Of a DNA stretch of 64,000 bases, positions 1-64,000 are shown piece by piece. Source of the stretch: Rhizobium terricola (GTDB lineage Bacteria > Pseudomonadota > Alphaproteobacteria > Rhizobiales > Rhizobiaceae); contig NZ_JABBGK010000003.1 of NCBI RefSeq assembly GCF_012927355.1, positions 62,001 to 126,000 on the forward strand, read 5' to 3'. Each line of letters starts with the position of its first letter. Within the stretch, counting starts at the first letter, position 1. Under the pieces are notes generated by a model. It did not search any database, was not told the DNA's origin, and was given only the letters and a program-made list of their open reading frames with translations. The position numbers and the translations under genes were made by a program.

Positions 1-213
1 GCCGAATTGCAGAAGGAAGGCCCTGTTCAGGGAAATCTCGATCCGATGCGGGTCGTTGCAGGCGGAACGGCGCTCGAGGAAGGCATAGACCGGATTCTGG
101 ACAAGCTCGGCAATGGTCCGCTCATCTTCAATCTCGGCCACGGCATCACGCCGCAGGCCGATCCAGAACACGTGACGGCGCTGATCAACCGTGTTCGTGG
201 CAAGAGGGCCTAA
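1..213 (+). CDS. hemE: Uroporphyrinogen decarboxylase, C-terminal end (partial)
   Basis: The last 70 codons of a gene entering from the left edge. HemE decarboxylates uroporphyrinogen III to coproporphyrinogen III in the cytoplasm during heme synthesis. The visible tail contains the family's C-terminal signature ([19 protein letters not shown], residues about 43-61 of the fragment), seen near the end of all HemE proteins. The stop (211-213) lies 2 nt before the GTG of hemJ, so the two heme genes are probably cotranscribed. The start and catalytic Asp/Arg residues lie outside the window. In related alphaproteobacteria hemE sits next to the chromosomal origin. Confidence 0.93.
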
Positions 214-215
214 GC

Positions 216-758
216 GTGACTACCGAGCGGCAGACCAGTGCGAAGGCGGGGCGAAAGGCGGCGTTCAGGGCTGCCACCGCGCTGCTTTTTTTTGGTGCTA
301 TTGCGGTCGCGGTGGCCGTCTTCGGTGCAGATGCGGCCTATCCCTGGATCAAAGCACTGCATGTCGTTGCCGTGATCTCCTGGATGGCCGGCATGCTCTA
401 CATGCCACGGCTGTTCATCTATCACAGCGACAGTAAGCCGGATTCGGACCAGGCCCGCACATTCTCGATCATGGAAGAGCGGCTGCTCAAAGTCATCATG
501 AACCCGGCCATGATCATTTCGTGGGTTCTGGGTCTCTATATCGCCTGGACCGTTTTCGGCTTTCAGGGGGGCTGGCTTCATACGAAACTTGCCGCGGTGT
601 TCGCCCTTTCCGGTGTTCACGGCTACTTCGCCAAGGCGGTGAAGTCCTTCGGCAACGGAAACTACGTGAGGACACCGCGTTTCTGGCGCCTGATGAACGA
701 GTTGCCGACGCTTTTGATGATCATCATCGTCGTGCTTGTGGTTGTCAAACCGTTCTGA
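216..758 (+). CDS. hemJ: Protoporphyrinogen oxidase HemJ
   Basis: A 180-residue polytopic membrane protein of the HemJ (UPF0093, CopD-like) family, which oxidises protoporphyrinogen IX to protoporphyrin IX in bacteria lacking HemG/HemY. The core signature [19 protein letters not shown] begins near residue 42 and carries the conserved His (H49). WLHTKLA further on holds the second conserved His/Lys patch. Three or four membrane helices are visible. The first 40 residues form an N-terminal extension with an additional hydrophobic stretch (about 20-38) that many HemJ proteins lack. It starts with GTG 2 nt after hemE, so it is very likely translationally linked to the preceding heme gene. Confidence 0.9.
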
Positions 759-949
759 ACCAATCCGGTGACCGGTCGATATTTTCGATAAATTCTGCTT
801 TTCGCTTGCGAGGCACAGGCGGACTCGCTATTTTCGCGCCATCTCATCTTATCGGCTTGCGTAGCATTCAGTCATTTGCGGCCTTCGCGGATCGTACCGA
901 ATTCACCCGGCTCGCCTTCCCCTTAAAAAATAGAACGTGGTCCTTCTTC

Positions 950-2215
950 ATGGCTGAAATGAAGCTACAAGAACTCAAAAGCAAATCGCCGACTGATCTC
1001 CTGACGTTTGCCGAATCGCTGGAAGTTGAAAATGCCAGCACGATGCGCAAGCAGGAGCTGATGTTTGCGATCCTCAAGATGCTTGCCAGCCAGGATGTGG
1101 AAATCATCGGCGAAGGCGTCGTTGAAGTTCTGCAGGATGGCTTCGGATTCTTGCGTTCGGCTAATGCAAATTACCTGCCCGGTCCGGATGATATCTATAT
1201 CTCCCCCTCGCAGATCCGCCGCTTCTCCCTGAAGACGGGCGATACGGTCGAGGGCCCGATCCGCGGCCCGAAGGAAGGCGAGCGCTATTTCGCACTTCTG
1301 AAGGTCAATACGATCAATTTCGAGGATCCGGAAAAGATCCGTCACAAGGTCCATTTCGACAACCTGACGCCGCTCTATCCGAACGAGCGCTTCAAGATGG
1401 AACTCGATGTTCCGACGTCCAAAGACCTGTCGGCGCGTGTGATCGACCTGGTCGCTCCGCTCGGCAAGGGTCAGCGCGGGTTGATTGTGGCGCCGCCGCG
1501 TACTGGTAAGACGGTGCTGCTGCAGAACATCGCGCACTCGATCACCGCCAACCATCCGGAATGCTACCTGATCGTTCTGCTGATTGACGAGCGTCCCGAA
1601 GAAGTCACCGACATGCAGCGTTCGGTGCGCGGTGAAGTCGTGTCCTCCACCTTTGACGAACCGGCCGTCCGTCACGTGCAGGTCGCGGAAATGGTCATCG
1701 AGAAGGCAAAGCGTCTTGTCGAACACGGGCGCGACGTTGTCATCCTGCTCGATTCGATCACGCGTCTCGGTCGGGCCTACAACACGGTTGTCCCCTCTTC
1801 CGGCAAGGTTCTGACCGGTGGTGTCGACGCAAACGCACTGCAGCGCCCGAAGCGCTTCTTCGGTGCCGCCCGTAACATCGAAGAAGGCGGTTCGCTGACC
1901 ATCATTGCGACCGCGCTCATCGATACCGGCAGCCGCATGGACGAAGTCATCTTCGAAGAATTCAAGGGTACCGGTAACTCCGAAATCGTTCTCGATCGTA
2001 AGGTCGCGGACAAGCGCATCTTCCCGGCGATGGACATTCTCAAATCCGGTACGCGTAAGGAAGATCTGCTGGTTCCGCGCCAGGACCTCCAGAAGATCTT
2101 TGTCCTGCGGCGCATTCTGGCGCCCATGGGTACCACCGATGCGATCGAGTTCCTGATCGACAAGCTCAAGCAGACGAAGAACAACGGTGATTTCTTCGAC
2201 TCGATGAACACCTGA
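950..2215 (+). CDS. rho: Transcription termination factor Rho
   Basis: A 421-residue hexameric RNA helicase that terminates transcription. In order it shows an N-terminal helical domain, a cold-shock-like RNA-binding domain with GFGFLRS (about 64-70), a Walker A loop PPRTGKT (about 182-188), Walker [16 protein letters not shown], and the R-loop/C-terminal RecA-like domain. The frame is open far upstream (to 521), but the family begins at [18 protein letters not shown], so ATG 950 is chosen. No clear Shine-Dalgarno lies within 15 nt of it; ATG 959 is a second in-frame candidate. A 191-nt leader separates it from hemJ. Rho is often autoregulated through its leader, but no specific leader structure was identified. 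Confidence 0.97.
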
Positions 2216-2236
2216 ATTCAGAGAGGCAATTCAGGT
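2210..2236 (+). terminator. Hairpin at the end of rho
   Basis: ACCTGAATT (2210-2218) pairs perfectly with AATTCAGGT (2228-2236) around a 9-nt loop. The left arm overlaps the rho stop codon. The sequence after the stem is TTGG, so the U-tract is very short. It could terminate or attenuate transcription between rho and mnmE, or stabilise the rho 3' end. Confidence 0.5.
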
Positions 2237-2321
2237 TTGGTGACGAATGAGCGAGCGGCGGGGCAACCTGCCGCTCGATTCGGTTCCGGTATGTTCTGTG
2301 CTACTGAATAGGCCAATAGCC

Positions 2322-3653
2322 ATGCACCTTCCCCGAACGGAAACAATTTTCGCACTGTCATCCGGTGCGCCGCCATCGGGCGTCGCGCTGGTTCGCGTCA
2401 GCGGGCCTGCCTGCGAGGCCATTTGCATCGCGATGGCTGGTTCTGTGCCGGAGCAGCGGCGGGCAGCGCTGCGAACGATTCGTACCCGAAATGGCTTGCT
2501 ACTGGATCAGGGACTTGTTGTCTGGTTTCCCGGTCCCAATTCCTTTACCGGTGAAGATTGCTTGGAATTTCAAATACATGGCGGACGCGCTCTGGTGCGG
2601 GCCATTTTGGAAGAACTGTCTGGCTTTCCAGATTGCCGGCTCGCGGAGGCCGGTGAATTCTCTCGTCGCGCCTTTGAGCACGGAAAATTGGATCTGGTCG
2701 AGATTGAAGGCCTTTCGGACCTTCTAGCAGCCGACACCGAGATGCAGCGGCGTCTGGCGATCGAACAGAGTTCTGGTCATCTGTCTGCCGTCTATGAAGG
2801 TTGGCGGGAGAAGCTGGTCTTCGCCCGTGCAATGATCGAGGCAGAACTCGATTTCTCCGATGAAGGCGATATCCCTGGATCCGTGTCGGAGCGGGTCTGG
2901 GGGGACATGTCGATGTTGCTCGAGGAACTGGAGCGCGTCCTGGCTGGTCTGAGGACGGGCGAGATCATCCGAGACGGGTACAAGGTTGTTATTGCCGGCA
3001 GGCCGAATGCCGGCAAGTCGAGCTTGATGAACCGGTTGGCGGGACGCGACGTGGCGATCGTTACCGAATATGCTGGCACAACACGTGACGTCCTGCATTG
3101 CGAGCTCGATATTGGTGGTTTCGCTGTCCACTTTTACGATACCGCCGGTTTGCGGGATACCGATGAACCTGTTGAGCGGTTGGGTATCTCGCGTGCGCTG
3201 GAGAAGCTCGAGGAAGCGGATCTGGTGCTGTTGCTTTTAGACGTTTTGGACCGCGAGGAATTTTCTGTCTCTGTTTCGGATAGCCAGGCGCTCTTGGTGG
3301 TGCGGACGAAGGCAGACCTGCTTACCGATTCGGATCCGAAACCAGAGTGTGACGTTCTGTTGTCCAGTGAGACGGGGACAGGATTCGATGTACTGAGGCA
3401 GCGTATTCAACACGCTGTGGAGGAAAAGGTCGGCGCGTTTTCTCTTGCGATTCCCAGCCGGTTGAGGCATGGACAGCGGCTTCGGGAAGCCATGGATGAA
3501 ATACGATATGCGATTTCCGGCCAGGATCTTGGTCTGGAAATCCGGGCGGAGCACCTGAGGCGTGCTTCCGACTGTCTCGGCAGGATTACGGGGCGTATCG
3601 ATGTAGAGATGTTGCTCGGAAAGATCTTTTCGGAGTTCTGCGTCGGCAAGTGA
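2322..3653 (+). CDS. mnmE: tRNA uridine-5-carboxymethylaminomethyl modification GTPase MnmE
   Basis: With MnmG this GTPase installs carboxymethylaminomethyl groups on wobble U34 of certain tRNAs. It has 443 residues. The N-terminal folate-binding domain starts [21 protein letters not shown]. The central G domain has P-loop GRPNAGKSS (about 226-234), G3 DTAGLRDT (about 273-280) and TKAD (about 329). The protein ends in the invariant C-V-G-K, where the Cys is functionally important. The frame extends 25 codons upstream to 2247, but family alignment favours ATG 2322. It is followed 55 nt later by mnmG, its partner. The stop codon overlaps a parS site. Confidence 0.96.
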
Positions 3654-3666
3654 TTCACGTGAAACA
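3651..3666. other. parS: parS centromere site 1
   Basis: TGATTCACGTGAAACA differs at one position from the widespread bacterial parS consensus TGTTTCACGTGAAACA and keeps the central CACGTG. It overlaps the mnmE stop (TGA 3651-3653) and lies about 2.6 kb upstream of parA, as expected for ParB loading sites next to the par operon. Confidence 0.8.
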
Positions 3667-3708
3667 CTGATTCCTGCGTTTGCAACGCGGGACAGGGAGG
3701 ACAAAGAC

Positions 3709-5580
3709 ATGACCGACGATAACTTTGATGTCCTCATCATCGGCGGTGGCCATGCTGGTGCTGAGGCGGCCAGCGCAGCTGCACGTGTCGGCGCGCGCAC
3801 AGCACTCGTGACACACCGTGCGGACACTATCGGGGCCATGTCGTGCAATCCCGCCATAGGCGGCCTCGGAAAGGGCCATCTTGTCCGCGAAATCGACGCG
3901 CTCGATGGCATCATGGGTCGTTGCGCGGACTTCGGCGGCATTCAGTTTCGCATGCTGAACAGAAAGAAGGGGCCGGCGGTCTGGGGGCCGCGGACCCAGG
4001 CAGATCGCAAGCTCTATCGCAACGCCGTTCAGTTGGCCCTTGCGGAGACAGAGGGTTTGATGATCGTTGAAGGGGATGTGGTTTCCTTCACTCGTGACGA
4101 GGATGGGATTGGCTCTGTTCAGCTTTCTAGTGGAAGGGAGATTCGCTGCCGGGCGATCGTGATTACTAGCGGCACGTTCCTGCGGGGCCTGATCCACATC
4201 GGAGACGTCAAGATTCCGGCAGGGCGCGTTGGTGAGGCACCTTCTTTGGGCCTGAGCGAGGTGTTGCTTTCGGCGGGGTTAAAGCTTGGTCGGCTGAAGA
4301 CGGGGACGCCCGCGCGCTTGGATGGTAGGACCATCGATTGGGCGTCGCTGGACCGGCAGGAAGCCGATTCGGATCCGATACCATTCTCGTTTTTGACCGA
4401 AGAAATTACGAACCCACAGATCTCCTGTGGTATTACGCGCACGACTGCTGCAACGCATGACATCATTCGCAGTAACATTCATCGTTCGGCGATGTATTCG
4501 GGTCAAATCGAAGGCGTCGGGCCGCGGTATTGTCCATCCATCGAAGATAAAATTATGCGGTTCGGTGATCGTGACGGACACCAAATCTTTCTTGAACCGG
4601 AGGGGTTGGACGACGATACTGTCTATCCCAACGGAATTTCTACGTCGTTGCCGGAAGATGTTCAGGATGCCTATATCCGAACGATCCCTGGACTGGAGAA
4701 GGTTCAAATTCTTCAGCCCGGATATGCCATTGAATATGACTATGTCGACCCGCGTGAACTGAGTCCGACACTGGAGGTCAAAAAGATCGCCGGTCTTTTC
4801 CTGGCAGGCCAGATCAATGGAACGACCGGTTATGAGGAGGCCGGTGCGCAAGGTCTTGTTGCCGGACTGAATGCTGCGCGCCTCGCTTGCGGGCAAGATG
4901 GCTACGTTTTCAGTCGCACCCAGTCTTATATCGGTGTGATGATTGACGATCTGACGTCGAATGGCGTGACCGAACCCTATCGGATGTTTACATCTCGTGC
5001 GGAGTATCGTTTGACGCTTCGTTCTGACAATGCCGATATGCGCCTTACGCCGGTCGGCCTTGAACTTGGCTGCGTCGGTCCGGAGCGCAGGAAGCGGTTC
5101 GAGGCATACCGCGAGGCGCGCGTTGTTACGATGGAGACTCTTGAGGGTCTGGTCGTGACGCCGAACGAAGCGGCCGCCAAGGGGATCGTGGTCAACCAGG
5201 ACGGGCGTCGCCGCTCAGGTCGGGAGCTGCTTTCCTATCCCGACATTCAATGGAGTGACCTCTGCGTTTTGTGGCCCGAGCTCTCCACCGTTTCGGCTCG
5301 CGTGTCAGAAGCGGTGTCGATTGACGCTCTGTATTCTGCGTATATGGATCGTCAATCAGCAGATATCGCCGACGTTCAACGAGAGGAAGACCGCGTCATT
5401 CCGGAACTGTTTGACTATGAGTCGCTGTCCGGTCTGTCAAACGAGCTCAAACTGAAGTTGAGCGCTGCTCGGCCACGAAACATTGCACAGGCCAAGAAGG
5501 TCAACGGCATGACACCAGCAGCGGTCTCGCTGCTGATCGGTTTTTTGCGAAAATACGAGCCTTTGAGGAAGACGGGTTAA
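3709..5580 (+). CDS. mnmG: tRNA uridine-5-carboxymethylaminomethyl modification enzyme MnmG (GidA)
   Basis: The FAD-dependent partner of MnmE in tRNA U34 modification, 623 residues, a typical length. The Rossmann FAD motif [19 protein letters not shown] is at about 9-27. The family signatures [24 protein letters not shown] (described by position, about 44-67) and [17 protein letters not shown] (about 366-382) are present, with a helical C-terminal domain that contacts MnmE. A good ribosome binding site (GGGAGGACAAAGAC) precedes ATG 3709. The stop lies 2 nt before rsmG, so mnmG-rsmG-parA-parB are likely translated from one transcript. Confidence 0.97.
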
Positions 5581-5582
5581 GC

Positions 5583-6239
5583 ATGTCGGTCAAACAGATT
5601 TCCGATCTCATCGGGCTGAACGTTTCACGTGAAACGTTTGAAAGGCTTGAACGCTTTGCGAGTCTCTTTCAAAAGTGGGCTGCGACGATCAATCTGGTCG
5701 CCCCTTCGACCGTGGGAAACATGTGGTTGCGGCACATCGCGGATAGCGCCCAGATCTACAAGATCGCTCCGGGACCGAAACGGTGGATTGACCTTGGAAG
5801 TGGCGGAGGATTTCCGGGCGTCATTACTGCTATCCTGCAAACCGAGAGTGGCAATGGATGGGTTGATCTTGTCGAAAGCAACCACAAAAAGGCCAGTTTC
5901 CTGCGGACAGCGTTGACGGAGACGGGCGCTCGCGGTTCCGTGCACGCCATCCGAATTGAAGATGCGGCGAAAAAGCTGCTTGAATGTGACGCGATCTCGG
6001 CTCGGGCGCTGGCTGATCTGGATCAGTTGCTGGCTTTTGCCGAGCCATGGGCTTTGCGCAACCCGGCACTGCGTTGCTATTTTCACAAAGGCCGGGATTA
6101 TCAGGCCGAAATCGACAAAGCGCGTGGCCGCTGGGTCTTCGATCTGTTAATACACAGAAGCGCGATCGAGCCGGATTCCGTAATCCTTGAGCTGGCTGGC
6201 GTCACGCGCAGGGTTCAAACAGTGTCAGGTGTGGAATGA
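5583..6239 (+). CDS. rsmG: 16S rRNA (guanine-N7)-methyltransferase RsmG (GidB)
   Basis: Methylates G527 of 16S rRNA using S-adenosylmethionine; 218 residues, normal for the family. The SAM-binding loop [13 protein letters not shown] is at about 67-79 and the [15 protein letters not shown] motif at about 135-149. It starts 2 nt after mnmG and its last 4 nt overlap the parA start. The codons for NVSRETF near residue 14-20 contain a perfect 20-bp palindromic parS site, so this stretch carries both protein and centromere information, as known for gidB in other alphaproteobacteria. Confidence 0.95.
5619..5638. other. parS: parS centromere site 2 inside rsmG
   Basis: AACGTTTCACGTGAAACGTT is a perfect 20-bp palindrome. 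Its 16-bp core matches the parS consensus at 14 positions, differing only at the two symmetric outer bases. It lies within the 5' end of rsmG, 598 nt upstream of parA and near the first parS site, which fits a ParB nucleation cluster. Confidence 0.85.
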
Positions 6240-7030
6240 CCGTCGAAAAGAACCGCATCATCACGATTGCAAACCAGAAAGGTGGCGTCGGCAAGACGAC
6301 GACCGCTATCAACCTCGCGACGGCACTTGCCGCCATTGGTGAGCGTGTGCTGATCGTCGATCTCGACCCCCAGGGCAACGCCAGCACCGGTCTCGGCATT
6401 GATCGTCGGGATCGTAAGCTCTCTTCCTATGACGTACTGGTTGGTACGCACACCGTTGCGGATGCGGCGCTGGATACCGCGGTGCCCAATCTTGCGATCG
6501 TTCCGTCGACTCTTGACCTGCTAGGTTTTGAAATGGAGATCGCGCAGCAGGCAGATCGCGTTTTCCGCCTCAAGAAGGCTCTGAATGCGGACGATGCCCT
6601 GCAGTACAGTTACGTCCTGCTCGATTGCCCGCCCTCCTTCAACCTGCTGACCATGAATGCCATGGCTGCAGCGCATTCGGTGCTTGTGCCCCTGCAGTGC
6701 GAGTTCTTTGCCCTCGAAGGGCTCAGCCAGCTGCTCGAGACGATCAATCAGGTACGTCATACCGTCAACCCAACCCTCGACATTCAGGGCATTGTCCTGA
6801 CGATGTTCGATGCGCGCAACAATCTTGCCCAACAGGTGGTCAGCGATGTGCGCATGCATTTGGGTGAAAAGGTCTATACGACACTTATTCCGCGCAATGT
6901 TCGCGTTTCCGAGGCGCCGTCCTACGGCAAGCCAGCGATCCTCTATGACCTGAAATGCGCCGGAAGCCAGGCCTATCTGCAGTTGGCGTCCGAGGTCATC
7001 CAGCGGGAAAGACAACGCAAGGCGGCTTGA
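6236..7030 (+). CDS. parA: Chromosome partitioning ATPase ParA
   Basis: A Walker-type ATPase that moves ParB-parS complexes during chromosome segregation; 264 residues. The deviant Walker [15 protein letters not shown] begins at residue 14, [13 protein letters not shown] follows (about 42-54), and the Walker B-like region is [16 protein letters not shown]. It has no N-terminal helix-turn-helix, as expected for a chromosomal (type Ib-like) ParA. It overlaps rsmG by 4 nt and parB follows after 30 nt with its own ribosome binding site (GAGG). The position near hemE and parS supports chromosomal rather than plasmid partition. Confidence 0.96.
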
Positions 7031-7060
7031 GCCTTGCGGTCCAGCAACGAGGTATAGTGT

Positions 7061-7942
7061 ATGAGTGACGACATTTCCAAGCGCCGCCTGGGTCGCGGCC
7101 TGGCGGCCCTGATCGGTGAAATGGATCAGCCGGTTCCGGTCGGTGAAACGCGCCCCAGCGTGAACCCCGACCGCACCGTGCCGATCGAATTCGTCTCTCG
7201 CAATCCGAAGAACCCGCGCCGCTATTTCGACGAGGCCGAGCTGCAGGATCTGGCCGGTTCAATCCGTCAGCACGGTATCGTCCAGCCGGTTGTGGTTCGC
7301 ACCCGCGAGAAAGACAGGTTTGAAATCATAGCCGGCGAAAGACGTTGGCGCGCCGCGCAACTGGCTGGATTGGTCGAGATTCCGGTGATCGTTCGTGACG
7401 TCGACGACCGCACCGCCCTCGAGCTTGCGATCGTCGAGAACGTCCAGCGTGCGGATCTCAATCCGCTTGAAGAAGCACTCGGCTATGAACAGCTGATTGC
7501 CGAACACGGCTATACGCAGAACGACCTTGGCGAGATCATTGGCAAGAGCCGCAGTCATGTGGCGAACAGTCTCCGTCTCTTGAAGCTGCCTGATCCGGTC
7601 CGCGACATGCTCGCCGATGGAAGCCTGTCGGCTGGCCATGCCCGTGCGCTCGTTTCCACGCCCGACCCGGTTACGCTGGCGAAGACTATTGCATCCAAGG
7701 GCCTTTCGGTGCGTGATGCCGAAAAGCTCGCCCAGACCCATATCAAGGCGCAGAATGCGCCGCCGGCCGAGCCGCGCGAACCGAGGGATTCGGATACCAT
7801 TGCGCTTGAGCGCAGCCTGACGGATCGCCTTGGCCTTGCGGTCGCCATCAATCACAAGGGCAATGGCGGTCAGATCAAGATCGCCTACAAGACGCTCGAT
7901 CAGCTCGAAGAGATCTGCCGTCTGCTTGAAGGGCGCGCGTGA
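7061..7942 (+). CDS. parB: Chromosome partitioning protein ParB
   Basis: The parS-binding CTPase that spreads along the centromere and stimulates ParA; 293 residues. The N-terminal ParA-interaction peptide is RRLGRGLAALIGEM. The ParB/Srx CTP-binding domain includes GERRWRAAQLAG (about 92-103) and ENVQRADLNPLEEA. A helix-turn-helix NDLGEIIGKSRSHVANSLRLLKLP (described by position, about 154-177) recognises parS, and a C-terminal dimerisation domain follows. It is convergent with holA, with only 7 nt between the stop codons. Both its DNA targets are visible upstream. Confidence 0.96.
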   Translation: MSDDISKRRLGRGLAALIGEMDQPVPVGETRPSVNPDRTVPIEFVSRNPKNPRRYFDEAELQDLAGSIRQHGIVQPVVVRTREKDRFEIIAGERRWRAAQLAGLVEIPVIVRDVDDRTALELAIVENVQRADLNPLEEALGYEQLIAEHGYTQNDLGEIIGKSRSHVANSLRLLKLPDPVRDMLADGSLSAGHARALVSTPDPVTLAKTIASKGLSVRDAEKLAQTHIKAQNAPPAEPREPRDSDTIALERSLTDRLGLAVAINHKGNGGQIKIAYKTLDQLEEICRLLEGRA

Positions 7943-7949
7943 GCCTCGC

Positions 7950-8996
7950 TCAGGCGCGGCGATTGCGCCGCGCCGACTGCAGTGTGGTTGCGAGCAAGGT
8001 CTGGAGTGCCAGATTGTCCTCCAGGGCCTGCTTCTGGCGGGTCTGAAGGATCGCGGACTGGATCCGGCTCGCCTCTCTGCTCAAATCTCTGGCGTTCCAA
8101 TTGCGCAACGTGCGCTCGATGATCGGCTTGCGCCGGAAATGGATGCCACGTCCCAGTGATTGCATGACCTGGCTCGCCTGGCTCTGGCGTTCTTCCATCT
8201 CGTTGCGCATCTGTTCGAGTTGCTGGAATTGCCGCATGCAGGACTGCAGGACAAGGAAGACTGGTGTCTTCGACGTGACGATCTTCTGGATCGCATGGAG
8301 GAAAGCATCTGGCTCGCCGCTCAGCACGGCATCCACGACCTCGTCGGTGGAGATCGCGCTCGCATCGCCGATGATCTCGATGACATGCTGTTCATCGATC
8401 ATTGGCTCGTGCAGGCAATAGAGCAGAAGCTTGCGGATTTCGTTGCGCGACGCAATCCGGTCGCCACCGAGCGATTCCTGCAGCGCTTCCCGAGCCGCGG
8501 GGGTGATCCGCTGGCTCGCAGCCGCAAGTTCAGCGTCGATCAGGGCATTGATCGCACGGGCATCGTCCTGATAGCAAGGAATCGTGGCAATTGCGCGGGA
8601 TGCCTCGGCCACCTTACGAAGCGCCGATCCCTTCTTGAGGTCTCCGGCTTCGATAATGACGTGACTGGTCTCAGGCGGCGTCTCCGACAGAAACTGGAGC
8701 GCATCGACCAGCCCCTTCTCGTTTGCCGCACCCCGGATCCAGATCAGCTTCTCTCCGCCGAACAGACCAAACGAGTTCACCTCGTCCATCAGTCGACCCG
8801 GGTCAGACTGGATATCGCCGATGTCGAGACGAATCAGGGCAAAGCTGTCGGTGAGATCCACGCCGGTTGATTCGGCGATCTGTGCTGCCCGTTCAGCGAC
8901 CAACCCTCTGTCCGGGCCAAAGATCACGAAGATGCGATAGAATCGCACCGACTTCTGCAGGAAGCTTTCGAATTCGTGAGACTTGATCTCCGCCAT
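7950..8996 (-). CDS. holA: DNA polymerase III subunit delta
   Basis: The delta subunit of the clamp loader, which opens the beta sliding clamp; 348 residues. The N-terminal part (MAEIKSHEFESFLQK...YRIFVIFGPDRGLVAERAAQIAE) is the degenerate AAA+ module, recognisable by FGPDRGLV where a P-loop would be. The SFGLFGGEKLIWIRG segment (about 76-90) is the clamp-interaction region. The C-terminal helical collar follows (QALEDNLALQTLLATTLQSAR). It is the last gene of a minus-strand leuS-lptE-holA run, 13 nt after lptE. The stop-proximal codons contain a 9-bp GC-rich hairpin (7953-7974). Confidence 0.92.
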   Translation of the reverse strand: MAEIKSHEFESFLQKSVRFYRIFVIFGPDRGLVAERAAQIAESTGVDLTDSFALIRLDIGDIQSDPGRLMDEVNSFGLFGGEKLIWIRGAANEKGLVDALQFLSETPPETSHVIIEAGDLKKGSALRKVAEASRAIATIPCYQDDARAINALIDAELAAASQRITPAAREALQESLGGDRIASRNEIRKLLLYCLHEPMIDEQHVIEIIGDASAISTDEVVDAVLSGEPDAFLHAIQKIVTSKTPVFLVLQSCMRQFQQLEQMRNEMEERQSQASQVMQSLGRGIHFRRKPIIERTLRNWNARDLSREASRIQSAILQTRQKQALEDNLALQTLLATTLQSARRNRRA

Positions 8997-9009
8997 GGCT
9001 CCGGCCGCC

Positions 9010-9517
9010 TCAGCGTCCGAGAACCATGGAAAGATCGGCGCGGATCAACTCGGCAAGCTCGCGCGCACCGCGGTTTTCGGCGTCCCGAATGGCACGAAGC
9101 TTGGCGAATTCCTGGAAGGGGAAGTCGACAAGGGCAACCGTCTTGCGCGTTCCGACCTTCAAGACGGTGCCGTCCGAAACCCGCTCCAGGATGTAGTTGC
9201 CGATGACAAGCACGCGACCGGTCTGCGCGACGGTCGATTGGGAATCGAGTACCTCGCCGGCACTGGAGCTGACCTTGAGCTTGACACGATACTGCGGCGA
9301 CGCCGGCTCGCCTGAGCCGCCGCCAGTCATGAAGATGAGCTGGTTACGCACTTCCAGTTCCACGCGCGATGTCGCGTCGGAATACGCAATCGCGCCCAGG
9401 TTTGCCTGGGTCGCAGCCGTTTCATTGTAGAGCGGCCTTACCTGGCAAGATGCCACAAGCGCCGTGAATGTGAGGCAAAGCGCCAGGCTCAACCGGCGAG
9501 CCGGCACGCGGACGGGG

Positions 9518-9528
<11 letters not shown>
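9010..9528 (-). CDS. lptE: LPS-assembly lipoprotein LptE
   Basis: An outer-membrane lipoprotein that plugs LptD during lipopolysaccharide insertion; 172 residues. An N-terminal signal peptide ends in a lipobox LVAS-C (Cys near residue 28), followed by QVRPLYNE, which is typical of alphaproteobacterial LptE. The rest is a small beta-rich domain. It overlaps the end of leuS by 11 nt and precedes holA by 13 nt, the conserved leuS-lptE-holA order. Sequence conservation is low in this family, so the call rests on lipobox, size and synteny together. Confidence 0.87.
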
Positions 9529-12145
<2,617 letters not shown>

Positions 12146-12346
12146 ATTCTGCATTTCCGGAATAGCAAGGAAGGATGGGCGTGACCTTCACCACGAAACC
12201 GGCCAAGCGTCAAGTTTTTGAGGCCATTGCGGCCATTTGCGCGTGGCTGCTAGAAGCTATCTGCAATGCGTCGATTTTGGAGTCTCCGCAGCGGTGTCGC
12301 GGGATAGTCTGACGCTTGAAAGATAAGACAAGGAACGGGTGCAGAC

Positions 12347-13006
12347 ATGAGCGTTGAGGAAAGATTGGCCGATATTCAGGCGCGGATAAAGAAGGCGGCG
12401 GTCGAGGCGAATCGTAAGCCGGATTCCGTGCAGCTCGTTGCCGTTTCCAAGACCTTCGACGCCGACGATGTTCGCCCGGTCATCGCTACCGGACAGCGTG
12501 TCTTCGGCGAAAACAGGGTCCAGGAAGCGCAGGGAAAATGGCCGGCGCTCAAGGCCGAGACCGATGGGCTGGAACTCCACCTGATCGGGCCGCTGCAATC
12601 GAACAAGGCTGCCGATGCGGTCGCGCTCTTCGACGTGATCGAGACTGTCGATCGCGAGAAAATCGCCCGTGCGCTTGCGGAGGAAGGGAAGCGCCAAGGC
12701 CGGGCGCCGCGCTTCTACGTTCAGGTGAACACCGGGCTCGAGCCCCAGAAGGCGGGTATCGCTCCGGATGATGTCGACGCCTTTGTGCGCCTGTGCCGGG
12801 ACGAGATCGGCTTGCCGGTGGAAGGGCTTATGTGTATTCCGCCGGCAGACGAAAACCCTGGTCCACACTTCGCATTGCTGGCCAGGATCGCGGCACGGAA
12901 CGGCCTCGAAAAGCTGTCCATGGGCATGTCGGGCGATTTTGAAACAGCCATTGCGTTCGGGGCGACGAGCGTGCGCGTCGGTTCCGCCATCTTCGGTTCA
13001 CGTTGA
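12347..13006 (+). CDS. yggS: YggS-family PLP homeostasis protein
   Basis: A single-domain pyridoxal-5'-phosphate-binding protein (PLPBP/PROSC family) that buffers PLP and affects amino-acid and vitamin B6 balance; no catalytic activity is established. It has 219 residues. The PLP lysine lies in LVAVSKTF (about 30-37). ENRVQEAQGKW (about 55-65), HLIGPLQSNKA and the C-terminal LSMGMSGDFETAIAFGATSVRVGSAIFG phosphate-binding loop (described by position) are all characteristic. It diverges from leuS and is followed 137 nt later by prpE. Confidence 0.93.
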   Translation: MSVEERLADIQARIKKAAVEANRKPDSVQLVAVSKTFDADDVRPVIATGQRVFGENRVQEAQGKWPALKAETDGLELHLIGPLQSNKAADAVALFDVIETVDREKIARALAEEGKRQGRAPRFYVQVNTGLEPQKAGIAPDDVDAFVRLCRDEIGLPVEGLMCIPPADENPGPHFALLARIAARNGLEKLSMGMSGDFETAIAFGATSVRVGSAIFGSR

Positions 13007-13143
13007 TACAACGTTTGCGTCTTACGTATCTCTCGATGTAATCATCGTGGGTATACCGCTTTGGTCTGGCTTTCCAGATCAAGGCCTGCTCCCTACTATT
13101 GCGACAAAATTTCAAAAGTCTCGCGTCGCATCGGGAGGAATTC

Positions 13144-15051
13144 ATGCAAGGCAAGTATTTGGAAACCTATCAGTCGTGGATGGGTAACCCTGAGGCATTC
13201 TGGAAGACCCAGGCAGATCGGCTCGACTGGTTCAAGCCTGCCGAAAAGGTCTTTGATCCCGAGGCGGGCGTTTATGGCCGCTGGTTTACCGGAGCAGAAA
13301 CCAATACCTGCCACAACTGCCTGGATCGCCACGTCGCGGCAGGTCGCGGCGAGCAGAAGGCGGTCATCTACGACAGCCCGATGACCGGTGCGAAGAAGAG
13401 CTACACCTTCTACGAGGTTCTTGCGGAAGTAACGGCGATTGCTGCGGTTCTCAAGAACCACGGAATCGGCAAGGGCGATCGGGTGATCATCTACATGCCG
13501 ATGATCCCGGAAGCGGTGTTCTCCATGCTCGCCTGCGCCCGTATAGGCGCGGTGCATTCGGTCGTCTTCGGCGGCTTCGCCGCGCATGAGCTTGCGACCC
13601 GCATCGACGACTGCAACGCCAAGGCCGTGATCAGTGCGAGCTGTGGTCTCGAACCTGGACGCATCGTTCCCTACAAGCCACTGCTCGACCACGCGGTGGA
13701 CATGGCAAAGGTGAAGCCGGAATACTGCTTCGTCCTTCAGCGCGACGAACTGCATGCGCCGCTGCGATACGAACACGGCGACGTCGACTTGGCCCAAGCG
13801 GTCGAGGTCGAACGCGTCAACGGAACTGCGGTAGCCTGTGAACCGGTCGCGGCGACCGACCCACTCTACGTGCTCTACACGTCGGGCACGACCGGTCAGC
13901 CGAAGGGCGTCGTTCGCGACAACGGCGGCCATATGGTGGCGCTCGCCTGGACCATGGAAAACATCTACGGCGTGAAGCCCGGCGAAGTCTTCTGGGCAGC
14001 CTCCGACATCGGCTGGGTCGTCGGGCACTCCTACATCGTCTATGGTCCCCTGCTCGCCGGCAACACGACGATCATCTTCGAGGGCAAGCCGGTCGGGACG
14101 CCGGATGCCGGAACCTTCTGGCGGGTGGTTGCCGATCACGACGTCAAAGCGCTCTTCACCGCGCCGACGGCTTTCCGTGCGATTCGCCGTGATGATCCGG
14201 ATGGCGATTTTGTTCGCAAATATGATATCTCCGGCTTGCGCGCGCTCTTCCTCGCCGGCGAACGCGCCGATCCCGAGACGATCAAGTGGGCCGAGAAGAT
14301 GCTCAAGGTTCCGGTCATCGACCATTGGTGGCAGACCGAAACCGGCTGGCCGATCGCAGCCAATCCGGCAGGCCTCGGCCTTCTTCCGGTCAAGTATGGC
14401 TCCCCGGCTGTGCCGATGCCCGGCTATGCGGTCGACGTGCTCGACGACGCCGGTCATCCGGTGCCGCGTGGGACACTCGGCAACATCGTCGTCAAGCTTC
14501 CGCTGCCGCCTGGGTGTCTCGTGACCTTCTGGAATGCCGACGAGCGCTTCCGCTCGTCCTGCCTCGAGGAGTTTCCCGGTTACTACAAGACGGCCGATGC
14601 CGGTATCGTTGACGAGGACGGGTATGTCTTCGTCATGGCGCGTACCGACGACATCATCAACTGCGCTGGACATCGTCTGTCGACCGGCGCGATGGAAGAA
14701 GTCTGCGCTATGCATCCGGATGTGGCCGAATGCGCGGTCATCGGCATCGCCGACGAGCTCAAGGGCCAGATCCCCTGCGGTTTCCTTGTGCTGAAGCACA
14801 ACGTCAACCGGGACTTCTCCGCCATCCAGCGCGAAGTGGTTCAGCTGGTGCGCGACGAAATCGGTCCGGTCGCGGCGTTCAAGACGGTGATGAAGGTCGA
14901 GCGCCTTCCAAAGACCCGCTCCGGCAAGATCCTACGCGGCACCATGCAGAAGATCGCCGACGGCATGCCATGGAAGATGCCGGCGACAATCGATGATCCG
15001 GCAATCCTTGATGAGATCACCGACGTTCTCAAGAAGCACGGTCACGGCTGA
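13144..15051 (+). CDS. prpE: Propionyl-CoA synthetase (AMP-forming)
   Basis: Activates propionate (or another short acid) to its CoA thioester via an acyl-adenylate; 635 residues. The start MQGKYLETYQSWM is set by GGGAGGAATTC just upstream of ATG 13144, although the frame is open to 13099. The AMP-binding P-loop YTSGTTGQPKGVVRD is at about 243-257, the WWQTETGWP motif near 397, and the catalytic/acetylatable Lys in KTRSGKILRG near 592. The opening GNPEAFWKTQADRLDWFKP and DNGGH after the P-loop fit PrpE rather than Acs. A second, acetate-type ligase (acsA) lies 1.2 kb downstream. Confidence 0.88.
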   Translation: MQGKYLETYQSWMGNPEAFWKTQADRLDWFKPAEKVFDPEAGVYGRWFTGAETNTCHNCLDRHVAAGRGEQKAVIYDSPMTGAKKSYTFYEVLAEVTAIAAVLKNHGIGKGDRVIIYMPMIPEAVFSMLACARIGAVHSVVFGGFAAHELATRIDDCNAKAVISASCGLEPGRIVPYKPLLDHAVDMAKVKPEYCFVLQRDELHAPLRYEHGDVDLAQAVEVERVNGTAVACEPVAATDPLYVLYTSGTTGQPKGVVRDNGGHMVALAWTMENIYGVKPGEVFWAASDIGWVVGHSYIVYGPLLAGNTTIIFEGKPVGTPDAGTFWRVVADHDVKALFTAPTAFRAIRRDDPDGDFVRKYDISGLRALFLAGERADPETIKWAEKMLKVPVIDHWWQTETGWPIAANPAGLGLLPVKYGSPAVPMPGYAVDVLDDAGHPVPRGTLGNIVVKLPLPPGCLVTFWNADERFRSSCLEEFPGYYKTADAGIVDEDGYVFVMARTDDIINCAGHRLSTGAMEEVCAMHPDVAECAVIGIADELKGQIPCGFLVLKHNVNRDFSAIQREVVQLVRDEIGPVAAFKTVMKVERLPKTRSGKILRGTMQKIADGMPWKMPATIDDPAILDEITDVLKKHGHG

Positions 15052-15067
15052 GGACAATCAAGAATCC

Positions 15068-15115
15068 GGGAAACCGTGCGGCGAAGCGGGACGCTACTTC
15101 GCCGCATGGTTTCTC
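15068..15115. terminator. Long imperfect hairpin downstream of prpE
   Basis: GAAACCGTGCGGCGAAG (15070-15086) pairs with CTTCGCCGCATGGTTTC (15097-15113), 17 pairs with one G-U and a 10-nt loop, extended by a G-U and a G-C at the base. There is no U-tract. It lies 16 nt after the prpE stop, so it may protect or terminate the prpE mRNA, or be a copy of a dispersed palindromic repeat. Confidence 0.5.
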
Positions 15116-15212
15116 GCTGTGACCAAAGATTTCCGTGTGTCAGCCCCTCGCCCTATGTAGAGCGCCGTAACTGCGGTCTCGCCTATTGATCACGATGCCG
15201 AACCCCGTCACG

Positions 15213-15243
15213 AAAAACCCCGGAGGGCAGGCCCTCCGGGGTT
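15213..15243 (-). terminator. Rho-independent terminator of trcR
   Basis: AACCCCGGAGGGC and GCCCTCCGGGGTT form a 13-bp GC-rich stem (15216-15228 with 15231-15243; the inner pair opens to give a 4-nt loop). Read on the minus strand it is followed by a run of five T, 30 nt after the trcR stop. Confidence 0.85.
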
Positions 15244-15272
15244 CAAATGCGTGACTGATAACCGAAGCAGGA

Positions 15273-15974
15273 TCAGTAGCGATCGTCGTCTTCGTCCTGG
15301 TTGCGGTCGGACTTGAGCGACTGCAGCTTGGAGAAGACGGCGTTGACGTCGATTTCCTTCTCTTCCTCGCGTTCATAGCTGAAGCCGAGGTTCTCAGTTT
15401 CGTTTGCAGACTGCAGGGTCGCGCCGAGTTCGGCTGCGGTCGGCAGCGGTCGACCCTTCGAGGCCTTCTCGACTTCCATGTCCAGATCGATCTGGCTGCA
15501 GAGGCCGAGCGTGACTGGATCCATTGGCGTCAGGTTGGTCGAGTTCCAGTGCGTGCGATCGCGGATCTGCTCGATCGTCGACTTGGTCGTGCCGACGAGA
15601 CGCGAGATCTGGGCGTCCTTCAGTTCCGGATGGTTGCGCACCAGCCAGAGAATGGCGTTCGGGCGATCCTGGCGCTTGGAAACTGGCGTGTAGCGCGGGC
15701 CGCGGCGCTTGCTGTCGGGAACGCGAACCTTCGGCTCGGAGAGCTTGAGCTTGTGGTTCGGATCCTTCTCGGCGCGGGCGATCTCGTCGCGCGAAAGCTG
15801 GCCGGTGGCGATCGGATCGAGACCCTTGATGCCCTGAGCCGCTTCGCCGTCCGCGATCGCCTTCACCTCGAGCGGGTGGAGCTTGCAGAACTGCGCGATC
15901 TGGTCGAATGACAGCGCGGTATTGTCGACAAGCCATACGGCCGTCGCCTTTGGCATGAGCAATGTCTGGGCCAT
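15273..15974 (-). CDS. trcR: TrcR-family cell-cycle transcriptional regulator (DUF1013)
   Basis: A 233-residue protein of the DUF1013 family, conserved in alphaproteobacteria, whose characterised members are cell-cycle transcription regulators (TrcR). It has two helix-turn-helix-like segments. One is LSFDQIAQFCKLHPLEVKAIADG (described by position, about 22-44). The other is KDAQISRLVGTTKSTIEQIRDR (about 118-139). A basic linker lies between them and the C-terminus is acidic and disordered (EEEKEIDV, DEDDDRY). AAGGA lies upstream of ATG 15974. It has its own promoter-like sequence and terminator, so it is monocistronic between two acyl-CoA ligase genes on the other strand. Its targets cannot be inferred here. 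Confidence 0.85.
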   Translation of the reverse strand: MAQTLLMPKATAVWLVDNTALSFDQIAQFCKLHPLEVKAIADGEAAQGIKGLDPIATGQLSRDEIARAEKDPNHKLKLSEPKVRVPDSKRRGPRYTPVSKRQDRPNAILWLVRNHPELKDAQISRLVGTTKSTIEQIRDRTHWNSTNLTPMDPVTLGLCSQIDLDMEVEKASKGRPLPTAAELGATLQSANETENLGFSYEREEEKEIDVNAVFSKLQSLKSDRNQDEDDDRY

Positions 15975-16051
15975 GGAAACAATCCTTCTCTGCGTCCGCG
16001 CCGTGGGTCGCGGGCCGTGGTTTAAGCCACAATTTCTGGGAAATCACATGT

Positions 16052-16080
16052 CTTATACCCGCAATGTAGCGTAATTGCAA
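16052..16080 (-). promoter_or_regulatory. Sigma-70-type promoter for trcR
   Basis: On the minus strand TTGCAA (16080-16075), a 17-nt spacer, then TATAAG (16057-16052). The predicted start near 16045 gives about 70 nt of leader before ATG 15974. Both hexamers and the spacing are close to consensus. Confidence 0.55.
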
Positions 16081-16211
16081 TTCTTGAAGCCGCGAATGAC
16101 CTTTGTCTAATTGCTGTGTGCTTTTGAACTGCTATGAATGTTCGTCAGGGGTCACGGGAGGAGAACCTGCGACCCGACACATAATTGGCGCGTCAACATG
16201 AGGAGGTGTTC

Positions 16212-18164
<1,953 letters not shown>

Positions 18165-18190
18165 TCGCTTACTGTTTCAGAAGTCCCCCT

Positions 18191-18225
18191 TGAGCCCCTC
18201 TGCCTCGCGCATTGGGGCTCCTTTT
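18191..18225 (+). terminator. Rho-independent terminator of acsA
   Basis: GAGCCCC (18191-18197) pairs with GGGGCTC (18213-18219), followed by CTTTTT. It lies 27 nt after the acsA stop and abuts the end of the convergent nuclease-like gene. Confidence 0.85.
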
Positions 18226-18684
18226 TCATGAACAGCGCGGCGTCTTCTTGTGGCCGCCGCGATAAGGTTCGGCGAGCCCTTCGGCAAGCAGGGTGGTGGT
18301 GGGATCGCTGCCATCGGCCAGCCGGATGGCTGCGACCACCCGACCGTAATACTTGTCACCCGAAATATCGGTCAAAGACACGAGCGGCGAGGCGGCCAGA
18401 AGCTCGGAAAGCACCGCCTGGGCTTCAAGGGCGGCATGGCGCGTTGCCGGACAGTGCGATTTGAGTTCCGGCGCGTCTATGCCGCGCAGGCGCACATAGG
18501 TGGTCACACGATGACCCGGCCAGGGCATGGCGCTCACCATGACGGTGTCGCCGTCAATGACGCGAACCAGTTCTGCAGCGACCGGTCCGGCAATCCGCTC
18601 GGCGGCGTGGAGAGTACCTATTGTGCCGGGTGCACTGCTCAGGATGACAGCAAGGAATGCGCGCAGGAAGGGATGGGTTCGCAT
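18226..18684 (-). CDS. Secreted staphylococcal-nuclease-like (thermonuclease) domain protein
   Basis: A 152-residue protein from ATG 18684 (a TTG at 18717 would add 11 residues). It has an N-terminal signal peptide (MRTHPFLRAFLAVILSS...) and one SNase fold, AELVRVIDGDTVMV through YYGRVVAAIRLADG. The family's catalytic residues are present: Arg and Glu in VRLRGIDAPEL and Arg in YGRVVA. It is therefore predicted to be an exported Ca-dependent nuclease, although substrates of such short proteobacterial homologues are mostly untested. The tail HKKTPRCS holds an extra Cys that could pair with the Cys in KSHCPATR. It lies between acsA and an SDH assembly factor gene, with no functional link obvious. 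Confidence 0.8.
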   Translation of the reverse strand: MRTHPFLRAFLAVILSSAPGTIGTLHAAERIAGPVAAELVRVIDGDTVMVSAMPWPGHRVTTYVRLRGIDAPELKSHCPATRHAALEAQAVLSELLAASPLVSLTDISGDKYYGRVVAAIRLADGSDPTTTLLAEGLAEPYRGGHKKTPRCS

Positions 18685-18739
18685 GGATATGGAACATATT
18701 CCTATCAAGCGACGCAATCAATAGGCTTTTATTCAAGCC

Positions 18740-18970
18740 TCAAAAGTCGATGGCCCTGCCATTGATCTCCCAGTCGCCGAAACGCGCCGGATCGGCGCCG
18801 CCGCGGCCGCCGATTTCGGGCGCCGGTTGCTGTCGCTTCTCTGCGTTGCGACGTTCTTCCGCCTCGGCGAGCGCGCGCATTGCAGCCTCGCTCAACGGCC
18901 GGCGCGCCGGCTGAGGGACGTCAACTCCGGCATCCTGTGGCTGATTGTCATTGTCGGCGATGTCGCTCAT
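18740..18970 (-). CDS. DUF1674 / succinate dehydrogenase assembly factor 4-like protein
   Basis: A 76-residue protein recognisable by its C-terminus [20 protein letters not shown], the DUF1674 signature shared with mitochondrial SDHAF4. That protein chaperones flavinated SdhA before assembly with SdhB. The N-terminal half is charged and low in complexity, as in relatives. ATG 18970 is the family start; the much longer open frame upstream is a shadow of htpX on the opposite strand. It diverges from htpX across 117 nt. The function in bacteria is inferred from the eukaryotic homologue. Confidence 0.85.
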
Positions 18971-18992
18971 GACCGATTCATTTCCGAAATCA

Positions 18993-19021
18993 TTGAAACT
19001 TTGCTCAGGCCTTTTACATCT
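18993..19021 (+). promoter_or_regulatory. Possible promoter of htpX, heat-shock-like
   Basis: TTGAAA (18993-18998), 17 nt, then ACATCT (19016-19021), about 66 nt upstream of ATG 19088. TTGAAA plus CAT-containing -10 resembles RpoH-type promoters, and HtpX is a heat-shock protease in other bacteria. Read by eye only. Confidence 0.35.
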
Positions 19022-19087
19022 AGTGCAGCCATGCGCGTCAACCAAGCTCTCATTGGCGTCCATGCGTCCAAAGACGGAGACAAAGAG

Positions 19088-20050
19088 ATGAACTTCATGC
19101 GTACCGCCATGTTGCTCGCCTTCATGACGGCACTTTTTATGGGTGTCGGTTACCTGATTGGCGGCCAGAGCGGGATGATGATCGCGTTCGTCGTCGCCGC
19201 GGGCATGAACTTCTTCTCCTACTGGAATTCCGATCGCATGGTGCTCCGCGCTTATCACGCGCAGGAGATCGATGAGAACAACGCCCCGGAATTCTTTGCG
19301 ACGATCCGCGACCTTTCGAAGAATGCCGGCTTGCCGATGCCGCGCGTCTATATCTTCGACAGTCCGCAGCCCAACGCCTTCGCCACGGGCCGCAATCCGC
19401 AGAATGCGGCGGTCGCCGCCTCGACCGGCCTGCTTCGTCGCCTGACACCGGAAGAGGTGGCCGGGGTCATGGCGCATGAACTCGCCCATATCGAGAACCG
19501 AGATACCTTGACGATGACGGTGACCGCCACGCTTGCCGGTGCGATCTCGATGCTCTCCAATTTCGCCTTCCTGTTCGGCGGCAGTCGCGACGACCGGAAC
19601 AACCCCTTCGGGTTCGTCGGCGTTTTGGTCGCGATGATCGTTGCGCCACTTGCCGCGATGCTCGTGCAGATGGCCATCAGCCGTACTCGCGAATATGCCG
19701 CCGACCGGCGCGGCGCCGAAATCTGCGGCAATCCCCGGTGGCTTGCCTCCGCTCTCCAGAAGATTGCCGGTGACGCTTCCCACGTCGAGAACCTCGATGC
19801 CGAGCGCAATCCCGCGACCGCGCACATGTTCATCATCAATCCGCTGTCTGGGCAGCGGATGGACAACCTGTTCTCGACCCACCCAAATACTGAAAACCGC
19901 GTCGCCGCCTTGCTCCAGATGTCGGAAAGTGGCTTTGGGGGATCGACGCGGCCGGCACCCGCTGATAATGCGCCCCGTAAATCGCGTTCCGTACCGAATA
20001 CCGGGTGGGGTCGCGGTGGCTCCGAACCACCTAAGGGACCATGGTCTTGA
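19088..20050 (+). CDS. htpX: Membrane zinc protease HtpX
   Basis: A 320-residue inner-membrane M48 metalloprotease that degrades misfolded membrane proteins with FtsH. Two N-terminal helices (about 5-40) precede the zinc site [10 protein letters not shown] (HExxH near 131-135). Two further helices follow (about 147-200), then the third zinc ligand in [13 protein letters not shown] 19088 has GGAGACAAAGAG upstream; the open frame before it is the shadow of the divergent gene. The protein has a Gly/Pro/Arg-rich tail after the catalytic core. It overlaps rsmB by 10 nt, a close and probably cotranscribed arrangement. Confidence 0.95.
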
Positions 20051-21435
20051 ACGACGAGCGCAATCGGCGAAAACCTTCCGGCAAGAACCCCACGACAGGA
20101 CGCCCGGGCTCTGATCCGGCCCATCACGCAGCGCCGAAGCCCGGCTTCGAGGTTCGCAGCGCGGCAACAAAGATCCTGGCGGCGGTCATCGACAAGAAGA
20201 CCCCGCTCGACGGCATGCTCGACGCCGAACATGGCAACCCGGCCGTTCGCGGCCTTTCCGAAGCTGACCGCGCTCTCGTCAGGGCCATACTTCACAGCGC
20301 CCTGCGCCACCTGCCACGCATCGAGGCCATCATTGCCGGTCTGCTCGACACGCCGCTGCCCGATGGCGCTCGCTCGCTCCATCACCTGCTGGTCGTTGCG
20401 GCCGCGCAGATGCTCTACCTTGATGTCCCCGACCATTCGGCCGTCGATCTAGCCGTCGAACAGGCCAATCATGATCCCCGCAATCGCCGTTTCGCCAAGC
20501 TAACCAATGCCATCCTTCGCCGGATCGGGCGCGAAAAGGAGGCTCTGCTCGCTTCGGTCGCCGATCTCCCCTGCTTCCCGGATTGGTTCTTTGCGCGCAT
20601 GGTCGAGGTCTACGGACCGGAGGCTGCACGCGCGATCGCCGAAGCACAGATGCAGCCGGCAGCGATCGACGTGACGGTCAAGCAGGACACCGCGCTCTGG
20701 GCGGAGCGGCTCAACGGCAAGGTTCTGCCCACCGGCAGCCTGCGGCTCGAGCGTTTTCGGGGCACGATCCCCGAACTCCCGGGGTTCGACGAGGGCGCGT
20801 GGTGGGTACAGGATGCGGCCGCAGCACTTCCAGCCAGGCTCTTCGGTGACATTCGCGGCAAGCGTGTCGCCGATCTCTGCGCCGCGCCCGGTGGCAAGAC
20901 CGCGCAGCTGATCGCAATGGGTGCCGAGGTAACCGCCGTCGAGCAGTCCCGCTCGCGCCTGACCCGGCTTCAATCCAATCTCGCCCGGCTGGGCTTTGAG
21001 GCGACGTGTGTGCTTTCCAACCTGCTCGATTTCAAGCCGGACCAGCCCTTCGACGCCGTGCTTCTCGACGCGCCCTGCTCCTCCACCGGGACGACACGTC
21101 GCCATCCCGATGTGCTCTGGACGAAAGGGCCGGAGGACATTGCCAAGCTCGCCGAGCTTCAGGAAAAGCTGCTGCGTCACGCGCTGACACTGGTTCGCCC
21201 GGGCGGGCTGGTGGTCTTCTCCAACTGTTCGCTTGACCCGAGCGAGGGCGAGGAGATGATCGAGCGCGTTCTCGGCGGTGATGCGGGTCTTGAACGCGTC
21301 CCGGTCGATCCTGCGGACTGGACTGGCCTTGAAGATGCGGTCACCGTGCGCGGTGAAATCCGAACCACCCCGGCCATGCTTGCAACCGAAGGCGGCATTG
21401 ACGGATTCTATGCATGCGCAATCGCTAAGATTTAA
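20041..21435 (+). CDS. rsmB: 16S rRNA m5C967 methyltransferase RsmB (Sun/Fmu family)
   Basis: A 464-residue SAM-dependent RNA cytosine-5 methyltransferase. The N-terminal NusB-like RNA-binding domain (about 40-180) is followed by the catalytic domain with the SAM loop [13 protein letters not shown] (about 278-290). The PC motif [16 protein letters not shown] (about 343-358) and the second catalytic Cys in [13 protein letters not shown] (about 397) follow. The first 35 residues are basic and probably disordered. It begins inside the last 10 nt of htpX. The heparinase-like gene follows after 185 nt. Confidence 0.9.
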
Positions 21436-21620
21436 CGGAATTTTCACTAAAATTGTTCGAATCTGAGGGAATACGCAATTGGCGGCTCGCAGATCGCGGG
21501 TTACGGCGATATGCGGAACGACTGCGCCTTGCCTTCAAGGCGGATAATGGTGCGGATCGAGGCACGCTCGACGCGTCCGGCGGGGATGTCGCCCGGGTTT
21601 CAGTGCGACAGCTTGGGAAG

Positions 21621-23300
21621 ATGATGCGACTGACGCAACGCCAGAAGCTGGTCTATCTGTACATGGCGGAAACTGGGCGAAGGGTTGTCCGCGCTTTCCG
21701 GCGCTTCCGTGTGCCCTCCTTCGGTCTGCCGGGCGTGGCTCCAGGCCGTCTCATCGTCGCGCCGACGGATCTGCGGGTGATCGATCCCTTCGTTGCCGAA
21801 GAGATCTTCGTGGGGCGTTTCCCGCTGGCAGGCCGCATTCTCGATGCAGGCAATCAGTCGCCCTTCGCGCTTGAACTTCCGTCCCATCATTTTGCCGTAC
21901 GTCTTCATTCCTTTGCCTGGTTGCGCCATATCCGTGCCGACAAGAGTGCTGCGGCCTGTGCCAACGCGCGCGCGATCGTCGACGACTGGATCGGGCTGCA
22001 CGGGTCGAGGATCGGCGGCGTCGCATGGGAAGCCGATGTCATTGCCCAGCGCATCATCGCCTGGCTCTCACATTCGACGGTCGTCTTGCATGAGGCCGAT
22101 GCCGGATTCTATCGCCGCTTCCTGACCAGCCTCGCCTATCAGGTGCGTTATCTTCGCCGCAATGCCGGACATTCTCCGGCCGGGTTTACCCGCCTTAGGG
22201 TGCGCATAGCGCTGGCGATGGCTTCGATCTCGATGGAAACGCGCGGGTCGACCATCCGTCGCAGTGCACGCGAACTCAATCGCGAGATCGACCGCCAGAT
22301 CCTGCCCGATGGTGGTCATGTGTCGCGCAATCCGCAATCCGCTGTCGAACTGTTGTTCGACCTTCTGCCGCTGCGGCAGACCTACATCAATCTCGGACAT
22401 GAAGTTCCGGCGAGGCTCATTCCTGCGATCGACCGGATGTATCCGGCGATCCGTTTCTTCCGCCATCAAAGTGGCGACCTTGCCCTTTTCAACGGTGCGA
22501 GTTCGACCCTTGCGAACGAATTGATGTCGGTTTTGCGCTACGACGAGACCGCCGGGCAACCCTTCAAGGCGCTGCCGCATTCTCAATATCATCGCATGGC
22601 GGCCGGCGGCGCAGTCGTGCTGGTTGACACCGGCGTGCCGCTCTCGTCCGACCTGTCCCGCACGGCCCATGCGGGGTGTCTGTCCTTCGAGCTCTCGTCC
22701 GGACGGCACCGGTTCATCGTCAACAGCGGGTCGCCCCGTTTTGCCGGCGACAAGCTCAGGCAACTGGCCCGCACCACGGCTGCTCATTCGACGGTCTGCA
22801 TCGGCACCTCATCCTCGGCACGCTTTTCGGAATCGGAGTATCTCGGACCTCTCATGGTTTCCGGCGTCTCCAAGGTCGATGTGTCGCGTCAGACCGGGCC
22901 GGACGGCAGCGACCGGCTCTGCGCCAGCCATGACGGTTATCTCGGCAAGTTCGGCCTGGTTCACGAGCGCGAGATCCGCATGAACGAAGCCGGCAACAAG
23001 ATCGCTGGAAGGGACCGTTTCCTTACGCCGGACGGCAATCCCGCGACCGAAGCGCCGGCCGAGGCTGCTGTCGCCCGGTTCCATGTCCATCCCTCGATCA
23101 CGCTCGAACGGATCGACGAACGCAAGGTGCGGATGACTGCCTCCGACGGTGAGAGCTGGACCTTCTCCACGCCGACGGGACAGCTCTTGATCGGCGAGGA
23201 CGTGTTTTTCGCCGACGTCTCGGGCGTGCGGCCGTCGCAACAGCTCGAACTTGCCTTCCAGGGCCCGGAAGTGCGCTGGTTTCTTGCCCATCACGCATAG
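21621..23300 (+). CDS. Heparinase II/III family protein
   Basis: About 559 residues from ATG 21621 (ATG 21624 adjacent; the open frame continues to 21453 but lacks family similarity). The N-terminal part is an alpha/alpha-toroid-like region (RHIRADKSAAACANARAIVDDWI..., HVSRNPQSAVELLFDLLPLRQTYI). The C-terminal beta-sandwich (LFNGASS, MAAGGAVVLVDTG, CLSFELSSGRHRFIVNSG) is typical of Hepar_II_III proteins. No signal peptide is seen. Such genes lie between rsmB and purH in many rhizobia. Substrate is unknown; polysaccharide lyase activity is only a family expectation. It is probably cotranscribed with neither neighbour with certainty. Confidence 0.8.
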   Translation: MMRLTQRQKLVYLYMAETGRRVVRAFRRFRVPSFGLPGVAPGRLIVAPTDLRVIDPFVAEEIFVGRFPLAGRILDAGNQSPFALELPSHHFAVRLHSFAWLRHIRADKSAAACANARAIVDDWIGLHGSRIGGVAWEADVIAQRIIAWLSHSTVVLHEADAGFYRRFLTSLAYQVRYLRRNAGHSPAGFTRLRVRIALAMASISMETRGSTIRRSARELNREIDRQILPDGGHVSRNPQSAVELLFDLLPLRQTYINLGHEVPARLIPAIDRMYPAIRFFRHQSGDLALFNGASSTLANELMSVLRYDETAGQPFKALPHSQYHRMAAGGAVVLVDTGVPLSSDLSRTAHAGCLSFELSSGRHRFIVNSGSPRFAGDKLRQLARTTAAHSTVCIGTSSSARFSESEYLGPLMVSGVSKVDVSRQTGPDGSDRLCASHDGYLGKFGLVHEREIRMNEAGNKIAGRDRFLTPDGNPATEAPAEAAVARFHVHPSITLERIDERKVRMTASDGESWTFSTPTGQLLIGEDVFFADVSGVRPSQQLELAFQGPEVRWFLAHHA

Positions 23301-23336
23301 AATGGTTCCCTCCGGGGGTAAGCTGTGCTAGGCGGC

Positions 23337-23361
23337 GGCATCGCGCACGCGATGTCCTTTT
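23337..23361 (+). terminator. Hairpin between the heparinase-like gene and purH
   Basis: GGCATCGCG (23337-23345) and CGCGATGTC (23348-23356) form an 8-9 bp stem with one G-U, followed by CTTTT. It lies 37 nt after the upstream stop and 37 nt before purH, so it could terminate the upstream gene or act in the purH leader. Confidence 0.42.
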
Positions 23362-23397
23362 CCCCGGCAGCGCGGCAGTTCAGATCGGAGCAGAACC

Positions 23398-25014
23398 ATG
23401 GCAGTCGTATCGAAGAAAATCCCCGTTCCAGACCGTGTCAAAGTCCGCACTGCCCTTCTGTCGGTGTCCGACAAGACCGGCATCATCGAGTTGGCCCAGG
23501 CACTGAACGACATGGGTGTACGCCTGCTGTCGACCGGTGGCACGCACAAGGCGATTGCCGCAGCCGGACTGCCCGTCACCGATGTCTCCGAGGTCACGGG
23601 TTTCCCGGAGATCATGGATGGTCGCGTCAAGACGCTGCACCCCAACGTGCATGGCGGCCTGCTGGCGATCCGCGATGATGCCGAACACGTTGCTGCGATG
23701 AAGGCGCATGGTATCGACGCGATCGATCTCTCCGTCATCAATCTCTACCCCTTCGAGGCGGTCCGTGCCGCCGGGGGCGACTATCCGACTACGGTCGAGA
23801 ACATCGACATCGGCGGTCCGGCGATGATCCGCGCCTCGGCAAAGAACCACGCCTATGTCACCGTTCTGACAGACCCCTCCGACTACCCTGCCCTGCTCGA
23901 GGCCCTGAAGGCCGACGATTGCCAGACGACCTATGCGCTACGCCAGCAGTTCGCCGCTAAGGCCTTTGCCCGCACGGCTGCCTATGACGCGGTGATCTCG
24001 AACTGGTTTGCCGAGGCTCTGTCCATCGATATGCCGCAGTATCGCGCGATCGGTGGCTCGCTGAAGGAAACCATGCGCTATGGCGAGAACCCGCATCAGA
24101 GCGCCGGCTTCTACCTGACGGGCGACCAGCGCCCGGGCGTTGCCACGGCAACTCTTCTGCAGGGCAAGCAGCTGTCCTACAACAATATCAACGACACGGA
24201 TGCGGCCTTCGAACTGGTGGCCGAGTTTCCGCCCGAACAGGGACCTGCCTGTGCGATCATCAAGCACGCCAACCCGTGCGGCGTCGCGACCGGTTCCAGC
24301 CTGGTGGAAGCCTATCAGCGGGCGCTGGCCTGCGATTCCATCTCGGCCTTCGGCGGCATCATCGCGCTCAACCAGACGCTCGATGCGGAGACGGCGCATG
24401 AGATCGTCAAGCTGTTCACCGAAGTGATCATCGCGCCTTCCGTCACCGACGAAGCGAAGGCGATCATCGCGGCAAAGCCGAACCTGCGTCTGCTCACCAC
24501 CGGTGCCCTGCCCGACCCGCGCGCGCGGGGCATCGTCGCCAAGACGGTTTCCGGCGGTCTTCTGGTGCAATCGCGCGACAATGTCATGGTCGAGGATCTG
24601 GAGCTCAAGGTGGTGACCAAGCGCGCGCCCACCGCGACCGAACTCGAAGACATGAAGTTTGCCTTCAAGATCGCCAAGCACGTGAAGTCGAATGCGGTAA
24701 TCTATGCGAAGAACGGCCAGACGGCGGGCATCGGCGCCGGCCAGATGAGCCGCGTCGATTCCGCCCGTATCGCGGCGCTCAAGGCCGAAGATGCCGCCAA
24801 GGCGCTTGGGCTTGCCGAACCGCTAACCAAAGGCTCGGCTGTCGCTTCGGAAGCTTTCTATCCCTTCGCCGATGGCCTGCTTGCCGCCATCGCGGCAGGA
24901 GCCACCGCGGTCATCCAACCGGGTGGATCCATGCGAGACGCCGACGTCATTGCCGCGGCCGACGAACATGGCGTGGCCATGGTCTTCACCGGCATTCGAC
25001 ATTTCCGCCACTGA
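23398..25014 (+). CDS. purH: Bifunctional AICAR formyltransferase / IMP cyclohydrolase
   Basis: Catalyses the last two steps of de novo purine synthesis, AICAR to FAICAR to IMP; 538 residues, normal length. The N-terminal IMP cyclohydrolase domain (MGS-like fold) contains [24 protein letters not shown] and the [15 protein letters not shown] motif. The C-terminal formyltransferase domain holds the catalytic [11 protein letters not shown] near 289-299 and ends in the typical [15 protein letters not shown] and [14 protein letters not shown] 23398 follows GGAGCAGAACC. The gene is monocistronic, with a terminator 24 nt after the stop. Confidence 0.97.
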
Positions 25015-25037
25015 TCGACGATCACCAGAATGGAAAG

Positions 25038-25063
25038 AAGCCCGGCCTTGTCCGGGCTTTTTT
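25038..25063. terminator. Rho-independent terminator between purH and the UMF1 permease gene
   Basis: AAGCCCGG (25038-25045) pairs with CCGGGCTT (25052-25059), followed by a T run to 25063. It serves purH on the plus strand. The minus strand also reads CTTCTTT after the stem, so it may act for the convergent permease gene as well. Confidence 0.85.
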
Positions 25064-26487
25064 CATTGCTCAAGCGGAGATGCCGGATGGGCAGCCGGAT
25101 AAGGCGTCCTGAGCAGGATTACCAGGCCGCCGATGAGAAAGACGATCAGGCTCGCCATGCCGATACGGGCCGAACCGGTCCAGTAGGTCAGGAGCGAAAA
25201 ACTGAGGGTGGCCATGAAGCTCGTGGCGCGGCCGGAAAGTGCATAGATGCCGAAGTAGCGCCCGGCCTCCGCAGGGCTGACACTCCGGGCCAGATAGGAA
25301 CGCGACGATGCCTGGACCGGGCCGAAGGCAATGCCGATCAGCAGGCCATAGAGGATGTAGGCCTTTTCTGCGGGCGTCGAGAACAGACCCTCCGTCGTCG
25401 TCACCGGCAGGCTGACCAGCCCGAAGAGGGTGAAGTCGGTGCCCGTCGAGATGATGCCGATGGTGGCTGCCAGCAGCGACAGCAGGCTGAGTACCACGAC
25501 GAACTTTGAGCCGAGCACTCGGTCGAGCGAACTTGCGGCGATGCAGCCGAAGATCGCGATGATGTTGAGGATGATGCCGTAGATGCCGATCTCCATCGTC
25601 GACCAGCCGAACATCGCTGCCGCGAACACGCCACCAAGGGTCAGCAGGCCGTTCACGCCATCCTGGTAGATCATTCGCCCGACCAGGAAACGCAGGATCC
25701 CGGGCTTGTTCCTCAGTTCGGAAAGCGTATGGCCGAGATCCCTGAGGCCCGAGCGCACGGCTGCCGGAAGCGGCTTGCCGCGTCCTGCGTCGGGTGTGAA
25801 CAGGAACATCGGAAGGATGAAGACGAGATACCAGAGGGCCGAGATCGGGCCGGTGACACGTGCGTCCTCGCCGGCGGCGGGATCGAGACCGAAAATGGGC
25901 GTCCCGCCCAGGAGCGTTTTGCCAGTCTGCGGATTGCCGGCTATGAACAGGACCACACTGATCAGCACGATCATGCCGCCCAGGTAACCGAGGCCCCAGG
26001 CAATGTTGGACACGCGCCCGACGTCCTTCGTGCCGACGAGCCGCGGCATCATCGAGTCGTTGAAGACGATCGAAAATTCGGCCGAGACCGTGGCAAGCAC
26101 CATCAGGAGTACGATGAAGGCGACGGGGGAACCGGGCGCCGCCGTCCAGAGGAGGCAGAGGCTGACAATCTTGATCACGGCGAAAAAGGCGATCCACGGC
26201 TTTCGTGAGCCGGATTCGTCGGCGATCGCGCCCAGGATCGGCGACAGCACGGCGATGATGATCGACGAGATCGTCGCCATGTTGCTCCAGGTCGCCTGGG
26301 CGCTCACCGGATCGCTGGTGAGGCGCGAAACGAAGTAGGGACCGAAGATGAATGTCGTGATCACCGTGAAGAAGGGTTGGGCTGCCCAGTCGAACAACAT
26401 CCAGCTCATCACCCCGCGGCTATAGACCTTCTCTCCCCGGTCGTCCGTTACTCCCGCCTGTACCGTCACGCGTCCGTTCTCCCCCAT
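25063..26487 (-). CDS. MFS transporter, UMF1 (Atg22-like) family
   Basis: A 474-residue permease with about 12 helices. The opening [29 protein letters not shown] is the signature of the UMF1/Atg22 family (described by position, about 26-54), whose yeast member exports amino acids from the vacuole. [10 protein letters not shown] (about 90-99) is the loop 2-3 motif. The start is uncertain: ATG 26487, GTG 26469 (with GGGGGAG 9 nt upstream) or TTG 26529 are all in frame. It follows gdh by 19-37 nt on the same strand, so cotranscription with glutamate dehydrogenase is likely and an amino-acid substrate is a reasonable guess. A hairpin covers the start region. Confidence 0.83.
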
Positions 26488-26501
26488 CTGCCGATGGGGG
26501 A
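26480..26501 (-). repeat. Palindrome between gdh and the UMF1 permease gene
   Basis: TCCCCCATC (26480-26488) and GATGGGGGA (26493-26501) form a perfect 9-bp stem with loop TGCC. It lies just after the gdh stop and contains ATG 26487 and the GGGGGA that would serve as ribosome binding site for GTG 26469, so in RNA it could hide the permease start. It may also be a copy of a dispersed palindromic repeat. Confidence 0.6.
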
Positions 26502-26506
26502 CACTG

Positions 26507-29500
26507 TCATCTTGTCCGGTCGTTCGCAAGGTCGGTCAGCAGGCCTGCCGCCACCGTGATCTTCGCGAGGCTGCCCTCGCTGCCCTCGCTGAGGGCCGCA
26601 AGCTCCGTTGCCAGCCGGTTGACCCGCTGGCGGGCGGCTGCGAGCCAGGCGTTGACCGGATGTTTCTCGCCGCCATGCCGGGCAAAGGCCGACACAACGA
26701 TATCGCGACGGGCCGCACCGATCTGGTCGAGGCTGCGACCGAGCGCGAGGCTCTCGTAGTGATCGCTGCTGACGATACGGTTTCCGGCGACGAGGATGCG
26801 ATCGATCCGGAACGCTTCCGAAACAGCAAAATAGGCTTCGATGACACGCGGCAGCTGTGCTTCGGTCCGCATGGCGATCTGCATGACCTCGGGCACCAGG
26901 AGCAAGGTCTGAAGGCCGACTATTTCGCGGGCGATGTCTGCCGGGGCGCCGCCATCCTCCAGTTCTTCCACCTCCTGTTCGAAGGTTGCCTTGAGATTGG
27001 CCGGAAATGCCGAACCGAAGGCCTGGCGGGCCGATTTCACCGCAGACTTGAGGCGAGCGAGGGCCTCGGAGAGATCACCGGTGGACATGCCGGTCTCGAC
27101 CAGCAGACGGGTGACACCTGCATAGACGCGGGCGACGATCGCATGCATCCGGTTCTGAGTTTCGCCAGGGATCTTCGCGTCGAGCGCATCGATCTTCTCC
27201 CAGAGCGCCGGTAGCTGCAGGCCGTCGCGGGTGAGCAGGGCCGCCCTGACGATCTCGGGCGGCATCGCGCCCGTGGCATCACCGATCGTGGTAATGAAGC
27301 CCGGGCCGCCGCGATTGATAACGTGGTTGGCGAGTACCGTCGCGATGATTTCGCGATGCAGGCGGTGCCCGGCGATATCACCTGCATAGGTCCTGCGCAT
27401 CTTGGCCGGGAAGTAGTTAGTCAGCGCGCTTTCGCAATAGGGATCATCCGGCAAGTCGGAGGCGACCAGCTGGTCGAAGAGGACGATCTTGGCATAGGAA
27501 AGCAGGACGCCGATTTCCGGCCGGGTGAGTGCCTTGCCGGACGCGAAACGTTCGGACAGCGTCGCGTTGTCCGGAAGGGTCTCGACCTTGCGGTTGAGGC
27601 GGCCGAGGCCTTCCAGATAGTTCATCAGGCGGCCGAGTTCCTCGCGGTTCGCGGCGCCCTTGCGCTGTGTCAGCGAGATCGCAAGCGTCTGCAGGTAGTT
27701 GTTCCGCAGAACCAGTTCCGCCACCTCGTCAGTCATGTCCGAGAGCAGTTTGTCGCGCTTGTCGCGCGTCAGACGCTTGTCGGCCAGTGCCGAGGAGAGG
27801 GCGATCTTGATGTTGACCTCGACGTCGGAGGAATTGACGCCTGCCGAGTTGTCGATCGCGTCGGAGTTCAGGCGCCCTCCGCTCAAGGCATAGGCGATGC
27901 GGCCCTTCTGGGTGACGCCGAGATTGGCGCCCTCACCGATGACCTTGGCGCGCACTTCCCCGCCGGTAACGCGGATTGCGTCGTTGGCGCGGTCGCCGAC
28001 ATCGGAGTCCGCCTCGTCGGAAGCCTTGATGTAGGTACCGATGCCGCCGAACCACAACAGGTCGACAGGCGCCTTCAGGATCGCGTTCATGATGTCGAGC
28101 GGGGTAGCGACCGTCTTGTCGAGGCCGATGATCGCTGCCGCCTCAGGCGTGAGCGTCACCGATTTTTCGGCGCGCGAAATGATCATCCCGCCCTTCGACA
28201 GGAGCTTCGTGTCATAATCCTGCCAGCTCGAACGCGGCAGTGCAAACATGCGCTTGCGTTCCTTGAAGGAACGGGCCGTATCTGGATCCGGGTCGATGAA
28301 GATGTCGCGGTGGTCGAAGGCCGCGACGAGCCGGATCTTCTCCGACAGGAGCATGCCGTTGCCGAAGACGTCGCCCGACATGTCCCCGACGCCGGCAACC
28401 GTGAACGGTGTCGACTGGATATCGATGTTCATCTCGCGGAAGTGACGCTTGACCGCTTCCCAGGCGCCGCGCGCGGTGATGCCCATCTTCTTGTGGTCAT
28501 AGCCGGCCGAGCCGCCGGAGGCGAAGGCGTCGTCGAGCCAGAAGCCGGCGGCTTGGGCCAATCCGTTCGCGGTGTCCGAGAAGGTTGCCGTTCCCTTGTC
28601 GGCGGCGACGACGAAATAGGGGTCGTCATCGTCCAGCCGGACGGTGTCGGCCGGCGGCACGATCCGGCCGCCGTCGATGTTGTCGGTGATCGACAGCATG
28701 GTGGTGATGTAGGTCTTGTAGGCCTCGGTGCCGGCCGCCAGCCAGGCGTCGCGGCTACCGCCGACGGGCAGGAGCTTCGGGAAGAAGCCGCCCTTGGCGC
28801 CGACGGGCACGATTACCGCGTTCTTGACCTGCTGCGCCTTGACGAGGCCGAGCACTTCCGTGCGGTAGTCCTGTGCGCGATCCGACCAGCGCAGGCCGCC
28901 GCGGGCGACCTTGCCGAAGCGCAGGTGGACGCCTTCCACTTCGACCCCGTAGACGAAGATCTCGCGATAGGGTCGCGGTTCGGGCAGGCCTTCGAGCAGC
29001 TGCGGATCGAACTTGAAGGCGAGCATAGGCCGCTCGCTCTGGGCATAGGCCTTCTGGTAGTAGTTGGTGCGAAGCGTGCAGTCGACTGAGTTGAGATAGC
29101 GGCGCAGGATCCGGTCCTCATCGAGGCTCGGAACCGATACAAGGGCCGCCTCGAGGGCTGCCCGGCCCTCGGCGAGCTTCTTCAGGCGGATTTTCTCGCC
29201 GATCCTTGGATCGAACGTCGTTTCGAACAGCGAGAGGATGGAGGCGGTGATTTCCGGATACTTGTTGAGTGTATCGGCGATGTGGCGTTGGGAGTAAACG
29301 AAGCCGCACTGGCGAAGATGGGCGGCATAGGCGCGCAGCACATTGGCCTGGCGCGCGCTGAGGCCCGCCGTCATCACCAGCCGGTTGAAGGCGTCGTTGT
29401 CGACCGTGCCGCGGAAGGCGAGCACCAGTGCCTCCTCGACGGCCTTGCCCTGGGTCGCGATGTCGAAGCTGCGCGCTCCATGGACCTGAAGTTCCATGTC

Positions 29501-31300
29501 GTGCAGGACGACCAGCCTTTCGGTTTCATTCCGGTCGGTGACACCGATGTCGAAGGTGCGTTCGCTGATGACGCCGAAGCCGAGGTTTTCCAGCAGCGGA
29601 ACGCGGCGCGACAGCGGCAGATGCGCGCCTGCATGGAAGATTTTCAGATAGAGAAGCTGGCCCTCATCGGCGGTGACTTCGTGGAATGCGATCGATATCG
29701 GCGCGCCGGCGAGGCAGGCTTCGATATGGCGGAGATCGGCGACCGCGTCCGCGGCTTCGAAGGCCTCCTGATAGGCCTGGGTCACGGAGAGCTTGGGCGC
29801 GGCAGGCCCGGCAAGAGTGGCAAAGCGATCGTCCCAGCGCGCGGTGATTTCACGGATCGCCTGCTCGAGGCGCGCTTGCGGAATGCGGGGCGTCTTGCCT
29901 TCGGAGCGGCCGATGATGATGTGCACACGGGCGACACCGCCCTCGGGGAAGGCCGGATAGTAGGCCGATACGTGGCCCTCATAGACGGTCCTGAAATAGT
30001 TGCCGATCTTCTCGCGGACGATCGAGTTGTAGTCCTCGCGCGGAACATAGACGATCAGCGAGACGAAGCGGTCGAACTGGTCGATGCGGGGGAGGACCCG
30101 GACCCGCGGGCGTTCGGAGAGGTCGTTGATCTGTTCGCAGAACTTCGCGAGCAGGTCGGTGTCGATCTGGAAGAGATCGTCGCGTGGATAGGATTCCAGC
30201 GTATTCTGCAGGATGCGACCGGAGTGGCTCTGCGGATCGAAGCCGAAATGGCTCGTCACCTTTTCGATCTTGGCCCGGAGCAGCGGGATCTGGTTGACCG
30301 AACGGGTATAGGCCGTCGCGGTGAACAGGCCGACGATGCGGAGTTCGCCGACAACCTTGCCGTCAGGCCCGAAGCGTTTCACGCCGACATAGTCCATGTA
30401 GGCGCGGCGATGCACGACCGACTTCACATTGGCCTTGGTGACGATGAGGAAATCAGGCCCCTGCAGGAAGGCAAGAATTTCCGGCGTCGTCGTGACGGCA
30501 TGCTTGCCCTGGCGGAGCACGAGGACGTCCGGGTCGGACAATATGCCGAGCCCCTGGCCGAGGCTGCGCTCGACCTTCGCTTCCGGGCCTTCGCCCGTGT
30601 AGACATATTCGCGCATGCCGAGGAAGGTGAAATTGTCGCTGCGGAGCCAATCGAGGAAGGCCAGCGCCTCGTCGCGGTCAGCCTTGCGGCGTCCTGCGCC
30701 CGAGGCGGCACCGGCAAGTTCCTGCATGGCCGCGTCGAGCAAGGCAAGCATGGGTTTCCAGTCGGCGGAGGTCATCTGGACCTGGGCGAGCACCAGGGCC
30801 AGACTTGCCTTCAGCGCGGTAGCCTGATCGGCCGTCAGCGGTGCGATGTGGATCTGCATGTAGCTGACACGGACCGCTCCCTCGACCTCGTGTTCCGGGG
30901 TCGAGAGCGAGACTTCGCCTTCCTCGGTCCGGGCGAGGATCGGATGGACCGCCATGAAGACGTCGCGGTAGAGGCTCGTTACCTCACCCATGACGGAATC
31001 GTAGAGGAAGGACTTGTTGCGATCGACGACCGACAGCACGCTGACCGGAACGCCGTCCGGGCTCACATCGGCGATCGGCTCGATGGTGATGCACGGCTGC
31101 TCGCCGTCCCAGGCGGCCAGGTCTTGCGCGGCGCGTACGGCGGAGAATGCGAGCATTTCGGGTGTGTAGAGATCGAGGTCGTCGTTGCTTGCGCGACCGA
31201 ACAGAATGCCGGGATCGATGAAGGCCTCCCCGTTCGCCACGGCGATACGGCGTGCGCTTTCGAATTGCTGCTCCCGCCGGGGTTTCCTGTTCGCGACCAT
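26507..31300 (-). CDS. gdhZ: NAD-specific glutamate dehydrogenase, large (180-kDa class)
   Basis: A 1597-residue enzyme that oxidises glutamate to 2-oxoglutarate and ammonium with NAD, of the large L-GDH class found in Streptomyces, Pseudomonas and Caulobacter. The long N-terminal half carries ACT-like regulatory regions. The catalytic core is near 790-840 (RGGLRWSDRAQDYRTEVLGL...VPVGAKGGF). The NAD-binding part is near 1110-1150 (VIGEGANLGVTQKGRIAYAL), followed by a helical C-terminal domain. ATG 31300 with GGGAGGAAAAGAGA upstream is preferred to the frame's extension to 31435. It is followed by a UMF1 permease on the same strand and diverges from pdxY. Confidence 0.93.
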   Translation of the reverse strand: MVANRKPRREQQFESARRIAVANGEAFIDPGILFGRASNDDLDLYTPEMLAFSAVRAAQDLAAWDGEQPCITIEPIADVSPDGVPVSVLSVVDRNKSFLYDSVMGEVTSLYRDVFMAVHPILARTEEGEVSLSTPEHEVEGAVRVSYMQIHIAPLTADQATALKASLALVLAQVQMTSADWKPMLALLDAAMQELAGAASGAGRRKADRDEALAFLDWLRSDNFTFLGMREYVYTGEGPEAKVERSLGQGLGILSDPDVLVLRQGKHAVTTTPEILAFLQGPDFLIVTKANVKSVVHRRAYMDYVGVKRFGPDGKVVGELRIVGLFTATAYTRSVNQIPLLRAKIEKVTSHFGFDPQSHSGRILQNTLESYPRDDLFQIDTDLLAKFCEQINDLSERPRVRVLPRIDQFDRFVSLIVYVPREDYNSIVREKIGNYFRTVYEGHVSAYYPAFPEGGVARVHIIIGRSEGKTPRIPQARLEQAIREITARWDDRFATLAGPAAPKLSVTQAYQEAFEAADAVADLRHIEACLAGAPISIAFHEVTADEGQLLYLKIFHAGAHLPLSRRVPLLENLGFGVISERTFDIGVTDRNETERLVVLHDMELQVHGARSFDIATQGKAVEEALVLAFRGTVDNDAFNRLVMTAGLSARQANVLRAYAAHLRQCGFVYSQRHIADTLNKYPEITASILSLFETTFDPRIGEKIRLKKLAEGRAALEAALVSVPSLDEDRILRRYLNSVDCTLRTNYYQKAYAQSERPMLAFKFDPQLLEGLPEPRPYREIFVYGVEVEGVHLRFGKVARGGLRWSDRAQDYRTEVLGLVKAQQVKNAVIVPVGAKGGFFPKLLPVGGSRDAWLAAGTEAYKTYITTMLSITDNIDGGRIVPPADTVRLDDDDPYFVVAADKGTATFSDTANGLAQAAGFWLDDAFASGGSAGYDHKKMGITARGAWEAVKRHFREMNIDIQSTPFTVAGVGDMSGDVFGNGMLLSEKIRLVAAFDHRDIFIDPDPDTARSFKERKRMFALPRSSWQDYDTKLLSKGGMIISRAEKSVTLTPEAAAIIGLDKTVATPLDIMNAILKAPVDLLWFGGIGTYIKASDEADSDVGDRANDAIRVTGGEVRAKVIGEGANLGVTQKGRIAYALSGGRLNSDAIDNSAGVNSSDVEVNIKIALSSALADKRLTRDKRDKLLSDMTDEVAELVLRNNYLQTLAISLTQRKGAANREELGRLMNYLEGLGRLNRKVETLPDNATLSERFASGKALTRPEIGVLLSYAKIVLFDQLVASDLPDDPYCESALTNYFPAKMRRTYAGDIAGHRLHREIIATVLANHVINRGGPGFITTIGDATGAMPPEIVRAALLTRDGLQLPALWEKIDALDAKIPGETQNRMHAIVARVYAGVTRLLVETGMSTGDLSEALARLKSAVKSARQAFGSAFPANLKATFEQEVEELEDGGAPADIAREIVGLQTLLLVPEVMQIAMRTEAQLPRVIEAYFAVSEAFRIDRILVAGNRIVSSDHYESLALGRSLDQIGAARRDIVVSAFARHGGEKHPVNAWLAAARQRVNRLATELAALSEGSEGSLAKITVAAGLLTDLANDRTR

Positions 31301-31396
31301 TCTCTTTTCCTCCCTGTCATCGACACTTTGTGCGGATGATCCATAAAACTGTTTTCCGAAAGGTGTATCTGCTTCGGGCCGCATATGGGAAGTCCA

Positions 31397-31412
31397 TTGT
31401 ACGGCCGTGCAA
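31397..31412. promoter_or_regulatory. Operator-like palindrome between gdh and pdxY
   Basis: TTGTACGGCCGTGCAA is symmetric at 14 of 16 positions. It lies 97 nt upstream of gdh and 86 nt upstream of pdxY, in the divergent promoter region, where a regulator of either gene could bind. The binding protein is unknown. Confidence 0.4.
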
Positions 31413-31497
31413 TTTCTAGGAGCCAATTGGTGCACGATATTGACAGCCCCGGGCGAAAAGCGTGATCAGAAGACCGAAACAACAGGAATTTTCCGCC

Positions 31498-32376
31498 ATG
31501 ACAGAGAAATCCCAAGGCGCCGTGATCGTCATCTCGAGCCACGTCGTCCGCGGATCGGTCGGCAATCGTGCCGCCGTGTTCGCGCTCGAGAGCCTCGGTT
31601 TTCCTGTCTGGGCGCTTCCGACGATCGTCCTGCCCTGGCACCCCGGCCACGGTCCCTCGACGCGGCTGACCTTCGGGGAAGAGGAATTCGATCACGCCAT
31701 CGACGATCTCATCCGCGCGCCCTGGCTTCCGGAGGTCAAGGCGGTCCTGACCGGCTATTTCAGCAATGCTGCCCAGCCTCACGCGGTTGCCCGGCTTGTC
31801 AGGGCCCTGCGGGCGCAAAATCCCGATCTGCTCTATGTCTGCGATCCGGTCATGGGTGACCTCGGCGGTCTCTATATCCGCGAGGAGACGGCGATTGCCG
31901 TCCGCGATCAGCTGATCCCGCTCGCCTCGCTCGCCACGCCGAACCGCTACGAGCTCGAGTGGCTTGTCGGTGCCCGGCTTTCCACCAATGCCGAGATCAT
32001 GGAAGCGGCTCTTTCACTCGGGCCACCCCGCATGCTGGTCACGTCGGCGGTGCCGATGATGGCCGGAGGTACCGGCAATCTTTATCTGAGCGGCAAGCAT
32101 GCGCTCCTCGCCGAGCACCGGCTGATCGACAATCCACCGAACGGGCTCGGCGACCTGACATCGGCCGTCTTCCTCGCTCGTTTGCTGGACGGTGTGCCGG
32201 ACGAGCGTGCGCTACAGCTCACGACGGCGAGCGTCTTCGAGGTTCTCGCCCGCACCGCCAAGCGTGGCGGCGACGAACTGACGCTCGAAAGCGATGCTGC
32301 CAGCCTATCAACGCCGATGGCGCTGGTTCAGATGCGGCACCTGCTGCATCCCGCACAAAGGCCGAAACGCAGCTGA
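31498..32376 (+). CDS. pdxY: Pyridoxal kinase PdxY
   Basis: Phosphorylates pyridoxal to PLP in the vitamin B6 salvage pathway; ribokinase fold, 292 residues. SSHVVRGSVGNRAAVFALESLGFPVWALPTIVLPWHPGHG (described by position, residues 13-52) is the typical substrate-lid and active-site region. YVCDPVMGD lies near 117. The anion-hole/catalytic Asp motif here is NGLGDLTSAVF (about 214-224), with GLGD replacing the commoner GTGD. ATG 31498 is chosen although the frame extends to 31462. The gene diverges from gdh and is followed 75 nt later by a carbonic anhydrase gene. Confidence 0.9.
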   Translation: MTEKSQGAVIVISSHVVRGSVGNRAAVFALESLGFPVWALPTIVLPWHPGHGPSTRLTFGEEEFDHAIDDLIRAPWLPEVKAVLTGYFSNAAQPHAVARLVRALRAQNPDLLYVCDPVMGDLGGLYIREETAIAVRDQLIPLASLATPNRYELEWLVGARLSTNAEIMEAALSLGPPRMLVTSAVPMMAGGTGNLYLSGKHALLAEHRLIDNPPNGLGDLTSAVFLARLLDGVPDERALQLTTASVFEVLARTAKRGGDELTLESDAASLSTPMALVQMRHLLHPAQRPKRS

Positions 32377-32451
32377 ACGCGATTCGCATTGCCGCTTTGC
32401 GTTCGAAGCTTGCGTGAAACTGTTGCCATGACGGCCTGGTCGCGCTAATCG

Positions 32452-33099
32452 ATGGGCATGAAGCGTTTTCCAGTTCCCCTCCTCAACGGTTATCGCAACT
32501 TCATGTCCGGGCGTTATGTCGACGAACGGGAGCGATATCGCGTTCTGGCGGACCAGGGGCAGAAGCCGCACACACTGATTGTCGCCTGCTGCGATAGCCG
32601 TGCCGCGCCTGAGACGATCTTCGATGCCGGCCCCGGTGAACTCTTCGTGGTTCGCAACGTCGCGAACATGGTTCCTCCCTACGAGCCGGACGGGCAGTAT
32701 CACTCGACTTCTGCCGCTCTGGAATTTGCCGTCCAGGCACTTCGTGTGCGTGACATCATCGTCATGGGCCATGGCCGCTGCGGTGGTATTCGCGCCGCGC
32801 TCGACCCCAGCGCCGAACCGCTGTCGCCGGGTGATTTCATCGGCAAGTGGATGAACCTGGTCAGCACCGCCGCCGAACAGATCCAGGGCAATTCGGTGAT
32901 GACCGACAGCGAGCGGCAGACGGCGCTGGAACGCATCTCCATCCGCAATTCGATTGCCAATCTTCGCACTTTCCCGTGTGTGAAGATCCTGGAAGAACGC
33001 GGTAAACTGCAGCTCCATGGTGCCTGGTTCGACATTTCGAACGGCGAACTCTGGATCATGGATCCCGATACGCGTGATTTCGTTCGCCTCGACAAGTGA
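32452..33099 (+). CDS. Beta-carbonic anhydrase
   Basis: Interconverts CO2 and bicarbonate; 215 residues. The zinc ligands of the beta class are all present: Cys46 with Asp48 and Arg50 in ACCDSRAAPE, and His107 and Cys110 in MGHGRCGG. GELFVVRNVANMVPP (about 63-77) and HSTSAALEFAV (about 83-93) are family motifs. The C-terminal half is HGAWFDISNGELWIMD, normal for the family. ATG 32452 or ATG 32458 may be the start. It is probably cytoplasmic, as no signal peptide is seen. It follows pdxY by 75 nt on the same strand. Confidence 0.94.
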   Translation: MGMKRFPVPLLNGYRNFMSGRYVDERERYRVLADQGQKPHTLIVACCDSRAAPETIFDAGPGELFVVRNVANMVPPYEPDGQYHSTSAALEFAVQALRVRDIIVMGHGRCGGIRAALDPSAEPLSPGDFIGKWMNLVSTAAEQIQGNSVMTDSERQTALERISIRNSIANLRTFPCVKILEERGKLQLHGAWFDISNGELWIMDPDTRDFVRLDK

Positions 33100-33255
33100 A
33101 TACGACGCGAAATATCCGTCCACCGTCGAGTCTAATTTAGAACTTATTCATGTCATGGCGCTAGCGTCACCCTTGAAATTATAGGGTGGGCCACGACCTG
33201 ACTGCTACCGCCGGGCCGGGGCCACCAATGCCCTCTCCACTTTCCTGGTGCGTGG

Positions 33256-34845
33256 ATGAACTTGAAAGCCACTCAGAAGGTCGTCATGGCGGCCCTTTTG
33301 CTCCCCAGCGTCGTGATTGGAGCAATGGCGATCCTTCTATTGGAGCACTACTACGACCGCTTCCGCGTTCTGGATGCCGACAAACGCTTCGCTTACGCCT
33401 CGTCCGATGCCGGCCGCATCGGTTCCTCCACCATCCCGACCGAAGCGCTCATCACGATCCGGTACCTGACCGAGACGACCGACCGAAACCGACGGGACAT
33501 GCTTGAGTCGCGTATCACCCTCGACCGGGAGATAGAGGCATTCGAAGCGCTTCTCGATGAGGATAGTGCGCCGATCTTCCAGCCGTTCAGAGAGAAGCTG
33601 CGACTTCTGGTCGATGGAATGCGGCGCTACCGCATCCGGGTGGACAACGGCAAGGCCGTGACCGCAGAAGTCATCGACCAGTACAAGCCCGTATCGGTCA
33701 CCTATCTCGACATCGTCGGAGCGCTGCGCTTCGAGATCGACGACGCCCTGCTGTCGCGCGAGCTGCAGCTCTTCCTCGATCTGCTGGTGGCCAACGAGGC
33801 AGGGCTTGTCACCAATTTCTACGGCACCGAATATCTTCGCGGCCATGATCTTTCCGCTGCCGACCTCGATCTCTTCTCGCGGGCAACCGCAGTAAAGGAA
33901 GATGCGCTTCAGCGCCTCTCCGTTCGGATGGCCAGCCCCGGACTGAAGCCGCTTCTCGATTTCGAATCGACGCCGTCGGGCCAATGGCTCCGCGCGACGG
34001 CCCAGGCCATCCTTCACGACAACGTCGCGCCCTCGCCCGAACTGCTGCGGCGCTGGTCTCTCGAGAGCGACCAGCGGATCTTGTTCTGGAAACAGGGTAT
34101 CAGCGCCGTCATCGGCGAGATCCGTGCCGCAGGCGACAATCTCGCTGACCAGGCGCGGACGCAGCTCGGATCGCTCGTGGTGGCCACGTTGGTCCTGTCG
34201 TTCATTCTCGGTTTCATTCTGCTGATGGCAATCAAGGGCGTCGGGCTCGCGTCCCGCCTGCTTGCCGAGCGGGCCTTGCTGGTCGACGAACTGCGCAACG
34301 CCGCCCAGACAGACCTGCTGACAGGGCTCTTCAACCGTCGCGGTTTCGAGGCCATGGCCCGTGAGATGCTGACCCGGAACGAGATCATCCGGCAGATGTC
34401 GGTCGTCATCTTCGACCTCGATCGTTTCAAGCAGGTCAACGACATTTACGGCCATGATGTCGGTGACATCGTTCTCCAGCGGATCGGCGACCTGGCACGC
34501 GGCAACTTTCGCAATGGGGATCTGCTGGCGCGCCATGGCGGCGAGGAATTCGTCGCGGTGCTGCCCAACAGCTCGCTCGATGCTGCAGCCGACGTCGCCG
34601 AGCGGGTCCGACAGGCCATCGAAGCAACGGAGTTTACGCTGGACGATGGCACGGTGCTGCAGGTAACCGCCAGCTTCGGCTGTTCGAGCGCCGTCGAGCC
34701 GATCAACGAGGCTTTGTTGCATGATCTGGTCCGTCGGGCGGACCTGGCGCTCTACACGGCAAAATTCTCCGGTCGCAACCGCGTGGCGCGGGACGGAGAC
34801 AATGATGGACTGATGTTCGACAGACGTGTTTCGAGACCGGCCTGA
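33256..34845 (+). CDS. Membrane-bound diguanylate cyclase with periplasmic sensor region
   Basis: A 529-residue protein predicted to make cyclic di-GMP. A transmembrane helix (about 7-29) is followed by a roughly 280-residue extracytoplasmic helical region, perhaps a nitrate-sensor-like (NIT) domain. A second helix (about 311-335) leads to a C-terminal GGDEF domain. The active-site loop reads HGGEEF (GGEEF at 428-432). The inhibitory I-site RNGD (Arg419-Asp422) stands exactly five residues before it, so product inhibition is expected. No EAL domain is present. It is convergent with a lytic transglycosylase gene 24 nt away. A GACCGGC/GCCGGTC hairpin (34835-34852) overlaps the stop. Confidence 0.9.
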   Translation: MNLKATQKVVMAALLLPSVVIGAMAILLLEHYYDRFRVLDADKRFAYASSDAGRIGSSTIPTEALITIRYLTETTDRNRRDMLESRITLDREIEAFEALLDEDSAPIFQPFREKLRLLVDGMRRYRIRVDNGKAVTAEVIDQYKPVSVTYLDIVGALRFEIDDALLSRELQLFLDLLVANEAGLVTNFYGTEYLRGHDLSAADLDLFSRATAVKEDALQRLSVRMASPGLKPLLDFESTPSGQWLRATAQAILHDNVAPSPELLRRWSLESDQRILFWKQGISAVIGEIRAAGDNLADQARTQLGSLVVATLVLSFILGFILLMAIKGVGLASRLLAERALLVDELRNAAQTDLLTGLFNRRGFEAMAREMLTRNEIIRQMSVVIFDLDRFKQVNDIYGHDVGDIVLQRIGDLARGNFRNGDLLARHGGEEFVAVLPNSSLDAAADVAERVRQAIEATEFTLDDGTVLQVTASFGCSSAVEPINEALLHDLVRRADLALYTAKFSGRNRVARDGDNDGLMFDRRVSRPA

Positions 34846-34869
34846 GCCGGTCCCGGATTCGACGAGCCC

Positions 34870-35691
34870 TTACTGGCCGTCGATCTGTGCGCCGATATAG
34901 GCAATTGCCTGCTGATAGACCTTGGCCGCATTCCAACCCTGCAGCGCGCCGAAATTCGGCTCGCCCGGCTGATAGCCCGCACCCGGCTGCCAGCCATGGC
35001 CACGCAGGAAGTTTGCGGTCGAAGCCAGCGCATCGGCGCGCGAGCGGACGAGGTCGACGCGGCCGTCGCCGTCGCCGTCGACGCCGAAGCGGGCGACGTT
35101 GCGCGGCAGGAACTGGGTCTGGCCGATTTCGCCGTGAGCGGCGCCTCGGGCGGTCAGCGGAAGCGTGCCGGTCGAGGCGAGCTGAAGCGCAGCGTAAAGC
35201 TGGTCTGTGAAGTATTCGGAGCGGCGGCAATCATAGGCCAGCGTGGCGACCGCAGACAGAGTGTGCTCGTTACCCATGTACGAGCCGAAGCCGGTTTCCA
35301 TGCCCCAGATGGCGATCAGGGGACCGGCCGGCACGCCGTAGCGCTGCTCGATCCGCGAGAACAGGGCTGCGTTGCCCTTCTTCATGCTCTTTCCGCGCGA
35401 GATGATGGTCGATCCGCCACGCTTCTGCATGAACTGCTCGAAGGAAAGCTTGAAGCTCTTCTGGCCACGGTCGGCGCGGATCGTGGCATTGTTGTAGGAA
35501 ACGGTGGCGAAGGCCTTGTCGAGAAGCTTGGGGCTCAGTCCCTGTGCGCTTGCCTCGGTCTTGAACTGCTCGACCCATTGCTCGAAACCCGCGGAGGTCT
35601 TGCCGCATTGCGCGGCGGAAGCCACGGTTGTTGCGGTTGAAAACGCGGCGGCGGTCAGAAACGCCGCGGACAAGATCTTGAACAGTCGCAT
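34870..35691 (-). CDS. Lytic murein transglycosylase, MltB/SLT2-like
   Basis: A periplasmic peptidoglycan-cleaving enzyme of 273 residues. The signal peptide is about residues 1-27 (ending SAA). The catalytic Glu is Glu132 in IWGMETGFGSYMG, and GEIGQTQFLPRNVARFG is the second SLT2 motif. The DGDGDGRVDL segment resembles the calcium-binding EF-hand loop of E. coli Slt35. It lacks an MltB lipobox: the only early Cys (29) is two residues past the likely signal cleavage. The C-terminal FLRGHGWQPGAGY is typical. It is transcribed toward the GGDEF gene and follows asd by 172 nt. Confidence 0.9.
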   Translation of the reverse strand: MRLFKILSAAFLTAAAFSTATTVASAAQCGKTSAGFEQWVEQFKTEASAQGLSPKLLDKAFATVSYNNATIRADRGQKSFKLSFEQFMQKRGGSTIISRGKSMKKGNAALFSRIEQRYGVPAGPLIAIWGMETGFGSYMGNEHTLSAVATLAYDCRRSEYFTDQLYAALQLASTGTLPLTARGAAHGEIGQTQFLPRNVARFGVDGDGDGRVDLVRSRADALASTANFLRGHGWQPGAGYQPGEPNFGALQGWNAAKVYQQAIAYIGAQIDGQ

Positions 35692-35817
35692 TTATGCCTC
35701 GAATCCTGCAATTTTAGACTTGCTGCGCACCATGCCAGCGACGGTTGATTCTGTCACGGGGCGTCGAGCTGTTTCGATGCTGCTTTTTTTGTCTTTCCGG
35801 TCACGAAAGGACGAGCT

Positions 35818-35856
35818 TGGCCGGCCCTGTTGTCCGTTTGGACGAAGGACCGGCCA
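35818..35856 (-). terminator. Hairpin downstream of asd
   Basis: TGGCCGG (35818-35824) pairs with CCGGCCA (35850-35856), with an inner GTCC/GGAC stem. It begins 7 nt after the asd stop on the minus strand. No U-tract follows directly, so termination efficiency is uncertain. Confidence 0.4.
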
Positions 35857-35863
35857 GGAACGA

Positions 35864-36898
35864 TCAGGCAGCAGCCTTCTTCGGCTTGATCAGGCCGCGA
35901 TTGACCAGCAGTTCCGCGATCTGCACCGCGTTGAGCGCCGCGCCCTTGCGCAGGTTGTCGGAGACGATCCACATGTTGAGGCCGTTCTCGACAGTTGCGT
36001 CTTCGCGGATGCGCGAAATATAGGTCGCGTCTTCGCCGGCGCATTCAACCGGCGTCACGTAGCCGCCGTTCTCGTGCTTGTCGACCACGAGGCAGCCCGG
36101 CGCGTCGCGCAGGATGTCACGGGCCTGATCGGCAGTGATCTCGTTCTCGAACTCGATGTTGACCGATTCAGAATGACCGATGAAGACCGGAACGCGCACG
36201 GCGGTGCAGGTCACCTTGATCTTCGGGTCGAGCATCTTCTTGGTTTCGGCGAGCACCTTCCACTCTTCCTTCGTGTAGCCGTCTTCCATGAACACGTCGA
36301 TGTGCGGGATGACGTTGAACGCGATGCGCTTGGTGAACTTCTTCGCTTCGACCGGGTCGGCGACGAAGACGGCGCGAGTCTGGGTGAAGAGCTCGTCCAT
36401 GCCTTCCTTGCCGGCGCCAGAGACCGACTGGTAGGTGGAGACCACGACACGCTTGATCTTGGCGGCATCGTGCAGCGGCTTCAGGGCCACGACGAGCTGC
36501 GCGGTCGAGCAGTTCGGGTTGGCAATGATGTTGCGCTTCTTGAAGTCGACGACGGCGTCCGGGTTTACTTCCGGAACGATCAGCGGAACGTCGGCGTCGT
36601 AGCGCCAGGCGGAAGAGTTGTCGATGACGACGCAGCCCTGGGCGCCGATCTTCGGAGACCACTTCTGCGAGATCGTGCCCCCTGCCGACATCAGGCAGAT
36701 ATCGGTGTCGGAAAAGTCATAGTTTTCCAGGTTCTGAACCTTCAGCACCTTGTCGCCGAAGGAGACTTCGGTGCCCTGGGAGCGGGCAGATGCCAGAGCC
36801 ACGACCTCGTCGGCGGGAAAGCCGCGCTCGGCGAGAATGTTCAGCATTTCGCGCCCGACATTGCCGGTTGCGCCTGCGATTGCGATCTTGAAACCCAT
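35864..36898 (-). CDS. asd: Aspartate-semialdehyde dehydrogenase
   Basis: NADPH-dependent reduction of aspartyl phosphate to aspartate semialdehyde, the branch point to lysine/diaminopimelate, threonine, methionine and isoleucine; 344 residues. The Rossmann motif IAGATGNVGREM is at 7-18. The catalytic Cys130 is in ANPNCSTAQLV, and the acid-base His is expected in the later VPVFIGHSESVNIEFE region. The ribosome binding site (AAAGAGAGC) is weak. About 110 nt upstream on the same strand ends a short ORF rich in Thr and Lys codons, which suggests control by amino-acid supply. Transcription probably starts near 37144. Confidence 0.96.
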   Translation of the reverse strand: MGFKIAIAGATGNVGREMLNILAERGFPADEVVALASARSQGTEVSFGDKVLKVQNLENYDFSDTDICLMSAGGTISQKWSPKIGAQGCVVIDNSSAWRYDADVPLIVPEVNPDAVVDFKKRNIIANPNCSTAQLVVALKPLHDAAKIKRVVVSTYQSVSGAGKEGMDELFTQTRAVFVADPVEAKKFTKRIAFNVIPHIDVFMEDGYTKEEWKVLAETKKMLDPKIKVTCTAVRVPVFIGHSESVNIEFENEITADQARDILRDAPGCLVVDKHENGGYVTPVECAGEDATYISRIREDATVENGLNMWIVSDNLRKGAALNAVQIAELLVNRGLIKPKKAAA

Positions 36899-37006
36899 TT
36901 ACATGCTCTCTTTCTGTCTCTCCGCGGTATGGTGAGGGGGAGAGCCGCGCATTGCGCGTCTTCCTTGTCCCCGGCCGTGCCGGGGAGAGAGCGGGGGCCA
37001 GAGACG

Positions 37007-37126
37007 TCAGACGGTTTTCGTCGTCGTTTTGGCCTTGGTCGTGAACGAAGCGGAGAAACGCATCGAGATCCCGGCGCTGTGCGCCAGGGCAAACCTGTCT
37101 GCGAAGTGCGAGCAGAGCGAATGCAT
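37007..37126 (-). CDS. Candidate Thr/Lys-rich leader peptide of asd
   Basis: A 39-codon ORF, ATG 37126 to TGA 37007, with AAGGA 8 nt before the start. The peptide begins MHSLCSHFADRF and ends TTKAKTTTKTV: six Thr (ACG/ACC) and three Lys codons among the last eleven. An internal ATG at 37063 would give an 18-residue version with the same tail. Asd supplies both Thr and Lys synthesis, so the codon content matches the products of the downstream pathway, the hallmark of attenuation leaders such as thrL. No intrinsic terminator with a U-tract follows, so the mechanism, if real, may be translational. I recognise no named family. Confidence 0.55.
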   Translation of the reverse strand: MHSLCSHFADRFALAHSAGISMRFSASFTTKAKTTTKTV

Positions 37127-37150
37127 GAAGCGAATCCTTATTCCGCCGAG

Positions 37151-37178
37151 CTATTAAAAGGTTTTTGCGGAGAGTCAA
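37151..37178 (-). promoter_or_regulatory. Promoter candidate for the asd leader
   Basis: On the minus strand TTGACT (37178-37173) within CTTGAC, then a 15-16 nt spacer and an AT-rich -10 (TTAATA/TAATAG, 37157-37151). Transcription would start near 37144, about 18 nt before the leader ATG. The -35 is strong, the -10 weak. Confidence 0.45.
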
Positions 37179-37264
37179 GCAAGAGCCGGGCCGATTCCTG
37201 CGATTCCTGAGTTCCTACAACCCTTTGGGTGCAGTGCAGCAGTTTGGCGCGCCTGTGAATTGCA

Positions 37265-37282
37265 TGTCGCAAATTGGCGACA
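37265..37282. promoter_or_regulatory. Operator-like palindrome upstream of the MFS symporter gene
   Basis: TGTCGCAAATTGGCGACA has perfect 6-bp arms and is symmetric at 16 of 18 positions. It lies 194 nt upstream of the symporter start, between it and the asd leader promoter. The binding protein is unknown. Confidence 0.45.
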
Positions 37283-37475
37283 AAAGCGGTTCTATTTTCT
37301 TATTTGCGTCGCTCATCAAACTTCGCGTTAGACTTAAGTCATAAGCCCAAAGCATCTCTCTTGATTTCTCCTGTTTTCTGCCAGTGTGTAAACAACCCGT
37401 AACCGCGACAAAGCGACCCGGAGGAGTGGTGGGTCGGCGGGCAACGGGGAACCTGATTTTTGTGGAGGAATAGCA

Positions 37476-39359
37476 ATGGCAAATGTCGCAGCCGTCACCG
37501 GCTCGCCCAGAGGCATGACCGCCGAAGAGCGCAAGGTTATCTTTGCGTCGTCTCTCGGTACGGTTTTCGAGTGGTACGACTTCTATCTTTACGGTTCACT
37601 GGCGCTTTATATCGGCGCGACCTTCTTCTCTCAGTATCCGGAAGCAACCCGTAACATCTTCACCTTGCTCGCCTTTGCTGCGGGCTTCCTTGTCCGTCCG
37701 TTCGGCGCGCTGGTTTTCGGTCGCCTGGGCGACCTGGTCGGCCGCAAGTACACCTTCCTTGTCACGATCCTTATCATGGGCTTGTCGACGTTCCTGGTCG
37801 GCCTTCTGCCCGGCTCGGCAACGATCGGCATCGCTGCTCCGATCATCCTGATCGCACTTCGCATGCTGCAGGGTCTCGCCCTTGGCGGTGAATATGGCGG
37901 TGCTGCCACCTACGTGGCCGAGCATGCCCCGCACGGCCGTCGTGGCTTCTACACCTCGTGGATCCAGACGACCGCAACGCTCGGCCTGTTCCTGTCGCTT
38001 CTCATCATTCTCGGCATCCAGACCGCAATGGGCAAGGAAGCCTTTGCTGCCTGGGGCTGGCGCATTCCGTTCCTGCTTTCGGCACTCCTCCTCGGCGTTT
38101 CCGTCTGGATCCGCATGAAGATGAACGAGTCCCCCGCCTTCAAGAAGATGAAGGAAGAAGGCACGCATTCCAAGGCGCCGATCTCCGAGGCCTTCGGCCA
38201 GTGGAAGAATGCCAAGGTTGCCATTCTCGCTCTCGTCGGCGCCGTCGCCGGCCAGGCCGTGGTCTGGTATTCCGGTCAGTTCTACGCGCTCTTCTTCCTG
38301 CAGAACGTTCTGAAGGTCGACGCGCAGGCTGCGAACATCATGGTCGCCATCGCGCTTGCCATCGGCACGATGTTCTTCGTCGTGTTCGGCTGGCTGTCCG
38401 ACAAGATCGGCCGCAAGCCGATCATCATGGCCGGCCTCCTGCTCGCCGTTCTCACCTATTTCCCGCTCTTCAAGGCCATGACCCAGTTCGGTAACCCGGC
38501 TCTGGCAACGGCCCAGGAAAATATCCGTGCGACGGTCACCGCCGATCCGGCAGACTGCAACTTCCAGTTCAACCCGACCGGTACCGCCAAGTTCACCACG
38601 TCGTGCGACCTCGCGACCTCGACGCTGACCAAGAACTCGGTTCCCTATGACGTCGTTGCCGGCCCCGCCGGTGCGGTTGCCACGATCAAGATCGGCGATG
38701 CGACGATCGAGAGCTATGACGCCGTCAAGGCCGGCGATCAGGCCAAGGCAAGCGATGCCAAGATGCAGAAGGGCATCAACCTCGCCCTGCAGGCCAACGG
38801 TTACCCGCTGGTTCGTGCTGCCGCAACGGTTCCGGAAAGCAAGCTCGACGGCTTCGTTGCCGCCAATTCGGAGCTCTCGCTCGACGCAGCTGCAATCCGT
38901 GCGGGCGAAAAGGCGATGGTTCCCACCAGCAAGCTCGTTGCCGACAAGGTCCTGACGGCCGACGAAGCCGCTGCTGCGGGCGCCGCAGAAGTCCCGGTCT
39001 ACACCATCGCCAACGCCGGTGCGTTCAAGATGGTGGCCGATCCGGCCCAGGTGAACTGGACGGGCGTCATCGGCGTGCTCACGATCCTGATGATCTACGT
39101 CACCATGGTCTACGGCCCGATCGCCGCCATGCTCGTCGAGATGTTCCCGACCCGTATCCGCTACACCGGCATGTCGCTGCCGTACCACATCGGCAACGGC
39201 TGGTTCGGCGGTCTTCTCCCGGCAACGGCCTTCGCAATGAGCGCCGCCAAGGGCGATATCTACTACGGTCTCTGGTATCCGGTCATCATCGCTGGCGTCA
39301 CTTTCGTCATCGGCATGATCTTCCTGCGCGAAACCAAGGACAACGACATCAACGGCTGA
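37476..39359 (+). CDS. MFS transporter, metabolite:H+ symporter family, with large internal insert
   Basis: A 627-residue permease, about 190 residues longer than usual. The opening SLGTVFEWYDFYLYGSLAL is the MHS-family (ProP/KgtP-like) signature. GRLGDLVGRKYTF (about 84-96) and SDKIGRKPIIM (about 308-318) are the two motif A loops. After helix 9 a segment of about 190 residues (337-526) without membrane helices is inserted. It is rich in Ala and Thr and has two Cys about 16 residues apart. Helix 10 resumes at WTGVIGVLTILMIYVTMVYGP. By topology the insert should be extracytoplasmic. It has a strong ribosome binding site (GGAGGAAT) and a terminator, so it is monocistronic. Substrate unknown; dicarboxylates, proline/betaine or similar osmolytes are family possibilities. 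Confidence 0.85.
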   Translation: MANVAAVTGSPRGMTAEERKVIFASSLGTVFEWYDFYLYGSLALYIGATFFSQYPEATRNIFTLLAFAAGFLVRPFGALVFGRLGDLVGRKYTFLVTILIMGLSTFLVGLLPGSATIGIAAPIILIALRMLQGLALGGEYGGAATYVAEHAPHGRRGFYTSWIQTTATLGLFLSLLIILGIQTAMGKEAFAAWGWRIPFLLSALLLGVSVWIRMKMNESPAFKKMKEEGTHSKAPISEAFGQWKNAKVAILALVGAVAGQAVVWYSGQFYALFFLQNVLKVDAQAANIMVAIALAIGTMFFVVFGWLSDKIGRKPIIMAGLLLAVLTYFPLFKAMTQFGNPALATAQENIRATVTADPADCNFQFNPTGTAKFTTSCDLATSTLTKNSVPYDVVAGPAGAVATIKIGDATIESYDAVKAGDQAKASDAKMQKGINLALQANGYPLVRAAATVPESKLDGFVAANSELSLDAAAIRAGEKAMVPTSKLVADKVLTADEAAAAGAAEVPVYTIANAGAFKMVADPAQVNWTGVIGVLTILMIYVTMVYGPIAAMLVEMFPTRIRYTGMSLPYHIGNGWFGGLLPATAFAMSAAKGDIYYGLWYPVIIAGVTFVIGMIFLRETKDNDING

Positions 39360-39383
39360 TCGGCGCGATGTCCAAACCAATGG

Positions 39384-39411
39384 AGCCCGGTGCGAAAGCG
39401 CCGGGCTTTTT
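39384..39411 (+). terminator. Rho-independent terminator of the MFS symporter gene
   Basis: AGCCCGGTGC and GCGCCGGGCT form a 10-bp stem with one T-G pair, capped by a GAAA tetraloop and followed by TTTT. It lies 24 nt after the stop. Confidence 0.9.
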
Positions 39412-39509
39412 CGTGGCCGGAGCCCTGTCCGGCTTCTCTGGTCGTGTTGCTTGAAGTACCCCTGCGGCTGTGAAAGAGTGGGTCATTCCTGCCTCCTGAC
39501 GGTGATCCC

Positions 39510-40067
39510 ATGACAATCAGCCTTCGACCCGCCGACGTCTCCGACATTGCGGCGATCACCCGCATCTACGCGGATGCGGTGTCGACCGGAACGGCGAGCT
39601 ATGAGCTCGCGCCGCCCGATGAAGCGGAGATGGCCAAGCGCTTTTCGGCGATTACCGGTCAGCGCTATCCCTATCTCGTGGCGACCGCCGAGGACGGTGC
39701 TGTGCTCGGTTACGCCTATGCCTCGGCCTTCAGGACGCGGCCCGCCTATCGCTGGCTGGTCGAGGATTCCATCTATATCGCGGCCGAAGCCCGCGGCCGT
39801 GGGATCGGCCGCCTGCTGCTCGAGGCACTGGTGAAGCAGTCCACCGATCTCGGCTTTCGCCAGATGGTCGCCGTGATCGGCGGGGCGAGCCTCGCCTCGA
39901 TCGCCGTCCATCGCGCCTGCGGGTTCCGTATGGTTGGGACGCTGAACGGAACGGGCTTCAAGCTCGGCCAATGGCTCGATACGGTCTTCATGCAGGTTAC
40001 GCTCGGAGAGGGCGACTCGACCGACCCCGATCCGGCACGTTATCCTGGAACGCTCTTTTCCGGCTAA
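39510..40067 (+). CDS. GNAT N-acetyltransferase, phosphinothricin acetyltransferase-like
   Basis: A 185-residue Gcn5-related acetyltransferase that uses acetyl-CoA. The N-terminus IRPADVSDIAAITRIYADAV-type sequence (residues about 4-24), TGTASYELAPPDEAEM, and the acetyl-CoA loop EARGRGIGRLLLEAL (about 93-107) match the PAT/MddA subfamily. This group acetylates phosphinothricin or methionine sulfoximine-like amines; most genomic members probably detoxify such glutamine synthetase inhibitors. VIGGASLASIAVHRACGF is the C-terminal motif. It converges on the DUF2794 gene, whose stop is 4 nt away. Confidence 0.88.
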   Translation: MTISLRPADVSDIAAITRIYADAVSTGTASYELAPPDEAEMAKRFSAITGQRYPYLVATAEDGAVLGYAYASAFRTRPAYRWLVEDSIYIAAEARGRGIGRLLLEALVKQSTDLGFRQMVAVIGGASLASIAVHRACGFRMVGTLNGTGFKLGQWLDTVFMQVTLGEGDSTDPDPARYPGTLFSG

Positions 40068-40071
40068 GACG

Positions 40072-40470
40072 TCAGTCGACCAGCTTCAGGGCCTTGTCGA
40101 AGACCTTGAGCACCTGTTTCAGCTCATGGCCGCGCTTCAGGATGCGCCCGTCGGCGCCGATCACCGAAAAGGCGCCCTGCTTGGCGGCGAGCTTGGGATT
40201 CTTCTCGATGCGGTAGAGCGGATACTCGCCCGAACGCTTGAAAACGGAGAAGACGGCCTTCTCCTTCAGGTGATCGATGGCATAGTCACGCCATTCTCCC
40301 TCGCCGACCATGCGTCCGTAGATCCAGAGGATGGCGTCGAGTTCGCGTCGATGGAAGGTGACGGGCAGGGGATCGCGGCTCTGCCTGTATTCGCGGAGGT
40401 CGACAACCGAAGCAAGGCTGGCGTCCGGGCTTTCGATGTCCTGGCGCCCTATGTCCGGCTGATCGCTCAT
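40072..40470 (-). CDS. DUF2794 family protein
   Basis: A 132-residue protein conserved in alphaproteobacteria with no assigned function. The recognisable core is VTFHRRELDAILWIYGRMVGEGEWRDYAIDHL (described by position, about 37-68), followed by AVFSVFKRSGEYPLYRIEKNP. No signal peptide or membrane segment is seen, so it is probably cytoplasmic. ATG 40470 is chosen; ATG 40491 would add seven residues. It is convergent with the acetyltransferase and 112 nt downstream of gbpR on the same strand. Confidence 0.8.
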   Translation of the reverse strand: MSDQPDIGRQDIESPDASLASVVDLREYRQSRDPLPVTFHRRELDAILWIYGRMVGEGEWRDYAIDHLKEKAVFSVFKRSGEYPLYRIEKNPKLAAKQGAFSVIGADGRILKRGHELKQVLKVFDKALKLVD

Positions 40471-40582
40471 CGGTGGTTCGCAACCCTGCATTCATGACGA
40501 ATGGATGACAGTTTGCCTCAAGGAGGCGAAATTGCAAGCCTCGTCCGGCCATTGCCGCGGCCGGTGCCGCAAAGGCAGACAG

Positions 40583-41524
40583 TCATCCGCGTCTGCGGTT
40601 GTCGAACTCAGACATGACCAATTCGCGCATGCGGGCAGCGATCGGGGTCATGCGTTTTCCTGCGACCGTGATCAGGTGATACGGCGCCACCGCGATCGGA
40701 AGCTCGATGTCGAGCTGGAGGAGGCCCGTGCCAGTCGTGTGCCGGCACAGCAGTTCGGAGACCTCTCGCGACATCGGGGCGATTGCGTTGGAGGCGGCGA
40801 GCATCGCGATCATCACCAGCAGCGAGGTGGTGTTGACGATGTTGGAGGGGATCGCCGCGCCCTGTTCGATGAAGACGCCTTCGAGAGCCTGACGCACCGG
40901 CGCGCCCGGGGCCTGCATGACCCAGGGGAAGTGGACGAGGTCGGCCATGGTCAGCCGTTCGGCATAGGCGAGCGGATGGCTCTGGTGGACGAGAAGGTCG
41001 ACCTCTTCCGACAGGACACCGACGATCGAGAACTGCCGGGCATCGACGCCGTTCGGAATGCGGCCGAGGACGAAATCGAGCTGGCCGGCGAGGAGATCGT
41101 TGATCAGGGCGCCGCTCGGCGCGACGTCGACATGGATGTCCGCCGCTTCCGCCTCCGCCTTCAGCGTCTGGATCGCGGGGACGACATAGCCGACCGCGCC
41201 GCCGGTCACCGCGCCGACCCGGACCGTGCCGGTCATGCCGCGCCGGATGGCCTCCACCTCGCGTGCAGCTTCGCGAATCTCCTCGAGCAGGTTCTGGGCG
41301 CGGCGTGCCAGCGCGACGCCGATCGCCGTCGGCTCCATGCCCTTCGGGGTGCGAACGAAGATCGCGGCGCCGACATGGCGCTCGATGTCGGCCAGCATGC
41401 GGGATGCGGCCGGCTGGGTGAGCGCCAGTGCATTGGCTGCAAGACTGAGCTGGCCGTATTCGGCCACGGCACGAATCAGGCTGAAATGCTTCGGGAGCAG
41501 TCGATTTGCGAGGATATCGGACAT
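40583..41524 (-). CDS. gbpR: LysR-family regulator GbpR (galactose-binding protein regulator)
   Basis: A 313-residue LysR-type regulator. The winged helix-turn-helix is near residues 20-60 (GQLSLAANALALTQPAASRMLADIE, described by position), then a long linker helix and a substrate-binding domain (GAVTGGAVGYVVPAIQTL...). It diverges from chvE, the arrangement known for gbpR in Agrobacterium, where GbpR activates chvE in response to sugars such as L-arabinose, D-galactose and D-fucose. Identity is inferred from family plus this context. Two operator-like inverted repeats lie between it and chvE. Confidence 0.87.
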   Translation of the reverse strand: MSDILANRLLPKHFSLIRAVAEYGQLSLAANALALTQPAASRMLADIERHVGAAIFVRTPKGMEPTAIGVALARRAQNLLEEIREAAREVEAIRRGMTGTVRVGAVTGGAVGYVVPAIQTLKAEAEAADIHVDVAPSGALINDLLAGQLDFVLGRIPNGVDARQFSIVGVLSEEVDLLVHQSHPLAYAERLTMADLVHFPWVMQAPGAPVRQALEGVFIEQGAAIPSNIVNTTSLLVMIAMLAASNAIAPMSREVSELLCRHTTGTGLLQLDIELPIAVAPYHLITVAGKRMTPIAARMRELVMSEFDNRRRG

Positions 41525-41531
41525 GGCTCAC

Positions 41532-41547
41532 ATATCATTCATGGTAT
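41532..41547. promoter_or_regulatory. LysR-type operator candidate 1 (gbpR-chvE)
   Basis: ATATCATTCATGGTAT is symmetric at 12 of 16 positions and contains a T-N11-A arrangement expected for LysR-type regulators. It starts 8 nt upstream of the gbpR start codon, where binding would repress gbpR itself. Confidence 0.4.
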
Positions 41548-41555
41548 GCAGAAAG

Positions 41556-41572
41556 TCAAACTAATCATTTGA
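41556..41572. promoter_or_regulatory. LysR-type operator candidate 2 (gbpR-chvE)
   Basis: TCAAA-N7-TTTGA, an inverted repeat 9 nt from the first site, as with the paired recognition and activation sites of LysR regulators. It lies 124 nt upstream of the chvE start. Confidence 0.4.
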
Positions 41573-41695
41573 TCGGTATATTCGCGGCGCTAAGACTCGC
41601 CTCGGATCAGGCGGGGCTCGTGCGGTCGCCGGTTCTCGCAGTGTGCGGTCATCAGAAGGAGCTGGGACCGGACTTATAGCCAAGGGAGGAATTCC

Positions 41696-42766
41696 GTGAA
41701 GAAAATTGCTACTCTTATTGCCTCTGCCGCACTGGGCATTTCGATGCTCGCGTCGCAGGCGATTGCGGAAACTAAGGGAATTGTCGGTATCTCGATGCCG
41801 ACCAAGACATCGACGCGCTGGATCTCGGACGGCGAGACGATGGAAAAGCTTTTCAAGGAAGCCGGTTACGAGCCGGACCTGCAGTTCGCGGATGACGACA
41901 TCCCGAACCAGCTCGCCCAGATCGAAAACATGGTCACCAAGGGTGCCAAGGTTCTCGTCATCGGCGCCATCGACGGTACCACGCTGTCGGACATCCTGCA
42001 GAAGTCGGCAGACGCCGGCGTCAAGGTTATCGCCTATGACCGTCTGATTCGTGACTCGGGTAACGTCGACTACTACGCCACCTTCGACAACTTCCAGGTC
42101 GGCGTTCTCCAGGCAACCAGCCTCGTTGACGGTCTGAAGGCCAAGTTCGCCGACACCAAGCCGTGGAACGTCGAACTGTTCGGCGGTTCGCCGGACGACA
42201 ACAACGCCTTCTTCTTCTACGATGGCGCGATGTCGGTCCTGCAGCCCCTGATCGACAGCGGCGACATCGTCGTGAAGTCGGGCCAGATGGGCATGGAACA
42301 GGTTGGTACGCTGCGTTGGGACGGCACCGTCGCCCAGGCTCGCATGGAGAACCTGCTGTCCTCGACCTACACCGATGCCAAGGTCAACGGCGTTCTGTCT
42401 CCCTATGACGGTCTGTCGATCGGCATTCTCTCGGCTCTGAAGGGCGTCGGCTACGGCTCGGGCGACATGGCAATGCCGGTCGTCACCGGTCAGGACGCCG
42501 AACTGCCGTCGGTCAAGTCGATCCTCGCCGACGAACAGTATTCGACCGTCTTCAAGGACACCCGCGAACTCGCCAAGGTCGCCGTCAAGATGGTTGATGC
42601 TGTCCTCCAGGGCAAGGAGCCGGAAGTTAACGACACCAAGACCTACAACAACGGTGTGAAGGTCGTTCCGTCCTACCTGCTGAAGCCGGTCGCCCTCGAC
42701 AAGGCCAATGCCAAGGACGTGCTCACGTCTTCGGGCTACTACACCGCCGACCAGATCGACAAGTAA
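41696..42766 (+). CDS. chvE: Periplasmic multiple sugar-binding protein ChvE
   Basis: A 356-residue periplasmic sugar-binding protein for the GguAB transporter. The signal peptide is [14 protein letters not shown]...QAIA (residues 1-24), and the mature protein begins [19 protein letters not shown]. In Agrobacterium ChvE binds D-galactose, L-arabinose, D-fucose and related sugars. There it also serves chemotaxis and VirA signalling; whether this organism uses it so cannot be seen. The start codon is GTG with GGGAGGA upstream. A strong terminator follows, typical of binding-protein genes expressed above their transporter genes. Confidence 0.95.
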
Positions 42767-42783
42767 TCATCTGATCGACATTC

Positions 42784-42811
42784 GGGTCCGCGATCCTTCG
42801 CGGACCCTTTT
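42784..42811 (+). terminator. Terminator between chvE and gguA
   Basis: GGGTCCGCGA (42784-42793), loop TCCT, TCGCGGACCC (42798-42807), then TTTT. A perfect 10-bp stem 17 nt after chvE. Partial readthrough would give more binding protein than transporter. Confidence 0.88.
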
Positions 42812-42882
42812 CCCGTAGAGACTAGGGAGCTCGCGCTTCGGCTTGACGATATCGTCGCCGAACCTGCGCCGGAATTCTGCAC

Positions 42883-44418
42883 ATGGACAACATCATTCTC
42901 GAGATGCGCGGCATCACCAAGACGTTTCCCGGCGTGAAGGCCCTGGACAATGTCAGCTTCAAGGTGCGCGAAGGCGAGATCCACGCGCTGGTCGGTGAAA
43001 ACGGAGCCGGCAAGTCGACGCTGATGAAGGTGCTTTCGGGGGTCTATCCCGCCGGTACCTACGAGGGCGAAATCCACTTCGACGGCGAAGTGCGTCGTTT
43101 CTCGACCATCTCCGACAGCGAGCATCTCGGCATCATCATCATTCACCAGGAACTGGCGCTCGTGCCGCTCCTGTCGATCGCCGAAAACATCTTTCTCGGC
43201 AACGAGATAGCCAGCAACGGCGTGATCAATTGGCCCGCTACGTTTGCGCGGACCCAGGACCTTCTGGCCAAGGTCGGCCTGAAGGACGCCCCCTCGACGC
43301 TCATCACCGACATCGGTGTCGGCAAGCAACAGCTGGTCGAGATTGCCAAGGCGCTGTCGAAGAAGGTCAGGCTGCTGATCCTCGACGAGCCGACCGCATC
43401 GCTCAACGAAACCGATTCCGACGCCCTGCTCAATCTGCTTATGGAATTCCGCAAGCAGGGCATGACATCGATCATCATTTCCCACAAGCTCAACGAAATC
43501 CGCAAGGTCGCCGACCAGATCACCATCCTGCGAGATGGCGGCACCGTCGAGACGCTCGACTGTCACGGGACGGACGTGAGCGAAGACCGGATCATCCGCG
43601 GCATGGTCGGCCGTGCGATGGAAGACCGTTATCCGCCGCGCGAACCGAAGATCGGCGATACGCTGCTCGAGGTGAAGAACTGGAACGTCTTCCACCAGAA
43701 TCATCGTGACCGTCAGTTCCTTCACAATGTGAACTTCAAGGTCCGGGCCGGTGAAGTCGTCGGCATCGCCGGCCTGATGGGAGCAGGGCGCACCGAAACC
43801 GCGATGAGCATCTTCGGCAAGTCCTGGGGCCACAAGATCACCGGAGACGTCACGATGCACGGCAAGCCGGTCGATGTCAGCACGATCCCGAAGGCCATCG
43901 AGGCGGGGCTCGCCTACGTCACCGAAGACCGCAAGCATCTGGGTCTCGTGCTGAACAACAACATCATGCACAACACGACGCTTGCCAATCTGTCGGACGT
44001 ATCGTCGAACGGTTTCATCGACGAGCGGAAGGAGGCGAGCGTCGCCTCCGGCTATCGCCAGAAGCTCAGGATCCGCTCGCACTCGATCTACCAGGAAGCC
44101 GTCAACCTCTCCGGCGGCAACCAGCAGAAGGTCGTGCTGTCGAAGTGGCTGTTCACCAATCCCGAGGTCCTGATCCTCGACGAGCCGACGCGCGGCATCG
44201 ACGTCGGCGCAAAATTCGAAATCTACACCATCATCAACCAGCTTGCCGCAGAGGGTAAGGGCATCCTGATGATCTCGTCGGAAATGCCCGAACTGCTCGG
44301 AACCTGCGACCGCATCTACGTCATGAACGAAGGCCGGATCGTCGCCGAGCTCTCGAAGGAAGAAGCGAGCCAGGAATCCATCATGCGTGCCATCATGCGC
44401 TCGGGGGAGAAACACTAA
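42883..44418 (+). CDS. gguA: Sugar ABC transporter ATPase GguA
   Basis: A 511-residue protein with two tandem ATPase domains, as in all CUT2/MmsA-type sugar importers. The first has a canonical Walker [10 protein letters not shown] (about 39-47), [10 protein letters not shown] and [12 protein letters not shown]. The second has the degenerate GLMGAGRTE (about 299-307) and [18 protein letters not shown] 42883 is 116 nt after chvE, past the terminator. A 12-bp perfect palindrome GACGATATCGTC (42845-42856) lies in the leader. The stop overlaps the gguB start by 1 nt. Confidence 0.95.
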
Positions 44419-45629
44419 TGGCCATCGACACCCGCACCGAAACCCCGAAAGTCTCCGTCAGCGACTATCTGAGGAAGAACATCCGCGAATACGGCCTGCT
44501 GCTCGCGCTCGTCGTCATCATGCTGTTCTTCCAGTTCATGACGAACAACGTTCTGTTCAAACCGGTCAACATCACCAACCTGGTGCTGCAGAACTCCTTC
44601 ATCGTCATCATGGCGCTCGGCATGCTGCTGATCATCGTCGCCGGACACATCGACCTGTCGGTCGGGTCGATCGTCGCCTTCATTGGTGGTATCTCGGCGA
44701 TCATGCTGGTCAAATGGGGCTGGCACTTCTCGCTGGTCGTGCCGCTCTGCCTCATCCTCGGCGCTGCCATGGGTGCTGCCCAGGGCTACTGGGTCGCCTA
44801 TCAGAAGATCCCGTCCTTCATCGTGACGCTCGCCGGCATGCTGGTCTTCCGCGGCCTGACCTATGTCGTGCTCGAGGGCCGCCCGATCGGTCCGTTCCCG
44901 AAGGAATTCCAGCTGCTGTCGACCGGCTTCATCCCGGACTTCCTGTCGTTCACCGATCCGGCCACCAGCCTGATCAAGAACTACGTGGCGCTGGTCGCGG
45001 TCCTCGCGCTGGTCGGCTGGGCCGTCTATTCGGGTCTCAAGAGCCGCGCGCTCAACGACAAGCACGGCACGCCAAACGAGCCCTTCATCTTCTTCGCCGG
45101 CCAGATGCTGGTCATCAGCGCGGTCGCCATCTTCCTCGGCTTCCAGCTGTCGACCTATCGCGGCCTGCCGAACGTGCTCGTCGTCATGGGCGTGCTCATC
45201 GCCTTCTACACCTTCATTACGACCCGCTCGACGATCGGCCGTCGCATCTATGCGATGGGCGGCAACGAAAAGGCGGCCAAGCTCTCGGGCATCAATACCG
45301 AGCGGCTGACCTTCTATACCTTCGTCAACATGGGTGTGCTTGCGGCGCTTGCCGGCATGATCATCGCGGCCCGCCTCAATTCGGCGACCCCGAAGGCCGG
45401 CGTAGGCTTCGAGCTCGACGTTATCGCGGCCTGCTTCATCGGCGGCGCATCGGCCTCGGGCGGCGTGGGACGCATCATCGGCGCGGTCATCGGCGCCTTC
45501 ATCATGGGTGTCATGAACAACGGCATGTCGATCATGGGTATCGGCATCGACTACCAGCAGCTCATCAAGGGCCTGGTCCTGCTCGCAGCCGTCTTCTTCG
45601 ACGTGTACAACAAGAACAAAGCAGTCTGA
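44418..45629 (+). CDS. gguB: Sugar ABC transporter permease GguB
   Basis: A 403-residue inner-membrane permease with about 10 helices, forming the channel for ChvE-bound sugars. The EAA-like region and GGNEKAAKLSGINTERLTFYTF (described by position, near 280-301) are typical of the branched sugar permease family (BPD_transp_2). IAACFIGGASASGGVGRI near 335-352 is the conserved loop. It is longer than RbsC-type permeases because of a segment after helix 5 (RGLTYVVLEGRPIGPF...), as in XylH. ATG overlaps the gguA stop; gguC follows after 9 nt. Confidence 0.94.
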   Translation: MAIDTRTETPKVSVSDYLRKNIREYGLLLALVVIMLFFQFMTNNVLFKPVNITNLVLQNSFIVIMALGMLLIIVAGHIDLSVGSIVAFIGGISAIMLVKWGWHFSLVVPLCLILGAAMGAAQGYWVAYQKIPSFIVTLAGMLVFRGLTYVVLEGRPIGPFPKEFQLLSTGFIPDFLSFTDPATSLIKNYVALVAVLALVGWAVYSGLKSRALNDKHGTPNEPFIFFAGQMLVISAVAIFLGFQLSTYRGLPNVLVVMGVLIAFYTFITTRSTIGRRIYAMGGNEKAAKLSGINTERLTFYTFVNMGVLAALAGMIIAARLNSATPKAGVGFELDVIAACFIGGASASGGVGRIIGAVIGAFIMGVMNNGMSIMGIGIDYQQLIKGLVLLAAVFFDVYNKNKAV

Positions 45630-45638
45630 GGTAAGGGC

Positions 45639-46604
45639 ATGTTTCTTTCGCAATTGAAGGCCGGTGGTGTGATCTGCCGCCAGGGGGAATCCGCGCGCAT
45701 CGTTCCGGGCTTCTCCTCGACATATGATCTCGCGAAGGCCGCCGTCGAAGCCGGTTCGTCGCTGGCGGCCGTGATCGAGAGCGCGGGTGCCGGCGAAACC
45801 GTCGATCTTGCGGCTCTTGCGGCCTCCGGCAAGCTCGACTGCCCGGTCCGTCACCCGGATGCCGCCCATATGTTCCTCACCGGTACGGGGCTCACCCATA
45901 CCGGATCGGCTTCGGCCCGCGATAGCATGCACGCCGACACCGTCGGCATGAGCGACTCGATGAAGATGTTCCGCATGGGCCTCGAGGGCGGCAAGCCGAA
46001 GGCCGGCGAAACCGGCGTCCAGCCCGAGTGGTTCTACAAGGGCACCGGCGTCAATGCCGTCGCCCCGGAATCGCCGCTGGTATCGCCGTCCTTCGCGCTC
46101 GACGGTGGCGAAGAACCCGAGATCGCTGGCTTCTACCTGATCGGCAAGGACGGAACGCCGTTCCGCATGGGCTTCTCGCTGGCGAACGAGTTTTCCGACC
46201 ACGTGACGGAAAAGATCAACTATCTCTACCTTGCCCATTCCAAGCTCCGGCCGGCCTCCTTCGGCCCCGAAATGCTGGTCGGCCCGCTGCCGGCCCATAT
46301 CGAGGGCACCTCCCGCATCCTGCGCGGCGGCAAGGTGGTCTGGGAAAAGCCGTTCCTGTCAGGCGAGGACAACATGTCCCACACGATTGCAAACCTCGAA
46401 TACCATCACTTCAAGTACGGCCTGTTCCGTCAGCCCGGCGACCTGCATGTGCACATGTTTGGCACGGCGACGTTGTCGTTTGCCGACGGCATGAAGGCCG
46501 AGGAAGGCGATGTGTTCGAAGTCCAGGCAGCCCAGTTCGGCCTGCCGCTCAAGAACCCCCTGGCACATGCCAGCTCTGAAGCCATCGACGTAACAACCCT
46601 CTGA
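45639..46604 (+). CDS. gguC: GguC / AraD1-family protein (fumarylacetoacetate hydrolase fold)
   Basis: A 321-residue cytoplasmic protein of the FAA-hydrolase-like fold, named GguC in the Agrobacterium chvE locus and AraD1 in current family naming. Members are thought to dehydrate 2-keto-3-deoxy-L-arabonate to 2,5-dioxovalerate. Visible family segments are PEWFYKGTGVNAV (about 129-141), GEEPEIAGFYLIGKDG (about 157-172), GFSLANEFSDH (about 176-186) and the C-terminal MFGTATLSFADGMKAEEGD. It is not a transport component despite its place after gguB. SD GAGG upstream. The dioxovalerate dehydrogenase further along the operon is the logical next enzyme. Confidence 0.85.
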   Translation: MFLSQLKAGGVICRQGESARIVPGFSSTYDLAKAAVEAGSSLAAVIESAGAGETVDLAALAASGKLDCPVRHPDAAHMFLTGTGLTHTGSASARDSMHADTVGMSDSMKMFRMGLEGGKPKAGETGVQPEWFYKGTGVNAVAPESPLVSPSFALDGGEEPEIAGFYLIGKDGTPFRMGFSLANEFSDHVTEKINYLYLAHSKLRPASFGPEMLVGPLPAHIEGTSRILRGGKVVWEKPFLSGEDNMSHTIANLEYHHFKYGLFRQPGDLHVHMFGTATLSFADGMKAEEGDVFEVQAAQFGLPLKNPLAHASSEAIDVTTL

Positions 46605-46657
46605 ACAGGCCGCCGACGAGGGGCGGGCAGGTTCGGATAAGAGAACAGAGAATAGCC

Positions 46658-48403
46658 ATGAGCGCATTCAAACCGGCCGCTTGGCCACGCAAGCTCAGAT
46701 CCCAGGAATGGTTCGGCGGCAACAGCCGCGACAACATCTATCACCGCGGCTGGCTGAAGAACCAGGGCCATCCGCACGACCTGTTCGACGGCCGTCCCGT
46801 GATCGGCATCATGAACACCTGGTCGGATCTCACCCCCTGCAACGGGCACCTGCGCGAACTCGCCGAGAAGGTGAAGGCAGGCGTCTGGGAAGCCGGTGGC
46901 TTCCCGGTCGAAGTTCCGGTGTTCTCGGCTTCCGAAAACACCTACCGTCCGACGGCGATGATGTACCGCAACCTTGCCGCACTCGCGGTCGAGGAAGCGA
47001 TCCGCGGCCAGCCGATCGACGGCGTCGTGCTGCTGGTCGGTTGCGACAAGACCACGCCGTCGCTGCTCATGGGCGCCGCCTCCGTCGACCTGCCGACCAT
47101 CATGGTGTCCGGCGGACCGATGCTGAACGGCTATTTCCGTGGCGAGCGCGTCGGCTCCGGCACCCATCTGTGGAAGTTCTCCGAAGCCGTGAAGGCCGGC
47201 GAGATGACGCAGGAGGAATTCCTCGAGGCCGAGGCCTCGATGTCGCGCTCGACCGGCACCTGCAACACGATGGGCACCGCTTCCACCATGGCCTCCATGA
47301 TGGAATCGCTCGGCATGACGCTGTCGGGCAATGCCGCCATCCCGGCGGTCGACAGCCGCCGCCGCGCGATGTCGCAGCTCACCGGCCGCCGCATCGTGCA
47401 GATGGTCAAGGACGACCTGAAGCCCTCCGACATCCTGACCAAGGCCGCCTTCGAGAACGCCATCCGCACCAACGGGGCGATCGGTGGTTCCACCAATGCC
47501 GTCGTGCATCTTCTGGCGATCGCCGGTCGCGTCGGCATCGACCTGACGCTCTCCGACTGGGACCGCCTCGGCCGCGACATCCCGACCATCGTCAACCTCA
47601 TGCCGTCGGGCGAATACCTGATGGAAGAGTTCTTCTACGCCGGCGGCCTGCCGGTCGTGCTGAGGATGCTCGGTGAAGCCGGCAAGCTCCACAAGGATGC
47701 ACTCACGGTCTCCGGCGGGGCGATCTGGGACGAAGTCAAGGACGTCCGCAACTGGAACGACGACGTCATCCGTCCGGTCGAGCGGGCGCTCACCCAGCAG
47801 GGCGGAATCGCCGTGCTCAAGGGCAACCTTGCGCCGAAGGGCTGTGTTCTCAAGCCGTCGGCGGCTTCTCCGCACCTGATGCAGCATCGTGGCCGAGCCG
47901 TGGTGTTCGAAGACATCGACGACTACAAGGCCAAGATCAACGACGAGTCCCTCGACATCGACGAGACCTGCGTGATGGTCATGAAGAACTGTGGTCCGCG
48001 CGGCTATCCGGGCATGGCCGAGGTCGGCAACATGGGCCTGCCGCCCAAGGTGCTCCGCAAGGGCATCACCGACATGGTTCGCATTTCGGATGCTCGCATG
48101 TCCGGCACGGCTTATGGCACGGTTCTCCTGCACACCTCTCCGGAAGCCGCCGTAGGCGGGCCGTTGGCCGTGGTCAGGAATGGCGACATGATCGAGATCG
48201 ACGTGGCCAACCGCCGCGTTCACCTCGACATTCCGGACGAGGAACTGCAGCGGCGCCTGGCCGCCTGGCGTCCGGCGACCGAACCGCCGGCAAGCGGCTA
48301 TGCGCGGATGTTCCACGACCATGTCGAAGGTGCCGATACCGGCGCCGACTTCGACTTCCTGAAGGGTTGCCGCGGTTCGGCCGTCGGCAAGGACTCGCAC
48401 TGA
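46658..48403 (+). CDS. Sugar-acid dehydratase of the IlvD/Edd family (L-arabonate / D-galactonate dehydratase)
   Basis: A 581-residue iron-sulfur dehydratase. The three cluster or metal-binding segments of the family are present: LTPCNGHL (Cys near 66), LLVGCDKTTPS (Cys near 131) and TGTCNTMGTAST (Cys near 203). The opening LRSQEWFGGNSRDNIYHRGWLKNQG is typical of sugar-acid rather than dihydroxy-acid dehydratases. In this operon it would convert L-arabonate and/or D-galactonate to the 2-keto-3-deoxy acid. It follows gguC by 53 nt and precedes the sugar dehydrogenase by 13 nt. Substrate preference cannot be decided from sequence. Confidence 0.85.
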   Translation: MSAFKPAAWPRKLRSQEWFGGNSRDNIYHRGWLKNQGHPHDLFDGRPVIGIMNTWSDLTPCNGHLRELAEKVKAGVWEAGGFPVEVPVFSASENTYRPTAMMYRNLAALAVEEAIRGQPIDGVVLLVGCDKTTPSLLMGAASVDLPTIMVSGGPMLNGYFRGERVGSGTHLWKFSEAVKAGEMTQEEFLEAEASMSRSTGTCNTMGTASTMASMMESLGMTLSGNAAIPAVDSRRRAMSQLTGRRIVQMVKDDLKPSDILTKAAFENAIRTNGAIGGSTNAVVHLLAIAGRVGIDLTLSDWDRLGRDIPTIVNLMPSGEYLMEEFFYAGGLPVVLRMLGEAGKLHKDALTVSGGAIWDEVKDVRNWNDDVIRPVERALTQQGGIAVLKGNLAPKGCVLKPSAASPHLMQHRGRAVVFEDIDDYKAKINDESLDIDETCVMVMKNCGPRGYPGMAEVGNMGLPPKVLRKGITDMVRISDARMSGTAYGTVLLHTSPEAAVGGPLAVVRNGDMIEIDVANRRVHLDIPDEELQRRLAAWRPATEPPASGYARMFHDHVEGADTGADFDFLKGCRGSAVGKDSH

Positions 48404-48416
48404 CAGAGACAGGCTG

Positions 48417-49352
48417 ATGACTGCCCAGACCCGTATCCCGCTCGCCATTGCCGGCATCGGCAAGATCGCCCGAGACCAGCATATCCCGTCGGTCGCAGGC
48501 GGCGAAGACTTCGACCTGAAGGCAGCCGTCAGCCGTCACGGTAAGGTTGAAGGCATCGAGAACTTCGAAGATTTCGATGCCTTCCTCGCAAAACGTCCGG
48601 ATATCCGTGCGGTGTCGCTCTGCACGCCGCCGGAAGTCCGTTTCGACATGGCCAAGAAGGCGATCGCCGCCGGCCATGACGTCCTGATGGAGAAACCGCC
48701 GGCGACCACGCTCGGCGAGGCCGAAGCGCTGGCTGACCTGGCAAGGGAGGCGGGCGTCACGCTTTTTGCCACTTGGCATTCGCGCTTCGCCCTCGGCGTC
48801 GAGCCGGCCCGTGCCTGGCTCGCCGACAAGGCAATCCGGTCGATCGAGATCGTCTGGAAGGAAGACGTGCGCCGCTGGCATCCCGGCCAGGCATGGATCT
48901 GGGAGCCGGGCGGCTTCGGCGTCTTCGATCCGGGCATCAATGCCCTGTCGATCCTGACCGCCATCGTGCCCGGGCGGATCCGGGTCGAAAAGGCGAACCT
49001 GTCCTTCCCCGCCAATCGCAAGCAGCCGATCGCGGCCGACATTTCCATGCGCACGGCGTCTGGTGCTCCGATCTCCGCCGCGTTCGACTGGCGCCAGGAA
49101 GGTCGGCAAACCTGGGACATCACGGTCGAGACCGATGCCGGTACGCTTCGCCTGTCGAAGGGGGGCGCCGAGCTTTTCATCGACGGCGTCGAGAAAACCG
49201 CTGGACCCGACCGGGAATATGCGGGCATCTACGAGCGCTTTGCCGCGCTCATCCGGGCGCGTGAGAGCGACGTCGACTATCAGCCGCTGCGGCTGGTAGC
49301 GGATGCCTTCCTCTGTGGCGAACGTCGCGAAGTCGCGGCCTTCGAAGATTGA
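48417..49352 (+). CDS. Gfo/Idh-type sugar 1-dehydrogenase (D-galactose / L-arabinose)
   Basis: A 311-residue NAD(P)-dependent oxidoreductase. The Rossmann motif IAGIGKIARDQHIPSV (about 11-26) and LMEKPPATTLGEAEAL (about 90-105), holding the catalytic Lys, match galactose 1-dehydrogenase and the Azospirillum L-arabinose 1-dehydrogenase. WEPGGFGVFDPGINALSIL is the substrate-site segment with the conserved Asp/Asn. Oxidation at C1 would give the lactone that starts the pathway encoded here. It sits between the dehydratase and the aldehyde dehydrogenase genes. Confidence 0.83.
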   Translation: MTAQTRIPLAIAGIGKIARDQHIPSVAGGEDFDLKAAVSRHGKVEGIENFEDFDAFLAKRPDIRAVSLCTPPEVRFDMAKKAIAAGHDVLMEKPPATTLGEAEALADLAREAGVTLFATWHSRFALGVEPARAWLADKAIRSIEIVWKEDVRRWHPGQAWIWEPGGFGVFDPGINALSILTAIVPGRIRVEKANLSFPANRKQPIAADISMRTASGAPISAAFDWRQEGRQTWDITVETDAGTLRLSKGGAELFIDGVEKTAGPDREYAGIYERFAALIRARESDVDYQPLRLVADAFLCGERREVAAFED

Positions 49353-49373
49353 AATCTGACAGGATAAAAGATC

Positions 49374-50888
49374 ATGGCGTATGAGTTCACGGGCAAGCAC
49401 CTGATTGCCGGCCGTTGGGTCGGTGGCGAGGAGACCTTTGCGTCTTCGCCAGCGGAAGGCCCTGTGCGCCGTTTCTCGGTCGGTTCGGCCGAGCTGGTCG
49501 ACGATGCAGTTCGCGCCGCCGAACAGGCCTTTGAAACCTATGGCTATTCGAGCCGGGCCGAGCGTGCCGCCTTCCTCGAAGCCATTGCCGAGGAAATCGA
49601 CGCACGCGGCGACGACATCACCGAAATCGGTTCCGGTGAAACGGGGCTGCCCAAGGCGCGCCTCGTCGGTGAACGCGGCCGGACCGTCGGCCAGCTTCGG
49701 CTGTTCGCCTCGCACATCCTGAAGGGTGACTATCTCGACCGGCGCCATGACGCGGCCCTGCCGGACCGCCAGCCCTTGCCGCGCTCCGACCTCAGGCTGA
49801 TGCAGCGCCCGATCGGGCCCGTCGGCGTCTTCGGTGCCTCGAACTTTCCGCTTGCCTTCTCGACTGCCGGCGGCGATACGGCCTCGGCGCTTGCGGCGGG
49901 CTGCCCCGTCGTGGTCAAGGGTCATGAAGCTCATCCTGGTACGGCCGAAATCGTCGCGGCGGCTATCGATGCCGCGATCCGCCGTACCGGTGTGCATCCC
50001 GGCGTCTTCTCGCTCGTACAGGGCGGTCGCCGCGACGTTGGCACGGCGCTTGTCCAGCACCCGTTGATCAAGGCCGTCGGCTTTACCGGCTCGCTTGCAG
50101 GAGGCAGGGCGCTTTTCGATCTCTGCACACGTCGCCCGGAGCCCATCCCGTTCTTCGGTGAGCTCGGCTCGGTCAACCCGATGTTCCTCCTTCCCGAGGC
50201 GATTGCGTTGCGCGGCGAGGCCATCGCGAAGGGCTGGGTCGGTTCGTTGACCATGGGGGCAGGCCAGTTCTGCACCAATCCGGGTATTGTCGTGCTGATC
50301 GAAAGCGCGGCCTCCGACGCCTTTTCCAAGGCAGCCGAACAGGCGCTTTCCGCAATCGGCCCGCAGACCATGCTGACGGATGGCATGGCGGATGCCTACC
50401 GCAAGGGTGCGACGAAGATCGCTTCCGCGGAAGGGGTTCGGACCGTGCTCACCTCGACCTGCGACCTGCGCAATGCAACGCCTTATCTTTTCACCACGAC
50501 CGGTGCCGAATGGCTTGCGAACCATGCGCTCGGCGAGGAGGTCTTCGGGCCGCTCGGAATGATCGTGACGGTCAAAGATGCCGACGAGATGGTCGCGGTC
50601 GCCCGTAGCCTCGAAGGCCAGCTGACCGCTTCGCTGCATCTGGAAGCGGCAGACCAGCGCCTCGCGGCGCGGCTTCTGCCCATCCTTGAGCGCAAGGCCG
50701 GCCGCATTCTCGCGAATGGGTTCCCGACCGGCGTGGAGGTTGCCGATTCGATGGTTCATGGTGGCCCCTATCCGGCGTCCACCAACTTCGGCGCCACCTC
50801 GGTCGGCACCATGGCCATCCGCCGCTTCCTGCGCCCGGTGTGCTACCAGGATATTCCGGTCGCACTTCTTCCCGAAGACCTGCGCTGA
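49374..50888 (+). CDS. 2,5-dioxovalerate (alpha-ketoglutarate semialdehyde) dehydrogenase
   Basis: A 504-residue aldehyde dehydrogenase. The catalytic Cys300 is in GAGQFCTNPG and the general base Glu263 in FFGELGS. NAD-binding residues lie in FGASNFPLAFSTAGGDTASALAAGCPVVVKGHEAHP (described by position, about 159-194). The FSTAGGDTASALAAGCPV segment and the C-terminal GFPTGVEV...HGGPYPAST are typical of the alpha-KGSA dehydrogenase group, which oxidises the arabinose-pathway semialdehyde to 2-oxoglutarate. It follows the sugar dehydrogenase by 21 nt. Its presence in a galactose operon implies a second, pentose exit. Confidence 0.87.
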   Translation: MAYEFTGKHLIAGRWVGGEETFASSPAEGPVRRFSVGSAELVDDAVRAAEQAFETYGYSSRAERAAFLEAIAEEIDARGDDITEIGSGETGLPKARLVGERGRTVGQLRLFASHILKGDYLDRRHDAALPDRQPLPRSDLRLMQRPIGPVGVFGASNFPLAFSTAGGDTASALAAGCPVVVKGHEAHPGTAEIVAAAIDAAIRRTGVHPGVFSLVQGGRRDVGTALVQHPLIKAVGFTGSLAGGRALFDLCTRRPEPIPFFGELGSVNPMFLLPEAIALRGEAIAKGWVGSLTMGAGQFCTNPGIVVLIESAASDAFSKAAEQALSAIGPQTMLTDGMADAYRKGATKIASAEGVRTVLTSTCDLRNATPYLFTTTGAEWLANHALGEEVFGPLGMIVTVKDADEMVAVARSLEGQLTASLHLEAADQRLAARLLPILERKAGRILANGFPTGVEVADSMVHGGPYPASTNFGATSVGTMAIRRFLRPVCYQDIPVALLPEDLR

Positions 50889-50896
50889 GGTCCTCC

Positions 50897-51829
50897 ATGA
50901 ACGACAGCGCAGCCGTCGCACTGGTCGATTGGGGAACGAGTAACCTGCGCGTCTGGCTGGTTGACCGCACGTCCCAAGTGCTCGGCGAACGCCAGTCCCC
51001 TGAAGGCATGGGAAGCCTGACGCCCGATCGCTTTGCAGGCGTCCTCGAGGCGCATCTCGCCGCGCTCGGCGCGTCCGACGATCTGCCGGTTGTCGTGGCC
51101 GGCATGGCCGGTGCCCGCGCCGGCTGGATCGAGGCACCTTATGTGGAGACGCCTGCGCCGCTCGGCGATCTTTTCCGCCAGGCTGTTGCGGCTCCGGGTG
51201 TGTCGCGTCGCGTGCATATCCTTCCCGGGGTCTGCCAACGGCAGGCCGGTGGCGAAGACGTGATGCGCGGCGAGGAGACGCAGTTGCTCGGTGCCGTCGA
51301 GGCCGGGCTTCGCGACGCCCTGTTCTGCATGCCGGGAACCCATTCGAAGTGGGTGTCGCTGGAAGACGGTCGCGTCGTCCATTTCAACACCGTCATGACC
51401 GGTGAACTGTTCCAGCTGATCAGTCGGCAATCGATTCTCCGACTGTCGATCGGCGAAGGCAGGGCGGACGATCATCATCCCGCCTTCCGTTCCGCTGTCG
51501 AGGAAGCCTTGACCGCCGATTTCAGCCTGACGACGCGGCTCTTTTCCATCCGTGCCCGGGCACTCCTTGCCGGCGCTGACGAGGCGAGTGCGGCGGCCCG
51601 CCTGTCGGGGCTGCTGATCGGCGCGGAAGTGGCCGCCATGCGTACCTTCATTGGCCCGGACCGCCGGGTACAGCTGATCGGCAGTGGGGCGCTCAACGAT
51701 CTCTATTCGCAGGCGCTCGTTCTTGCAGGTGCCGAGCCGGTTCCGCTCGACGGTGGCGCGCTCGTGCGCCGCGGGCTGTTTGCCGCCGCGAAGGCCCTCT
51801 ATCCCGAACGTTTTGCGGAGACCGCGTGA
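50897..51829 (+). CDS. dgoK: 2-dehydro-3-deoxygalactonokinase
   Basis: A 310-residue sugar kinase of the DgoK family, phosphorylating 2-keto-3-deoxy-galactonate at C6 in the De Ley-Doudoroff route. The ATP-binding opening is ALVDWGTSNLRVWLVD (about 7-22). GMAGARAGWIEAPYV (about 73-87), MRGEETQLLGAV (about 124-135) and MPGTHSKWVSLEDG (about 146-159) are family motifs. ATG 50897 is preferred over the frame's extension to 50840, which would overlap the upstream gene. Its stop overlaps the dgoA ATG by 1 nt, so the two are translationally coupled. Confidence 0.92.
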   Translation: MNDSAAVALVDWGTSNLRVWLVDRTSQVLGERQSPEGMGSLTPDRFAGVLEAHLAALGASDDLPVVVAGMAGARAGWIEAPYVETPAPLGDLFRQAVAAPGVSRRVHILPGVCQRQAGGEDVMRGEETQLLGAVEAGLRDALFCMPGTHSKWVSLEDGRVVHFNTVMTGELFQLISRQSILRLSIGEGRADDHHPAFRSAVEEALTADFSLTTRLFSIRARALLAGADEASAAARLSGLLIGAEVAAMRTFIGPDRRVQLIGSGALNDLYSQALVLAGAEPVPLDGGALVRRGLFAAAKALYPERFAETA

Positions 51830-52470
51830 TGACATCCTCCACCGTCGCCTGGCCCAGCCTGAAGCGCAATCTCGTCGCCATCCTGCGCGGCATCAAGCCC
51901 GAGGAGATCGAGGGCGTGGTCGGCGGTCTGGTCGAAGCTGGTTTCGAGGCGATCGAGGTGCCGCTCAATTCGCCGGATCCGTTCGTGTCGATCGAAAAGG
52001 CGCGGCGTCTGGCTCCGGCCTCCTGCCTGATCGGTGCGGGGACGGTGCTCGACGTTCCAGACGTCGATCGGCTTCACGATGTGGGCGGCAATCTGCTGGT
52101 CACCCCGAATGTCTGGCCGGATGTCATCCGCCGGGCGGTCAGCCACGGTATGGTGACGATGCCGGGTGTCTTCACCGCTTCGGAGGCGCTGCTTGCCGCC
52201 AAGCATGGCGCGGCGGCCCTCAAGTTCTTCCCGGCCAGCGTGCTTGGCCCGCAGGGCATAGGCGCCCTTCGCGCCATTCTGCCGCCGCATCTGCCGATCG
52301 GCGCCGTCGGTGGCGTTTCGGAAGGTGATTTCGCCGCCTATCTCAAGGTCGGTGTTACCTGCTTCGGTCTCGGTTCCAGCCTCTACAAGCCGGGCGACAG
52401 CGCGGCAGTCGTGGCCGAGCGAGCCGCGCGCACGATTGCGGCCTATGACGAGGCCGTTTCGGCGGCCTGA
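51829..52470 (+). CDS. dgoA: 2-dehydro-3-deoxy-6-phosphogalactonate aldolase
   Basis: A 213-residue class I aldolase of the Eda/DgoA family, splitting KDPGal into pyruvate and glyceraldehyde 3-phosphate. NLVAILRGIKPEEIEGVV (about 13-30) contains the catalytic Glu region. GAGTVLDVPDVDRL (about 66-79) is the usual core and the Schiff-base Lys132 is in AALKFFPASVLGP. AVGGVSEGDFAAYLKVG is the phosphate-binding part. ATG 51829 overlaps the dgoK stop; a GTG at 51826 is also in frame. It is the last gene of the sugar operon and converges on the helicase gene. Confidence 0.92.
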   Translation: MTSSTVAWPSLKRNLVAILRGIKPEEIEGVVGGLVEAGFEAIEVPLNSPDPFVSIEKARRLAPASCLIGAGTVLDVPDVDRLHDVGGNLLVTPNVWPDVIRRAVSHGMVTMPGVFTASEALLAAKHGAAALKFFPASVLGPQGIGALRAILPPHLPIGAVGGVSEGDFAAYLKVGVTCFGLGSSLYKPGDSAAVVAERAARTIAAYDEAVSAA

Positions 52471-52511
52471 GGCTGTCCAGCGACCTTTTGAGGTCTCCGT
52501 CTTCCATAAAA

Positions 52512-52527
52512 TGTTTCACGGGAATCA
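52512..52527. other. parS-like sequence
   Basis: TGTTTCACGGGAATCA matches the parS consensus at 14 of 16 positions, but one mismatch breaks the central CACGTG. It lies in the short convergent gap after dgoA, about 46 kb from parAB. Confidence 0.25.
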
Positions 52528-52549
52528 CGCATCGTCTCGCGACGATGTG
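52528..52549. terminator. Hairpin between dgoA and the helicase gene
   Basis: CGCATCGTC and GACGATGTG (one G-U) form a 9-bp stem with a TCGC loop, midway between two convergent stops. No U-tract on either side, so any terminator role is tentative. Confidence 0.4.
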
Positions 52550-52562
52550 CGGTCACCTCAAG

Positions 52563-54632
52563 TCATTTCCACATGCCGCGCATGCGGGCGCCGACATCCA
52601 GCCGGATCTGGCGGGCGTCGCGCGTTGCACCTGAGGACGGCTGCGCCTGCGGCCAGGCGCTGCTTTCGAAGAACTGCAGGAGTGTCGCCGGAATGAAGCG
52701 GGTGCGTGCGGCATAGACATGCCGGTCACCCTGCGCATTCTGCCCATGGGTGAAGAAGCGCTGCGGGATAGTCAGGTGGAGGCTGTCCTTTGCCCGCGTC
52801 ATCGCTACGTAGAGCAGGCGCCGCTCTTCCTCGATCTCGGCCGTCGTGCCAACGGCAAGGTCGGAGGGAATGCAGCCGTCGACGCAGTTCAGTACGAAGA
52901 CCGAGGTCCATTCCTGGCCCTTGGCGGAGTGGATCGTCGAGAGGATCAAATAATCCTCGTCGAGCAGCGGCACCCCGGCCTGGTCGCTGGTCGCGTCCGG
53001 CGGATCGAGCGTGAGATCGGTCAGGAAGCGATCCCGTGACGGGTAACCGGAGGCGATCTGGCCAAGCTGCAGGAGATCGGCCTTGCGGGTGTCGCCATCT
53101 TCATGGAGGCGTTCGAGATGCGGCTCATACCACAGCCGCGCGATTTCGATCTCGCCGGGCCAGCCGGCCTCGCCCTTGCCCAAGGAATTCAGCATGTCGA
53201 CGAAACGGCCCCAGTCTTCGCCGGTCCGTGGTGGCGGCGGGATCTCCGCGAGGGCCGCGAGCGGCTGTGGGTCGGTGGCGATCGCATCGAGGATTTTCGA
53301 GGCCGTCTGCGGGCCTACGCCCGGAAGCAGCTGCATGAGGCGGAAGCCCGCCACCTTGTCGCGTGGGTTCTGGGCGAAGCGCAGCGCCGCCAGCAGATCC
53401 TTGACGTGTGCTGCGTCGAGAAACTTCAGCCCGCCGAACTTCACGAAGGGAATGTTGCGGCGGGTCAATTCGATCTCGAGCGGTCCGGAATGGTGCGAGG
53501 CGCGAAACAGCACCGCCTGGTCCTTCAGCGTCTGGCCCCGTTCGCGGTTCTCCAGGATCTGCTCGACGATATAGTTCGCCTGCTCGGCCTCGTCACGCAC
53601 GGTCACCAGCCGCGGCCGGTCCTCGGACTGCCGCTCGGTCCAGAGATTCTTGGTGAAACGCTCGCGGGCAAGGTCGATCACACCGTTGGCGGCGGCCAGG
53701 ATCGGTTGCGTGGAGCGATAGTTGCGGTCAAGGGTGACGATGTCGGCCGGCGGATCGAAGCTTGCCGGGAAATCGAGAATGTTGCGGATCGTCGCGGCGC
53801 GGAACGAATAGATCGACTGGGCGTCGTCCCCAACGACCGTCAGCCCCCGGCCGTCCGGCTTCATGGCCTTCAGGATCGACGACTGCAGGCGGTTGGTGTC
53901 CTGATACTCGTCGACCAGCATATGATCGAAGCGGCCGCCGATATCTGCGGCAAGATCCGGATCGCTGACCGTCTGGGCCCAGTAGAGCAGCAGGTCGTCG
54001 TAGTCGAGCACGTTCTGCGCCTGCTTGGCCTCGACATAGGCGGCGAAGAGGTCGCGCAGTTCCTTCTCCCAGGTCGCACACCACGGATAGGCGCTGCGCA
54101 GCACTTCGGCCAGCGGCGTTTCCGAATTGACGGCGCGGGAGTAGATGGCAAGGCAGGTACCCTTGGTCGGAAAGCGACTTTCCGTCTTCGACAGGCCGAG
54201 GTCGTGCCGGATCAGGTTCATCAGATCTGCCGAATCTTCCCGATCATGGATGGTGAAGCCGGGGTCGAGGCCGATCTCGTAGGCATAGTCGCGAAGGATC
54301 CGCGCGCCGATGCCGTGGAATGTTCCGGCCCAGGTCAATGCGTCGGTCAGCACGCCGGCATTGGTCCCGAGCACCTTCCTGCAGATGCGCTCGACGCGGC
54401 GTGCCATCTCGTTTGCCGCCCTGCGCGAGAAGGTCATCAGCAGGATGCGGCGCGGATCGGCGCCGTTGACGATCAGATGGGCGACGCGATGGGCGAGCGT
54501 GTTGGTCTTTCCGGAGCCCGCGCCTGCGATGATCAGCAGCGGCCCTTCGGCCTTTGCACCCTCCGGACCGATGCCATGCACGACGGCGCTTTTCTGCCTG
54601 TCGTTCAGCGTCTCCAGATGTGCTGCCGTCAT
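52563..54632 (-). CDS. UvrD/Rep-family ATP-dependent DNA helicase
   Basis: A 689-residue superfamily 1A 3'-5' helicase. Motif I is IIAGAGSGKTNTLAHR (about 33-48), motif II VDEYQDTNRLQ (about 242-252), and motif III TVVGDDAQSIYSFRAA (about 269-284). The later motifs are LDRNYRSTQPIL (IV) and LSTIHSAKGQEWTSVFVLN (V), and the motif VI region is EEERRLLYVAMTRAKD. The protein is close to Rep/PcrA in length. Repair or replication-restart functions are likely but not specified by the sequence. It stands alone on the minus strand, convergent with the sugar operon. Confidence 0.92.
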   Translation of the reverse strand: MTAAHLETLNDRQKSAVVHGIGPEGAKAEGPLLIIAGAGSGKTNTLAHRVAHLIVNGADPRRILLMTFSRRAANEMARRVERICRKVLGTNAGVLTDALTWAGTFHGIGARILRDYAYEIGLDPGFTIHDREDSADLMNLIRHDLGLSKTESRFPTKGTCLAIYSRAVNSETPLAEVLRSAYPWCATWEKELRDLFAAYVEAKQAQNVLDYDDLLLYWAQTVSDPDLAADIGGRFDHMLVDEYQDTNRLQSSILKAMKPDGRGLTVVGDDAQSIYSFRAATIRNILDFPASFDPPADIVTLDRNYRSTQPILAAANGVIDLARERFTKNLWTERQSEDRPRLVTVRDEAEQANYIVEQILENRERGQTLKDQAVLFRASHHSGPLEIELTRRNIPFVKFGGLKFLDAAHVKDLLAALRFAQNPRDKVAGFRLMQLLPGVGPQTASKILDAIATDPQPLAALAEIPPPPRTGEDWGRFVDMLNSLGKGEAGWPGEIEIARLWYEPHLERLHEDGDTRKADLLQLGQIASGYPSRDRFLTDLTLDPPDATSDQAGVPLLDEDYLILSTIHSAKGQEWTSVFVLNCVDGCIPSDLAVGTTAEIEEERRLLYVAMTRAKDSLHLTIPQRFFTHGQNAQGDRHVYAARTRFIPATLLQFFESSAWPQAQPSSGATRDARQIRLDVGARMRGMWK

Positions 54633-54949
54633 GCGGGTCTTCGTCCTTGCTGCGATCGCCTATCCGGTTTGCCCGACATTCGCCGATTTGGCAAGAACAG
54701 AAAGGGAACTGTAAGTGCGCCTATGCGCCTATTGTCCGGTCATCTGACGGACCGGGTGGACCCGATGCCCGCCGGTTACGGTGTGCAGGGGCACAATTTT
54801 TCGCAGCGCCCCATTTTGAACAAAACAGCGCCCAATTTGGACTTGAGATTAATCAAACTTGGTTGGCGCCTCGCGCCAAGAGGGTCCGGTCTGGCGCATT
54901 GACCCCTTACCCCCAGCCCCCCAATGCTTCCGGGCCGGACCTGCCAAGA
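54633..54949. other. 317-bp intergenic region between the helicase and DUF1223 genes
   Basis: No gene is recognised. It contains a perfect 7-bp inverted repeat TTGGCGC-CTC-GCGCCAA (54863-54879). A C-rich stretch is flanked by GCATTG and CAATGC (54896-54927), of a kind often found in dispersed rhizobial intergenic repeats. A promoter for the minus-strand helicase gene must lie in the part nearest 54633; no clear hexamers were identified. Confidence 0.5.
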
Positions 54950-55699
54950 TCACGACTTCGTCGTATCAACCCACATGGTCGCACCGAGAATGGCTGCCGG
55001 TTCGCCGTGCGGTCCCGTCGATTGCAGGAGGATGGCGCAGCCGTCCGTGCCGTCCTGGCCGATCATCTTGGCCGGCAGCACGAGTTCGAGCGCCGGGCCT
55101 TCCCACATGCCGACGGTCTGCACGTCGGTCACGCTGTTCACGTAGTCGATGGTCTTGCCCATGTTCTCGCCGTTTAACACGTCGACCGACTGCCGCTTGC
55201 GGAAGTAGACGACCACGACGTCGGCCTTGCCCGCGCCGGCACCGATGCGGATGGCGAGCTCGTCACCCTTGCGCCTGGCCTCGATCGGGACGTTCAGGCC
55301 CTCTCCCCTGGCGCGGAGCGCTTCCAGCCGGCCGTCGAGCGTTTCCGCATCCGTGCCCTTCAGGTGATCGCGGCCGTTGATAATCGCCTGGGGCGTATAG
55401 ACGCCGCTGCGGCCGAGGCTGCGCGCATAGGCATACTGGCGGGCGGTGTTTTCCGGGGAGGCCAGCGTGTCGGCCCAGCCCCGATAGTTCCAGTAGTCCA
55501 CGTGATAGGACAGCGCCACGATGCCGCCCTGCTCGACCAGTGTCGCAAGCGCGCGGTCGGCCGGCGGGCAGGAACTGCAGCCTTGCGAGGTGAAGAGCTC
55601 GATCACCCCTTTCGGCGTCGCCGCGTCGCCGGCGCGCACGGCTCCGGACAGCGCGATCACGCCGCAGAATGCCAGGCCGGAAACGATCCTCGAGATCAT
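54950..55699 (-). CDS. Secreted thioredoxin-like DUF1223 protein
   Basis: A 249-residue protein of the DUF1223 family. The signal peptide is about residues 1-23 (MISRIVSGLAFCGVIALSG...). The mature part opens with GVIELFTSQGCSSCPPADRAL, with a CxxC pair at Cys41 and Cys44 as in thioredoxin folds. YHVDYWNYRGWADTLASP and YTPQAIINGRDHLKG follow, the latter with a cis-Pro-like position. It is probably a periplasmic thiol-disulfide protein, but no substrate is known. It lies between the helicase gene and acnA on the same strand, 160 nt downstream of the acnA terminator. Confidence 0.85.
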   Translation of the reverse strand: MISRIVSGLAFCGVIALSGAVRAGDAATPKGVIELFTSQGCSSCPPADRALATLVEQGGIVALSYHVDYWNYRGWADTLASPENTARQYAYARSLGRSGVYTPQAIINGRDHLKGTDAETLDGRLEALRARGEGLNVPIEARRKGDELAIRIGAGAGKADVVVVYFRKRQSVDVLNGENMGKTIDYVNSVTDVQTVGMWEGPALELVLPAKMIGQDGTDGCAILLQSTGPHGEPAAILGATMWVDTTKS

Positions 55700-55859
55700 G
55701 GCTGCAAAACCTGTTCAGTGCTTTCCGACACGGGCCGCGAGGCGGTCGATGGTGGTTCGGCTTTCGGTTGACGACAGAAATAGCCCTTCATCGTGTTCCG
55801 TCAAAGTCACGATGGGGTGAAACCTCCGAGAGGACAAGAGCGGCCCGCCCCGGACGAGA

Positions 55860-55893
55860 AAAAGGGCCGCCGGGAATGCCCGGCGGCCCTTTT
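55860..55893 (-). terminator. Rho-independent terminator of acnA
   Basis: AAAAGGGCCGCCGGG and CCCGGCGGCCCTTTT form a perfect 15-bp stem around AATG. On the minus strand it ends in CTTTTTC, 17 nt after the acnA stop. Confidence 0.93.
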
Positions 55894-55909
55894 CAGGATG
55901 CGTCTATGC

Positions 55910-58603
55910 TCAGGCGGCGAGATCGCGCAGAACGGTCTGCAGGATACCGCCGTTGTTGACGTAGGTGACTTCGTCCAGCGTATCGATGCGGCAGACCAGC
56001 GGGATCTCCTTCACCGAACCGTCGGCATAGGTGATCTTGGCGATCTTCTTCTCGCGCGGCTTGATCTCGCCGTCGAGGCCTTCGATGGTGACGGTCTCGT
56101 CGCCCTTCAGGTTGAGCGAGGCCCAGGTGGTGCCTTCCTCGAAGCAGAAGGGGATGACGCCCATGCCGACCAGGTTCGAGCGGTGAATACGCTCGAAGGA
56201 CTGGGCGACGACGGCGCGAACGCCCAGGAGGTTGGTGCCCTTGGCGGCCCAGTCACGCGAGGAACCGTTGCCGTATTCGACGCCGGCGAAGATGACCAGC
56301 GGCGTGCCTTCGGCCTTGTACTTCATGGCCGCGTCGTAGATCGACATCTCTTCCTTCGACGGATAGTGGATGGTGTAGCCACCTTCCTTGCCGTTCGGGC
56401 CGAGCATGTGGTTACGGATGCGGATGTTGGCGAACGTGCCCCGCATCATGACTTCATGGTTGCCGCGGCGCGTGCCGTACTGGTTGAAGTCGGCGACACC
56501 GACGCCGTTTTCCATGAGGTAGGCACCAGCCGGCGAGGCGGCCTTGATCGAACCGGCCGGAGAAATGTGGTCGGTGGTGATCTTGTCGCCGAAGAGGCCG
56601 AGAACGCGGGCGTTGACGATGTTCGACACGCCGGAACCGGTCTTGCCCATGCCGACGAAGTAAGGCGGGTTCTGAACGTAGGTCGACTTGTCATCCCAGG
56701 CATAGGTCTGGCCAGCCGGAACCTGGACGGCCTGCCAGTTCTCGTCGCCCTTGAAGACGTCGGCGTACTTCGATTCGAAGAGTTCGCGGGTGACGTATTT
56801 GGCGATGAATTCCTGGATCTCGTGCGAGGTCGGCCAGATGTCCTTGAGGTAGACCGGGTTGCCGTTCTGGTCTTCGCCGAGCGGTTCCGTGGTCAGGTCC
56901 TTCTGCACCGTGCCGGCGAGCGCGTAGGCGACGACGAGCGGCGGCGAGGCAAGGTAGTTGGCCTGGACGTCCGGCGAGATGCGGCCTTCGAAGTTACGGT
57001 TGCCCGACAGAACGCCTGCGGTGATCAGGCCCTTGTCATTGATCGTCTTCGAGATCGGCGCCGGCAGCGGGCCGGAATTGCCGATGCAGGTCGTGCAGCC
57101 ATAGCCGACGAGGTTGAAGCCGAGCTTGTCGAGATCAGCCTGCAGGCCGGACTTGGCGAGGTATTCGCCGACAACCTGGCTTCCCGGTGCCAGCGAGGTC
57201 TTGACCCACGGCTTGGACTTCAGGCCCTTGGCAACGGCGTTGCGGGCGAGAAGGCCGGCGGCGATCAGCACGCTCGGGTTCGAGGTGTTGGTGCAGGACG
57301 TGATGGCGGCGATGCAGACGTCGCCATGGCCGAGATCGAAGGCTTCGCCTTCGACGGCATAACGCGTGTCGAGCTGCCCCGGCTTCTTGTAGTCGTTCTC
57401 GAGAGCGGTCGCGAAGTTCGGTGCGATCGTTTCGAGCGGCAGGCGGCCTTCCGGACGCTTCGGGCCGGCCATCGAGGGAACGACGTCGCCGAGGTCGAGT
57501 TCCAGCGTGTCGGTGAAGACGAGCTGCGAGCCGTCGTTGTCACGCCACATGCCCTGGGCCTTGGAATAGGCTTCGACCAGCGCGATGCGGTCCTTGGAGC
57601 GGCCGGACATGTTGAGGTAGTTGACGGTTTCGGCGTCGACCGGGAAGAAGCCGCAGGTCGCGCCGTATTCGGGACCCATGTTGCCGATGGTGGCGCGGTC
57701 CGAAACCGGCATGTTGTCCATGCCCGGGCCGAAGAATTCGACGAACTTCGAAACGACGCCCTTCTTGCGCAGCATCTGCACGACGGTGAGCACGAGGTCG
57801 GTCGCGGTGACGCCTTCCTTGAGCTTGCCGGTCAGCTTGAAGCCGATGACTTCCGGCAGGAGCATGGAGACTGGCTGGCCGAGCATGGCTGCTTCGGCTT
57901 CGATACCGCCCACGCCCCAGCCGAGAACGCCGAGACCGTTGATCATCGTGGTGTGGCTGTCGGTGCCGACGCAGGTGTCCGGATAGGCGATCGTTTCGCC
58001 GTCCTCTTCCTTCGTCCAGACGGTCTGGCCGAGATATTCGAAGTTCACCTGGTGACAGATGCCGGTGCCGGGCGGAACCACGCGGAAGTTCTTGAATGCC
58101 TGCTGGCCCCACTTCAGGAAGCGGTAGCGTTCGCCGTTGCGCTGGTATTCCAGCTCGACGTTCTTGGCGAATGCCTGCGGGGTACCGAATTCATCGACGA
58201 TGACCGAGTGGTCGATGACGAGGTCGACAGGAACGAGCGGGTTGATCTTTTCCGGATCACCGCCGAGGGCCTTAATGCCGTCGCGCATGGCTGCGAGGTC
58301 GACGACGGCGGGAACGCCGGTGAAGTCCTGCATCAGCACGCGGGCCGGGCGGTAGGCGATTTCGGCTTCGGCCGTGCCCTTGTCGACGAGCCAGGCGGCG
58401 ATCGCTTCGATGTCCTTCTTGGTGACCGAACGGCCGTCTTCGTTGCGGAGCAGGTTCTCGAGCAGAACCTTCATCGAGTAGGGAAGCTTCGATACGCCGG
58501 TCAGGCCGTTGGCCTCGGCCTTGGGAAGGCTGTAATAGACATAATCCTTGCCGTTGACGGAAAGCGTCGAACGACAATTGAAGCTGTCGATGGATTTGGA
58601 CAC
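55910..58603 (-). CDS. acnA: Aconitate hydratase A
   Basis: Isomerises citrate to isocitrate in the TCA cycle; 897 residues, the normal length of the IRP1-like AcnA class. The [4Fe-4S] ligands lie in [12 protein letters not shown] (about 435-446) and [14 protein letters not shown] (about 500-513). [41 protein letters not shown] (described by position, near 215-237) and [19 protein letters not shown] near the C-terminus are conserved substrate-binding segments. The gene diverges from ccmA across 276 nt containing an Irr-box-like sequence, and ends at a strong terminator. Confidence 0.97.
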
Positions 58604-58780
58604 GGATAAAACCCCGCTTATTCTGATAGCCTACACATTCGTGCGGACGCCTATGCACTTCATGCACATCAGGATGCGGGTACGGCCATTTCCGCTGTCC
58701 GCACGTGAAAATTGCCCGTAAGCAACTCCAAGTTCGGCACAAGGATGAACTTCACGCCGACCGCTGGCGTGGTTGCAGGT

Positions 58781-58799
58781 CTTATAGATAATTTCTAAG
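58781..58799. promoter_or_regulatory. Irr/ICE-box-like element between acnA and ccmA
   Basis: CTTATAGATAATTTCTAAG (minus strand CTTAGAAATTATCTATAAG) is symmetric at 14 of 19 positions. It has one TTAGAA half-site and a degenerate second half, resembling the rhizobial iron-control (ICE) motif bound by Irr. Both neighbours make iron-using products (an Fe-S enzyme and cytochrome c maturation). It also covers a TATAAG that could be an acnA -10. Confidence 0.4.
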
Positions 58800-58846
58800 A
58801 AAGGTGCCAGACCAACGAATGGCGAATTCGGACAATTTTTTGGAAG

Positions 58847-58864
58847 GGCGATGGACCCATCGCC
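58847..58864 (+). promoter_or_regulatory. Hairpin directly before the ccmA ribosome binding site
   Basis: GGCGATGG-AC-CCATCGCC (58847-58864), 8-bp arms, immediately followed by GGAAGG and then ATG 58880. As RNA it would form just 5' of the Shine-Dalgarno and could set its accessibility. Confidence 0.4.
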
Positions 58865-58879
58865 GGAAGGTACAAACCG

Positions 58880-59527
58880 ATGCGGCTGATAGCCGAAGAC
58901 CTCGCCGCCCGGCGTGGCGAAGACCTGATTTTTGTTAATGTTTCCTTTCAGTTGACGCCTGGAGAGGCGATGGTTCTCACGGGGCGGAACGGCTCCGGGA
59001 AGTCGACCTTGCTGCGCGTGCTCGCCGGTCTCTTGAGGCCCGAGAAAGGAAGCGTCGAAGCGGTGTTCCGTGACGGTCGGGAAAGTCGTCCCGCACGCGA
59101 GGTGAGCCACTATCTCGGTCATCGAAACGCGATGAAACAGGAGCTAACCGTCATCGAGAACCTCGGCTTCTGGCAGTCCTTCCTCGGCGACGTCGAAGGG
59201 GGCGAGGGCCGCTCCATCGAAGAGGCCGCGGACATGGTCGGGCTCGGCGGCATCACGCATCTTCCCTTCGGCTATCTTTCCGCCGGACAGCAGCGGCGTT
59301 TCGCCATGGCCAAGCTGCTGGTCGCACATCGCCCGGTCTGGATTCTCGACGAGCCCACCGCTGCACTCGACGCCAGCGCCGATGAGATGTTCGCCGGACT
59401 GGTGCATGAGCATCTCGCGAATGGCGGTATCGCAATTGCCGCGACCCATCAGCCGCTGGGGCTCAAGGACGCCAAGGCGCTGGTCATGAAGGGTTTCGCG
59501 TATCACGAGACGGAGGAAATGGCATGA
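58880..59527 (+). CDS. ccmA: Heme exporter ATPase CcmA
   Basis: The ATPase of the CcmABCD complex, which releases heme-CcmE for cytochrome c maturation; 215 residues. Walker A is TGRNGSGKSTLLRVLAGLL (about 35-53). HRNAMKQELTVIENLGFW (about 81-98) is a CcmA-specific segment, the signature is YLSAGQQRRFAMAKLL (about 132-147), and Walker B VWILDEPTAALD. It is the first gene of ccmABCDG and overlaps ccmB by 4 nt. Its ribosome binding site GGAAGG follows a hairpin. Confidence 0.95.
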   Translation: MRLIAEDLAARRGEDLIFVNVSFQLTPGEAMVLTGRNGSGKSTLLRVLAGLLRPEKGSVEAVFRDGRESRPAREVSHYLGHRNAMKQELTVIENLGFWQSFLGDVEGGEGRSIEEAADMVGLGGITHLPFGYLSAGQQRRFAMAKLLVAHRPVWILDEPTAALDASADEMFAGLVHEHLANGGIAIAATHQPLGLKDAKALVMKGFAYHETEEMA

Positions 59528-60183
59528 TCGCCCTCTTCCTTCGCGACCTCAAGCTTTCGGTCCGTGCCGGCGGTGGGGCGCTGATCGGCGTGCTGTTCTT
59601 CATGACCGTGGTGGCGGTCATTCCCTTCGGCGTGGGACCGGATCTCAATCTGCTGTCGCGAATCGGGCCGGCGATCGTCTGGATCGGTGCGCTTCTCGCC
59701 GCTCTTCTCGGGCTCGACCGGCTGTTCCAGGCCGACCGCGACGATGGGTCGCTGGACCTCGTCCTGATGCAGGAGACGCCGCTGGTGCTCACCGTGTTCG
59801 TCAAGTGCCTGGCCCATTGGGTCGCCACCAGCCTGCCGCTGGTGATCGCTTCGCCGCTGCTCGGCCTCTTCATGAACATGAATGAAGTGGCGATCGGCGC
59901 CGTGATGCTGACGCTTCTCGTCGGATCACCGGCGATCACGTTTATCGGAGCGGCGGGCGCGGCCGTTGCCGTCGCCTTGCCACGCGGCGGGCTTCTGGTA
60001 TCCATCCTGGTGTTGCCGCTGGCGATACCGGTGCTGATCTTCGGGGTCAGCGCCTCCTACGCCGCCGTCGAGGATCCCGCGCCCTTCATGCCCCCGTTCC
60101 TGTTCCTGATCGCCATCACCCTGTTCTTCGCCGTCATCGGACCGCTTGCCGCGGCGCTGGCACTGCGCAGCTCCTCGGATTGA
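59524..60183 (+). CDS. ccmB: Heme exporter permease CcmB
   Basis: A 219-residue inner-membrane protein with six predicted helices that partners CcmA. The N-terminus FLRDLKLSVRAGGGALIGVLFFMTVVAVIPFGVGPDLNLL (described by position, residues 5-44) and the LIMQETPLVL-type segment near 80 are family hallmarks. The conserved loop SPAITFIGAAGAAVAVALPRGGLLVSILVLPLAIPVLIFG follows near 137-176. It starts 4 nt inside ccmA and precedes ccmC by 45 nt. Confidence 0.94.
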   Translation: MIALFLRDLKLSVRAGGGALIGVLFFMTVVAVIPFGVGPDLNLLSRIGPAIVWIGALLAALLGLDRLFQADRDDGSLDLVLMQETPLVLTVFVKCLAHWVATSLPLVIASPLLGLFMNMNEVAIGAVMLTLLVGSPAITFIGAAGAAVAVALPRGGLLVSILVLPLAIPVLIFGVSASYAAVEDPAPFMPPFLFLIAITLFFAVIGPLAAALALRSSSD

Positions 60184-60228
60184 CCGGGATCAATTGCAGA
60201 GGAAGGGCACTCAGGTTAGAAGCATTCC

Positions 60229-60990
60229 ATGAACACCACGAGCCTTGTCATCTCGAAGTTTAGCGAACTCGCCAATCCAACGCGGTTCCTGGCCCTGTCG
60301 GGCCGGATCCTGCCTTGGCTCGGCGGCTTGACCGCGCTTCTTCTCGTCCTCGGGCTCTATATGAGCTTCACCACCGAGGGCGACTACCAGCAGGGCGAGA
60401 CCGTGCGCATCATGTATGTCCATGTGCCGGCGGCCTGGCTGTCGATGATGTGCTATTCGGTCATGGCGATCTCGGCGATCGGCACGCTTGTCTGGCGCCA
60501 TCCGCTCGCCGATGTGAGCCACAAGGCTGCTGCGCCGCTCGGGGCTGCCTTCACGCTGATCGCGCTCGTCACAGGCTCCCTCTGGGGCAAGCCGATGTGG
60601 GGCACCTGGTGGGTCTGGGACGCACGGCTGACGTCCGTCTTCGTGCTCTTCCTGATGTATCTCGGCCTGATCGCGCTCAATCGTGCCATGGATGATGCGC
60701 CCAGGGCCGCCCGCCTGAGTGCGGTGCTGATCCTCGTCGGTTTCGTCAACATCCCGATCATCAAGTTCTCGGTCGAGTGGTGGAACACGCTGCACCAGCC
60801 CGCGAGCGTCATCCGGCTCGACGGCCCGACGATCGACCCGGAATTCCTCTGGCCGCTGCTGGTGATGGCGATCGCTTTCACGCTTCTGTTCTTCACGCTG
60901 CACCTGATGGCGATGCGCAACGAGATCTGGCGGCGGCGGATCGCGACCCAGCGCCGCATGGCCGCCCGCATGGCTGGCCGGGAGGGTTGA
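60229..60990 (+). CDS. ccmC: Heme exporter protein CcmC
   Basis: A 253-residue membrane protein with six helices that hands heme to the chaperone CcmE. The WWD domain [18 protein letters not shown] is at about 125-142, flanked by the conserved heme-ligating His residues in MYVHVPAAW (His near 65) and [11 protein letters not shown] (His near 187). The start is ATG 60229 and ccmD follows 2 nt after the stop. All features are normal for an alphaproteobacterial CcmC. Confidence 0.96.
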
Positions 60991-60992
60991 AG

Positions 60993-61169
60993 ATGAGCCA
61001 CGCCTTCTACATCTATCTATCCTACGGCATCAGCGGGGCAATCGTATTCGCCCTGATCGGCTGGACTTGGCTCGACGGCCGGGCGCGCCAGGCCGAACTC
61101 CGGGCCCTGGAGGCCGCCGGTATCCGCCGCCGGTCCAGTGCCGCTGCAACCGAGACTTCGCCGCAATGA
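60993..61169 (+). CDS. ccmD: Heme exporter protein CcmD
   Basis: A 58-residue single-span membrane protein (helix about 8-27, [22 protein letters not shown]) with a charged cytoplasmic tail ([20 protein letters not shown]). It stabilises the CcmABC-CcmE complex. The open frame extends upstream inside ccmC, but ATG 60993 is preceded by GGAGGG and gives the right size. It overlaps ccmG by 4 nt. Confidence 0.92.
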
Positions 61170-61765
61170 GTGACGATCAACAGAACACCGCGCCCGGCAA
61201 GGGTGTCGGCCGCTATCTGCTTGCCGCGGTTCCGCTTCTCGTTTTTGCGGTTATTGCCGGAACGGCCGGCAAGATGCTCTATGACCAGGATTTCAACGGC
61301 AAGAACGTATCCGAAATCCCCTCGGCGCTGATCGGCACAAAGGCTCCGACCCTCGATCTTCCCGCTCTCGACGGCTCCAACACCCCGCCGCTCACCAGCC
61401 CGGCCATTGCCGGCAAGCTGACGCTGGTCAACGTGTTTGCGTCCTGGTGCGTGCCCTGCCGCCAGGAACACCCGATCCTGAAAGAGCTGTCCAAGGATGC
61501 CCGGCTCAACGTCGTCGGCATCAACTACAAGGACAAGAACGACAACGCGCTGCGCTTCCTCGGCGAACTCGGCAATCCCTACCGTGCAATCGGCGTCGAC
61601 CCGAACGGCCAGGCCGCGATCGACTGGGGTGTCTACGGCATTCCGGAAAGCTACCTGGTCGCCGCCGATGGGACTATCCTCTACAAGAAGGTCGGCCCCT
61701 TCGACCCGCAGTCGCTGCAAACGGGCCTTTATCCCGCGATCGAGAAGGCGCTGGCCGGTTCATAA
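61166..61765 (+). CDS. ccmG: Thiol:disulfide interchange protein CcmG (DsbE)
   Basis: A 199-residue membrane-anchored periplasmic thioredoxin that keeps apocytochrome c Cys residues reduced for heme attachment. The N-terminal anchor helix (about 19-38) is followed by the thioredoxin domain with active site ASWCVPC (Cys95 and Cys98) and [20 protein letters not shown] with the cis-Pro. The [13 protein letters not shown] insertion is typical of DsbE. ATG 61166 lies in the last codons of ccmD. It is the last ccm gene here; ccmE, ccmF and ccmH must be elsewhere. Confidence 0.95.
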
Positions 61766-61779
61766 TCGGCTTAGAGTCG

Positions 61780-62373
61780 TCAGAGCGCTGCCTGCCATTC
61801 TCGGACGATGTCGAGTGGCCAGACCAGCATCAGGACGTTGAGGGTCAGGTTGTCGCGGATCAGCCAGCCGGTGAAGAGCTCGAAGAAGACTGCGATCACG
61901 ATGGTCAACCAGACGGGCGCGCGGGCGGCGAAGAGGAAGCCGAGCGCCATGAAGACCGTGTCCATCGCGGAGTTCAGCACGCTGTCGCCGGTATAGCCGA
62001 TCGCCATGGTGGCGGTGCGGTAGCGGTCGATGATGATCGGCGAGTTTTCCAGGATCTCCCAGGCACCCTCAATGATGATGGCAAGCGACAACTTGGCGCC
62101 GACGGTGGCGCGGCGCATCATGAGCGTGGCAAGCCCGTAGAACAGAAAGCCGTGGATGATGTGCGAGGGCGTGTACCAGTCACCGATGTGCTGCGAATTG
62201 CCGGCAGTGTTGACGCCCGGCTCGAACAGCTTGACGTAACCGCATTCGCAGATCGGGATGCGTCCCATCGCGAAGAGGATCACGATCTGCGCGGCAAGCA
62301 GTCCGGCGGCGAGACCGAGCCAAAGGCGCGCGGCGCGCGTGTCGACCGTCGTTGCGATCGGGCCGCCGGTCAT
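61780..62373 (-). CDS. DUF2585 / UPF0314 membrane protein
   Basis: A 197-residue polytopic membrane protein with about five helices, of a family conserved in Rhizobiales with no known function. A C-E-C-G motif stands in [19 protein letters not shown] just after the first helix (about 36-54). [14 protein letters not shown] (about 69-82) and [25 protein letters not shown] carry conserved His and Glu residues within or near the membrane, which suggests metal or small-molecule binding, though this is speculation. Its start overlaps the yciB stop by 4 nt, so the two are cotranscribed. Confidence 0.82.
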
Positions 62374-63020
62374 TGCACTTTTTCCTCGGCGGTATCTTCG
62401 ACCGAGTGACGCATGATCAGCGGCATCTGGGCGAGGGTGAACAGGATAGTGATCGGCATCGTGCCCCAGACCTTGAAGTTCACCCAGGCGGCGTCGGAGA
62501 AGTTGCGCCAGACAACTTCGTTAAGGACCGCGAGGAACAGGAAAAACACACCCCAGCGAAGCGTCAGCTTGCGCCAGCCTTCCTCATCGAGGCGGAAGGC
62601 AGCATTGAAAACGTAGCCGAGCAAGGATTTTCCGAAGACGAGCCCGCCGAGCAGGACGATGCCGAACAGCGAGTTGACGATGGTGGGCTTCATCTTGATG
62701 AACGTTTCGTCCTGCAGCCAGATCGATAGCGATCCGAAGACCATGACCACGACGCCCGAAACGAAAGGCATGATCGGCAGATGGCGGAAGACGATCTTCG
62801 AAACGACCAGCGAGGCGACGGTCGCGACCATGAAGAGGGCGGTCGCGATGAACAGCGGGCCGCCGACGGCGGACAGGGCCGGAAACGTCCTGGCCAGCCA
62901 CTCGCCACGCAGGTTGCCGAAGAAGAAGACGAGCAGCGGCCCGATCTCCAACGCCATCTTGAGCAGCGGATGATGGCGCTCCTCGGGGGTCGGCTTGGTG
63001 TCGCTCTCGAAATTGCTCAT
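62370..63020 (-). CDS. yciB: Inner-membrane septation protein A homologue YciB (IspZ)
   Basis: A 216-residue membrane protein with six predicted helices of the YciB/IspZ family, linked to intracellular septation and envelope integrity in other proteobacteria. [18 protein letters not shown] (residues about 20-37) and [24 protein letters not shown] (described by position, near 142-165) are the family's conserved segments. ATG 63020 is used; a TTG at 63035 would add five residues. It overlaps DUF2585 by 4 nt and follows ftsY after 43 nt on the same strand. Confidence 0.9.
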
Positions 63021-63063
63021 CGTTTCGTCTTTCAAATCCGTTTTGCTTTACCGCGGTCGCCGT

Positions 63064-64000
63064 TCAATGCGGCAGTCCGGCGATGGCGCTGGCGAAATCT
63101 GCCGCCTCGAAGGGCTCGAGATCGTCGATCCCTTCGCCTACGCCGATGAAATAGACCGGAAGCTTGTGCTTGGCGGCGATGGCGACGAGGATGCCGCCGC
63201 GCGCGGTGCCGTCGAGCTTGGTCATGATCAGCCCGTTGACGCCCGCGATATTGCGGAAGATCTCGACCTGGTTCATGGCGTTCTGCCCGGTCGTGGCGTC
63301 GAGCGTCTGGAGGACGGTGTGCGGGGCGTCGGGGTCGAGCTTGCCCAGAACGCGGACGATCTTTTCGAGTTCGGCCATCAGTTCGGTCTTGTTCTGCAGC
63401 CGGCCAGCCGTGTCGATGATCAGCACGTCGCTCTTTTCGGCCCGCGCCTTTTCGAAGGCATCATAGGCAAGGCCGGCGGCATCGGCGCCAAGCCGGGTGC
63501 CGATGAAGGTCGAGCCGGTGCGGTCGGCCCATATCTTCAACTGTTCGATCGCCGCGGCGCGGAAGGTGTCGCCGGCGGCGAGCATGACCTTCAGGCCGGA
63601 GCCGGAGAGCTTGGCGGCCAGCTTGCCGATCGTCGTCGTCTTGCCGGTTCCGTTGACGCCGACGACCAGGATGACATGCGGCTTGTGGGAGAGGTCGAGC
63701 TCCAGCGGCCTTGCGACCGGTTTCAGCACCTTGGTGATCTCGGCGGCCATGATGCCGGCGACGTCCTCGCCGCTGACGTCCTTGCCGTAGCGCTCGGACG
63801 ACAGCGCGCCGGTGATGCGCATCGCGGTTTCGACGCCGAGGTCGGCCTGGATCAGCAGGTCCTCGAGTTCGTCGAGGGTGTCCTCGTCGAGCTTGCGCTT
63901 GGTGAAGAGCGCCGCGATCTGGCCGGTGAGCTGGGACGAGGTCCGCAAGAGACCCCGGCGCAGCCGCTGGAACCAGGTCAGGCGTTCCTTCGGTGCTGCC
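63064..64000 (-). CDS. ftsY: Signal recognition particle receptor FtsY (5' end outside window)
   Basis: The C-terminal 311 residues of the SRP receptor GTPase that docks ribosome-SRP complexes at the membrane. The N domain begins in AAPKERLTWFQRLRRGLLRT (at the edge) and runs through KLDEDTLDELEDLLIQADLGV. The G domain has P-loop VVGVNGTGKTTTIGKLA, DTFRAAAIEQL, DTAGRLQNK and TKLDGTARGG, and ends YFIGVGEGIDDLEPFEAADFASAIAG. The frame stays open to base 64000, so the acidic A domain and start codon lie to the right. It leads ftsY-yciB-DUF2585. Confidence 0.95.
   Translation of the reverse strand, partial: AAPKERLTWFQRLRRGLLRTSSQLTGQIAALFTKRKLDEDTLDELEDLLIQADLGVETAMRITGALSSERYGKDVSGEDVAGIMAAEITKVLKPVARPLELDLSHKPHVILVVGVNGTGKTTTIGKLAAKLSGSGLKVMLAAGDTFRAAAIEQLKIWADRTGSTFIGTRLGADAAGLAYDAFEKARAEKSDVLIIDTAGRLQNKTELMAELEKIVRVLGKLDPDAPHTVLQTLDATTGQNAMNQVEIFRNIAGVNGLIMTKLDGTARGGILVAIAAKHKLPVYFIGVGEGIDDLEPFEAADFASAIAGLPH

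Follow-up and report, generated by a model that had tools for sequence, protein, structure and literature searches.

A candidate threonine/lysine leader-peptide attenuator upstream of asd in Rhizobium terricola and its relatives

The asd locus and its leader ORF

What precedes asd in the window, the whole 64-kb stretch of Rhizobium terricola DNA analysed here? The gene encodes aspartate-semialdehyde dehydrogenase, its product scoring 473.7 bits against the NCBIfam model TIGR01296 (asd_B; cut-off 324.2), and it is preceded on the same strand by a short ORF with a ribosome site of its own (Table 1). The earlier note had described this ORF of 39 codons, with AAGGA 8 nt before the ATG at 37126 and a Thr/Lys-rich end, and every element of that description was confirmed: the final 11 residues, TTKAKTTTKTV, comprise six Thr and three Lys, and the stop lies 108 nt from the asd start codon (ATG 36898). 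The tail is also as far from random as had been claimed, no other 11-residue stretch in the six frames of the window reaching nine Thr plus Lys; the two that do so, out of 104,232 stop-free stretches, are overlapping registers of the leader ORF. An intergenic repeat was considered and rejected, since the leader core CTCTCTCCCCGGC has a single exact copy in the genome; with up to one mismatch it is found at 7 places, compared with 6 for a reversed-pattern control. Searched against NCBIfam, the 39-residue product gave no match. A search with Rfam 15 of positions 35500-37800 of the window gave a best E of 0.52, below gathering, and the leaders of five relatives gave no Rfam match at gathering.

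Upstream of the ORF, CTTGAC and TAATAG with their 17-nt spacing look like a rhizobial-type promoter, judged from the sequence; CTTGACT is invariant across 24 aligned same-genus rows and the -10 element varies more. This candidate is absent from the list produced by a strict sigma-70 scan. The asd ribosome site was assigned through what we take to be its complementarity to the 3' end of 16S rRNA. Overlapping the asd start, ATGTAAATG (36904-36896, minus strand) contains a start codon immediately followed by a stop; as relatives differ there, the overlap is probably due to chance. Within the leader ORF, ahead of the control codons, lies a strong hairpin, CCTGGCGC-aca-GCGCCGGG (37088-37070, minus strand); in a number of relatives the same place encodes 'PA..AG', and it could be a conserved pause hairpin. 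The divergent neighbour (37476-39359, plus strand) encodes a 627-residue MFS transporter whose Pfam matches end near residue 334, leaving a long unmatched remainder.

Table 1. Features of the asd leader region in the window, in order of transcription
Feature	Positions	Strand	Details or basis
Promoter-like CTTGAC (37179-37174), 17-nt spacer, TAATAG (37156-37151)	37151..37179	minus	sequence
Ribosome site of leader ORF, AAGGA	37135..37139	minus	8 nt upstream of ATG 37126
Leader ORF	37126-37007	minus	39 codons; ATG 37126, stop TGA 37009-37007; product MHSLCSHFADRFALAHSAGISMRFSASFTTKAKTTTKTV
Control codons, TTKAKTTTKTV	37010..37042	minus	Thr/Lys count and codon-change counts in relatives
Segment 1, GGCCA in the Lys-Ala-Lys codons (outer helix 1:2)	37030..37034	minus	A2 pair counts
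Segment 1, inner strand GACG (Thr codons), pairing with CGTC 37013-37010	37022..37025	minus	A2 pair counts
Segment 2, TGGCC, 6 nt past the stop; partner of segment 1 or segment 4	36996..37000	minus	A2 pair counts
Segment 3, GCTCTCTCC; partner is the region 5' of the asd ribosome site	36984..36992	minus	swap test and A2 pair counts
Hairpin 3:4, CCCCGGC-acg-GCCGGGG, without U-run behind; segment 4 is GGCC 36976-36973	36969..36985	minus	A2 counts
Variable second hairpin, CGCGC-aat-GCGCG (ACCCGC...GCGGGT in many other leaders)	36946..36958	minus	A2
Segment 5, GGAGAGA, pairing with segment 3	36917..36923	minus	A2 pair counts
Ribosome site of asd, AGAAAGAGAG	36906..36915	minus	sequence and conservation
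asd, aspartate-semialdehyde dehydrogenase	35864..36898	minus	NCBIfam TIGR01296, Pfam PF01118 and PF02774

Conservation of the leader and its control codons

Our genome set comprised 60 genomes, the window's own and 59 relatives, all with an asd match, 35 of the relatives belonging to the same genus. An in-frame leader ORF with a Thr/Lys tail is present in all 34 of these 35 that could be read (L010, whose contig stops short of the leader, was left out of the count); loss of the ORF, a frameshift or disappearance of the Thr/Lys codons, which the earlier note held to speak against its reading, is seen in none of them. Counted from the ATG, 32 of the 34 leaders have 39 codons, that of L027 has 40 and that of L030 has 44; tail variants include TTTAKTTTKTV, SKITAKTTTKTI, TITAKTTIKTV and TTAKTKTKTV, and in L015 the stop is TAA, not TGA.

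Is the tail maintained by selection? Thr makes up 45.6% and Lys 26.1% of the final 12 residues across 203 distinct leader ORFs, a composition biased upward because the set kept only ORFs with a tail score of at least 6; over the 25 residues before these, neither ranks in the 12 most frequent. The stop is TGA in 200 of these ORFs and TAA in three, and the distance from stop to asd is 103-117 nt for the central 90%. With the commonest codon at each place as reference, 94 distinct 11-codon tails show 164 synonymous and 82 non-synonymous single changes, compared with 27 and 72 possible ones, and 60 of the 82 non-synonymous changes lead to Thr, Lys, Ile or Met, compared with 18 of the 72 possible; these are counts of sequences, not of independent events. 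Ile and sometimes Met codons replace Thr or Lys in the leaders of relatives. Judged by these codon changes, by all 34 genomes read in the genus and by 85 of 85 further loci in the family (see below), the leader ORF and its Thr/Lys control codons are conserved beyond drift.

The N-terminal part of the leader behaves differently, varying widely between clades. Within some clades it is similar, MRGLLMAL... occurring in a number of the family leaders fetched, and this likeness would suit a peptide that itself acts, either through arrest or, in the manner of peTrpL from Sinorhizobium meliloti, in trans, for which the accessible part of PMC7298713 provides a precedent in the same bacterial group. 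However, it is the codons next to the stop that are kept as the N-terminal part diverges, and we consider an active peptide very improbable indeed.

How far does the leader extend beyond the genus? A covariance model built from 29 leaders, the window's own and 28 of the same genus (R1), matches at E <= 0.1 in 194 of 297 family genomes and 71 of 109 genera, the weakest matches being counted by score alone; in those secondary matches that were inspected (L083-L087, L358, L359) a scan found no Thr/Lys-rich ORF. All 85 matches fetched from outside the genus, chosen for high score and with one per genus preferred, lie directly upstream of asd, each at the end of an ORF whose last 12 residues contain six or more Thr, Lys or Ile. 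Scanning named genomes with a sequence pattern returned at least 117 stretches, 115 of them with asd and three of these with too little sequence upstream, and the leader is present in all 112 readable ones; as the pattern was derived from the leader and selects for it, the scan shows which genera have the leader and not how frequent it is. Among the 80 stretches for which a title was listed are Rhizobium, Sinorhizobium/Ensifer, Agrobacterium, Neorhizobium, Shinella, Martelella, Mesorhizobium, Phyllobacterium, Chelativorans, Aquamicrobium, Brucella/Ochrobactrum and Pseudochrobactrum.

The genomes missed by R1 were sampled with one per genus (45 genomes, 43 of them readable after G065, with only a 30% match, and G168, with a partial one, were dropped; a few of the genera do have an R1 match in another genome). 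At 34 of the 43 loci a short ORF is found whose tail content of Thr, Lys and Ile exceeds that in all 60 shuffles of the same upstream region, so that R1 underestimates the spread. Several of these variant leaders have about 11-15 codons, among them MRTTIKTKTTI (L285) and MTIRSLTKTSIS (L300). A Thr/Lys/Ile-rich ORF was not seen at the other nine loci (L317, L319, L320, L322, L280, L299, L306, L308 and L321), the first four of which are from genomes of 1.2-1.5 Mb. In other families of the order, represented by one genome each, 9 of 20 have a variant leader, seven exceeding all 60 shuffles and two being reached once. The class-wide set, the 29 best-scoring loci of 88 genomes with an asd match, contains 28 from other orders, and one of these 28 (L331) beats its 60 shuffles. 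Its short Thr/Lys-rich ORF, MAAPTTTKKTKTVA, lies 109 nt upstream of asd and is either ancient or convergent.

Two further observations concern individual leaders. In Agrobacterium L179, L202 and L214, and also in the loci L091 and L092, the tail reads RITAKTTIKTV, with Ile in place of Thr; several such leaders lack the usual ATG, and their start may be TTG or an ATG further inside. The metagenome-assembled genome titled 'Arenimonas sp.' (L143) bears the alphaproteobacterial asd leader, and the title is probably wrong.

Alternative pairings in the leader RNA

Pairing was assessed on an alignment of 72 diverse leaders (A2), drawn from 112 distinct regions with most same-genus rows and some close relatives deliberately omitted; L127, which has an insert, and the exact duplicates L017, L067 and L072 were also left out. 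Four helices among five segments emerged. Helix 1:2, which joins the Thr codons and the stop region with the segment behind the stop, is paired in 89.6% of cells, 34 of them double-changed. Its covarying positions inside the ORF are all third codon positions, on both sides of the inner part of the helix: at the best pair, 32 of the 72 rows have ACG with ACC and 24 have ACC with ACG, both Thr codons and the pair being retained, and in 7 rows (ACG with ACG) the pair is lost. Helix 3:4 is paired in 94.8% of cells with 27 double-changed. Helix 3:5, which takes in the purine stretch immediately upstream of the asd ribosome site, is paired in 95.2% with 30 double-changed cells, and five of its seven pairs are changed on both sides (0 of 500 shuffles); examples are CCCTCACC/GGTGAGGG in L135 and CTCTTCC/GGAAGAG in L105. 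Helix 2:4, between the post-stop GGCC and the GGCC in the 3' arm of hairpin 3:4, is paired in 95.8%, with six double-changed cells over three pairs, and is mutually exclusive with both 1:2 and 3:4.

For each of the four helices, none of 500 shuffles reaches the percentage paired, the number of double-changed cells or the covariation score, and for 2:4 this holds for all five measures. The two remaining measures do not always beat the shuffles: the number of double-changed pairs is reached by 105 of 500 shuffles for 1:2 and 92 for 3:4, and the number of further pair types by 40 for 1:2, 292 for 3:4 and 121 for 3:5. When own partners were compared with partners swapped between leaders, own pairing was better for 3:5 and for inner 1:2, each with 0 of 2000 swaps equalling it; the shuffle and swap controls ignore phylogeny, and several double changes are common by descent. 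The first candidate for a release helix, in which the post-stop segment would pair directly with segment 5, was rejected because 1755 of 2000 swaps were equally good.

The overlap of this strong RNA conservation with the control codons raises another possibility, namely a constitutive upstream ORF without amino-acid sensing, the translation of which couples to asd or shields its mRNA and whose Thr and Lys codons reflect a constraint on RNA or peptide. The accessible part of PMC10117765 would agree with this in so far as the S. meliloti homologue was found to be translated. However, the identity of Thr and Lys is retained even where codons and RNA pairs have changed, non-synonymous changes stay mostly within Thr, Lys, Ile and Met, the Thr/Lys bias recurs in unlike sequences of other families, and the products of the pathway fit the gene asd. 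We therefore regard an ORF that does not sense amino acids as highly unlikely, and return to a leader that responds to them.

Proposed mechanism and known systems

What can be discerned from these pairings about the control of asd? It is likely that asd is controlled by a cis-acting leader-peptide attenuator which senses how far tRNA-Thr and tRNA-Lys, and in some relatives tRNA-Ile too, are charged, with its main effect on translation of asd; on comparative grounds, the sensing of Thr and Lys charging is very probable and the translational mode probable. With ample Thr and Lys, the ribosome would reach the stop and cover segment 2, so that 3:4 and 3:5 would form, closing the ribosome site of asd. 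If no ribosome is on the leader, 1:2 would take up segment 2, with the same closed site as the outcome. With Thr or Lys in short supply, the ribosome would halt on segment 1 and leave segment 2 free to pair with segment 4; segment 3 would then be trapped in the loop of 2:4, the nested 3:5 would be impossible, and asd would be translated. We infer the polarity of the switch, shortage turning asd on, from the pathway; its kinetics, too, are inferred. Equilibrium folding with ribosome masks did not reproduce a switch, the mean accessibility of the asd ribosome site over 116 loci (one region, L002 and L032, being included twice) amounting to 0.405-0.411 with a stalled ribosome and 0.417 with a ribosome at the stop. 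As 2:4 is, moreover, weaker than 3:5 by 4.0 kcal on average (2:4 being lower in 12 of 72 leaders), any switch would have to be kinetic, its outcome set by the sequence of events while the RNA is being transcribed.

Leader-peptide attenuators that bear a terminator are the classical kind, the terminator-based trpL attenuator of S. meliloti being one of them, and the same leader peptide might instead control premature termination of transcription before asd, at a weak intrinsic terminator or through Rho. The longest T run between hairpin 3:4 and segment 5 is four in 13 of 72 leaders and at least five in three, which would lend this some substance. However, a tract with five U in eight follows hairpin 3:4 in none of the 72 leaders and the second hairpin in none either; no intrinsic terminator was listed for the minus strand between 35600 and 37480, all four terminator-like sites being on the plus strand; and the covarying helix 3:5 extends to the ribosome-site region, beyond any terminator position. 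Premature termination thus seems unlikely to us, and in view of the missing hairpin with U-run the leader is, on present evidence, not a transcription attenuator of the thrL or trpL type. The attenuation proposed in the earlier note is in this respect to be modified: its core is supported by the conserved ORF, the selected Thr/Lys codons and the covarying alternative pairings, and its analogy with thrL and trpL does not extend to a terminator.

The thrL leader ORF of the E. coli thr operon is rich in Thr and Ile codons and works by an intrinsic terminator. Like the asd leader, it abounds in codons for amino acids made by the aspartate pathway and precedes a gene of that pathway; unlike it, the asd leader has Thr and Lys codons, no terminator that we could find, and a helix reaching the ribosome-site region. 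Translational attenuators are known among the amino-acid genes of Actinobacteria. The RNA elements at such genes described in the accessible part of PMC1262725 likewise include regulatory elements with leader peptides, in another phylum. The trpL/peTrpL system of S. meliloti (PMC7298713 and PMC10117765, as far as their text was available) is a leader-peptide attenuator within the same bacterial group, which differs in serving the Trp pathway with a leaderless ORF of 14 codons.

The closest precedent, which corrects the earlier note, to which no described asd leader of this kind in Rhizobiales was known, is SEP5 of S. meliloti (Hadjeras et al., 2023; PMC10117765). According to the text accessible, SEP5 is a small 5'-UTR ORF that holds six Thr and three Lys codons towards its 3' end, translated as judged by Ribo-seq and Western evidence, upstream of a gene termed 'aspartate dehydrogenase'; it was suggested to be a leader peptide 'conserved only in Sinorhizobium'. 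In our set the leaders of Sinorhizobium L149, L151 and L197 end in KTTAKTTTKTV upstream of asd, and we take them to be the SEP5 element from position and composition. That part of the paper gives no RNA structure or mechanism, whereas the leader described here occurs family-wide and in part of the order and carries covarying pairings. The idea of an asd leader peptide was thus already in print for one genus, and what is new is the breadth, the RNA pairings and the missing terminator. The printed confinement to Sinorhizobium can be corrected: fast change is limited to the N-terminal part and does not extend to the control codons or the RNA pairs. The literature searched yielded no further description of an asd leader; this literature lacks most subscription journals. 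In the accessible part of PMC4117421 'asd' stands for the anti-Shine-Dalgarno sequence and not for the gene, and that of PMC1273637 does not mention asd.

On balance, we lean towards a wider reading, in which a largely undescribed translational attenuator extends through much of the order and integrates the charging of Thr, Lys and, by lineage, Ile tRNAs, with a five-segment switch whose fold coevolves with the wobble positions of the sensing Thr codons, and with leaders ranging from 39 to about 11 codons, the shortest possibly leaderless. Asd is the common entry to Lys, Thr, Met and Ile and to the cell-wall precursor diaminopimelate, and a dual Thr/Lys sensor on its gene, if true, would explain how this branch point is adjusted in many Hyphomicrobiales. 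It would also add an attenuator without terminator that is encoded in codons and structure together.

The short leaders of about 10-15 codons (L283-L285, L287-L291, L293, L296, L297, L300, L301, L303-L305, L307 and L313) were aligned separately (A3, 18 of the 19 short-leader loci, L318 being omitted). In this group swap tests were negative for 2:4 and for 3:5, and 3:5 is paired in 75.9% of cells without support from covariation (180 of 500 shuffles). A 2:4 hairpin with segment 3 in its loop is present, paired in 96.8% with three double-changed cells (0 of 500 shuffles), and fits a translational switch. The short ORFs start close behind a -35 element of the TTGAC type and contain Ile codons besides Thr and Lys; by their position they are possibly leaderless, like trpL.
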